Shown here piece after piece: positions 1-39,845 of a stretch of 39,845 nt of DNA. The notes under the pieces were generated by a model. The model was not told where the DNA came from, searched no databases, and worked only from the letters and a program-made list of their open reading frames with translations. The DNA lies in NCBI GenBank assembly GCA_026197095.1, contig JAPHTF010000076.1, positions 1-39,845 of the forward strand. Reading direction: 5' to 3'. A program made the translations under genes and the position numbers. The stretch comes from Gammaproteobacteria bacterium. Lineage in GTDB: Bacteria > Pseudomonadota > Gammaproteobacteria > UBA6429 > Thiohalophilaceae. Position 1 is the first letter of the stretch, and every line of letters starts with the position of its first letter.

Positions 1-76
1 TTCTTGAGCTTTAAACTCAGATTGCGGCTTCGTGACCAATAAATACCATTCGGGCTTATGACTTTTATTCCCTATA

Positions 77-442
77 TTAAAGCTCACTCTCTTCTACCCC
101 ATTTTCTTTAAGATCAGCTGCTTCAATTTTCAAGCTTTTAATCTCTTGTTTAATTTTTTCGTATTCTTTGATTTTTCTCTGCAAAAATCGAAATGTCACT
201 GCAGCTTTTTCTTCTATTCCCGGTGGGGTTAGAAAATAGATATAAGCACTTTTATGTTTATTATTATAAAAATTCTGTAACTTAATAAATCCTTTATCAA
301 TTAGTGCCTTTAAGCAATAGTTTGTTTTACCTAAACTCACACCCATTTTTTGAGCAATTTCTCGCTGACTCAAATGAGGTTCAGCTTCTATGAGTTTGAG
401 TAGTTTATAGGCAATTTCGTCTTTCAATTGAGCTGCTTCCAT
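77..442 (-). CDS. MarR-like EPS-associated transcriptional regulator
   Basis: A 121-residue protein with an N-terminal winged helix-turn-helix (about residues 8-60; LSQREIAQKMGVSLGKTNY is the recognition HTH, followed by a 'wing' rich in Y/N/K) and a C-terminal charged coiled-coil segment (about 78-115). This shape matches the small MarR-like family that accompanies exopolysaccharide (EPS) loci in gammaproteobacteria. DNA binding is inferred from the HTH and the target is not visible. The EPS locus itself would lie left of the window: positions 1-76 contain no gene that can be called. The start is the only sensible Met, and the gene reads leftward, alone, with 158 bp to the next gene on its right. 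Family assignment is by recognition, not by search. Confidence 0.8.
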   Translation of the reverse strand: MEAAQLKDEIAYKLLKLIEAEPHLSQREIAQKMGVSLGKTNYCLKALIDKGFIKLQNFYNNKHKSAYIYFLTPPGIEEKAAVTFRFLQRKIKEYEKIKQEIKSLKIEAADLKENGVEESEL

Positions 443-600
443 TTGCGTTCAACAGATGAACAATAACAAATAAAAACAAGTAAATTCAAGGGATTATTGT
501 ATATATTGTGAATTTGACATTTTGTAACAATTTAATTGATTTTTAGCTTTATTCCAAAATATCTAACACCAAAAACACATTGTTTTAATACGCAGTACAT

Positions 601-1662
601 CTAGCTTAAAAATAAAGTAGTAATTTTTTCACGAGTCGGCATCTCGATCACACCTTTTTCAGTAATTAAGCCAGAAACCAATTCAGCAGGAGTGACATCA
701 AAGGCGGGATTTCGAACGCTTACTCCTTCCGCAGCCCACTGGCACTCCCGGAATCCCGTGACTTCGTTAGCAGGACGTTCTTCAATGGGTATATCGCCAC
801 CATTAGGAATAGATAGATCAATTGTTGATAAAGGGCATGCGACATAAAAGGGGATATTATGTCGTTTTGCTAATACAGCAACCATATATGTACCAATTTT
901 GTTAGCCACATCACCATTTGCAGCCACGCGATCGGTTCCGACTACCACGGCATCAACTTCACCTTTGCTCATTAAATGACCAGCCATATTATCGGTAATC
1001 AATGTCACAGGAATTTTTTCCTGAACCATCTCCCATGCAGTTAACCTGGCGCCCTGTAAAAACGGCCGGGTTTCATCTGCAATCACGGATATTTTTTTAC
1101 CTGCTTCAACCGCTGAACGAATTACACCCAGCGCAGTACCATGACCTGCTGTTGCTAATGCTCCTGCATTACAATGTGTCAGTACACGCGCACCATCTGC
1201 TAATAACGCAGCCCCAAACTCACCCATTGTTCGATTAATACGAATATCCTCAGCCAAAATTTCATGCGCTTCAGTCAAAAGAATATCAGCAAGTTGATTT
1301 AGGCTAGCATTTTTAGAAGCAGACATTTTTTCCTGCATTCGTTTAAGCGCCCAAAATAAATTTACAGCGGTAGGTCGACTCTCAGCCAATACTTCAAATG
1401 CTTTTTCCATACCTTTATTAAAGCTGTCTTTCGATTCGGAGCTTAACTTTATGGCTTCAAGTGCAATACCATAAGCGGCTGCACAACCAATTGCAGGTGC
1501 ACCACGCACAACCATTGAACGTATCCCATCCGCAACACTTTCAGCTGAATCATATTTAATATATTCAAAACTGGCCGGTAAGATACGTTGGTCGATCATT
1601 TCTAAACAGCTATCTTTCCAACGAAGTGTTTCAATGCCACTTACATTTTGACTTTTTGTCAT
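601..1662 (-). CDS. mtnA: S-methyl-5-thioribose-1-phosphate isomerase
   Basis: MtnA isomerises 5-methylthioribose-1-phosphate to 5-methylthioribulose-1-phosphate in salvage of methylthioadenosine; the same family accepts 5-deoxyribose-1-phosphate. The 353-residue length is normal. Visible family motifs are VVRGAPAIG (about 51-59), HCNAGALAT with the catalytic Cys164, ETRPFLQGARLTAWE (about 197-211) and VGTDRVAANGD with the catalytic Asp244. It lies 130 bp downstream of the aldolase/dehydrogenase fusion on the same strand, with a REP-like palindrome in between, so the two are probably cotranscribed. No mtnB, mtnC, mtnD or mtnK is in the window, so a complete methionine salvage pathway is not shown; the aldolase neighbour suggests the alternative DHAP-shunt type route. 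Confidence 0.95.
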   Translation of the reverse strand: MTKSQNVSGIETLRWKDSCLEMIDQRILPASFEYIKYDSAESVADGIRSMVVRGAPAIGCAAAYGIALEAIKLSSESKDSFNKGMEKAFEVLAESRPTAVNLFWALKRMQEKMSASKNASLNQLADILLTEAHEILAEDIRINRTMGEFGAALLADGARVLTHCNAGALATAGHGTALGVIRSAVEAGKKISVIADETRPFLQGARLTAWEMVQEKIPVTLITDNMAGHLMSKGEVDAVVVGTDRVAANGDVANKIGTYMVAVLAKRHNIPFYVACPLSTIDLSIPNGGDIPIEERPANEVTGFRECQWAAEGVSVRNPAFDVTPAELVSGLITEKGVIEMPTREKITTLFLS

Positions 1663-1747
1663 ACTGAATCTCTTAAATTTATTTATTATCTATTATGACC
1701 GTGTATGCGGTATTCATATAGTTATATGGTTTCGTTATACCTCATTG

Positions 1748-1770
1748 ACGGCCTAAAGGCCGACCTACAA
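1748..1770 (+). repeat. REP-like palindrome, family A
   Basis: GACGGCCTAAAG-GCCGACC followed by TACAAAAT. The palindromic core is nearly the same as the two copies at 8131-8153 (inverted) and 8242-8264, and the flank GTTATACC lies 5' of both this copy and the 8242 copy. It sits in the aldolase-mtnA intergenic gap and can form a short hairpin in the transcript. Intergenic placement and palindromy point to a REP-type element. Confidence 0.7.
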
Positions 1771-1792
1771 AATATTTTCTTTTATTTATGCA

Positions 1793-3763
1793 TCAGATAA
1801 CGCGGTCATTACCGCCATCAACCGGCACTTGTGAAGCTGTTGTTTTGGCAAATAAAGGCCCGCACATCTCAGAAACCAACTCTGCAACATCGTGACTGGT
1901 CACTTCTATTTTTAAAATATTATTTGTTTTGTATTCATCTACAGTAAGGCCGTAGTGTTTAGCTCGTGAGGCAAGCACTTCTTCCGTCCATATACCTGTA
2001 TCAAACACCGCGTTAGGATGAACCGAGTTTATCCGAATATTATCTTCTCCCCACTCTAACGCTGCGACTCGCGCAAGCTGATTTAAAGCCGCCTTGGATG
2101 CTGAATAAGCAGCAGCACCGGGGCCTGGTGCTGGGACATTCTTTGAACCAATAACAACAACTCGCCCACCATTCGGTGCAAGGCAAAGGTATGGATGAGC
2201 AATACTCATTAAAGCAAAACTGGCATCAAGATTAACTGTCATGACTTTACGCCAGTCATCCATTTTTAAATCAGCAACGTTACATCCACCCGGGAACATA
2301 CCAGCATTAAGCACCAGCATATCTAGGCCACCAAAAGTATTGGCCGTTTGCTCTAGCGCATCACGAAGTCCATCTTCCGAAGTGACATCACAAACTACTC
2401 CTAAATAATCAGCACGTTTATAGATAGTTTCAATCTCTGGATTAATATCAAGCCCAACAACCGCTGCACCCCGGGCAAGTAATGAATCAACACAGGCTTT
2501 ACCGATACCTGATGCTGCTCCTGTTACCAGGGCAACTTCGCCACTAAAAATTGGTGAGCTTCCCGCTTTACTTAACTTCGCTTGCTCAAGATCCCAATAT
2601 TCAACATCAAAAATATCTTTAGCTGGTAAGGCACGATAGCCACCTAATAATTCTGCGCGTTGAATGGTTCGTATGGTATGTTTATAAATATCCGCAACAA
2701 TATTGGCATCTTTTATTGACCTACCAGCCGTACACATGCCCAATTCAGGATCGAGAATAACCCTGGGAGCAGAATCTAATATTGTTTTTCGTTCTTTGGC
2801 TAAAGGTTCATTTTCAGTAAAATAATTTTGGTATTCACTGACATAGCTATCAAGATCTCTGCCTACCATTGGTAAACGTTTAGTTCTGATCACGTGATCG
2901 GGAGTAGCCGGGCCCTGATTTGCTATAACACCTAAGTCTGCTCTTGATACAAAGCTCATTGTTTCTGAATCAGCAAAACGAGATACAACCATGGGATGAC
3001 CGGCTATTTCTGACAGTTGTTTTCTTAAACCCGCTATTTCCATTCCAAGATTATTAGAAACTGGCACAGACTTCACTTCAAGTTCCCAGGCACTTTGTTG
3101 TTGTAAATAATCTTCTGCTTTTTGAACTAGCTCAATCATTCGGTCGTAAGATTGTTTTGCACTATTACCGAATGAAAAAATACCGTGATTTAATAAAACC
3201 ATGCCGGTTGTATTTTCTGTGAGGTTATCTCTCAGTTGTTCTGCACAAACACGTGCAAGATCAAAACCCGGCATCACATAAGGTACAACAATTACTTGTT
3301 CACCATATAGCTGGTGAATTTTTTCTTCACCATTTGGAGTGTTGGTAATAGTCACTACGGCATCTGCATGGGTGTGATCAACATACTTATAAGGAATGAT
3401 GGCATGCAATATAGCTTCAACTGAAGGTGTGGGTGCTGAAGCTCGCTTCATATGGGTCACCAACTCATTCACCATTTCTGGATCAGGTAATGAAGGTAAT
3501 TCTACGAGTCGTTTTAAATGTTCAAGTTTTACCGGGGCATAACCTTCGACTTCAATTGTTTCCAGATCCCAGCCGCTACCTTTCACATAAAGAATCTCCT
3601 CATCTTCGCCAAAGAGATTTTTTTCGATCGCTTTAACGGAGGTATTGCCTCCACCATGCAAAACAAGTGACTTATCTTTTCCTAGCAGACGTGATGAATA
3701 AACGCGTGCATCAACATCATTTTTTATATTTTTAAATACTTCTTCGTTCCAAGTGTTTTTCAT
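1793..3763 (-). CDS. Bifunctional class II aldolase / short-chain dehydrogenase
   Basis: A 656-residue fusion. Residues about 1-380 are a class II (zinc) aldolase/adducin domain, with Zn ligands visible in HTHAD (His130, His132) and LLNHG (His193). Residues about 408-656 are a classical SDR with the NAD(P) motif TGAASGIG (414-421), NAG (486-488) and YSASK (Tyr553/Lys557, Ser540 upstream). Relatives include rhamnulose-1-phosphate aldolase/lactaldehyde dehydrogenase fusions. Known chemistry of the family is retro-aldol cleavage of a ketose-1-phosphate to DHAP plus an aldehyde, the SDR half then oxidising or reducing the aldehyde. With mtnA next in the operon, the substrate may be 5-methylthioribulose-1-phosphate or 5-deoxyribulose-1-phosphate; that is inference. 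No rhamnose isomerase or kinase lies nearby to favour a rhamnose role. Confidence 0.88.
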   Translation of the reverse strand: MKNTWNEEVFKNIKNDVDARVYSSRLLGKDKSLVLHGGGNTSVKAIEKNLFGEDEEILYVKGSGWDLETIEVEGYAPVKLEHLKRLVELPSLPDPEMVNELVTHMKRASAPTPSVEAILHAIIPYKYVDHTHADAVVTITNTPNGEEKIHQLYGEQVIVVPYVMPGFDLARVCAEQLRDNLTENTTGMVLLNHGIFSFGNSAKQSYDRMIELVQKAEDYLQQQSAWELEVKSVPVSNNLGMEIAGLRKQLSEIAGHPMVVSRFADSETMSFVSRADLGVIANQGPATPDHVIRTKRLPMVGRDLDSYVSEYQNYFTENEPLAKERKTILDSAPRVILDPELGMCTAGRSIKDANIVADIYKHTIRTIQRAELLGGYRALPAKDIFDVEYWDLEQAKLSKAGSSPIFSGEVALVTGAASGIGKACVDSLLARGAAVVGLDINPEIETIYKRADYLGVVCDVTSEDGLRDALEQTANTFGGLDMLVLNAGMFPGGCNVADLKMDDWRKVMTVNLDASFALMSIAHPYLCLAPNGGRVVVIGSKNVPAPGPGAAAYSASKAALNQLARVAALEWGEDNIRINSVHPNAVFDTGIWTEEVLASRAKHYGLTVDEYKTNNILKIEVTSHDVAELVSEMCGPLFAKTTASQVPVDGGNDRVI

Positions 3764-3781
3764 TGTATTTTCAGCTTTTAA

Positions 3782-3819
3782 AATAGATTCCGGTTCGCGC
3801 TTTGCTTGACCGGAATGAC
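3782..3819 (+). repeat. Direct repeat, family B, left copy flanking the toxin-antitoxin pair
   Basis: AATAGATTCCGG then TTCGCGCTTTGCTTGACCGG then AATGAC. The same stretch recurs at 4692-4729 with two substitutions in 38 bases. The unit contains the inverted pair CCGG...CCGGAAT, and it belongs to a type of palindromic intergenic repeat common in gammaproteobacteria. A decayed relative occurs at about 4583-4618. Confidence 0.7.
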
Positions 3820-4006
3820 GAGTATAATAATGACTTAATTTTTACTACTTATTTATACAGATTGCTTAGCCATTAAATATGTAGGGTACCGGAGTCACTC
3901 TAATTTCAGGTAATTGGCCTTTATTATATCAAACGTTAAAATTAAGCTTAAGCTAATAAAAGAGTGTGACATCAGTACTAGCTGTTAAATCAATAAATTA
4001 TATGTA

Positions 4007-4015
4007 TGCTATAAT
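4007..4015 (+). promoter_or_regulatory. Extended -10 promoter of the toxin-antitoxin operon
   Basis: TGCTATAAT is a perfect extended -10 element (TGn-TATAAT), placed 28 bp before the antitoxin ATG. The predicted start of transcription is near 4022. No good -35 box is seen, as is usual for extended -10 promoters. An AAGGTGA ribosome-binding site follows at 4031-4037. Confidence 0.6.
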
Positions 4016-4042
4016 TATTTCGTAAATTTAAAAGGTGACCTC

Positions 4043-4255
4043 ATGGCTACTCCAAAAGACATATTAGAAAAAGCAATCGCACTTCAACCACTCGAAAAAG
4101 CCGAATTAGTTGATACCCTCATATCCAGTTTAGACCGCTCAGATAGTGTATTAGATCAACTTTGGGCTAAAGAAGCTGAATCCAGGCTATCAGCTTATAA
4201 AATGGGTGAGCTTAAATCAATCTCATTAAACGAAGTGTTATCAAAATATAAATGA
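4043..4255 (+). CDS. Antitoxin of the RelB-type addiction module family
   Basis: A 70-residue acidic protein of the 'putative addiction module component' family. It starts MATPKDILEKAIALQPLEKA and continues with the typical LVDTLISSLD helix. The small helical domain binds and neutralises the cognate toxin and usually autoregulates the operon. A strong AAGGTGA site precedes the ATG. Its stop overlaps the toxin start (ATGA at 4252-4255), giving translational coupling. The pair is the only plus-strand unit between two minus-strand operons and is flanked by near-identical 38-bp direct repeats, suggesting acquisition as a cassette. Confidence 0.88.
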   Translation: MATPKDILEKAIALQPLEKAELVDTLISSLDRSDSVLDQLWAKEAESRLSAYKMGELKSISLNEVLSKYK

Positions 4256-4545
4256 TAGTTACGTTTTTAGAAGAAGCAAAATATGAATTAGATGATGCAA
4301 TAGACTATTATAATTTTGAATCTCCCGGTTTGGGGGAACAATTTTTACAAGAAATACTTAACGCGCTTGATCGAATACTAAATTACCCAAAAGTCTGGCA
4401 CCCATTATCTGAAAACACAAGAAGGTGTCAAACAAGAAGATTTCCTTATGGGATAATTTACTCTATTTTAGAAAATGAAATTCTAATAATTTCTGTATCG
4501 AATCTTCACCGAGAGCCTACTCATTGGAAAGATCGGGTCAAATAA
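4252..4545 (+). CDS. ParE/RelE-superfamily toxin
   Basis: A 97-residue toxin with the usual ParE-like layout: N-terminal helical hairpin (EEAKYELDDAIDYYNFESPG, about 7-26), a central RRFPYGIIYSI strand pair (about 62-72) and the C-terminal HREPTHWKDR motif (about 86-95), close to the HxxRxPxxW signature of this family. ParE members poison DNA gyrase and RelE members cleave mRNA; the sequence alone does not decide which, although the motif arrangement leans towards ParE. It appears intact and is translationally coupled to the upstream antitoxin. Confidence 0.88.
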   Translation: MIVTFLEEAKYELDDAIDYYNFESPGLGEQFLQEILNALDRILNYPKVWHPLSENTRRCQTRRFPYGIIYSILENEILIISVSNLHREPTHWKDRVK

Positions 4546-4640
4546 TTTTTAGCCGTCATCGCCATGACATTCTCTTTTAAATCTAATAAGCGGCATCACT
4601 TTGCTTAAACGGAATGGCTAGTAGTGAGCTATATCACTGA

Positions 4641-4729
4641 GAGATTGCTTCGCCATTAAAAACATGGCTCGCAATGACATCATCTTTTAACAATAGATTC
4701 CGGCTCGCGCGTTGCTTGACCGGAATGAC
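4641..4729 (+). repeat. Composite intergenic repeats: GATTGCTTCGCCATT element plus right copy of family B
   Basis: Positions 4641-4679 hold GAGATTGCTTCGCCATTAAA then AACATGGCTCGCAATGACA, a repeat with inverted ends; a related inverted copy is at 9508-9543, and a decayed version is at 3857-3875. Positions 4692-4729 are the right-hand family B direct repeat (left copy 3782-3819). Together they fill the gap between the toxin gene and the uvrB stop codon and explain why this gap carries no gene. Confidence 0.7.
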
Positions 4730-4737
4730 AGGTATAT

Positions 4738-6738
4738 TTAACTTACACCCAGCTGCCCTTCTTCGAATTTTTTAATTTTATCCCGAATATTGGCGGCTTC
4801 TTCAAACTCAAGGTTCTGTGCATGCTTGTACATTTGCTGCTCAAGCTCAGCCACTTTCTTTTTAAATTCTTTCGTCGTTAAACCTTCATATTCTGCCTGT
4901 TCTTCAGCGATTTTCGCATAACGTTTCGCAGAATTGCTATAAGCACCGTCCATAATATCAGCGACTTTTTTATTAATCGTAGTCGGCGTTATGCCGTGCA
5001 GTTTATTAAATTCGATTTGTTTTTCTCTACGGCGTTCAGTTTCATCAATAGCTTTTTTCATCGACCTGGTAATTTTATCTGCATATAAAATCGCCATACC
5101 GTTTGAATTTCGTGCTGCACGTCCAATGGTCTGAATTAAAGAGCGCTCTGAACGTAAAAAGCCTTCTTTATCGGCATCAAGTATCGCAACCAGGGTCACT
5201 TCAGGAATATCTAAACCTTCACGTAATAAATTGATACCGACTAAGACATCAAAATGACCTAAACGTAAATCACGCAGTATCTCAATACGCTCAACCGTAT
5301 CAATATCTGAATGCATATAACGAACACGCACTCCATGATCACCAAAATAATCAGTGAGGTCTTCTGCCATGCGTTTTGTTAACGTTGTGACGAGTACCCG
5401 TTCATTAATTTCTGCGCGTTTATTGATTTCAGAAAGTAAATCATCAACCTGGGTGGTCGCGGGTCGCACTTCAATAATAGGGTCAAGCAAACCTGTCGGT
5501 CGTACTACCTGCTCTACAACTTCACCAGAATGTTCTATTTCATAATCGGCGGGTGTGGCAGACACAAATATCGTTTGTGGTATCAGTTTTTCAAACTCAT
5601 CAAACTTTAATGGGCGGTTATCTAATGCCGAAGGCAGACGAAAACCATAGTTCACCAGGTTTTCTTTACGCGAACGATCACCTTTATACATCGCCCCTAC
5701 TTGCGGAACACTGACATGAGATTCATCAATAATAAGAAGTGAATCGTCAGGCAGGTAATCAATAAATGTCGGTGGCGGGTCACCAGGCTGACGTCCAGAT
5801 AAGTAGCGAGAGTAATTTTCTATACCATTGCAATAACCCAGCTCCAACATCATTTCGATATCAAACTGGCACCGTTGTTCTAAGCGTTGTGCTTCAACCA
5901 ATTTATTATTTTCATATAAAAAAGCTAAACGTTCTTTTAGTTCTGCTTTAATTTGCTCAACGGCATTTAAGATATTTTCACGCGGCGTGACGTAATGTGT
6001 TTTAGGATATATCGTCGTGCGGGGTACGGTTTTTATGATTTCACCGGTTAGGGGATCAAAAAAATTGATTTTCTCGACTTCATCATCAAACATCTCAACG
6101 CGAACCGCATCTTTATCAGAATCAGCCGGAAAGATATCAATAACTTCACCGCGCACTCTGAAAGTCCCCCGCTTTAACTCGGTATCATTTCGCGTGTATT
6201 GAAGCGCGGTTAACTTTTGTAAGATTTTACGCTGCCCAATTTCTTCACCTTGATTAAGATGCATAACCATCTCAAGATAAGATGAGGGATCACCCAGACC
6301 GTAGATGGCAGATACTGTCGCAATCGTGATCGTATCTTTTCGTTCTAATAAGGCTTTCGTGGCAGACAAGCGCATTTGCTCTATATGTTCATTCACCGCG
6401 GCATCTTTTTCAATAAAGGTATCCGAGGCTGGCACATAGGCTTCTGGCTGATAATAGTCGTAATATGAAACAAAATACTCCACTGCGTTATTGGGGAAAA
6501 ATTCCTTCATCTCACCATATAACTGTGCAGCCAATGTTTTATTGTGCGCCATGATCAAGGTAGGACGTTGTAGTTCCTGGATCACATTCGCCACGGTAAA
6601 GGTTTTGCCTGAACCGGTCACGCCTAACAAAGTCATACCCGATTCACCGGCTTTTAAACCTTCTACAAGTGCGGAAATAGCCTCAGGCTGATCACCTGCG
6701 GGTTGATAATCTGATTTAAGTTGAAAAAGTTTGTTCAT
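4738..6738 (-). CDS. uvrB: Excinuclease ABC subunit B
   Basis: UvrB is the damage-verifying helicase-like subunit of nucleotide excision repair, loaded by UvrA and then binding UvrC. The 666-residue length is standard. Visible are Walker A GVTGSGKT (about 39-46), the beta-hairpin region [13 protein letters not shown] that clamps DNA, DESHV of motif II, the helicase motif VI segment [10 protein letters not shown], and the C-terminal UVR domain ([20 protein letters not shown]) that contacts UvrC. It is a single gene reading leftward, divergent from the aminotransferase. No LexA box was recognised in the 158-bp divergent space. Confidence 0.98.
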
Positions 6739-6802
6739 TCGATTTTATATACAAATATCTAGTTGTATTCGAGAAAATGATCTGGAGATCACCCCACCCT
6801 AA

Positions 6803-6825
6803 CCCTCCCCTAAAAAGGGAGGGGG
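6803..6825. repeat. CCCTCCCC / GGGAGGGG hairpin in the uvrB-aminotransferase divergent space
   Basis: CCCTCCCCTAAAAAGGGAGG (6803-6822) is preceded by CACCCCACCCTAAC. It forms a 7-bp GC stem in otherwise AT-rich DNA. Similar CCCTAACCCTCCCC elements are scattered through many proteobacterial genomes as a short dispersed repeat. There is no T-run appropriate for a terminator of either gene. Confidence 0.5.
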
Positions 6826-6911
6826 CTTATTAATTCTGTATCAAAAAATATGATCTTGTTTTGAGTTTGCAGTATATTACACGTCTTTGTAGATAGATGT
6901 TTAAAACAGGT

Positions 6912-8111
6912 ATGGAGATTACCAAGTTGGATTTCAAGCTGTCAGATCGCGTACAACGCATAAAACCTTCGCCAACTTTGGCAATTACTGCTCGCGCAGG
7001 TAAATTACGCGCTGAAGGCAAAGACATTATTGGGCTTGGTGCCGGTGAGCCCGATTTTGACACTCCAGAACACATCAAACAGGCCGCAATAAAAGCCATC
7101 GAAGGTGGTTTTACAAAATATACAGCCGTTGACGGTACCGCGAGCCTTAAAAATGCCATTATTGAAAAGTTATCCAAGGATAATCAGCTCAATTACACCC
7201 CGAATCAGATTCTTGTTTCCTGTGGTGGCAAACAAAGCTTTTTTAACCTCACCCAGGCACTTTTAAATGAAGGTGATGAGGTTATTATCCCTGCACCTTA
7301 TTGGGTATCTTATCCCGATATGGTTTTATTGGCAGATGGTAACCCGGTTATTATTGAAGCCGATATAAAACAAAGTTTCAAAATCACACCTGAACAGCTT
7401 GAAGCGGCCATTACAGATAAAACTCGCTTATTCGTAATAAATAGTCCATCGAATCCATCCGGTATCGCATACAGCCGCAATGAACTCACTGCACTCGGCC
7501 AAGTTTTACTCAAACATCCGCATGTTCTGGTTGCCACTGATGATATGTATGAACACATTCTTTGGGCAGACGAGCCTTTCACAAATATTGTGATGGCTTG
7601 TCCAGAACTGTATGACAGATGCATCGTTTTAAATGGTGTTTCAAAAGCCTACTCAATGACGGGCTGGCGAATTGGTTATGCCGCGGGCCCGGAATTCCTC
7701 ATCAAAGCGATGAAAAAAGTGCAATCTCAAAGCACCTCTAATCCAACCTCAATTTCACAAGTTGCTGCTGAAGCCGCTTTAACGGGTGATCAATCGTGTG
7801 TAAAAATGATGTTGACTGCTTTTAAAGAACGTCATGAGTATGTTTATCAACGTTTAAATGCTATTAATGGCATCACGTGTTTACCCTCAGACGGGACTTT
7901 TTATGCTTTTCCGGATGTGCGTGGTTTTATTGAAAAACTTGATGGTGTTAATGATGATATGGAGCTATCTGAATACCTCATTGAAAAAGCTGGAGTTGCA
8001 CTTGTGCCAGGTACAGCCTTTGGGTCTCCCGGGTATATCCGCATTTCTTTTGCAACAAGCATAGATGTGCTTGAAGACGCGCTAAACAGAATAGAAAAAT
8101 TGGTTTCCTAA
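6912..8111 (+). CDS. aspC: Pyridoxal-phosphate aspartate aminotransferase (class I)
   Basis: Transfers the amino group between aspartate and 2-oxoglutarate in the cytoplasm. The family is shown by GLGAGEPDFDTP (substrate-binding N-terminus), INSPSNPSG (the NPSNPTG-like motif contacting PLP), DDMYEH, and the PLP lysine in GVSKAYSMTGWRIGYAAGP. The Arg in RISFATS near the C-terminus binds the substrate carboxylate. About 400 residues is typical of the AspAT subgroup found in many Gram-negative bacteria. An in-frame ATG at 6897 gives five more residues; the ATG at 6912 is chosen because the family starts near MEITKLDFKLSDRV, but neither has a strong ribosome-binding site. Other keto-acid specificities within the subgroup cannot be excluded. 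Confidence 0.9.
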   Translation: MEITKLDFKLSDRVQRIKPSPTLAITARAGKLRAEGKDIIGLGAGEPDFDTPEHIKQAAIKAIEGGFTKYTAVDGTASLKNAIIEKLSKDNQLNYTPNQILVSCGGKQSFFNLTQALLNEGDEVIIPAPYWVSYPDMVLLADGNPVIIEADIKQSFKITPEQLEAAITDKTRLFVINSPSNPSGIAYSRNELTALGQVLLKHPHVLVATDDMYEHILWADEPFTNIVMACPELYDRCIVLNGVSKAYSMTGWRIGYAAGPEFLIKAMKKVQSQSTSNPTSISQVAAEAALTGDQSCVKMMLTAFKERHEYVYQRLNAINGITCLPSDGTFYAFPDVRGFIEKLDGVNDDMELSEYLIEKAGVALVPGTAFGSPGYIRISFATSIDVLEDALNRIEKLVS

Positions 8112-8130
8112 ATGCTCGTTCACTCTAAGT

Positions 8131-8264
8131 GTAGGTCGGCTCTTTAGGCCGACGCGGCACAGAAACTTCAACAGTTATTCTTGAATAGCACGGTTCTTCA
8201 TTTTGAGTCACATGGCTAAATCTCTGTAGTTATACCGTATTGTCGGCCTAAAGAGCCGACCTGC
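8131..8264. repeat. REPIN-like inverted pair of family A palindromes
   Basis: 8131-8153 reads GTAGGTCGGCTCTTTAGGCCGAC and 8242-8264 is its reverse complement with one substitution. The two arms enclose 88 bp of unrelated sequence, so the whole 134-bp unit folds on itself. A single copy of the same core is at 1748-1770. Two inverted REP-like units a short distance apart are the architecture of REPINs or small MITEs. The element lies just after the aminotransferase stop and may act as its transcript end. Confidence 0.65.
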
Positions 8265-8520
8265 AAAATCAAAATGCATATCAAAACCTACAAATTAAAG
8301 CGCTTCCAACCGTAGCTCAAGTTTGTAGGAAAACACTTACAAAAAGTCACCAAAGATCCCTACAAATAACCCCTTTCAACTTCTAGTGGATTTCCCTATT
8401 GTAGGAACCTACAAGGATGTGGGGGGTGACACGGAAGTCTCTACTTATATCTCTGGCCATGGAATGGCCGGAGAAAATTCTTTAAGCATCATCACTTATT
8501 GAATGGCCTGCAAGGACGTG
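8265..8520. repeat. Gene-free stretch with repeated GTAGGAA and CAAGGATGTGG elements
   Basis: No ORF is supported here. The stretch contains several TGTAGG/CCTACA words, a GTAGGAACCTAC palindrome (8401-8412) and a 60-bp unit (8412-8471: CAAGGATGTGG...GTGACACGGAAG...TCTGGCCATGGAATGGCCGG) with a perfect TCTGGCCAT/ATGGCCGGA-type palindrome. A diverged second copy runs from 8511 to 8572 and enters the 5' end of the pseudopilin gene. This type of CAAGGA-GTGG-GGCCATGGAATGGCC element is an intergenic repeat in several gammaproteobacteria. Confidence 0.6.
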
Positions 8521-8529
8521 GGAGATAAC

Positions 8530-9111
8530 ATGGAAGTGAGAAAACCTTGTCTCGGCCAGGGAATGGGCTGGGGCAATCTTCATAATCATGGCTACACATT
8601 AATTGAGTTACTTATTACCCTCGCAGTAATTTCTGTACTTGCACTTAATGTATTTCCCAATATTTCCGCTCTACTTGCCCAGGAACGAAGTGTTATTTTA
8701 ACTAATAAGCTCTCTGCTGCGCTGGCCTTTGCGCGTTCTGAATCTGTAACAAAACAAATGACGATCATTACTTGCCAGAGTAATAATGGCAGCCAATGTA
8801 ATCGCTCAGGAAACTGGCACAATGGCTGGATTATTTTCGCTGACAAAAATGCCAATAAACAACGAGATAATGATGAAAAACTTTTACACGTATTTGCTGC
8901 TGTCAATCATGGTACTCAAGCAATATTTAATGGAAGCAGAGGAATAGATCATTACATAAAATACAATCCTTCAGGTCAAGCGACTCCCAACGGCTCGTTT
9001 CTTATTTGTAACCCCAATATTGGCGTTGGCCGCGCACTTATCATGGCCCCCTCAGGGCGACTCCGACTCAGCAAAAAACAAAGGAACGGTACAGCAATAA
9101 CTTGCAGTTAA
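8530..9111 (+). CDS. Type IV pilin-like minor pseudopilin (FimT/GspH family)
   Basis: A minor pilin that would be processed by prepilin peptidase and take part in type IV pilus or type II secretion assembly. The prepilin signature is clear: a leader ending NHG, cleavage before YTLIELLITLAVISVLAL (Tyr+1, Glu+5, long hydrophobic helix), then a GspH-like globular domain with ALAFARSESV, GWIIFADKNAN and four cysteines in about the last 120 residues. The ATG at 8530 is preferred because GGGAG (8520-8524) precedes it at good spacing. The longer ATG at 8503 has no ribosome-binding site; ATG 8563 would give a more usual 10-residue leader. The start region lies inside a dispersed repeat. No other pilus gene is in the window, so it is an orphan. 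Confidence 0.85.
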   Translation: MEVRKPCLGQGMGWGNLHNHGYTLIELLITLAVISVLALNVFPNISALLAQERSVILTNKLSAALAFARSESVTKQMTIITCQSNNGSQCNRSGNWHNGWIIFADKNANKQRDNDEKLLHVFAAVNHGTQAIFNGSRGIDHYIKYNPSGQATPNGSFLICNPNIGVGRALIMAPSGRLRLSKKQRNGTAITCS

Positions 9112-9136
9112 ATCGCATATTTTAATGCAATCAATG

Positions 9137-9165
9137 TTGACCCATGGGAGTCAGATCAGTACTAT
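9137..9165 (+). promoter_or_regulatory. Sigma-70 promoter of tRNA-Asn
   Basis: TTGACC (9137-9142), a 17-bp spacer and TACTAT (9160-9165), followed by a GC-rich ACGCC discriminator, as expected for a stable-RNA promoter. The predicted transcript start is about 9172, four bases before the mature tRNA. Confidence 0.7.
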
Positions 9166-9175
9166 ACGCCTCGAT

Positions 9176-9251
9176 TCCCTGATAGCTCAGTTGGTAGAGC
9201 AAAGGACTGTTAATCCTTTTGTCCCTGGTTCGAGCCCAGGTCAGGGAGCCA
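9176..9251 (+). tRNA. tRNA-Asn (anticodon GTT)
   Basis: A 76-nt cloverleaf. The acceptor TCCCTGA pairs with TCAGGGA, the D-arm carries AGCTCAGTTGGTAGAGC, the anticodon loop CTGTTAA carries GTT, the T-arm is CCTGGTTCGAGCCCAGG, the discriminator is G, and CCA is encoded. The anticodon stem AAGGA/TCCTT is intact. It stands alone downstream of the pseudopilin gene with its own promoter and terminator. Its last 21 bases recur downstream at 9390-9410. Confidence 0.97.
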
Positions 9252-9256
9252 TATTT

Positions 9257-9292
9257 AAGGCCAGACTTTATTGCTAAAGTCTGGCCTTTTTT
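9257..9292 (+). terminator. Intrinsic terminator of tRNA-Asn
   Basis: A perfect 14-bp stem, AAGGCCAGACTTTA / TAAAGTCTGGCCTT, around a TTGC loop, followed directly by TTTT. It begins five bases after the encoded CCA. Confidence 0.9.
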
Positions 9293-9389
9293 CGTTTTTA
9301 CTGGCTCTCACCAGGTCCACGTCCCGGGTTAACACACGCACTTTTTATATTTTCATATGAGTGTGTTTTCCGCATTGGCAATGCGTTAT

Positions 9390-9410
9390 CGAGCCCAGGT
9401 CAGGGAGCCA
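9390..9410 (+). repeat. Duplicate of the tRNA-Asn 3' end (possible att scar or tRNA relic)
   Basis: CGAGCCCAGGTCAGGGAGCC plus A is identical to positions 9231-9251 (T-loop half, T-stem, acceptor, CCA). It is followed at about 9417-9447 by a second terminator-like hairpin, AAACCAG...CTGGTTTTTTT. The 138 bp between the copies hold only the first terminator and small palindromes (CGCATTGGCAATGCG at 9372-9386). Confidence 0.8.
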
Positions 9411-9447
9411 TCTTCTAAAACCAGGCTTGTAATGAATCTGGTTTTTT

Positions 9448-9739
9448 TTATGGCTGAAATTAAATATATCGCATGTACAAGAAGCAAGCTTAGGTAAATA
9501 AGACCTAGTCTTTGCGAGCCATGTTCTTCCATGGAGCAATCTCAATAAAAGTGCTGCCAACATGGGATTGCCACGGTCAGGTTGTTTCCTCTCCCCAAGA
9601 GAGCTTCTTCGTCTTGTTTACACCAACACTCAGGGCGTGCAATGACAGCTCTTTTAAATATGGAAATATGGCCTGAAATATTCCACATTCCCGTGTACAC
9701 TTTGGGCAACTATCTGTTTGATTATTAAGAGATACTCAA
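9448..9739. other. Gene-free stretch with decayed dispersed repeats before lapA
   Basis: No supported gene. TTTGCGAGCCATGTTCTTCC (9510-9529) running into ATGGAGCAATCTC is an inverted copy of the GATTGCTTCGCC...GGCTCGCAATGACA element at 4641-4679. A further decayed copy follows (GGGATTGCC...GCTTCTTCG...CGTGCAATGACA, about 9563-9644). The rest is AT-rich leader DNA for lapA. Confidence 0.5.
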
Positions 9740-10033
9740 ATGCTCCGACTTGTCTATTTTATTATCACACTCATCGTAATTATATTTGGTATTGTTTTCG
9801 CTGTGCTGAATGCAGAAAACGTGCAACTAAACTATTACCTCGGCTCGATTGAATTGCCCTTGTCACTTGTCTTAGTGTTGGCAATGATAATCGGCGCAGT
9901 ACTCGGTATTTTTGCCAGTTTGAGCTTTATTCTCACTTCGCGTCGAAATGCTTCAAAACTTAAGCGTTCAGTTGAAGTAGCAGAAAAAGAAATTGTTAAT
10001 CTCAGAAATATCCCTATTAAAGACGAGCACTAA
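9740..10033 (+). CDS. lapA: Lipopolysaccharide assembly protein A (DUF1049)
   Basis: A 97-residue inner-membrane protein with two hydrophobic helices (about 4-22 and 41-65) separated by the conserved NAENVQLNYYLGSIELPLS segment, and a charged C-terminal coil. LapA partners LapB in controlling LpxC turnover and thus LPS synthesis. It is 18 bp upstream of lapB on the same strand; the lapA-lapB-pyrF order is that of Escherichia coli. In many gammaproteobacteria ihfB precedes it; here repeat-rich DNA and tRNA-Asn do instead. Confidence 0.9.
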   Translation: MLRLVYFIITLIVIIFGIVFAVLNAENVQLNYYLGSIELPLSLVLVLAMIIGAVLGIFASLSFILTSRRNASKLKRSVEVAEKEIVNLRNIPIKDEH

Positions 10034-10051
10034 CGCTACCCTACATCTCAG

Positions 10052-11218
10052 ATGCTATTTGAAACTCTTTTTCTTTTATTACCCGTTGCAGCCATATCAG
10101 GTTGGGTTATGGGGCGCCGCTCGTTTACTAAAAAATCTTCAAAATATTCCGATATTCCTCTCGATTACTTAAAAGGCTTAAATTTATTACTCGATGAACA
10201 GCCGGATAAAGCGATTGATCTTTTTATTCAAATGCTGGAAGTCAACAATGACACTGTTGAAACACATTTAGCACTCGGTAGTCTTTTCAGGCGCCGTGGT
10301 GAAGTTGATCGTGCCATTCGAATTCATCAAAATTTGATTGCACGCCCAACTTTGTTACCCACTCAGCGTGCGCATGCCCTGTTTGAACTTGGTCAGGATT
10401 ATATGAAAGCAGGATTATTTGATCGTGCTGAAACTTTATTTGGTGAACTCGTTGAAAGCAGTCCACACAGTGAACAAGCATTAGCCTATTTGCTTGATAT
10501 TTATCAGCAAGAAAAAGACTGGCCTAATGCAATAAAAATTGCACAACGGATCAGTATCAAAACGGGTGAAACTTATTCAGATTTAATTTCACATTTTTAT
10601 TGTGAACAAGCTGAAACCGCATATAAACAAGGTGAACCCGCACGCGCAGCAAAACTCTATAAAAAAGCACTAGGCATAAATAAAAATTGTGTTCGCGCCA
10701 GTTTACTCGAAGCTAAAATTGAGCATGAATCAGGCAGTGAAATGGCAGCCATTCGCGCGCTCAAACGCATTGAACAACAAGATCCAGATTTTTTACCTGA
10801 AGTTATCGGTCCATTACTTCATTGTTATAAGAACCTGGGTAAGCCTGAAGAAATGCTGACTTACTTGCGTGATATTTTAAAACGTCACGATGCTATTAGT
10901 ATCATGCTAAACCTTGCTGAATTACTACAGTATTATCATGATGATGAAACAGCAGAAGATTTTATTGAAGACTTCCTGCAACACCGCCCTTCTTTACGCG
11001 GCATGGATCGTCTTATTGATATAAATATCAAACATGCAAAAGAACCTGTTCAGGAAAAACTACGTATTTTAAAATCGGTAACCAGTCAATTATTAGAAGA
11101 TAAGCCGGTGTATAGCTGTCATATTTGTGGCTTTAATGGCAAAACATTACATTGGCAATGCCCGGGCTGTAAACGCTGGGATACTGTTAAACCAATTCAA
11201 GGTGTAGAAGGGGAATAG
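10052..11218 (+). CDS. lapB: Lipopolysaccharide assembly protein B (TPR protein)
   Basis: A 388-residue inner-membrane-anchored TPR protein that links LPS synthesis to transport and delivers LpxC to FtsH. An N-terminal transmembrane segment (about 2-18) is followed by a conserved [19 protein letters not shown] start of the tetratricopeptide array (about 35-340) and ends in a rubredoxin-like metal site, CHICG...CPGCKRW (about 355-377), where four cysteines bind iron or zinc. All hallmarks of LapB are present. The stop overlaps the ribosome-binding region of pyrF (AAGGGGAATAGTATG), so pyrF is translationally coupled. Confidence 0.96.
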
Positions 11219-11219
11219 T

Positions 11220-11915
11220 ATGAGTTCATCACCCATTATAGTTGCATTAGATTTTCCAAATGAAAATGAAGCTTTAGCGTTAGTCGATCAATTAGAGCCT
11301 GGCCGCTGTCGTTTAAAAGTGGGCAAGGAACTTTTTACTCGCTCAGGCCCAGAATTTGTTAAAAAACTGGTTAAGAAAAATTTTGATGTCTTTCTGGATT
11401 TAAAATTTCATGATATTCCAAATACAGTGGCTCGTGCTTGCGAGGCAGGTGCCGATTTAGGTGTATGGATGATTAATGTCCATGCATTAGGTGGCCGCAA
11501 AATGCTCGAAGCAGCACGCGAAGCCTTACCCGCTAATGGTGCTAATCCTAAGCTTATTGCGGTAACCGTCTTAACCAGTATGGGTGCCGAAGACTTAAAA
11601 GAAATAGGTTTAAACCAATCCCCAGCAGAACAGGTAAAACAACTTGCCACACTCACCCATGACTGTGGACTTGATGGTGTGGTCTGTTCACCCCAAGAAA
11701 TTGCTTTATTACGCGAATCATTAGAGTCAAATTTTGAACTTATTACACCAGGAATACGTCCCGCATGGAGCGTCACGGGTGATCAAAAACGTATTATGAC
11801 GCCAGCCCAGGCCATGCAAGCAGGTGGCAATTATCTCGTAATTGGACGCCCCATTACTCAGGCTGAAAATCCCATGCAGGCATTAGAAAAAATAGAGGAA
11901 GAGCTCCGAGTATAA
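11220..11915 (+). CDS. pyrF: Orotidine 5'-phosphate decarboxylase
   Basis: Converts OMP to UMP, the last step of pyrimidine synthesis. The 231-residue TIM barrel shows the catalytic [11 protein letters not shown] segment (about 60-70; Asp-Lys-Asp network), VTVLTSM, and the phosphate-gripper region TPGIRP and YLVIGRPI. It begins 1 bp after the lapB stop, and is the third gene of the conserved lapA-lapB-pyrF operon. Confidence 0.97.
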
Positions 11916-12040
11916 ATAAAATCAGTGTAATTAAAAGCTATGTAAGGCAATTCTTACAAAAATTTCAGTGCACGCCTACAGAGTGGGCGGACATGATTTT
12001 ATATAATCAGTGACTCATTTACTATGACAAGGAGTCAAAT

Positions 12041-12313
12041 ATGAAAACTTTAAGGATAATCGTTGCCCTTCTCGCATTAACTTTCTCTGCATTTGTGCAT
12101 GCTGGTCCAGTCAATATCAATACCGCGAATGCACAATCACTCAGTAAAAATATTAAAGGCATTGGACTGAAAAAAGCCGAAGCTATTATTGCTTACAGGG
12201 AAAAACACGGGGAATTTAAAACTGTAGCGGACTTAACCAAGGTAAAAGGAATCGGTAAAAAGTTACTGCAGAAAAATGAAGGCTTATTGATAGTCAAACT
12301 ACCCGTCAAATAA
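12041..12313 (+). CDS. ComEA-family helix-hairpin-helix DNA-binding protein
   Basis: A 90-residue secreted protein: a signal peptide (KTLRIIVALLALTFSAFVHA, cleavage near Ala21) followed by a single ComEA-type domain, VNINTANAQSLS, with two HhH motifs, IKGIGLKKAEAII and VKGIGKKLLQ. Such proteins bind DNA without sequence specificity in the periplasm and can support DNA uptake; whether this organism is competent is not shown. A strong AAGGAG site lies 7 bp before the ATG. It is monocistronic, ending in its own terminator. Confidence 0.9.
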   Translation: MKTLRIIVALLALTFSAFVHAGPVNINTANAQSLSKNIKGIGLKKAEAIIAYREKHGEFKTVADLTKVKGIGKKLLQKNEGLLIVKLPVK

Positions 12314-12327
12314 GCCCCTTTGTAAAC

Positions 12328-12366
12328 AGGCATCCTCGATTTTGAACCAGGATGCCTTTTCTTTTT
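12328..12366 (+). terminator. Intrinsic terminator after the ComEA-like gene
   Basis: AGGCATCCT (12328-12336) pairs perfectly with AGGATGCCT (12349-12357) around a 12-nt loop, and is followed by TTTCTTTTTC. Confidence 0.9.
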
Positions 12367-12471
12367 CATTCTCTACAATCTCACTCTGTTTTTATCTGCC
12401 ACATTACCATGCTAGACTGCTTCTCTATAAACTCTTTTCATTTATTCAATAATTAAAGGTTCTATACTCTG

Positions 12472-13341
12472 ATGACAAAAATAAGAAAAGCAGTCTTTCC
12501 GGTTGCCGGTTTAGGTACACGTTTTTTGCCCGCTACCAAAGCTAGTCCAAAAGAAATGTTACCCATCGTTGATAAGCCTTTAATACAATATGCTGTTGAA
12601 GAAGCCGTTGAAGCCGGTATAGAGCAACTTATTTTTGTGACAGGACGAAATAAACGCTCAATTCCTGATCATTTTGATAAAGCCTATGAGCTTGAAGCCG
12701 AGCTTGAAGCTAAAGGTAAAGATAAACTTTTAGAACTCATCAGAAATATAGTGCCGGATCATGTTGCCTGTATTTATATACGCCAAACAGAAGCATTGGG
12801 GTTAGGTCATGCTGTTTTATGTGCAAAACCTGTAGTGGGTGATGAACCTTTCTCTGTTATTCTTGCTGATGATTTAATTGATAATAAAAATGGCTGCGTC
12901 AATCAAATGGTTCAGTCATACCGTGAACATCAATCAAGTATATTAGCTGTACAACAAGTCGAAAAAGATGAAACCGATAAATATGGCATCGTCAGCTTAC
13001 AAAACAATAAAGATAACGAAGGTTTTATCTCAGGTATAGTCGAGAAACCAGCTCCTGCTGATGCACCGTCAACACTTGCAGTTGTAGGTCGCTATATTCT
13101 TAATCCACGTATTTTCCACTTTCTGGAAAAAACACAAAAAGGTGCGGGCGGTGAAATTCAATTAACTGACGCAATTGCAGATTTACTTACAGAAGAACAA
13201 GTTTACGCCTACGAGTTTGAAGGTATTCGCTATGACTGTGGTAGTAAACTCGGTTATTTACAAGCCAGCGTGGAGTTAGGAATGAAACACCCTGAAATTG
13301 GTGAAGAGTTTAAGCAATACATAAAGAGTTTAAATAAATAA
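12472..13341 (+). CDS. galU: UTP--glucose-1-phosphate uridylyltransferase
   Basis: Forms UDP-glucose from UTP and glucose-1-phosphate, feeding EPS, LPS and trehalose synthesis. The 289-residue protein opens with the nucleotidyltransferase signature [20 protein letters not shown] (residues 8-27), then [19 protein letters not shown] (metal-binding Asp), GIVEKP and [10 protein letters not shown]. It is converging with the ABC-class ATPase, only 14 bp separating their stops, with no terminator visible between them. Confidence 0.97.
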
Positions 13342-13355
13342 GTTTATCTTGAAAC

Positions 13356-15086
13356 CTAATCATGTAATTCTTTCTGCTTAACCTTTAAACTACCGAGGCG
13401 ATTTATTGCAAAGGCAAGTTCAAGTGCTCTGAAACACGCAAAATGGCCAGACAACTTTTGACTTAGAATATCAAGTCCACGTTCATCAACATCATTGACC
13501 ACGCGTTCAACAACCTCGCACAGGGTTGTCTTGCCATCCATATATTTTTTAGCATACTCAATCGCATAACCTAACGCTTTTGTTTGCGATAATTCCGTTA
13601 ATTGTTCAACATCAGTAAGGTCTGTATCATTATCACCAAAAACAAGACGATGGATATCTTTAGCGTATATAGAAAATTTGCCATACGTATTAATCGGTAA
13701 AATACTGCTCGATAATGGAATGCGCTCATGTATCTGTATTGGCTTAGCTTCACTTTCGGCTGCACGTTTTGTTGGTGAATTTTCTGCGATCTGATGGGCC
13801 TTGATCGTCACATCATGGGGTTGATAACTGATCATTTGAATAACCTGGTCAGAGACATCAAAATAATCGCCTACCCCACCTAAAACTAATATGGTTGAAA
13901 TATTTTTTTCTAAATACAGCTGTGTCACTTTATCAATATAAGTCGTGATGGGTTCATCGTCTTTTTGCACTAACTGCTGCATTTTGTTATCCCGGATCAT
14001 AAAGTTAGTTGCACAAGTATCCTCATCCATTAATAAAACGTCTGCATTGGCTTCCATGGCTTCAATAATATTAACGGCTTGCGATGTACTACCACTGGCA
14101 TTGTCCGTAGAAAAAGATGATGTATTTTGATTGCAAGGAAGATTGTTTATAAAGGGCGAAATATCAGTATTAACAACACGCCGGCCACTGTAGGCTCTTA
14201 TCTTTGCTGTTTTGTTATTCGTAACACAATACTCACGCCCATCACCGGGAATGTGATTATAAATTCCGTTTTCTATGGTACTGAGTAAAGTAGATTTACC
14301 ATGATAACCCCCTCCTACGATTAAGGTCACACCTTTTTTAATCGCTAATCCATTTATACATCCAGCATGTGGAAGATCGATTTCAATATTGAGAGTCTCC
14401 GGTGCAATAAAAGGGATGATAGATTGTGCTGACATCGGCTCATCACTAAGACCACTTTTACGCGGTAAAATTGAATCATTGGCAATAAAAGCAATAAGAC
14501 CGAGTGAGTCTAACTTTTTGCGAAGAGTGTCTGCATCTTCGGCTACCTCAATATGCTTTTGTAATGCTTTATGATCGATGTTCTTTTTTAACAAAGAGGC
14601 TTCAACAATAGCCGGCAATTCCTTAAATAACATATCATCTGCAATATTCGCTTTGATAAGACGCCCTTCACCAGGAAATCCGATAAAACAACGTACTTCA
14701 ATGACATCATCAGTAATGACAATGTTGTTTCTTTCCAATATTGCTTGTCCTGGTTGATTAATGGTAATCAGGCCACTAAAACCCGTTCCACGAATACCGT
14801 CAGAATGTGATTGTGCAGAAATATAAAAAGTCCGCGCTAAAAAATCAGCAAATGCAACTGTTTGGACTTTTGACTCAAGATTTAAATTAATAAACCGTTC
14901 ATCATTTCGTTGAACTTGAATACGACACAACCCCGTATGGGGTGGCGCGTAAGGATCTTTAGGGATTTGATGAATGATCAATTTAAACAAGGGGAAATCA
15001 TAGTCTCCCAACAGCGACTGATAATTCACATAATCCTGTTTATCAAGAGAATGTAATTTCTGTTTGAGCTGAAGATAATCATTCAT
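13356..15086 (-). CDS. Predicted ATPase of the ABC class
   Basis: A large P-loop protein of the 'ABC-ATPase' family of unknown cellular role. It shows Walker A GGGYHGKSTLL (about 254-264), the Walker B-like VLLMDEDTCATNFMIRD (about 350-365) and an ABC-like segment NNASGSTSQAVNIIEAMEAN just before it, with a later TILVLGGVGDYF. No membrane segments are visible. The ATG at 15086 (MNDYLQLKQKLHSLDKQDY) is chosen because family members begin there; the reading frame extends 23 codons further upstream through low-complexity sequence. It stands alone between galU (convergent) and the TraB/GumN gene upstream. Substrate or partner is not known. Confidence 0.88.
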   Translation of the reverse strand: MNDYLQLKQKLHSLDKQDYVNYQSLLGDYDFPLFKLIIHQIPKDPYAPPHTGLCRIQVQRNDERFINLNLESKVQTVAFADFLARTFYISAQSHSDGIRGTGFSGLITINQPGQAILERNNIVITDDVIEVRCFIGFPGEGRLIKANIADDMLFKELPAIVEASLLKKNIDHKALQKHIEVAEDADTLRKKLDSLGLIAFIANDSILPRKSGLSDEPMSAQSIIPFIAPETLNIEIDLPHAGCINGLAIKKGVTLIVGGGYHGKSTLLSTIENGIYNHIPGDGREYCVTNNKTAKIRAYSGRRVVNTDISPFINNLPCNQNTSSFSTDNASGSTSQAVNIIEAMEANADVLLMDEDTCATNFMIRDNKMQQLVQKDDEPITTYIDKVTQLYLEKNISTILVLGGVGDYFDVSDQVIQMISYQPHDVTIKAHQIAENSPTKRAAESEAKPIQIHERIPLSSSILPINTYGKFSIYAKDIHRLVFGDNDTDLTDVEQLTELSQTKALGYAIEYAKKYMDGKTTLCEVVERVVNDVDERGLDILSQKLSGHFACFRALELAFAINRLGSLKVKQKELHD

Positions 15087-15195
15087 ATAAGTTAACCCAA
15101 ATACCTTATCCCTTTTAAATATAGTCGGAAAAAGTACTAAAAACGAATAAAACACTATCTATATTAAGAATAAAGTAATCGTAATATAGAAAGCG

Positions 15196-16065
15196 TTATT
15201 GTTTTTGAATGCTATAGCCTCGCGCTTTTAACTGGGCAAGCACACCATCATCACCGACCATATGTAATGCACCAAACATAACAAATTCAACCTCATTTGT
15301 TTTTAACATAGCCTCGATTTTAGGTATCCATTTATTATTACGTTCAACTAAAAGAGTATTATAAAGCTGAGGAAAATCTTTTTGCCAGGGTGTTAATGCC
15401 ACTTCTTTGAGTTTTAGATTATCGCCCTTTCTCCAGGCACTTTTCATTACGGCAATTTGTCCGCCTAAATTTTTCATGTCGCGTAGTGTATATGTGACGA
15501 GTTCATCCGGATTATTTTCTCCCATATTAACTATAAAAGAGAGCTGTTCTTCCACTGATTCCAGGTAGGTAAATTTTTTTCCGTCTTTCAAACCTTTATT
15601 GATATAAAACTGATCAACACCAATATCCCCAATATTGAGGCGCTTCATTTCCATAACGGTTAACATCATCACCAGCATACCTGGCTTAAATTGCAACATG
15701 GGTTCAAAGGTTAAACCACGGTCAGTAAAATGCTTTTCTAAAGCTGTAATATTTTTTTTACTTAATATATCTTTAAGTGAGCGGTCACCTGAATAGGTGA
15801 TTTTTTTCATAAAAGCCTTTTGAAATTCCGGGCTTTGAAACTTATGCATATCAGTTTCAAAAACTAACCTTGAAGAGACTTTATATGTTTTTTCAAAAGC
15901 CCGAGGCAAAGGGTAGTCATTTTTCCCCAATAAATGAATTGTCCCGCCAAGATAAAGATGGTTATTACCTTTACTCACCTTCCATACAGGTGAATCGGCA
16001 TGCGCACTCATCGCAATACTGATAAAAACAATACCCAGTAAATAAATCGTTTTATTAACCCTCAT
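15196..16065 (-). CDS. TraB/GumN family protein, exported
   Basis: A 289-residue protein with a signal peptide (KTIYLLGIVFISIAMSAHA, cleavage near residue 23) and the two conserved TraB/GumN motifs: GGTIHLLG (about 40-47) and a C-terminal GALHMVGDDGV (about 267-277), whose Gly-His residues are predicted to form a metallo-hydrolase site related to the erythromycin esterase/Tiki fold. Function in bacteria is unsettled; a periplasmic metalloprotease-like role is an inference from family work. It lies 110 bp upstream of the ATPase on the same strand, with no obvious functional link. Confidence 0.88.
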   Translation of the reverse strand: MRVNKTIYLLGIVFISIAMSAHADSPVWKVSKGNNHLYLGGTIHLLGKNDYPLPRAFEKTYKVSSRLVFETDMHKFQSPEFQKAFMKKITYSGDRSLKDILSKKNITALEKHFTDRGLTFEPMLQFKPGMLVMMLTVMEMKRLNIGDIGVDQFYINKGLKDGKKFTYLESVEEQLSFIVNMGENNPDELVTYTLRDMKNLGGQIAVMKSAWRKGDNLKLKEVALTPWQKDFPQLYNTLLVERNNKWIPKIEAMLKTNEVEFVMFGALHMVGDDGVLAQLKARGYSIQKQ

Positions 16066-16153
16066 AACTTACACCTTTAATTAACTTATATATTATTAAT
16101 AAACAATATTCAGAGAAGATGTTATTTAATTTTTTATTAACTATCTCCTCAGT

Positions 16154-16555
16154 TCATTTAAACGGACGCGGACGAACTATAAACCAGCTTAACACAACCA
16201 AAACACCGAATACTGTATAAATAATTGTAAAAAACCATGGGCTCACCTGATAGTATAAAATATTTTCTAGCCAATACGATATAAACGTACCTGGATATAC
16301 AGCTTCTCCTGCCTTTGAACGTAATACCATTTCTAATGTCGTAAATGGACATACAACACCGATCCACGACTGGATAACCACTATAATAATCGCCAGAATA
16401 TGGGTTAAACGAAACCACGGATTACACACCCAATCCCATTTAAGCAGATAACCTATAATAATCATAACTAAGCCACCCACATTAAATATCACAATTAATA
16501 TATGCAGTAAAAGAATGACATCAGCGGCTAAGAGATAAAAAAATGAGGAGTCCAT
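16154..16555 (-). CDS. DUF2784 membrane protein
   Basis: A 133-residue protein with four hydrophobic segments (about 6-36, 51-70, 88-100 and 103-127) and the family residues LLHILIVIFNVGG, RLTHILAI, CPFTTLE and SYWLENILYY. Its function is unknown. It is a small cytoplasmic-membrane protein, monocistronic or upstream of the TraB/GumN gene (88 bp apart). Recognition is by the CPFTTLE motif and the helix pattern. Confidence 0.85.
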   Translation of the reverse strand: MDSSFFYLLAADVILLLHILIVIFNVGGLVMIIIGYLLKWDWVCNPWFRLTHILAIIIVVIQSWIGVVCPFTTLEMVLRSKAGEAVYPGTFISYWLENILYYQVSPWFFTIIYTVFGVLVVLSWFIVRPRPFK

Positions 16556-16761
16556 TTATGTAACCTGGTATACAATAAATTAATTAACTTATTAATTTAA
16601 CGGCTTGAATATTTTTTCAAAACTAACCGCCGCTTTATAATTGATAAAACTACATTAGAGTATAGTGTGCTCTACCTCTAATTACTTAAATAAATATTCG
16701 TTTTTTGTATTATGAATTGATTGCGCTATTATTTTCTCTATAAATACATTGAGGCAGATAA

Positions 16762-17415
16762 ATGTCATACCCCATCCTTTATTCTTTACGACAATGTCCT
16801 TACGCCATGCGCGCAAGAATAAGCTTATTGCTGGCAAAACAAACCGTTTTGTTGCGTGATATTGTTATGAAAAATATTCCCAGCGAAATGTTAGCCGTTT
16901 CACCTAAAGGAACGGTACCGGTATTGTTATTTGATGACTCATCCGTTATCGAAGAAAGTATAGATATTATGACCTGGGCATTAAAACAAAATGACCCAAG
17001 CAATTTACTTCGCAGCCACCAACCAAATGACTATCAGGAAATGTTTGAACTAATAAAACGAAATGATAATGAGTTCATAGAAGCTCTAAACAAGTATAAA
17101 GCCGCTGCGCGTTATCATGATGCTGCTGAATCCACTTATCGTCGGCAATGTGAACCTTTTATAACCTATCTCGAAGAATGTTTAACACGGCACGATTATT
17201 TAATAGGCGCTACCCCGAGTTTGGCTGACTATGCAATCTTACCCTTTATTCGCCAGTTTTCCCGTGTTGATCGAAAATGGTACTTACAAGCTCCATACCC
17301 AAAACTTCAGCATTGGCTTGAGCAACATTATCAAAATCCCATATTTTCAAAAGCGATGACTAAATATCCTCAATGGCTGGACAACAAAGAATCCATTTTA
17401 TTTGGAAGTGAATAA
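16762..17415 (+). CDS. Glutathione S-transferase family protein
   Basis: A 217-residue protein with an N-terminal thioredoxin-fold domain (YSLRQCPYAMRARI, a CPYA active-site-like motif as in glutaredoxin-2-like GSTs; the cis-Pro is in KGTVPVLLFDDSSVIEES, about 49-66) and an all-helical C-terminal domain (about 85-210). It would bind glutathione; substrate unknown. A GAGG site precedes the ATG by 8 bp. Its stop is 13 bp from the nasA stop (convergent), so it is not part of the nitrate operon. Confidence 0.88.
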   Translation: MSYPILYSLRQCPYAMRARISLLLAKQTVLLRDIVMKNIPSEMLAVSPKGTVPVLLFDDSSVIEESIDIMTWALKQNDPSNLLRSHQPNDYQEMFELIKRNDNEFIEALNKYKAAARYHDAAESTYRRQCEPFITYLEECLTRHDYLIGATPSLADYAILPFIRQFSRVDRKWYLQAPYPKLQHWLEQHYQNPIFSKAMTKYPQWLDNKESILFGSE

Positions 17416-17428
17416 TCTGAAATCAATA

Positions 17429-20095
17429 TTACTCTGATTCAAGATTAAGCTTAATGATGTTTCTTATTTCAGGTATACACGAGCCACAATTTGTACCCGC
17501 ACGTAGTAACTCACCCACTTGCTCGGGTGTACTGAGCTTACTGGATTTAATTGCATCAACCAGGGTATTTATTCCTACACTAAAGCAAGCACAGACAGCT
17601 TTACCCGCATCTTTTTCACCACTAGCGGGTTTACCGGTAAGCAGACTTTTTCGATCCACATCGTTCAACTTATTATCTTTAAATAATTTTACTAACCAGT
17701 CGCGTTCAGGCAATGAAAAGTCGGGCCCAATAAAAATACAGCTTTCTAATCGGCCATCTTCAACACGAGCGGCACGATAACGATTGACTGCTGAATCAAA
17801 ATATTCAGCCCACTCGACTGCATCGGCATGTTGGCAGAGTAAACTTCGTGCATATTCTGCCCAGTCATCCGGAATTTGGTCGCCGGCAATTTCATAACGC
17901 CATAGCCCCTCACCCCGACTGCATGTCCAGTAGCTGGCATTCAATATATTTAATTTGCGACGTGATAATACGAAGCCATACCATTTGGTAGCATAGGATT
18001 TTACATTTACTGGTGTTGACTTAAATTCTGGCTGCCCCGAAAAAGGATCAACTGTTGCATTAATTAAACTACCCACCACGGCAGAACTGGCAAACTCATC
18101 ATTCCAGTGTATAGGGACAAATACATTACCCTGTTGTTGTGATTCAGAAACATTAACCCGGCAAATAATATTTCCTAATTCACTACTAACTTGTGCTAAC
18201 TCATTATTATTGAGTGAAAGCTTTTTAGAGTCATTGGGATGTAACTCAACAAACGGCTCATATATATGTCCAGATAAACGCGCAGCCTTACCTGTACGCG
18301 TCATAGTATGCCATTGATCACGGATGCGACCGGTATTTAAACGTAATGGATAAGTATCAGATACTTCTTTGGCAGCATAAGAAATGTCAACAGCAATAAA
18401 TTGTGCCTTATGACTACTTGTATAAAAATGTCCATTTGCAAATAATCGTTCCGTACCTTTATTTGCATCAGAAGTTACAGGCCATTGAATGGGTTTTAGA
18501 TTATCGTATTGACTAATGCTGAGGCCTTGTAAACCTGAAATGTCAAAGTCACGCGTGCCTTGATTTTTAAAACCTGAAAGTTTTGCATGCTCATTAAAAA
18601 TTTCTGCCGAATTTTTATATAAAAATGCATCGTTAAACCCCATCCGTTTTGCAACTTCAGAAATTATCCACCAATCAGGTCGAGCTTCACCCGGTGAAGG
18701 TAAAAATGGATGTTGTCGCGATATTCTCCGCTCTGAGCTGGTTACGGTACCATCACGTTCACCCCAGGTCTGTGCAGGTAATAAAACGTTAGCATAGCGT
18801 GTGGTATCTGTATTTTTCATACAATCAGATACCACCACAAATTCACACTTAGCTAACGCATGTTTTACTTTATTCGTGTCAGGCATTGAGACAGCAGGAT
18901 TAGTTGCCATAATCCACACTGCCTTTATTTTTCCATTATCAATAGCACTAAAAAGATCAACTGCTTTCAAACCTTCACGTTCAGCAATATTTGGGGAATC
19001 CCAGAATGTTTTAACAATTTCCCGATGGCCTTCATTTTCTATTGCCATGTGTGCTGCGAGTTGATTAGCTAACCCCCCGACTTCTCGACCACCCATTGCA
19101 TTCGGTTGACCTGTTAGGGAAAAAGGTCCCATACCTTTTCTGCCAATACGGCCGGTATATAAATGACAATTAATGATACTGTTAACACGATCCGTGCCGT
19201 ACGACCATTGATTAATCCCTTGTGAATAAACGGTGACAACACGTTCAGTACGTGCGAATAAACGGTAAAACTTTTCCACAGCATCAATGGCTAAGCCACA
19301 GTGATTGGCTACGATTTCTGATGATGAAGCATGAGACTCTGCAACAGCGAGTGCAGCATCTAAACCTTCAGTAAAATTATCAACAAAAATCTCATTCTTT
19401 TCATTCACATTTTTTAAATGCACTAATAAGCCATTAAATAAAACATGATCCATACCTGACTTTATCGGTAAATAAAGATCTGCAATATCACAGGTTGCGG
19501 TATGACGGGGATCAATGACCACAACCATCATATCGGGATTATCTTGTTTAGCTTTTTTAATACGTTGAAATAAAACCGGATGGCACCATGCAGTATTAGA
19601 ACCGGTTAAGATAACCAATTTTGCACGCTCAAGATCTTCATAATTACAAGGAACAGTATCACTACCAAATGCACGTTTTTGACCTGCAACAGCTGAAGAC
19701 ATACAAAGGCGGGAATTCGTATCAATATTTGCACTGCCAATAAAGCCTTTCATCAGCTTATTCGCAACATAATAATCTTCAGTTAAAAGCTGACCCGAGA
19801 CATAAAATGCAACAGAATCTGCACCATGGTCTTTAATAATTTTCTGAAAACGTTCTGCAACGGTATTAAGTGCCGCATCCCAACTTTGAGATTCCCCATC
19901 TACTACAGGAAATAATAAACGCCCATCAAGGCTTAAGGTATCACCGAGTGCCGCTCCTTTAGAACATAAACGACCAAAATTTGAAGGATGCTCAGGATCT
20001 CCCTTAATAGTCACCTGGCCATCAGCTTCAACTTGCGCTAATACCCCACAACCAACACCACAATATGGACATGTTGTTTTAATAACTTCAGACAT
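17429..20095 (-). CDS. nasA: Assimilatory nitrate reductase, catalytic subunit
   Basis: Reduces nitrate to nitrite in the cytoplasm using a bis-MGD molybdenum cofactor and [4Fe-4S]. The 888-residue protein starts with the cluster motif TCPYCGVGCGV...LCSKGA (about 8-48), continues with molybdopterin oxidoreductase domains (SRLCMSS, GSNTAWCHPV, INQWSYGTDRVN, GQPNAMGGREVGG) and a C-terminal dinucleotide-binding domain (TGRIRDQWHTMTRTGKA). It ends in a BFD-like [2Fe-2S] domain (ACFSVGINTLVDAI...TNCGSCIPEIR, about 828-880), as in the NasA subfamily that takes electrons from a flavoprotein or NAD(P)H partner. It is the last gene of the nrt-nir operon, 47 bp after the DsrC-like gene. Confidence 0.96.
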   Translation of the reverse strand: MSEVIKTTCPYCGVGCGVLAQVEADGQVTIKGDPEHPSNFGRLCSKGAALGDTLSLDGRLLFPVVDGESQSWDAALNTVAERFQKIIKDHGADSVAFYVSGQLLTEDYYVANKLMKGFIGSANIDTNSRLCMSSAVAGQKRAFGSDTVPCNYEDLERAKLVILTGSNTAWCHPVLFQRIKKAKQDNPDMMVVVIDPRHTATCDIADLYLPIKSGMDHVLFNGLLVHLKNVNEKNEIFVDNFTEGLDAALAVAESHASSSEIVANHCGLAIDAVEKFYRLFARTERVVTVYSQGINQWSYGTDRVNSIINCHLYTGRIGRKGMGPFSLTGQPNAMGGREVGGLANQLAAHMAIENEGHREIVKTFWDSPNIAEREGLKAVDLFSAIDNGKIKAVWIMATNPAVSMPDTNKVKHALAKCEFVVVSDCMKNTDTTRYANVLLPAQTWGERDGTVTSSERRISRQHPFLPSPGEARPDWWIISEVAKRMGFNDAFLYKNSAEIFNEHAKLSGFKNQGTRDFDISGLQGLSISQYDNLKPIQWPVTSDANKGTERLFANGHFYTSSHKAQFIAVDISYAAKEVSDTYPLRLNTGRIRDQWHTMTRTGKAARLSGHIYEPFVELHPNDSKKLSLNNNELAQVSSELGNIICRVNVSESQQQGNVFVPIHWNDEFASSAVVGSLINATVDPFSGQPEFKSTPVNVKSYATKWYGFVLSRRKLNILNASYWTCSRGEGLWRYEIAGDQIPDDWAEYARSLLCQHADAVEWAEYFDSAVNRYRAARVEDGRLESCIFIGPDFSLPERDWLVKLFKDNKLNDVDRKSLLTGKPASGEKDAGKAVCACFSVGINTLVDAIKSSKLSTPEQVGELLRAGTNCGSCIPEIRNIIKLNLESE

Positions 20096-20142
20096 TTTAA
20101 TTATTAATCACTTTGACTACTATAGAAGATATATCGGCTACT

Positions 20143-20499
20143 TTAATGCTCACCTTTGGTTCTTAGTAAACCCGCAAGACGGTTACCTTGTTTTTGTGGA
20201 CCACCTTTTGGAAAAATACGATGCAAATAAGAACTGTTACCGCGCTCATCATCCCATGCTAATTTGAAATGCTTAACCATTTTTCTAACTTCACATTGCA
20301 CACCATGCTTATCGTAATAGTCACGTAAAAACTTAATAACGTCTAAATGTTCGTCTGTTAACTCTAGTCCTTCAACTTCAGCTTGCGCATATACAAAACC
20401 ATGACTCCACTCATCACGATTGACAATATAGCCTTCGCCACAGGTTTGAATTTCTTTATCACCAACCATTACGGATTTTATTTGCATATTGGGATACAT
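20143..20499 (-). CDS. DsrC/TusE-family protein lacking the C-terminal cysteines
   Basis: A 118-residue protein with the DsrC fold: MVGDKEIQTCGEGYI, WSHGFVYAQAEVEGLELTDEH, a central RDYYDKHGVQCEVRKMVKHF and the family tail FPKGGPQKQGNRLAGLLRTK. In DsrC the tail carries two redox cysteines (and TusE keeps the last one) for sulfur transfer; here the positions read Gln-Gly-Asn and the tail ends in Glu-His, so neither is present. Two other cysteines lie at non-conserved internal places. A good AAAGGA site precedes ATG 20499, and the gene begins 14 bp after nirD, inside the nitrate operon. A sulfur-relay role is therefore unlikely; a structural or regulatory role with NirBD or NasA is inference. 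Confidence 0.9.
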   Translation of the reverse strand: MYPNMQIKSVMVGDKEIQTCGEGYIVNRDEWSHGFVYAQAEVEGLELTDEHLDVIKFLRDYYDKHGVQCEVRKMVKHFKLAWDDERGNSSYLHRIFPKGGPQKQGNRLAGLLRTKGEH

Positions 20500-20513
20500 A
20501 AAGTTTCCTTTAA

Positions 20514-20852
20514 TTACTTATTAGGACAACCATCTTCAGGAACAAGCGATAACATGATTTTGTTGCCTTCCATTTTAATTGGGAAGCTTGCAGCACAACC
20601 TTCATCAGGTGCGAGAGCTATGCCGTTATCCAGCCCAATTTTCCAGTCATGTAATGGACAAGCAACACGATACCCCATAACGATCCCCTGTGATAACTGG
20701 CCACCTTTGTGTGGACATTTATCACGTAAAGCAAATACTTTGTCATCTGCTGTTCTGAATACTGCAATATCACCTTCTGGAGCTTTTACAACACGTGCAC
20801 CTAATTTCGGAATATCGTTTAATGTACCTACTTCTACCCAGTTGCTCATCAT
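20514..20852 (-). CDS. nirD: Nitrite reductase (NADH) small subunit
   Basis: The Rieske-type partner of NirB. The protein of about 112 residues shows both Rieske motifs, CPHKGG (about 45-50) and CPLHDW (about 64-69), so a [2Fe-2S] cluster looks feasible, whereas several NirD homologues lack these ligands. The reading frame opens at ATG 20861 with ATGs at 20852 and 20849; the 20852 ATG is chosen because the family begins MSNWVEVG-like, and TGGT precedes it at usable spacing. A 111-bp hairpin-forming gap separates it from nirB. Confidence 0.95.
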   Translation of the reverse strand: MMSNWVEVGTLNDIPKLGARVVKAPEGDIAVFRTADDKVFALRDKCPHKGGQLSQGIVMGYRVACPLHDWKIGLDNGIALAPDEGCAASFPIKMEGNKIMLSLVPEDGCPNK

Positions 20853-20880
20853 AATTACCATTTTTTAAAATTTGTATTTA

Positions 20881-20938
20881 AACGCAAAGTTCGCAAAGGC
20901 GCAGAGAACGAAAGGTTTTTCTTAGCGGCCTTTGCGTT
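20881..20938 (-). repeat. AACGCAAAG...CTTTGCGTT hairpin between nirB and nirD
   Basis: AACGCAAAG (20881-20889) and CTTTGCGTT (20930-20938) are perfect inverted ends around GTTCGCAAAGGCGCAGAG-type tandem words. CGCAAAGGCGCAGAG-like elements are a widespread bacterial intergenic repeat. In the nir transcript this would be a stem-loop between nirB and nirD, able to slow 3' exonucleases. Confidence 0.6.
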
Positions 20939-20963
20939 AATTACGTAACCAATATATAACCTT

Positions 20964-23399
20964 TTACCCAATAACTTTCAGCGGTGTGAATTCATGTGCT
21001 TCGCCACCTTTAGCACGTTCTTCCCATGGATCATCTTGCATAAAGGTTTGTGAGAAGTTAAAACGCTCTGCTAACTCTTTACGTTTTTCAGGGTTATCAA
21101 TTAATGCTTCTTTTATATGCGCTAAACCCATCCGTTCTATCCAGGGTGCTGTACGTTCAAGGTAATGTGCTTCTTCACGATAAAGTTGAATATAAGCGGC
21201 ACTGTATTCAAGAACTTCTTCTTCTGTTTTAACATTACATAACAGGTCAGTCGCACGAACTTTAATACCTCCATTACCACCAACATGTATTTCATAACCT
21301 GAATCAACGCAGACAACACCATAGTCTTTAATTGTTGCTTCAGCACAATTTCGAGGACAACCCGATGCGGCCATTTTAAATTTATGCGGCATCCATGAGC
21401 CCCAGCTCATTTTTTCCAGTTTAATACCAAGCCCGGTAGAATCTTGAGTACCAAAACGACACCATTCTTTACCAACACAGGTTTTAACGGTACGTAATGC
21501 TTTACCATAGGCATGGCCAGATACCATACCGGCTTTATTTAAGTCATCCCAAATGGCAGGTAGCTCTTCTTTTTTCAATCCATATAGCCCGATACGCTGT
21601 CCACCTGTTACGTGTACAGTATCAACATTATATTTTTCAGCAGCATCAGCTACTGCACGTAATTCCTGAGGCGTTGTCATACCACCCCACATACGAGGAA
21701 TGACAGAATAAGTACCATCGCCCTGAATGTTTGCATGCGCACGCTCATTAATAAAACGAGACTGACTGTCATCAAGATTAAGTTCTGGGAACTTGCATAC
21801 TAAATAGTAGTTGATGGCTGGACGACATTTACTACAACCATCAGGTGTTTTCCAGGCCATTGCTTCCATAACTGTGTGAATAGATTTATAACCTTGTGCT
21901 CCTATTGCCGCACGAACATCATCGTGAGATTTATCAGTACAACCGCACATCGGTTTTAAATGGGGTGCAGTTGAGTAATCCCCGCCCAAGGTATGAGACA
22001 TAATAGATTCAACAAGCCCTGTACATGAACCACACGAACTTGATGCTTTAGTATGGGCACGCACTTCATCTAATGTAAATATTTTATTAACAGTAATAGC
22101 TTTTACAATCTCACCTTTAGTGACACCATTACATCCACAAATTTCTGTATTGTCGGACATCGCGGCAACACGGTTATCATCACCATGACCCGAGTCACCT
22201 AAATGTGCCTGGCCAAATAACAAGTTTTCACGGAATTCTGAAATATCTGTTTCATCACGCATCAGATCGAAATACCAGGTACCATCAATCGTATCGCCAT
22301 ACATTACTGCGCCTTGAATCTTGTTATCTTTAACAATAATCTTGCGATAAACACCACGCGCTTTATCCTGAAATACGAGTTCATCCGTCGAAGCATCACC
22401 GATAAAATCACCGGCTGAAAATAAATCAATACCGGTTACTTTTAACTTGGTTGATGTCATAGTGCCTTCGTAACGACCAATACCCATCCTGGCTAAATGA
22501 TTGGCACAAACTTTTGCCATTTCAAATAACGGTGCAACTAAGCCGTAGGCAACACCACGGTGTTGTACACATTCACCCACTGAATAAATTGTTGGATCAT
22601 ACGTTTGTAACGTATCGTTAACCACGATACCGCGTTCACAATGAATGCCCGCTTCTTTAGCTAACTTAATATTAGGTTTGATACCAACCGCCATTACCAC
22701 CAGGTCAGCATAAATTTCTGAACCATCTTTGAAACGCACTTTTTCAACACGGTCTTTACCAATGATGGATTCTGTTTGCGCTTCCATTAAAAAATGTAAA
22801 CCACGTTCTTCAAGTGACTCTTTTAGCATCGCCGCGGCAGGCCCGTCCATTTGACGTTCCATCAATTTATCCATTAAATGAACAACGGTAACGCTCATGC
22901 CTTGTTCCATTAAACCGTTTGCAGCTTCAAGACCTAATAAGCCACCGCCGATAACAACAGCATGTTTATGTTTTTTTGCTGCCGCCATCATAGTGTCGAC
23001 ATCTTTGATATCACGGAAAGCTATAACACCTTCAAGGTCGTTGCCCGGAACAGGAATAATGAAAGGATCAGAGCCTGTGGCAATTAATAAACGATCATAA
23101 GGTTCTTCAGTACCATCAGCTGCGATGACTTTTCGGTTCACGCGATCAATTGATGTGACTTCTACACCTTTATGTAACTTAACACCATTATCGACATACC
23201 ATTGCTCATCATTTAGCATGATTTCATCAATGGTTTTATCACCAGCTAAAACAGGTGAAAGCATGATTCTGTTGTAGTTTCCATATGGCTCTGCGCCAAA
23301 TACCGTAATGTCATAAGCAAGAGGGTCTATTTTCAATAATTCTTCGACGGTACGAATACCTGCCATACCATTACCAATTACAACCAGTTTATCTTTCAT
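20964..23399 (-). CDS. nirB: Nitrite reductase (NADH) large subunit
   Basis: Reduces nitrite to ammonium with NADH in the cytoplasm using FAD, Fe-S clusters and siroheme. About 811 residues from ATG 23399. The Rossmann motif VVIGNGMAG opens the FAD domain; a second GGGLLGLEAA lies near residue 150; two BFD-like [2Fe-2S] domains follow (CGCNGVTKGEIV...SSCGSCTG; CGCTDKSHDDV...GCSKCRP). The siroheme/[4Fe-4S] half carries the cysteines of CVGKEWCRFG and ASGCPRNC. Start 23399 is preferred over an in-frame ATG 38 codons upstream because GGAG precedes it by 7 bp and homologues begin at MKDKLVVIG. It is followed by nirD. Confidence 0.97.
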   Translation of the reverse strand: MKDKLVVIGNGMAGIRTVEELLKIDPLAYDITVFGAEPYGNYNRIMLSPVLAGDKTIDEIMLNDEQWYVDNGVKLHKGVEVTSIDRVNRKVIAADGTEEPYDRLLIATGSDPFIIPVPGNDLEGVIAFRDIKDVDTMMAAAKKHKHAVVIGGGLLGLEAANGLMEQGMSVTVVHLMDKLMERQMDGPAAAMLKESLEERGLHFLMEAQTESIIGKDRVEKVRFKDGSEIYADLVVMAVGIKPNIKLAKEAGIHCERGIVVNDTLQTYDPTIYSVGECVQHRGVAYGLVAPLFEMAKVCANHLARMGIGRYEGTMTSTKLKVTGIDLFSAGDFIGDASTDELVFQDKARGVYRKIIVKDNKIQGAVMYGDTIDGTWYFDLMRDETDISEFRENLLFGQAHLGDSGHGDDNRVAAMSDNTEICGCNGVTKGEIVKAITVNKIFTLDEVRAHTKASSSCGSCTGLVESIMSHTLGGDYSTAPHLKPMCGCTDKSHDDVRAAIGAQGYKSIHTVMEAMAWKTPDGCSKCRPAINYYLVCKFPELNLDDSQSRFINERAHANIQGDGTYSVIPRMWGGMTTPQELRAVADAAEKYNVDTVHVTGGQRIGLYGLKKEELPAIWDDLNKAGMVSGHAYGKALRTVKTCVGKEWCRFGTQDSTGLGIKLEKMSWGSWMPHKFKMAASGCPRNCAEATIKDYGVVCVDSGYEIHVGGNGGIKVRATDLLCNVKTEEEVLEYSAAYIQLYREEAHYLERTAPWIERMGLAHIKEALIDNPEKRKELAERFNFSQTFMQDDPWEERAKGGEAHEFTPLKVIG

Positions 23400-23568
23400 C
23401 CTAAGCTCCAAACTTTGTTCTATGTTATTCAGATTGTTTACCTGATTTATTGACTTCCTATAGAGCAACATGCGTGCCAGTATATTAGAAAGCTCTAAAT
23501 CCTTATCTAACACATTGATTTAAATATATTTATTATTGAAGCGTGATAATTTTTGAGGTTTTAATTAG

Positions 23569-23606
23569 GCACCAGCATGCACAGTGCTGGTGCACCGATT
23601 TGGTGC
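23569..23606 (-). other. Overlapping alternative hairpins between nrtD and nirB
   Basis: A 309-bp gap (23400-23708) separates nrtD from nirB and holds no supported gene. GCACCAGCA/TGCTGGTGC (23569-23593, 7-nt loop) and GCACC/GGTGC (23592-23606, 5-nt loop) share two bases, so only one can be fully paired at a time. No T-run follows on the minus strand, so they are not a simple terminator. Additional small palindromes (TGCCAT...ATGGCA) lie nearby. They may stabilise the upstream nrt message or control read-through to nirB. Confidence 0.5.
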
Positions 23607-23708
23607 TTTGCTCCGAACTTAAGCAAAACATAATTAGGAGTGCCATCCATGGCAAGATTGCTAATAAGCTTGCAGGTTCCACCTACTCGCATTGGGATCA
23701 AATATTCT

Positions 23709-24512
23709 TTACGCGACCTTTTCCTCAGGGTTTCGCTGACGTTCATAAAGGAATTTTAGCACCGCCGCACGATACTCGTTATATTGTGAATCATTCGCTA
23801 AAGTCACACGATTACGTGGTTTAGGTAAATCAACCTCTAAAATTTCACCAATGGTTGCTGCTGGACCATTAGTCATCATTACGATTCGATCAGATAACAA
23901 TACGGCTTCATCAACATCATGCGTAATCATAATTACGGTGTTGTTTAAACGTTGTTGAATTTCAATCAATGAATCCTGCATATGTGCGCGCGTTAACGCA
24001 TCTAATGCGCCAAAAGGTTCATCCATTAACAACACTTTTGGTTCCATGGCCAATGCACGAGCAATCCCAACGCGCTGCTTCATCCCCCCGGATATCTCGC
24101 TAGGGCGCTTGTGCATTGCATGATCCATGTGAACAAGGTTTAGGTTATGTTCAATCCACTCTTTCATTTCCTCTTTAGATTTTTTACCTTTGAAAACCTG
24201 TTTAACTGCCAGCTCAATATTTTCATACGCTGTTAACCAGGGTAGTAAAGAATGATTCTGAAAAACGACAGCACGATCAGGTCCGGGTTCATTCACTTCT
24301 TTTCCATCGAGTATCACGCCACCTGTTGTCGCCTTATATAAGCCTGCCACAATATTCAGTACAGTTGATTTGCCACAACCCGAATGACCAATTAATGAAA
24401 CAAACTCGCCTTCCTTTATAGAAAGGTTTACACCATCCAATGCTTTAAATGGGCCAGAAGGTGTTGGGAATTCAATTGATACCTGACTAATTTCTAAATG
24501 TTTTTTACTCAT
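23709..24512 (-). CDS. nrtD: Nitrate ABC transporter, ATP-binding protein
   Basis: Energises nitrate (and possibly nitrite or cyanate) import with NrtA and NrtB. About 267 residues: Walker A GHSGCGKST (about 41-49), ABC signature SGGMKQRVGIA, Walker B VLLMDEPFGALD and the H-loop MITHDVDEA. It lacks the C-terminal NrtA-like regulatory domain of NrtC, so it is the NrtD type; no nrtC is present. Start 24512 is chosen because GGAG lies 7 bp upstream and homologues begin MSKKHLEI; a longer frame opens at 24536. It lies 44 bp after nrtB. Confidence 0.93.
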   Translation of the reverse strand: MSKKHLEISQVSIEFPTPSGPFKALDGVNLSIKEGEFVSLIGHSGCGKSTVLNIVAGLYKATTGGVILDGKEVNEPGPDRAVVFQNHSLLPWLTAYENIELAVKQVFKGKKSKEEMKEWIEHNLNLVHMDHAMHKRPSEISGGMKQRVGIARALAMEPKVLLMDEPFGALDALTRAHMQDSLIEIQQRLNNTVIMITHDVDEAVLLSDRIVMMTNGPAATIGEILEVDLPKPRNRVTLANDSQYNEYRAAVLKFLYERQRNPEEKVA

Positions 24513-24556
24513 GACTTTCTCCAAAATACTTTGCATGTTGACTATATTTCAATAAA

Positions 24557-25576
24557 TTAACGTAGTACTGCACTTTTATCCCAGGACACACTACGTTGTA
24601 GCATCAACATAAATTGATCTAATACGTAACCAATTAAACCAATGGTTACGACAGCAACCATGATTCGTGCTAACGAATCAGAGCTACCATTTTGGAATTC
24701 ATCCCAAACAAATTTTCCCAGCCCGGGATTTTGCGCTAACATTTCTGCGGCAATAAGTACCATCCAGCCAATACCAAATGAAACACGTAAACCTGCAAAC
24801 ATCATTGGCACAGATGAAGGCAAAACAATCTTGGTAATATGCGTAAACCAGCTTAAACGAAGTACACGACTCACATTCAATAAATCTTTATCCATTGAAG
24901 AAACACCAACCGTAGTATTAATAATTGTTGGCCATAAACTACATAACGTTACAGTAATGGCTGAATTCACAAATGATTTTGAAAACATCGGATCATCCGT
25001 AATATAAACCGCACTCACAATGATGGTCACTATAGGTAACCAGGCGAGTGGTGATACAGGCTTAAACGTTTGAATTAGTGGGTTTAATGCATTGTATACA
25101 GTAGGACTTAAGCCACAAATGATACCAACAGGTATCGCAATCAATGAGGCGATAATAAAACCCGTCATCACAGTAATAATACTGGTTAATATTTGATCAA
25201 AAAATGTCGCTTTACCTGTATAGGCGCGAACTTTAATAGTCGCTTCAGGATTTGCAGCTAACTTAGCGACATTTCTTTTTTCCTGCCTTTCATAAAATGC
25301 CGCTTCCTTAGTACGTTCCACTTTGTGCTCTTCATAAAGTGCTACAGTTTGTTCCCAAACTTTAGTAGGCCCAGGCACCTGACCTAGTGATGTTTGAATT
25401 TGGGAGGCAACAGCACCCCAAATGGCGAGAAAGATACCAATAGCCATTAGTGGCACGCCAACTTTATTGACTGTTTTCTTAAAAAAACCATCCCAGTTTA
25501 TTTTTTCTGGTTTGGATAACGATAATAATTTAGTCATGAATTTACTTTCTATCATGCTCATTACTCGTGCGTTCAT
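24557..25576 (-). CDS. nrtB: Nitrate ABC transporter, permease
   Basis: A 339-residue BPD-type permease. After a cytoplasmic N-terminus and first transmembrane helix (about 36-52) it carries a charged segment rich in E/K/R (about 75-115), then the typical core with TSIITVMTGFIIASLIAIPVG, FKPVSPLAWLPIV and the EAA-type loop SRVLRLSWFTHITKIVLP that meets the ATPase. A GAGG site precedes the ATG. nrtA upstream is followed by a perfect 15-bp hairpin in the 89-bp gap between them. Confidence 0.93.
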   Translation of the reverse strand: MNARVMSMIESKFMTKLLSLSKPEKINWDGFFKKTVNKVGVPLMAIGIFLAIWGAVASQIQTSLGQVPGPTKVWEQTVALYEEHKVERTKEAAFYERQEKRNVAKLAANPEATIKVRAYTGKATFFDQILTSIITVMTGFIIASLIAIPVGIICGLSPTVYNALNPLIQTFKPVSPLAWLPIVTIIVSAVYITDDPMFSKSFVNSAITVTLCSLWPTIINTTVGVSSMDKDLLNVSRVLRLSWFTHITKIVLPSSVPMMFAGLRVSFGIGWMVLIAAEMLAQNPGLGKFVWDEFQNGSSDSLARIMVAVVTIGLIGYVLDQFMLMLQRSVSWDKSAVLR

Positions 25577-25624
25577 GTTCTATACCTCGATTTAGCAATC
25601 ATTTTCACTTTAACAATTAGTAAG

Positions 25625-25658
25625 CACCCTCACACTTTTCCCAAAAAGTGTGAGGGTG
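25625..25658 (-). other. Perfect 15-bp hairpin between nrtA and nrtB
   Basis: CACCCTCACACTTTT (25625-25639) and AAAAGTGTGAGGGTG (25644-25658) around a 4-nt loop. Read on the minus strand it starts 8 bp after the nrtA stop and is followed by CTTACTAATT, not a T-run, so it is not a clear terminator. A stabilising hairpin that protects the binding-protein message and yields excess NrtA over NrtB is a common arrangement in ABC importer operons. Confidence 0.75.
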
Positions 25659-25665
25659 TCCCGTC

Positions 25666-27072
25666 TTACATTTTGTCTTTATTTTTTAAACCAATTTTAA
25701 ATTTTTTCAGATATGCATTAGGTTGATTACCGTCATACACAATATTATCGATGAAATGTTTTTGTGGTTTACGAAATCCCGACTCTTTAACTAAATCAGG
25801 GAAATCTTTTGCAGAAACTTTACCTTCAGCAATCAACTCGTTAGCCGCTAGTGCATAGATATCTGGACGGTATACTTTTTTCGCTATATCTTTGTACCAG
25901 CTATCAGGCTTGTATTCTGAAATCTGGCCCCAGCGACGCATTTGTGTTAAGTACCAGATTGCATCAGAGTAATAAGGGTAAGTTGCGTTGTAACGGAAGA
26001 AGACATTGAAATCAGGTACCTGACGCTTATCCCCTTTTTCATATTCAAATGTCCCCGTCATTGAGTTCGCTATAACATCATAGTCCGCCCCCACGTATTG
26101 AGATTTAGATAAAATTTTCACCGCTTCAGGTCGATTCGCATTATTCTTTGCATCTAACCATTGCGCAGCACGGATCATCGCTTTAACAACACGGATGTGA
26201 GTATTCGGGTTTTTATCTGCCCAGGTTTTACTTACGCCAAATACTTTTTCAGGATTGTCTTTCCAAATTTCATAATCCGTTACAACAGGTACACCAATAC
26301 CTTTGAATACTGCTTGTTGATTCCATGGCTCACCTACGCAATAACCATCAATTGTTCCCGCTTCCATCGTTGAAGGCATTTGTGGTGGAGGTGTTACAGA
26401 TAACAACGTGTCTGCTTGTAATGTTCCACTACTGTCACCTTTATGCGGGGCATAGTAGCCCGGGTTAATACCTCCCGCGGCTAACCAATAACGTAATTCA
26501 TAATTATGTGTTGATACAGGAAAAACCATACCCATCTTGAACGGCTTACCTTCTGCTTTATATTTAGCAATAACAGGTTTCAAAGAATCTGCTTTAATAG
26601 GATGAACGGGTTTTCCATCTTTATGTGGAATGTGTTTTTTCATTTCACCCCATACTTTATTAGAAACAGTAATCGCATTACCGTTAAGATCCATACTAAA
26701 TGCAGTAACAATATGAGATTGAGTACCAAAACCAATGGTTGCACCAAGTGGTTGGCCGGCAAGCATATGTGCACCATCGAGCTCACCATCAATTACACGA
26801 TCAAGTAATACTTTCCAGTTTGCTTGAGCTTCTAACGTGACATACAAACCTTCATCTTCAAAAAAACCTTTTTCATATGCGACTGCAAGTGGTGCCATGT
26901 CGGTGAGTTTAATAAAGCCAAACTTAAGTTCTTCTTTTTCAGGTTGACCTACAGCCGCATTGATGGGAGTTGAACCCATAAGACCAAAAGCCAGTGACGC
27001 CGAGAGTCCCAGCGTCATTACTGTAGACTTTAAAAATGTCCGACGACCAAATTGTTTACTAATAGTTTTCAT
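25666..27072 (-). CDS. nrtA: Nitrate ABC transporter, substrate-binding protein (Tat-exported)
   Basis: A periplasmic binding protein of about 468 residues that delivers nitrate to NrtBD. The N-terminus has a twin-arginine signal, FGRRTFLKS, followed by a hydrophobic stretch to STPINA. The mature part shows the NrtA/CmpA features [42 protein letters not shown] and [13 protein letters not shown]. The frame is open upstream to 27240, but that stretch contains the sigma-54 promoter and leader RNA, so ATG 27072 is the start; the promoter's predicted start point (about 27196) leaves no upstream ATG. It is the first gene of the operon and is controlled by the antiterminator leader. Confidence 0.95.
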
Positions 27073-27099
27073 TACAGCCTCTCTTACTGTTTTTTGTGC

Positions 27100-27148
27100 A
27101 AAAAAAAACGCCCACACTCCAGACAGATCTTCTCTGGGATGTGGACGC
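27100..27148 (-). terminator. Leader terminator of the nrt-nir-nas operon
   Basis: On the minus strand GCGTCCACA (27148-27140) pairs with TGTGGGCGT (27116-27108), with two G-U pairs; an inner CCAGA/TCTGG helix extends it, and a run of nine T follows immediately (27108-27100). It lies about 28 bp before the nrtA ATG. Its 5' arm overlaps hairpin P2 of the antiterminator, so the two cannot coexist. Confidence 0.85.
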
Positions 27149-27182
27149 CTTTGTCCTATGTTTATTGCCCGCCGTTGGACAA
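27143..27182 (-). promoter_or_regulatory. ANTAR (NasT/NasR-type) two-hairpin antiterminator target in the nrtA leader
   Basis: Minus strand: P1 is TTGTCC-AACGGC-GGGCAA (27182-27165, 6-bp stem with one G-U, hexaloop AACGGC). After an 8-nt linker comes P2, GGAC-AAAGGC-GTCC (27156-27143, 4-bp stem, hexaloop AAAGGC). Both loops have A at position 1 and G at position 4, the known signature of ANTAR-bound RNA. The 3' side of P2 is shared with the 5' arm of the terminator. NasT, an ANTAR protein, is encoded 1 kb upstream. Confidence 0.88.
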
Positions 27183-27206
27183 CTAGAAAATTACTATAGT
27201 TACTAG

Positions 27207-27222
27207 AGCAAAGTGTGTGCCA
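27207..27222 (-). promoter_or_regulatory. Sigma-54 promoter of nrtA
   Basis: TGGCACACACTTTGCT on the minus strand: GG and GC at the required 10-bp separation, with an intact TGGCAC...TTGC consensus. Predicted start of transcription is near 27196, giving a leader of about 124 nt that begins 14 nt before hairpin P1. No complete NtrC palindrome is seen upstream, only half-sites such as GTGCA at 27307-27311. Confidence 0.88.
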
Positions 27223-27356
27223 ATTATTAAAAAGCCGCATAACAAAGCTATTTTCAATATAAATAGGCTGATTATTTTATTGCAAGTAATGGAAATATTT
27301 TATTTTGTGCAACAAAAAAGAGCATGACGCCATTTTTTGCATTCTCTTGGAACACT

Positions 27357-27773
27357 TTATGCAGCCGCTTTTTTAGCCGCTTCTTTCATAACGGTTGATA
27401 GCACAATGTATGCAGTAGTCCAGGCTTCTTTAACATCATCTGTAAAGTCATCCCCCAACCCCTGCCCTAATGTCCACAATAGTGCGCTGGCGACAGTGTC
27501 GTAATCTTTATCTTTTACACCATAACCAACATGACGAGCGCCTGATGCTTGAGCCGCTGGAATTATCACTTCAAGATGCTCCAGACTTTTAACAACAGTA
27601 TCGAGCATCGTCATAAGTTTTTTACCTTGCTCTTTAAGATCACCTTTAAATAAAGGCTTAAGGGATGGATCTAATTCAAACAATTTCCCATAAAAAAGTT
27701 CTGCAGCGGTATCCGCAATTGGTAAAATTTTATCCCACGTTACGCCAATCAAACCTATTTGTTTTGGTGTCAT
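27357..27773 (-). CDS. Single-domain bacterial globin
   Basis: A 138-residue haemoglobin-like protein related to the globin domain of flavohaemoproteins and Vitreoscilla-type haemoglobin. Proximal His81 lies in SGARHVGYGV, Phe42 matches CD1 in PLFKGD, and Gln49 is the likely distal E7 residue; the Y/W content of helix H (AWTTAYIV) also fits. No FAD/NAD reductase domain is attached. Family members bind O2 and NO; in this setting it may detoxify NO or nitrite by-products, which is inference. AGGAG lies 8 bp before the ATG. It reads in the same direction as, and lies between, nasT and nrtA, and has a long upstream region containing a second leader-like structure. Confidence 0.9.
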   Translation of the reverse strand: MTPKQIGLIGVTWDKILPIADTAAELFYGKLFELDPSLKPLFKGDLKEQGKKLMTMLDTVVKSLEHLEVIIPAAQASGARHVGYGVKDKDYDTVASALLWTLGQGLGDDFTDDVKEAWTTAYIVLSTVMKEAAKKAAA

Positions 27774-27981
27774 CTTTTTTTCTCCTAAATAATAAGAAAT
27801 AATATTTATTACAAGTTAACTTTTAACCGTTATTTGAATAACTACACCAACCATTTCCTCACTAATTTAAAATTTATACACGGCTATTTTTATCATTGCA
27901 AAATAGCTTTATACTATTCAGCATTAAGAACGCTGAATTCAATTACAATAACCAGATCTTCACTGTTATTATTCGTTTCAG

Positions 27982-28031
27982 AAAAAAAGCGCCTGCCTAT
28001 AACCAGGGTTACCCTTGGTATAAGCAGGCGC
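27982..28031 (-). terminator. Strong intrinsic terminator between nasT and the globin gene
   Basis: Minus strand: GCGCCTGC (28031-28024) pairs with GCAGGCGC (27996-27989). An inner region extends the stem (TATA, CCA and GGG pairs with single-base bulges), and seven T follow (27988-27982). It ends nasT transcription and, by overlap with an adjacent hexaloop hairpin, may be conditional. About 209 bp remain to the globin start. Confidence 0.85.
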
Positions 28032-28067
28032 CTTTGCCATAATAGTTGAAAATCATCTTCGATTTTC
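28027..28067 (-). promoter_or_regulatory. Second, less canonical ANTAR-type two-hairpin leader upstream of the globin gene
   Basis: Minus strand: P1 is GAAAATC-GAAGAT-GATTTTC (28067-28048, perfect 7-bp stem, hexaloop GAAGAT). After a 9-nt linker comes P2, GGC-AAAGGC-GCC (28038-28027, 3-bp stem), whose loop is identical to P2 of the nrtA leader. P2 again shares bases with the 5' arm of the adjacent terminator. The P1 loop has G, not A, at position 1 and the P2 stem is short, so binding is less certain. Confidence 0.55.
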
Positions 28068-28113
28068 TTCTGTATACCTTGCCTTCTTTAACTATATACA
28101 GAATTAAATATTT

Positions 28114-28692
28114 TTAACCAAATAATTCAGATAACTCTATCATGCTCCTCGCAACATCAATTAATTTTTTATTTTGTTCCATGGAAATTTTTCTTAATGC
28201 TTTATAGGCATCATCTTCGCTTATATTTTTCTTATTCATTAATATGCCTTTAGCACGTTCTACGACTTTACGTTCTTCAAGGTTGATTTTTGTGTCGTAT
28301 AATTCTTTATATAAAGACTGCATCTCTTTAAAACGCGCAATTGCAAGTTCTATAACGGGTTTTACTCTTCTTGCTGTTAAACCATCAACAATAAAGGCGC
28401 TAACACCAACCTTTACTGCTTTTTCAATAACAGTTGCTTCACCTTTGTCAGAAAAAAATACAATAGGTTTTGGGTGTTCTTTATTTATTTCAACTAATTG
28501 ATTAAAGATATAATCATTAGGTGATTCCATGTCAATCACGAGCACATCAGGTTTACATATCTGAATCCCTGACAATATATCATCATCACATGAAATGCGA
28601 CCAACTACTTTAAAGCCTGCATCATTAAGTGAATTTGTGAGCATGCCTGTTTTTGATGGATTTTCATCAATCAACATTATCTTCGATTTCAT
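28114..28692 (-). CDS. nasT: ANTAR-domain response regulator / antiterminator NasT
   Basis: A two-domain regulator of about 192 residues. The N-terminal receiver (KIMLIDENPSK acid pocket; LVIDMESP with the phospho-acceptor-type Asp at about 53) is followed by a helical linker and a C-terminal ANTAR RNA-binding domain (about 130-190: ERAKGILMNKKNISEDDAYKALRKIS). NasT-type proteins bind two-hairpin leaders and prevent termination in nitrate/nitrite assimilation operons; their activity is normally held by the nitrate sensor NasS. Such a leader precedes nrtA. NasS is absent from the window. Start 28692 (MKSKIMLID) is chosen; the open frame continues 45 codons upstream, across the predicted sigma-54 promoter. 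Confidence 0.93.
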   Translation of the reverse strand: MKSKIMLIDENPSKTGMLTNSLNDAGFKVVGRISCDDDILSGIQICKPDVLVIDMESPNDYIFNQLVEINKEHPKPIVFFSDKGEATVIEKAVKVGVSAFIVDGLTARRVKPVIELAIARFKEMQSLYKELYDTKINLEERKVVERAKGILMNKKNISEDDAYKALRKISMEQNKKLIDVARSMIELSELFG

Positions 28693-28733
28693 AATTAAAT
28701 ATTCAGTAATAATTTTAAACGCTAATTTCAATA

Positions 28734-28749
28734 AGCAAAAACAATGCCA
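28734..28749 (-). promoter_or_regulatory. Sigma-54 promoter of nasT
   Basis: TGGCATTGTTTTTGCT on the minus strand, with GG-N10-GC spacing. Predicted start near 28723, 31 nt before the nasT ATG. A perfect 17-bp NtrC-type palindrome is centred at about -167. Confidence 0.82.
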
Positions 28750-28881
28750 GCAATTAAAAAGTGTATAGAGGAAGAAAATCAAGTAGCACAAAGCAAACAG
28801 AAGGCAGTAAACAATCTTAAACAGCAATATTTTTTATTTATTGCACCATTTATTTACATTAAAGAGAAAACAATAAGATTA

Positions 28882-28898
28882 TGCACATTAACTGTGCA
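28882..28898. promoter_or_regulatory. NtrC-type binding site upstream of nasT
   Basis: TGCACATTAACTGTGCA has the TGCAC-N7-GTGCA form and 17-bp length of NtrC enhancer sites; the flanking A/T extends the palindrome to 19 bp. It lies about 167 bp before the predicted nasT transcript start, in the intergenic space downstream of the TRIC-type gene. Confidence 0.75.
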
Positions 28899-28918
28899 TC
28901 GCATAAAGCAAATTAACA

Positions 28919-29554
28919 CTATGTTCTGAACCTAAATCTGGGCAAACTTATGTTATAGCGTATCGCTAAAAGGCGAGATATAAATATACTGAATCCCGAA
29001 ATGATTGCAGACAAAGTGGCATCCCACTCTATATATAACAAGAATATAAATAATAATGAACCCGTCCACGATACAGTAGCATAGAGTGTGCTTTGAAAAA
29101 CAACAGGAGGTTCGTTACTTAATATATCACGAAATATGCCGCCCATTGTTCCTGTCATCACCCCCATAAAACTTGCAACTAACCATGGGGCACCTACCAT
29201 TAAAGAAACTAAAGTTCCCGCAATGCCAAATGTTGCTAAGCCCGCTGCATCAGGAACTAAAAAAAACTTTGGTGAAATAACTTTTAACCGGGCAATAATA
29301 AAGATAATAATAGCGCTGGCTAATGAAGCAATAAAAAACCCCTGGTCGCGTATCCAGAATACTTCACGATCAAGCAACATATCACGTAAGGAACCGCCAC
29401 CTAATCCAGTGGCAACCGCAATAATAATGACACCAAAGAGATCGTATTGTTTAAATCCTGCTTTCAATACACCTGATGCAGATGACACAATAACGGCAAA
29501 TAAGGTAATCCAGTACAAAACATCTAAAAGAGCTGGTGTTGGGTTAATAATCAT
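28919..29554 (-). CDS. TRIC-type cation channel family protein (UPF0126)
   Basis: A 211-residue inner-membrane protein with seven hydrophobic helices built from two repeats, each holding the family motif: GGGSLRDMLL (about 52-61) and GGIFRDILSNEPP (about 138-150). Homologues are prokaryotic trimeric intracellular cation channels; ion selectivity here is unknown. It is the last of the minus-strand series msrA-GFA-sugar dehydrogenase-TRIC (60 bp after the dehydrogenase stop). Confidence 0.9.
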   Translation of the reverse strand: MIINPTPALLDVLYWITLFAVIVSSASGVLKAGFKQYDLFGVIIIAVATGLGGGSLRDMLLDREVFWIRDQGFFIASLASAIIIFIIARLKVISPKFFLVPDAAGLATFGIAGTLVSLMVGAPWLVASFMGVMTGTMGGIFRDILSNEPPVVFQSTLYATVSWTGSLLFIFLLYIEWDATLSAIISGFSIFISRLLAIRYNISLPRFRFRT

Positions 29555-29614
29555 AATATTTTTTCGGCTGAGAATGTCTATTATTATCTATATATTGATG
29601 AAAATAATACACTT

Positions 29615-30754
29615 TTATTGTTTTGGACGGAGTCGATAAATGATTCCTGAGTCAGTTGAAAAATAAATCCAGCCTTCAGGACTTTGTGTTAACGCACGAA
29701 TACGTTCATCAAGAGATTCTAATAAGCGTTCCTCTTTTATAGCTTTGCCATTCTCATTTAATACGATACGGTTTATATGTTTTAGTTTTAGTGCTCCTGC
29801 AAACAAATTCGCTTTCCATTCTGGAAAAGCATTTCCGGAATAAACGATTAAGCTACCAGGAGCAATTGAAGGAATATATATTTTTACTGGTTGTTGCATG
29901 CCAGTTTTATGTGTTCCTTCACCTACGGCAACAGGCCCCCAATATTCTTTTCCATACGAAATAACAGGCCAGCCATAATTTTTACCGGGTAAAATCCGAT
30001 TTAATTCATCTCCCCCCCTGGGGCCATGTTCTATTTCCCACAGGCGTTTGTGTTTTAAATCAAAACTCAGGCCTTGAGGGTTTCTATGCCCATAACTCCA
30101 TATTTCAGGTAATGCTGCTGGATTATTTTTAAATGGGTTGTCTTCTGGAATGGAACCATCAAGATTTAAACGCATAATAGTGCCAGCATGATTCGTCAGA
30201 TCTTGCGCAATTGGCCGTTCACCACGGTCTCCTATACCAAAATAAACATGTCCTTGATCATCAAAAGCAATTCGGCTACCAAAATGATAACTAGTGGGCG
30301 TTCCTGATTTAGATACTAATAATTCTTGCCATTGAGTAAGACGATCTTTATTAAGCTTAGCACGAGCCAGTACCGTGACGCCTTGTTTATTACTGTCTTT
30401 AACATATGTAAAATAAATCCACTTACTGGTTTTATAATCAGGTGGGATAGCCACATCAAGCATTCCACCCTGGCCGTCGGCTAATACTTCGGGAGTGTTT
30501 TTCAGCTTGATATTAGTGGATGATTTTAGATTAATAAGCCGAATGATTCCTTCACGTTCAGTAATTATTAATTCTGAGGGTGAAACAAAAGCCATCCCCC
30601 AGGGAATTCCTGGCACAGTAAAAACTTGTTCTAATTTCAAACTTACTCCAGCACTTTTCACTGAAGCGACATATTTATCAAGTTTATTATCCGCGTATAT
30701 ATTTAACGGAAAAATGAGATAACTAATAATAAAAATTAAACTAAAGTTTTTCAT
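29615..30754 (-). CDS. PQQ-dependent sugar dehydrogenase, exported
   Basis: A protein of about 379 residues with a signal peptide (KNFSLIFIISYLIFPLNIYA, cleavage near residue 21) and a six-bladed beta-propeller of the soluble glucose/sorbosone dehydrogenase family: GIPWGMAFVSPSELIITEREG at the start, HFGSRIAFDDQGHVYFGIGDRG, SYGHRNPQGLSFD (catalytic-type His), EHGPRGGDELN and NYGWPVISYG. It would oxidise aldose sugars in the periplasm if PQQ is available; no PQQ biosynthesis is in the window. ATG 30754 is preferred because it gives a compact signal peptide; ATG 30769 adds five residues. Confidence 0.9.
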   Translation of the reverse strand: MKNFSLIFIISYLIFPLNIYADNKLDKYVASVKSAGVSLKLEQVFTVPGIPWGMAFVSPSELIITEREGIIRLINLKSSTNIKLKNTPEVLADGQGGMLDVAIPPDYKTSKWIYFTYVKDSNKQGVTVLARAKLNKDRLTQWQELLVSKSGTPTSYHFGSRIAFDDQGHVYFGIGDRGERPIAQDLTNHAGTIMRLNLDGSIPEDNPFKNNPAALPEIWSYGHRNPQGLSFDLKHKRLWEIEHGPRGGDELNRILPGKNYGWPVISYGKEYWGPVAVGEGTHKTGMQQPVKIYIPSIAPGSLIVYSGNAFPEWKANLFAGALKLKHINRIVLNENGKAIKEERLLESLDERIRALTQSPEGWIYFSTDSGIIYRLRPKQ

Positions 30755-30783
30755 GGTATAAAAACTCACTATTTAAATATTCT

Positions 30784-31203
30784 TTATTTCTTTACCGGTA
30801 ACTCGTCGTATTTTATTAATTCGTCTTCATTCACATACCAACATGCTTTATCGGCATAATAAATGTTATGCTGTGGTTTATCTAAAGGATCACTATCAAG
30901 ACTACCGGCAGGAACAACATAGGCTTTTCCACTTTGTGTTAGCCAGGGTAAGTAACAACCGCATGTTTTGCAAAATGAACTGGCAAAATGTTTTGCTTCA
31001 GCCAATTCAAACCGCCCGACATTATTTTCGCCCCTGATCCAGCTAAAATGTGACGGAGATATCAAGATATGTGAAGCAAAAGCAGAACCCGTGATTTTTT
31101 GGCAACGTGAGCAGTGACAATACTGAAAAACTTTTATGGGCCCAATAAATTCATAACTCACTTCACCACATAAACAACTGCCTGTAATCTTTTCTTCTTG
31201 CAT
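30784..31203 (-). CDS. GFA-family zinc protein
   Basis: A 139-residue protein of the glutathione-dependent formaldehyde-activating enzyme/centromere-protein V fold. Zinc-binding cysteines are clear: GSCLCGEVSYE (about 8-18), CHCSRCQKITGSAFA (about 29-43) and FCKTCGCYLPW (about 77-87). Many family members do not act on formaldehyde, so the substrate is open. It is 23 bp after msrA and 14 bp before the sugar dehydrogenase, in one operon. Confidence 0.9.
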   Translation of the reverse strand: MQEEKITGSCLCGEVSYEFIGPIKVFQYCHCSRCQKITGSAFASHILISPSHFSWIRGENNVGRFELAEAKHFASSFCKTCGCYLPWLTQSGKAYVVPAGSLDSDPLDKPQHNIYYADKACWYVNEDELIKYDELPVKK

Positions 31204-31226
31204 TTGTCACGCCCCTTTTATTGATG

Positions 31227-31829
31227 TTAATGCGTCGCTTTATCACCCCAGATTTCTTTTAATCTTTGATCACGCCCGCAGCTCCAACGATAATATTTGT
31301 AACGTACTGAATTGTTTTTGTAATAATCCTGATGATAACTTTCATCACCTTTAATTGGATAAAATATGCTGGTACTGAGTATTGGCGTTATGACTTTTTT
31401 ATCAGGGAATTGTATGACTACTTTGTTTCGCGATGCTTCGGCAAGTTGTCTTTCCTTTTTATTAGCAACAAAAATAGCACTTAAGTAGCTTGAACCTTTA
31501 TCACAGAACTGTCCACGTGCATCAAAAGGATCAATATTAACCCAGTAATAATCTAATAATTGTTGGTAACTGACTTTCTCTGGATCATAAGTTACTTCAA
31601 CCGCTTCATAATGGCCATCATGATTGCCTTGATAAGTAGGATCTTTAATCTTGCCGCCAGTAAATCCGGAAATCACGTCTGAAACACCTTCAAGCTTTTC
31701 AAAATCTGATTCCATACACCAGAAGCAGCCACCTGCAAATATAGCTTTGTCTGCGAAAGCATGGGGTATATAAGATAAAAGTCCCACTACTAAGATTGGT
31801 AACAGTTTATTTTTCATTTTTACTCTCAA
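31227..31829 (-). CDS. msrA: Peptide-methionine (S)-S-oxide reductase, exported
   Basis: Reduces methionine-S-sulfoxide in proteins. The 200-residue sequence has an N-terminal signal peptide (residues about 5-26, LPILVVGLLSYIPHAFA), so this copy acts in the periplasm. The active-site GGCFWCMESDFEKLEGV (about 32-48) and the substrate-pocket residues GHYEAVEV, DPFDARGQFCDKGSSYLSAIF are present; a later Cys near YYRWSCGRD could resolve the disulfide. It is the first gene of the msrA-GFA-dehydrogenase unit. Confidence 0.95.
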   Translation of the reverse strand: MRVKMKNKLLPILVVGLLSYIPHAFADKAIFAGGCFWCMESDFEKLEGVSDVISGFTGGKIKDPTYQGNHDGHYEAVEVTYDPEKVSYQQLLDYYWVNIDPFDARGQFCDKGSSYLSAIFVANKKERQLAEASRNKVVIQFPDKKVITPILSTSIFYPIKGDESYHQDYYKNNSVRYKYYRWSCGRDQRLKEIWGDKATH

Positions 31830-31911
31830 AATACGTTTAATTTAATTAGTAATATCCTGACAGTTATTAAAAAGAGAGGTTCAGTTAAATGTAGTTATTG
31901 TAAAAAACGAC

Positions 31912-32403
31912 TTACTTCCATTTAAAACCTTCATCTGACTCATCGTCATTTCGGTATTGCTTTTGTAATCCTTTTAAGAAGGTACGCAAAATTTGATCTT
32001 TACATTCACGATAGTGTTTATGCCCTGCTTTGCGGAAAAAAGCACTCAGCTCATGTTTGCTCATACGGAAATCCGATAACTCCATAATTTCCAATATATC
32101 TTCAGACTGAAGATTTAAAGCAATTTTTAACTTCATAAAAATAGCATTATTTGTCAGCTTCTTTTCAGGAACGGGCTGAGATCCTTCTTTTTTACCGCGC
32201 TTATCATTTATTAAGCCATTCAAATACGTAGCTAATAATACATCACTCAACTTTTTAAAAGCAGGATCATCTTCTGCTTTCATCCAGTCGCTGATTTGTG
32301 CACGTGTAACTTCACAATCTGCTGAAGCAAATAAAGCAATCATTTTATCGTCATTAAAATCAAAGATATAACGGATGCGACGTAAAATATCGTTATTGGT
32401 CAT
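31912..32403 (-). CDS. DUF1456 family protein (YehS-like)
   Basis: A 163-residue cytoplasmic protein made of two tandem helical repeats of about 70 residues: NNDILRRIRYIFDFNDDKMI...LATYLNGL (about 3-65) and NNAIFMKLKIALNLQSEDIL...LRTFLKGL (about 85-150). Function unknown. It lies 16 bp after the S4-domain gene and is probably cotranscribed with it. Confidence 0.9.
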   Translation of the reverse strand: MTNNDILRRIRYIFDFNDDKMIALFASADCEVTRAQISDWMKAEDDPAFKKLSDVLLATYLNGLINDKRGKKEGSQPVPEKKLTNNAIFMKLKIALNLQSEDILEIMELSDFRMSKHELSAFFRKAGHKHYRECKDQILRTFLKGLQKQYRNDDESDEGFKWK

Positions 32404-32419
32404 GATACTGTCCTGTAAA

Positions 32420-32635
32420 TTATTTTATAAGTTGTATATGAATTTTTTCATTATTAAATTCGATAACATCACCTGAAACGATCTTTTTCCGTTTACGGGT
32501 CTCAACCATACCATTGACATTAACTTGCCCTTGTTCGATCACGAGCTTGGCCTCTCCGCCACTTGCAGTCATACCCTCAAACTTTAAAATTTTATAAAGC
32601 TCAACCGGTTCTTTGTTTATTTCAACTTCTCTCAT
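32420..32635 (-). CDS. Small S4 RNA-binding domain protein (YbcJ-like)
   Basis: A 71-residue protein almost wholly made of an S4 domain: LYKILKFEGMTASGGEAKLVIEQGQVNVNGMVETRKRKKI (about 13-52). S4 domains bind structured RNA; YbcJ-like proteins are stand-alone and of unclear role. It is first in a two-gene unit with the DUF1456 gene and divergent from the lipoprotein gene. Confidence 0.9.
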   Translation of the reverse strand: MREVEINKEPVELYKILKFEGMTASGGEAKLVIEQGQVNVNGMVETRKRKKIVSGDVIEFNNEKIHIQLIK

Positions 32636-32801
32636 ATGACAAAAAAGCTCGCCCTTACATTTATGTGAATAAGAGCCGATTATATCGTAAATCAGTCATC
32701 TATAATATGAAGTATATAAAGGTAAATAGTGTAGACTGCCTTGGACTACCCTGGACTTATTAAATACATGTAAAACTATAATTTTATGGTGCAAAGCTGA
32801 T

Positions 32802-33161
32802 ATGAAAAAATTACTTCTTCTCTCCCTGGTTGTAAGCCTGTTTGTTGCGAGCGGTTGTGCCCGACGCGCTCAAATTATTATTGATCCAAATGGCGTTGAT
32901 ATGAGCAGGTACCACCAGGATTTAGCAGAGTGTCAAAATCTAGCTCGACAAGTAGACTCAAAAGTAGGTGAAGGTGTTGTTGGCGGAGCCGTTGTCGGTG
33001 CCATTGCGGGCTCCATTATTGGTGGCAGCAGAACAACAGATAAAATGGCAAAATTGGGGGCGTTAAGTGGCGGCCTTCAAGGTGGAGCGGCAACTCGATA
33101 TGAACGTATAAAAGTTGTCAAAAACTGCTTACGTAATCGAGGTTACCAGGTTCTTAATTAG
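32802..33161 (+). CDS. Glycine-zipper lipoprotein
   Basis: A 119-residue lipoprotein: hydrophobic signal MKKLLLLSLVVSLFVASGC, with a lipobox ASGC (lipidated Cys19), then a short linker and a glycine-zipper helix pair (GVVGGAVVGAIAGSIIGGS, about 58-76) and a conserved C-terminal NCLRNRGYQVL tail. Members of this superfamily insert in or stabilise the outer membrane. No partner gene is nearby; it lies just upstream of narK but before its sigma-54 promoter, so it is a separate unit. Confidence 0.88.
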   Translation: MKKLLLLSLVVSLFVASGCARRAQIIIDPNGVDMSRYHQDLAECQNLARQVDSKVGEGVVGGAVVGAIAGSIIGGSRTTDKMAKLGALSGGLQGGAATRYERIKVVKNCLRNRGYQVLN

Positions 33162-33231
33162 ACAATAGAGATGGTTTCTATTTTCAAACAACCCCACTGA
33201 TGGCATTGCATATCTGCCACGCCATCAAAAT

Positions 33232-33289
33232 TGCACCAAAATGGCCAATGTAAGTGCACTTTAATATATAACTGCACTTCGTTTGTGCA
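33232..33289 (+). promoter_or_regulatory. NtrC-type enhancer region of narK (two sites)
   Basis: 33273-33289 reads TGCACTTCGTTTGTGCA, a TGCAC-N7-GTGCA 17-mer. 33232-33248, TGCACCAAAATGGCCAA, matches well in the left half and weakly in the right half. Their centres lie near -97 and -138 relative to the predicted sigma-54 start, the usual enhancer distance. Confidence 0.72.
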
Positions 33290-33351
33290 TTTCAAACTCT
33301 TAACATCCTTAAATCACAACTTTCTCTTTATAAAACAAATACTTAAAGTAT

Positions 33352-33367
33352 TGGCATATCCTTTGCT
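33352..33367 (+). promoter_or_regulatory. Sigma-54 promoter of narK
   Basis: TGGCATATCCTTTGCT, with GG-N10-GC spacing. Predicted start near 33378, 34 nt before the narK ATG; no terminator or hexaloop leader lies between, unlike nrtA. Confidence 0.85.
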
Positions 33368-33411
33368 GTCCTGTCTCAGAAGAATTTTAAACATTTTGGA
33401 GTGACAAAGGT

Positions 33412-34887
33412 ATGTCGGTTGATACAAGTAAGCTAAATCTATTCTCATTTAGTGGAAAAATGCGCATTCTGCATTTGAGCTGGATTGCTTTTTTTATCAG
33501 CTTTTTTGTCTGGTTCAACCATGCCCCACTATTAGGCATGATGCGTGAATCATTAGGTCTAAGTGACCAACAGATAAAAACCTTATTAATCCTTAATGTC
33601 GCTTTAACCATCCCCGCACGGATTATTGTTGGTATGTTGGTAGATGCCTTTGGGCCTCGCCGCATATATTCGATGTTGCTATTTGTTTCCAGTTTTCTTT
33701 GCTTTGGCTTTGCTATGGCAGACGATTTTGAACAACTCGCCTTAATGCGATTTTTGCTTGGTTTTGTGGGTGCGGGTTTTGTTATTGGTATTCGTATGAT
33801 TGGTGAGTGGTTCCCGGCTAAACAAACCGGACTTGCGCAAGGCATCTACGGTGGCTGGGGTAACTTTGGTTCTGCCGGTGCTGCTGTGATTTTACCGACA
33901 GTTGCGCTTATGTATGGCGGTGATGATGGTTGGCGCTGGGCTGTCGGTACTACAGGTGTTATTTCTCTTGTTTACTCGGCAATTTACTTTTTCAGTGTCA
34001 GTGATACTCCCAAAGGTTCAACCTACTTTAAACCAAAGAAAAATGGTGCATTAGAAATCAGCAGCACATTTGATTTCTTTTTATATTTAATCATGAATAT
34101 TCCCTTATTTGCTGCATTAGCTGTATTAACCTGGAAACTCAGCCCTGCTAATTTAGGTATGTTAAGTTCAGGTGTGACCATGATGATTTATATCATCCTG
34201 GGCAGCTTGTATGCATTCCAGACAATTCGTATTTATCAAATTAATAAACATGTTTTCACTGAAACTATCCCCGAGATTGATCGTTATAAATTTAAACAAG
34301 TTGCATTACTTGATCTCTCATACATGGTGACATTTGGATCAGAGCTCGCCGTTGTTTCAATTTTACCATTATTCTTTATGGACACTTTTCATCTATCCGC
34401 AATTCAGGCTGGTTTAGTTGCTTCTGTTTTTGCAGGGCTAAATTTAATCATGCGCCCGGCAGGTGGCTGGATTAGTGATAAGTATGGACGTAAATCTTCA
34501 CTTGCATTACTCATGTTGGGAACGGGCATCGGTTATTACCTTTTAAGCTTAATTACGAGCGAATGGAGTATTTCTCTGGCTGTTGCAGTTGTGATATTTA
34601 GTTCACTATTTGTGAATGCTGGCAATGGCGCCGTGTTTGCTATCGTACCTTTGGTTAAACGTCGTATGACTGGACAAATTGCAGGCATGGCAGGTGCTTA
34701 CGGTAATGTTGGTGCAGTAACATTCTTAACAGTACTCTCATTTGTCGCTACCGATATCTTCTTTATGGTGATAGCAGCCTTTGCCGTTATTGTATTTATC
34801 TTAATTGTATTATTTCTTGAAAATCCCAAAGATCAAATGGCTGAGGTGTTACCTGATGGTACAGTTCAAATGATTGAAGTAGACTAA
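33412..34887 (+). CDS. Nitrate/nitrite transporter of the MFS NNP family
   Basis: A 491-residue membrane protein with about 12 transmembrane helices. NNP features are visible: FSFSGKMRILHLSWIAFFISFFVWFNHAPL at the start, the nitrate-signature glycine-rich helix GIYGGWGNFGSAGAA (about 144-158), and a second one, GMAGAYGNVGAVTFL (about 424-438), plus SDKYGRKSS. There is a central hydrophilic linker (about 195-215 and 265-290). It belongs with nasA/narK-type uptake proteins; assimilatory use is suggested by its sigma-54/NtrC control and the linked nrt-nir-nas operon. GGAG stands 14 bp before the ATG and AAAGG closer. It is followed by the phosphatase/kinase gene. Confidence 0.93.
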   Translation: MSVDTSKLNLFSFSGKMRILHLSWIAFFISFFVWFNHAPLLGMMRESLGLSDQQIKTLLILNVALTIPARIIVGMLVDAFGPRRIYSMLLFVSSFLCFGFAMADDFEQLALMRFLLGFVGAGFVIGIRMIGEWFPAKQTGLAQGIYGGWGNFGSAGAAVILPTVALMYGGDDGWRWAVGTTGVISLVYSAIYFFSVSDTPKGSTYFKPKKNGALEISSTFDFFLYLIMNIPLFAALAVLTWKLSPANLGMLSSGVTMMIYIILGSLYAFQTIRIYQINKHVFTETIPEIDRYKFKQVALLDLSYMVTFGSELAVVSILPLFFMDTFHLSAIQAGLVASVFAGLNLIMRPAGGWISDKYGRKSSLALLMLGTGIGYYLLSLITSEWSISLAVAVVIFSSLFVNAGNGAVFAIVPLVKRRMTGQIAGMAGAYGNVGAVTFLTVLSFVATDIFFMVIAAFAVIVFILIVLFLENPKDQMAEVLPDGTVQMIEVD

Positions 34888-34933
34888 TTCATATATAAAA
34901 ATATAATCGAATTTTGATTATTGCTAACACAGT

Positions 34934-34972
34934 AAAGACAATGCCGTTATACTTTAACGACATTGTCTTTTC
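34934..34972 (+). terminator. Hairpin between narK and the phosphatase/kinase gene
   Basis: AAAGACAATG (34934-34943) and CATTGTCTTT (34961-34970) with an inner CGTTA/TAACG helix and one C-A mismatch, loop TACTT, then TC. The 3' T-run is short (four T counting the stem end), so termination is likely partial and the downstream gene may be expressed by read-through. Confidence 0.7.
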
Positions 34973-34986
34973 AAAAAAGCGAACAA

Positions 34987-36696
34987 ATGCCAACATCATT
35001 AGAAATCAAGCATGCTCATTACAGTATTGCAGGAATTAAAGCGCAAAACGAAGACTCCTGTGGAGTTGTTATACCTGATGAACCTTTATTAAAAACTAAA
35101 GGTATCGCTGTTGTTATTGCAGATGGTATGAGTGCGAGCGATGATGGAAAGCTTGCTTCAGAAAGCTGTGTTAAGAGTTTTTTAAGTGACTACTTTAGTA
35201 CACCGGAAACATGGTCAGTTAAAAGTTCTGGTCAAAAAATATTAGCGGCCTCAAACCGATGGCTACATGGACAGGGGCAACGTAAATACCAGAGCCACCA
35301 GGGCATGGTCACAACATTAAGTGCGTTAGTTTTTAAATCAAATACAGCCTATATATTCCATGTAGGAGATACACGAATATATCGCTTACGTAACAACGAT
35401 CTTGAACAATTAACTAATGATCATCGCTTTACTGTAAGTAAAGAAAAAAGTTATTTATCCAGGGCGCTGGGGATAGATCTTCATGTAGATATTGATTATA
35501 AAAAATTAGCGGTAGAAACCGGTGATATATATATCCAGCTGACTGATGGTGTATATGACTTTATCACTGACCAGAAAATTAAAGATCTTGTTTCAGATAA
35601 TAAAGCCAGCCTGGAAACTGCAAGTCAGGCCATTGTTGAAATGGCGGTAAATAATAAAAGTGATGATAATCTAACCTGCCAGCTGGTAAAAGTCACACGG
35701 TTACCAAAAGAAAATGAAAATGAGTTCTACGATAAACTCACAGAGCTCCCCTTCCCGCCAACGTTAGAACCTGGCTTAATACTTGATGGCTATAAAGTCA
35801 TACGACATTTGTTTTCAAATAAACGCACCGAAGTCTATTTAGTTCAAGATACTGAAACAAATGAAAATATCGTCATGAAGGCACCCTCTGTAAACTATCA
35901 GGATGATCCGGAATACATTAACCAGTTTTTACATGAGGAATGGGCCGGTCGCAGAATCAATAACCCGCATGTATTAAAAATATTAGAAACAACGCGTAAA
36001 CGGACGGCCTTATATTATATTACTGAGTACATCGAGGGTTGCTCTTTAAGACAGTGGCTTGATGATAATCCTCGTCCTTCATTAAACCAGGTTCGCACAT
36101 TTAGTAAACAAATTGAACGCGGTTTACGTGCATTTCATCGGCTCGAAATGATCCATCAGGATTTAAAACCTGAAAATATTTTAATTGATAAGAACGAAAC
36201 ATTAAAAATTATAGACTTTGGTTCTGCTAAAATAGCGGGAATTGAAGAAATTTACCTGCCCATTGAAGTCAACAATATACTGGGTACGATTGATTACACG
36301 GCTCCTGAATACCATATTGGTGATTCAGGCAGTAATCGTTCTGACATCTATTCACTAGGTGTCATTGTTTATGAAATGCTTACCGGTCACCTTCCATATG
36401 GTAAGGATATGACCGCAAGAAATATTAAGCGCGCAAGATACATCTCACTCAAACGCTATAATCCTGAAATACCTGTCTGGGTTGACAAAGCTATTGAAAA
36501 AGCAGTACATATTAATCCAGAAAATCGTTTCAGTATTTTATCTGAATTCACCTATGCACTAAACAAACCTGATTCTTCACTAGTCAATTCTGATTATGTT
36601 CCGTTAATAAAACGTGATCCTGTTCGAAGTTGGCAAATTATTAGCTTTATACTTTTATTAATTAATATAATATTGATTTATAAATTAAATATATAA
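34987..36696 (+). CDS. Membrane-anchored PP2C phosphatase / Ser-Thr kinase fusion
   Basis: A 569-residue protein. Residues about 8-235 are a PP2C phosphatase with its metal motifs (QNEDSCGV, VIADGMSAS, HVGDTRIYRL, LTDGVYDFI, KSDDNLTC). Residues about 255-535 are a Hanks-type kinase: lysine in NIVMKAPS, HQDLKPENILID catalytic loop, KIIDFGSAK (DFG) and GTIDYTAPEY. The glycine loop (GYKVIRHLFSNKRTEVYLV) lacks the usual GxGxxG. A C-terminal transmembrane helix (WQIISFILLLINIILIYKL) anchors it. The ATG 34987 is chosen over a TTG 24 bp upstream that lies in the terminator hairpin. It follows narK by about 100 bp; homologues sit beside nitrate assimilation genes in Pseudomonas. Target unknown. Confidence 0.92.
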   Translation: MPTSLEIKHAHYSIAGIKAQNEDSCGVVIPDEPLLKTKGIAVVIADGMSASDDGKLASESCVKSFLSDYFSTPETWSVKSSGQKILAASNRWLHGQGQRKYQSHQGMVTTLSALVFKSNTAYIFHVGDTRIYRLRNNDLEQLTNDHRFTVSKEKSYLSRALGIDLHVDIDYKKLAVETGDIYIQLTDGVYDFITDQKIKDLVSDNKASLETASQAIVEMAVNNKSDDNLTCQLVKVTRLPKENENEFYDKLTELPFPPTLEPGLILDGYKVIRHLFSNKRTEVYLVQDTETNENIVMKAPSVNYQDDPEYINQFLHEEWAGRRINNPHVLKILETTRKRTALYYITEYIEGCSLRQWLDDNPRPSLNQVRTFSKQIERGLRAFHRLEMIHQDLKPENILIDKNETLKIIDFGSAKIAGIEEIYLPIEVNNILGTIDYTAPEYHIGDSGSNRSDIYSLGVIVYEMLTGHLPYGKDMTARNIKRARYISLKRYNPEIPVWVDKAIEKAVHINPENRFSILSEFTYALNKPDSSLVNSDYVPLIKRDPVRSWQIISFILLLINIILIYKLNI

Positions 36697-36723
36697 TTAA
36701 GAAAAAATCAGATCTTCATATAT

Positions 36724-37377
36724 ATGGAATATACCCCTCCTCCCCATATTGCGTTAGATATTTATTATAAAGATGAATATCTACTCGTCATAAACAAACC
36801 CAGTGGTTTATTGTCAGTGCCGGGTCGGGGGGAAGATAAACAAGATTGTTTGATCTCGCGTGTTCAGTCTGAATACCCTGATAGCCTAATCGTACACCGA
36901 CTAGATATGTCGACATCCGGATTAATGCTACTGGCCCGAGGTAAAGAACTTGAACGTTCGCTAAGTATTTTATTTCAAAACAGAGAAATTAATAAAAAAT
37001 ACATCGCTGTTGTTGATGGTAAAATTATGGCTAATTCCGGCGTTGTAGATTTGCCTTTAATTACTGACTGGCCAAACAGACCAAAACAGAAAGTGGATTT
37101 TGAAACTGGAAAATCCTCTATAACAAGTTATCGAAGATTATCTTTTAATAAAAACAATAATACATCTCGGCTTGAATTAGTTCCATTTACAGGACGAACT
37201 CATCAACTTCGCGTGCATCTGATGTCCATTAATAATGCGATTTTAGGTGATGAGCTTTACGCTAATAAAGATGCAAGAGAAAAGGCCGCAAGATTATTGC
37301 TACATGCCAGTTATCTATCCTTTCAACACCCTGTTACTGGTGAATTTATTGAAATTAAGTCAGAACCGGAGTTTTAG
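36724..37377 (+). CDS. rluA: RluA-family pseudouridine synthase
   Basis: A 217-residue synthase converting uridine to pseudouridine in 23S rRNA and/or tRNA. The catalytic motif HRLDMSTSGLMLLAR (about 59-73; Asp in RLD) is intact, with KPSGLLSVPGRG near the start and FTGRTHQLRVHLMSINNAILGDELY towards the end. It lacks the N-terminal S4 domain of RluC/D; length and motifs match RluA. It lies 27 bp after the phosphatase/kinase gene and convergent with the EAL-HDOD gene (stops overlap). Confidence 0.9.
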   Translation: MEYTPPPHIALDIYYKDEYLLVINKPSGLLSVPGRGEDKQDCLISRVQSEYPDSLIVHRLDMSTSGLMLLARGKELERSLSILFQNREINKKYIAVVDGKIMANSGVVDLPLITDWPNRPKQKVDFETGKSSITSYRRLSFNKNNNTSRLELVPFTGRTHQLRVHLMSINNAILGDELYANKDAREKAARLLLHASYLSFQHPVTGEFIEIKSEPEF

Positions 37378-38585
37378 TTTTCTAACTTTAACATGGCCGT
37401 TGTTGAATCAGCCCATTCAACTGCTTCTATATAAGCATCAAAATATGGCTGAACATTATCAATGTCGACAATCAATTCGTCCCAACCACCCTGTTCATAA
37501 CGAATAACATTATGAAGAATTTTTCCTTTTTTGCCTTTGTAATCGAGTAAAGCTATTTTTACAGGGGAAGATAATGCAAGATCATCCAGGAGATCAACCA
37601 GTGGAATATCCATCAAGGCATCAAGCAGAGACATCAAACCAATAGTGAACATTTCTCCGGCTTTATCCTCTTCTAATGACTCACACATCCTTGCTCTTAC
37701 TAACGCTGAAATTAACAATGCTTCTGGTTTTCCTTCATTGAGTTGCATCATTAAAATTAACATTGCCCATTTTCTAATAGTATCGCCACCAACTAAAGCT
37801 AATGCTTCCTTTATAGTGCTGATTTCCTGGCGGTGACCAAATGCTGCACTATTAACGTAACGCAATAATTTATAAGTTAGTGTGGCATCATGCGCAACTG
37901 CTTTTTCAATTTCAGCAAACTCGAAATCAGGATTATTTAATTCTTTAATTAAATTAAGAACAACCAGTTTATTTGCAGGAATATTTTTATGACTGATTAC
38001 CTGGGGAATACAAAAATAAAATCCCTGGTAAAAATCAAAATTTTGTTGCTTACAAAAATCATACATTTCAGGTGTTTCAACTTTCTCTGCTATTATTTTC
38101 CCATTAAAGTTCTTTAACTTTCTTAGCTTCTTTAATTCCCGAATAACTCTATTTTCACCAAGCTCAATAATATCAAGCTTTACATAATCAGCTAATTCCA
38201 ATAATTCATCGTATTCAGGTGAATACATAAAGTCATCCAGAGCTATTTTATAGCCAAGCTTTTTAAGCCTGCGTACCCCGGCAATAACTTCTTTTGAAGG
38301 TTGTATTTCTTCAAGAATCTCAAGAACGGTATGTTTTTCATACATCGGTATTAGTGATTCATCGAGTATAAAGTCTTCAGTAATATTGATAAAAGCGGAT
38401 GAGCTCCCTACTAAACTGTCAAAACCTATCTCTAAAAAGCTGTTCAGTATCACCTGAGACGAGGCAATTTTCCCATCATCAAAGGAGGCAACATTGATCG
38501 CCGATGCACGGTATAATAATTCATAACCAATGAGTTGATCATCATTGTCATAAATAGGTTGTCTGGCTATAAAGGTATTTTCCAT
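37374..38585 (-). CDS. EAL-HDOD signalling protein
   Basis: A 403-residue protein: an EAL-type domain (about 1-195) followed by HDOD (about 200-390). The EAL domain keeps most of the catalytic-type residues: ELLYR, FINITE, LEILEE, LDDF, VKLDII, AEKVET and YQGFYF; but the loop after LDDF is MYSPEY instead of the usual GTG-containing loop 6, so phosphodiesterase activity is uncertain, and many proteins of this class are inactive c-di-GMP effectors. HDOD carries LLRYVNSAAFGHRQEISTIKEALALVGGD. Its stop overlaps the rluA stop by 4 bp. Stands alone. Confidence 0.93.
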   Translation of the reverse strand: MENTFIARQPIYDNDDQLIGYELLYRASAINVASFDDGKIASSQVILNSFLEIGFDSLVGSSSAFINITEDFILDESLIPMYEKHTVLEILEEIQPSKEVIAGVRRLKKLGYKIALDDFMYSPEYDELLELADYVKLDIIELGENRVIRELKKLRKLKNFNGKIIAEKVETPEMYDFCKQQNFDFYQGFYFCIPQVISHKNIPANKLVVLNLIKELNNPDFEFAEIEKAVAHDATLTYKLLRYVNSAAFGHRQEISTIKEALALVGGDTIRKWAMLILMMQLNEGKPEALLISALVRARMCESLEEDKAGEMFTIGLMSLLDALMDIPLVDLLDDLALSSPVKIALLDYKGKKGKILHNVIRYEQGGWDELIVDIDNVQPYFDAYIEAVEWADSTTAMLKLEN

Positions 38586-38591
38586 TATTAT

Positions 38592-39770
38592 TTACAGTCC
38601 CTTTTCAATATCTGCTTTAATATCATCAATTGATTCTAAACCAACTGAGACTCGTATCAAACCATCACTTATACCTGCTTGTTGCCGTTCTTCATCTGTT
38701 AAACGTCCATGTGTTGTTGTTGCCGGGTGAGTGATGGTTGATTTTGCATCACCTAAATTTGCAGTAATTGATAACAATTTAGTTGAGTCGATTAATTTCC
38801 AGGCCGCATCCTTACCACCTTTCACTTCAAATGATAAAACACCACTACCTGCGAATTGCTGCTGACTGGCTAATTCATACTGTGGATGTGATTCCAGGCC
38901 AGAGTAAAAAACCTGATTTACATTTTTATGCTGTTGCAAAAACCTGGCTAATTCCAGTGCATTTGCACTGTGTGCTTTCATTCTCAGTGATAACGTTTCC
39001 AAACCTTTTAGAAAAATCCATGCATTAAAAGGACTAAGGGTAGGACCTGCTGTTCTTAAAAATCCAAATACCGTTTCGCCCACAAGCTCTTTATTTCCTA
39101 CAACCGCACCACCCACTGCCCGGCCCTGACCATCGATGTATTTTGTTGCGGAGTGAATAACAATATCAGCCCCTAGCTTTAGTGGCTGCTGCAGAATCGG
39201 TGTACACAAACAATTATCAACGACCAGTAAACAATCATTTTCATGAGCGAGATCAGCGAGTGCATTTAAATCAGCAACTTCTGTTAATGGGTTAGACGGT
39301 GTTTCTAAAAATAATATTTTAGTTTCAGGACGAATGGCCTTTTTCCAAGCATCAAGTTCGGTTAAGTCTACAAAGCTCGTCTCTACTCCAAAAGGTTGTA
39401 AATACTTATTAAATAAAACGACCGTCGTTCCAAAAATTGAACGTGATGAAACAATGTGATCACCTGCTTTTAACAACGCAATGCATGTACTTAAAATTGC
39501 AGACATACCTGATGCCGTTGCCACACAGCTGTCTCCACCTTCTAAAGCCGCGAGACGTTGTTCGAATGTGCGTACTGTTGGATTGGTAAATCGCGAATAA
39601 ATATTACCCGGACTTTCACCTTTAAAGCGTGCTGCAGCTTCCGCTGCACTCGGAAACACATAGCTTGATGTAGGGAAAATAGGTTCACTATGTTCCCCCT
39701 CTGCAGTGCGCACTTGTCCTGCACGCACCGCTAATGTTTCAAGTGCCCAGTTTTCATCAAAATCAGACAT
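38592..39770 (-). CDS. metZ: O-succinylhomoserine sulfhydrylase
   Basis: A PLP enzyme forming homocysteine from O-succinylhomoserine and sulfide in the direct sulfhydrylation route to methionine. About 392 residues of the Cys/Met metabolism fold: PTSSYVFPSAAEAA, NIYSRFTNPTVRTFEQRLAALEGG, VVDNCLCTPILQQPLKLGADI, and the PLP lysine in HSATKYIDGQGR. The length and TSSYVF-type start favour MetZ over cystathionine gamma-synthase, which keeps similar motifs. ATG 39770 (MSDFDENW) is chosen since GGAG precedes it by 7 bp; an upstream in-frame ATG at 39830 adds 20 unlikely residues. It is at the window's right edge. Confidence 0.93.
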   Translation of the reverse strand: MSDFDENWALETLAVRAGQVRTAEGEHSEPIFPTSSYVFPSAAEAAARFKGESPGNIYSRFTNPTVRTFEQRLAALEGGDSCVATASGMSAILSTCIALLKAGDHIVSSRSIFGTTVVLFNKYLQPFGVETSFVDLTELDAWKKAIRPETKILFLETPSNPLTEVADLNALADLAHENDCLLVVDNCLCTPILQQPLKLGADIVIHSATKYIDGQGRAVGGAVVGNKELVGETVFGFLRTAGPTLSPFNAWIFLKGLETLSLRMKAHSANALELARFLQQHKNVNQVFYSGLESHPQYELASQQQFAGSGVLSFEVKGGKDAAWKLIDSTKLLSITANLGDAKSTITHPATTTHGRLTDEERQQAGISDGLIRVSVGLESIDDIKADIEKGL

Positions 39771-39845
39771 TACTATCTCCAAAATAATCAATTTTTTAAT
39801 TAAGCTAATAAAACAGGGCTGACCCGGCATAAAAGTTATCAGAAA

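Follow-up and report, generated by a model that had tools for sequence, protein, structure and literature searches.

The window, that is, the whole stretch of 39,845 nucleotides that was analysed, carries nitrate assimilation genes on its minus strand in the order nrtA-nrtB-nrtD-nirB-nirD-dsrC/tusE-like-nasA, with a second promoter ahead of nirB. The nitrate-binding protein gene nrtA (25666-27072) encodes a twin-arginine-like N-terminus (GRRTFLK). It is followed by nrtB and nrtD (23709-25576; nrtD passes the ntrCD cut-off and nrtB falls short of its ntrB cut-off), and then by nirB, nirD, the dsrC/tusE-like gene and nasA (17429-23399). About 1 kb upstream lies nasT (28692-28114, minus strand), whose receiver-ANTAR product is the one ANTAR protein that the genome was found to encode; between nasT and nrtA stands a single-domain globin gene (27357-27773, minus strand). 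A NarK-family transporter gene with no attenuator is located on the plus strand (33412-34887). As side observations, the DsrC/TusE-like gene (20143-20499, minus strand) sits between nirD and nasA inside the nitrate assimilation operon, and a protein kinase/PP2C gene is found downstream of the transporter gene (both, with the promoter site of the latter, within 33273-36696, plus strand).

Direct reading of the minus-strand nrtA leader gives, in this order, TTGGCACACACTTTGCT, GUUGUCC-AACGGC-GGGCAAU, a short linker of 7 nt, GGAC-AAAGGC-GUCC, a G+C-rich hairpin and T9. The sigma-54 -24/-12 promoter TGGCACACACTTTGCT (27222-27207) has the exact GG-N10-GC consensus. The ANTAR hairpins P1 (27183-27164, hexaloop AACGGC at 27176-27171) and P2 (27156-27143, hexaloop AAAGGC at 27152-27147) both present A1 and G4 in their loops. 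The intrinsic terminator (27149-27100; hairpin 27149-27107, -24.9 kcal/mol; T9 at 27108-27100) takes in P2's 3' arm together with the final bases of its loop, and hence P2 and the terminator are mutually exclusive. In RNA folding, P1 and the terminator fold together at -36.4 kcal/mol, and enforcing P2 breaks the base of the terminator at a cost of ~12 kcal/mol. This penalty suggests that termination is the default and that P2 would form only with a protein bound to it. The whole leader had a fold z of -4.2, and 0 of 200 shuffles folded equally well.

The pattern TGGCAY-N5-TTGCW occurred four times in the window vs 0.035 expected from mononucleotide shuffles. These four near-exact -24/-12 sites are far from chance, and they precede nasT (TGGCATTGTTTTTGCT, -24/-12-like, 28734-28749, minus strand), nrtA, nirB (TGGCACGCATGTTGCT, an exact site in the nrtD-nirB gap, 23479-23464, minus strand) and the NarK-family transporter gene (TGGCATATCCTTTGCT, 33352-33367, plus strand). 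Moreover, of all NtrC-like dyads in the 40-kb window, the five that score best fall within ~150 bp upstream of these four sites. Dyads were located before nasT (TGCACAGTTAATGTGCA, 28882-28898, minus strand), before nirB (two overlapping, 11/12 each, 23578-23607, minus strand) and before the transporter gene (11/12, 33273-33289, plus strand). The two dyads upstream of nrtA lie 30 bp apart on the minus strand (27324-27308, 10/12; 27354-27338, 9/12) and each is weak alone, those ahead of nirB and of the transporter gene being clearer. The genome encodes one RpoN and one NtrC above its cut-off. In most of 19 loci a -24/-12 site stands 27-72 nt ahead of the nasT start, together with NtrC-like dyads, often two at a spacing of ~31 bp.

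The second promoter changes what the leader can be expected to control. The short nirB leader was found to be without ANTAR hairpins and without a terminator; thus nirB-nirD-dsrC-nasA can be transcribed from its own promoter under nitrogen limitation, bypassing the attenuator. Direct gating by this element applies to nrtABD, and nirBD-nasA is not under its control alone. The initial annotation had placed the unit ahead of an nrtABD-nirBD-nasA operon; the unit does not govern that operon as a whole, nirBD-nasA having its own NtrC/sigma-54 promoter.

Conservation was examined in 15 leaders picked solely by their position upstream of nrtA, comprising that of the window and 14 from relatives. A P2 with A1/G4 running into a terminator was present in all 15, vs 0.27 expected from dinucleotide shuffles, and the full unit of P1, P2 and terminator in 12 of them, vs 0.02 expected; pure-chance hairpins were rejected on the basis of the shuffles. 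Sites resembling -24/-12 promoters are also found upstream of nrtA in most relatives, and where the leader is compact the site ends ~17-30 nt ahead of P1, so that a sigma-54 start would include both hairpins. In an alignment of 14 units, paired cells amounted to 95.6% and cells with both sides changed to 31 vs 9.3 in shuffles, a count that is partly circular because the units had been picked out on the strength of their hairpins, which does not apply to the positional test. The covariance model R1, built from 14 units, matched the nrtA leader at 46.2 bits over 27184-27142, this leader being itself among the training sequences. A further R1 match at 34597 (12 bits), inside the NarK-family gene, was dismissed.

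Taken from the sequence, the segment is very probably an ANTAR (NasT-type) attenuator behind an NtrC/sigma-54 promoter, with a predicted start site and predicted binding of NasT and NtrC. The promoter, the two A1/G4 hexaloop hairpins and the terminator sharing the second hairpin, as initially annotated, are borne out by sequence, folding, shuffles and the 15 homologous leaders. Folding, a check named there, and a covariance model gave the same picture, with the R1 score coming from a training member and the Rfam narK and P11 matches being weak. The proposal of NtrC/sigma-54 initiation combined with an ANTAR attenuator likewise agrees with nasT 1 kb upstream, the encoded RpoN and NtrC, the NtrC-like dyads and conservation in relatives.

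A second ANTAR-like attenuator occupies the nasT-globin gap (27982-28067, minus strand), with a P1-like hairpin, P2 and terminator. Its P1-like hairpin has 7 bp (28067-28048) and the loop GAAGAT, with G at position 1 and G4, and its P2 (28038-28027, loop AAAGGC) runs into a strong terminator from 28031 with a T-run. A1/G4 is thus found in the P2 loop and not in both hexaloops. R1, for which this element lies outside the training set, gave its second best match in the window here (28068-28025, 17.4 bits, E 0.008), and the region 28120-27970 had a fold z of -6.1. We consider it a probable, weaker attenuator. ANTAR-type units directly after nasT were also found in seven related loci (L034, L036, L037, L040, L048, L049 and L050), with weak matches in L048 and L050.

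The design of the nrtA leader is of a known kind, a standard ANTAR leader (PMC3369931, PMC5424462), as the initial annotation had recognised in pointing to NasR/NasT systems. The Klebsiella nasFEDCBA leader controlled by NasR (PMC7496416, PMC5424462) combines the same Ntr promoter and ANTAR attenuator with A1/G4 hexaloops, but NasR has its own nitrate-sensing NIT domain, whereas NasT here is a receiver-ANTAR protein without NIT. The Enterococcus EutV antiterminator (PMC3369931) acts on the same two A1/G4 hexaloop hairpins, the second overlapping the terminator, with linkers of 5-12 nt in the eut genes of E. faecalis compared with 7 nt here; it differs in its ethanolamine signal, in EutV phosphorylation and in the genes controlled. 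The nasABGHC system of Paracoccus denitrificans with NasS-NasT (PMC3795266, PMC5424462) and the nasST systems of Azotobacter and Pseudomonas share the ANTAR-domain NasT, the leader hairpins, NtrC control of nasT and a nitrate assimilation target. In these systems NasS is present and confers the nitrate response, whereas here NasS was not found; a further difference is that the genes for the reductases lie behind a separate NtrC/sigma-54 promoter in this genome.

NasT is regarded as one of the two halves of a nitrate sensor. In P. denitrificans it is held inactive by NasS, from which nitrate or nitrite releases it (PMC3795266), and in a B. japonicum nasS mutant expression was high with and without nitrate, the nitrate response being lost (PMC4724949). 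A search of our genome with NMT1_2 gave a single protein, NrtA, and no NasS, while the same search picks up NasS at ~300 bits in relatives. A NasR-type NIT-ANTAR fusion is absent as well, the only ANTAR protein of the genome being of the receiver-ANTAR type. The initial annotation had assumed that nitrate or nitrite would set elongation through NasT; since NasS, the source of the nitrate response of NasT, was not found, nitrate control of elongation is unsupported in this genome. With 201 contigs and a completeness of 98.5%, the draft leaves a small chance that a gene was missed, but single-contig genomes show the same state.

Elsewhere in the class, too, NasT repeatedly occurs without NasS, single-contig genomes included. 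Among 91 genomes with NasT-like proteins, 27 have no strong candidate other than an exported-type NrtA, and in 8 there is no NasS candidate at all, where NrtA and NasS were told apart by hit-span classes, a proxy for which ANTAR coordinates of family genomes were entered rounded and N-termini were checked in ~17 loci. The single-contig genomes G073 and G147 have one strong NMT1_2 protein each, that of G073 with a signal-peptide-like start. The NasT tree gave no separate NasS-less clade, and many of its forks are open. Named genomes scanned with NasT gave no more than a partial match (33%, confined to the receiver part), in a Clostridiales bin, and no NasT relative was found in the viral contigs searched.

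According to the circuit we propose, nitrogen limitation would let phosphorylated NtrC and sigma-54 RNA polymerase start transcription ~12 nt before P1, and every transcript would then carry P1, P2 and the terminator. If NasT is not active, the terminator would form and RNA polymerase would halt ahead of nrtA. A NasT dimer bound to P1 and P2 would withhold the 3' arm of P2 from the terminator, and polymerase would enter nrtABD. NtrC/sigma-54 would also drive nasT, nirBD-nasA and the NarK transporter gene together with nrtABD, giving a feed-forward arrangement in which NasT is produced on starvation and then gives access to nrtABD and, via the second attenuator, probably to the globin gene. This nitrogen-status feed-forward is the likeliest working of the circuit, the chief competing idea for its final step being a nitrate sensor that has taken the place of NasS. 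That nitrogen status is the only input of NasT, through NtrC-driven nasT expression, we hold to be an evenly balanced proposition. The attenuator behind an NtrC/sigma-54 promoter is a known design; the NasS-less circuit is the new part.

It is possible, at somewhat less than an even chance, that NasT still responds to nitrate through another sensor, such as a cytoplasmic NrtA precursor, a NIT hybrid histidine kinase or the globin reporting nitrite or NO. NasT without NasS should be constitutive, which would make the attenuator look redundant and thus argues for an unseen sensor. NIT-domain proteins are encoded in the genome, including a hybrid histidine kinase and none with ANTAR, and these could sense nitrate. 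The globin gene occupies the place of nasS behind nasT, but in the closest relative with nasT-nrtA (G002) no globin gene stands between them. The receiver of NasT offers evidence on both sides: the acceptor-position Asp is kept in the NasT of the window and in the four NasT proteins with NasS, but is lost in several NasS-less relatives, a pattern across aligned proteins that is not independent by descent, and in the aligned NasT proteins another residue, mostly Val, stands where receivers usually have a lysine. Moreover, NrtA is ~80% identical with or without NasS, so it shows no sign of a new role.

Classical NasS-NasT control, with nitrate setting elongation and NasS missed through an assembly gap or strong divergence, appears unlikely. 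The fragmented draft leaves room for it, and NasS, an NrtA relative without an export signal, is directly behind nasT in relatives G004, G021 and G036, as is a CmpA/NrtA-family gene in named plasmids of Phyllobacterium and Methylocystis. In our genome, however, nasT lies mid-contig with the globin gene as its neighbour, and the NMT1_2 search that detects NasS in relatives returns NrtA only, as it returns one strong protein in each of the two single-contig genomes. It is highly improbable that the leader is nothing more than an intrinsic terminator, or a structure close to the promoter, whose hexaloops arose by chance: leader terminators are common to many operons and hexaloop hairpins are short, but the full unit recurs in the positional leaders far beyond shuffled expectation with A1/G4 in both loops, nasT adjoins, and Rfam narK and P11 match the leader.

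Returning to the feed-forward reading, its bearing extends beyond this genome. In NasS-less genomes, either nitrogen status drives antitermination or there is a nitrate sensor that has escaped notice. Here and in many related genomes, we would give an even chance to NasT acting as a sensorless feed-forward threshold for uptake and globin genes, or else with a replacement of NasS yet to be recognised.

The leader also bears on motifs that are catalogued in Rfam as an RNA motif or sRNA. At the gathering threshold, the nrtA leader and the leaders of eight related loci were unmatched in Rfam. Below gathering score, narK (RF03032) matched the nrtA leader at 36.5 bits (E ~1e-5) and P11 (RF00625) at 27.2 bits. 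The narK consensus contains GGCaCA-N4-UUGCU, a CCAACGGCGG hairpin with the hexaloop AACGGC, and GACAAAGACGUC, a GAC-AAAGAC-GUC hairpin; in our own reading these would correspond to the -24/-12 promoter, P1 and P2, respectively. By the same reading, both narK and P11 may be sigma-54 plus ANTAR leaders, and the match of the nrtA leader suggests this for the narK motif in particular. P11 likewise holds a P2-like GGACAAAGGCGUCC.

Globin genes are associated with ANTAR leaders elsewhere, too. The Bradyrhizobium narK-bjgb-flp-nasC operon (PMC4724949) similarly has a globin gene in a NasT-controlled nitrate-assimilation regulon; there NasS is present, whereas in the window the interval from nasT to the globin gene itself holds a weak ANTAR-like attenuator. 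In relatives G004, G012 and G026 the globin gene is part of an ANTAR-led cluster, behind a NirB-like flavoprotein gene, and the clusters read in G004 and G026 also hold a multihaem cytochrome and a Tll0287-like protein. By analogy, these clusters recall the NasT-controlled narK-bjgb-flp-nasC (PMC4724949). ANTAR-led genes for a NirB-like flavoprotein, a multihaem cytochrome c, a Tll0287-like protein and a globin were seen at L034 9560-15024 and L041 4688-9183, and the L034 cluster additionally holds a Cache-domain protein.
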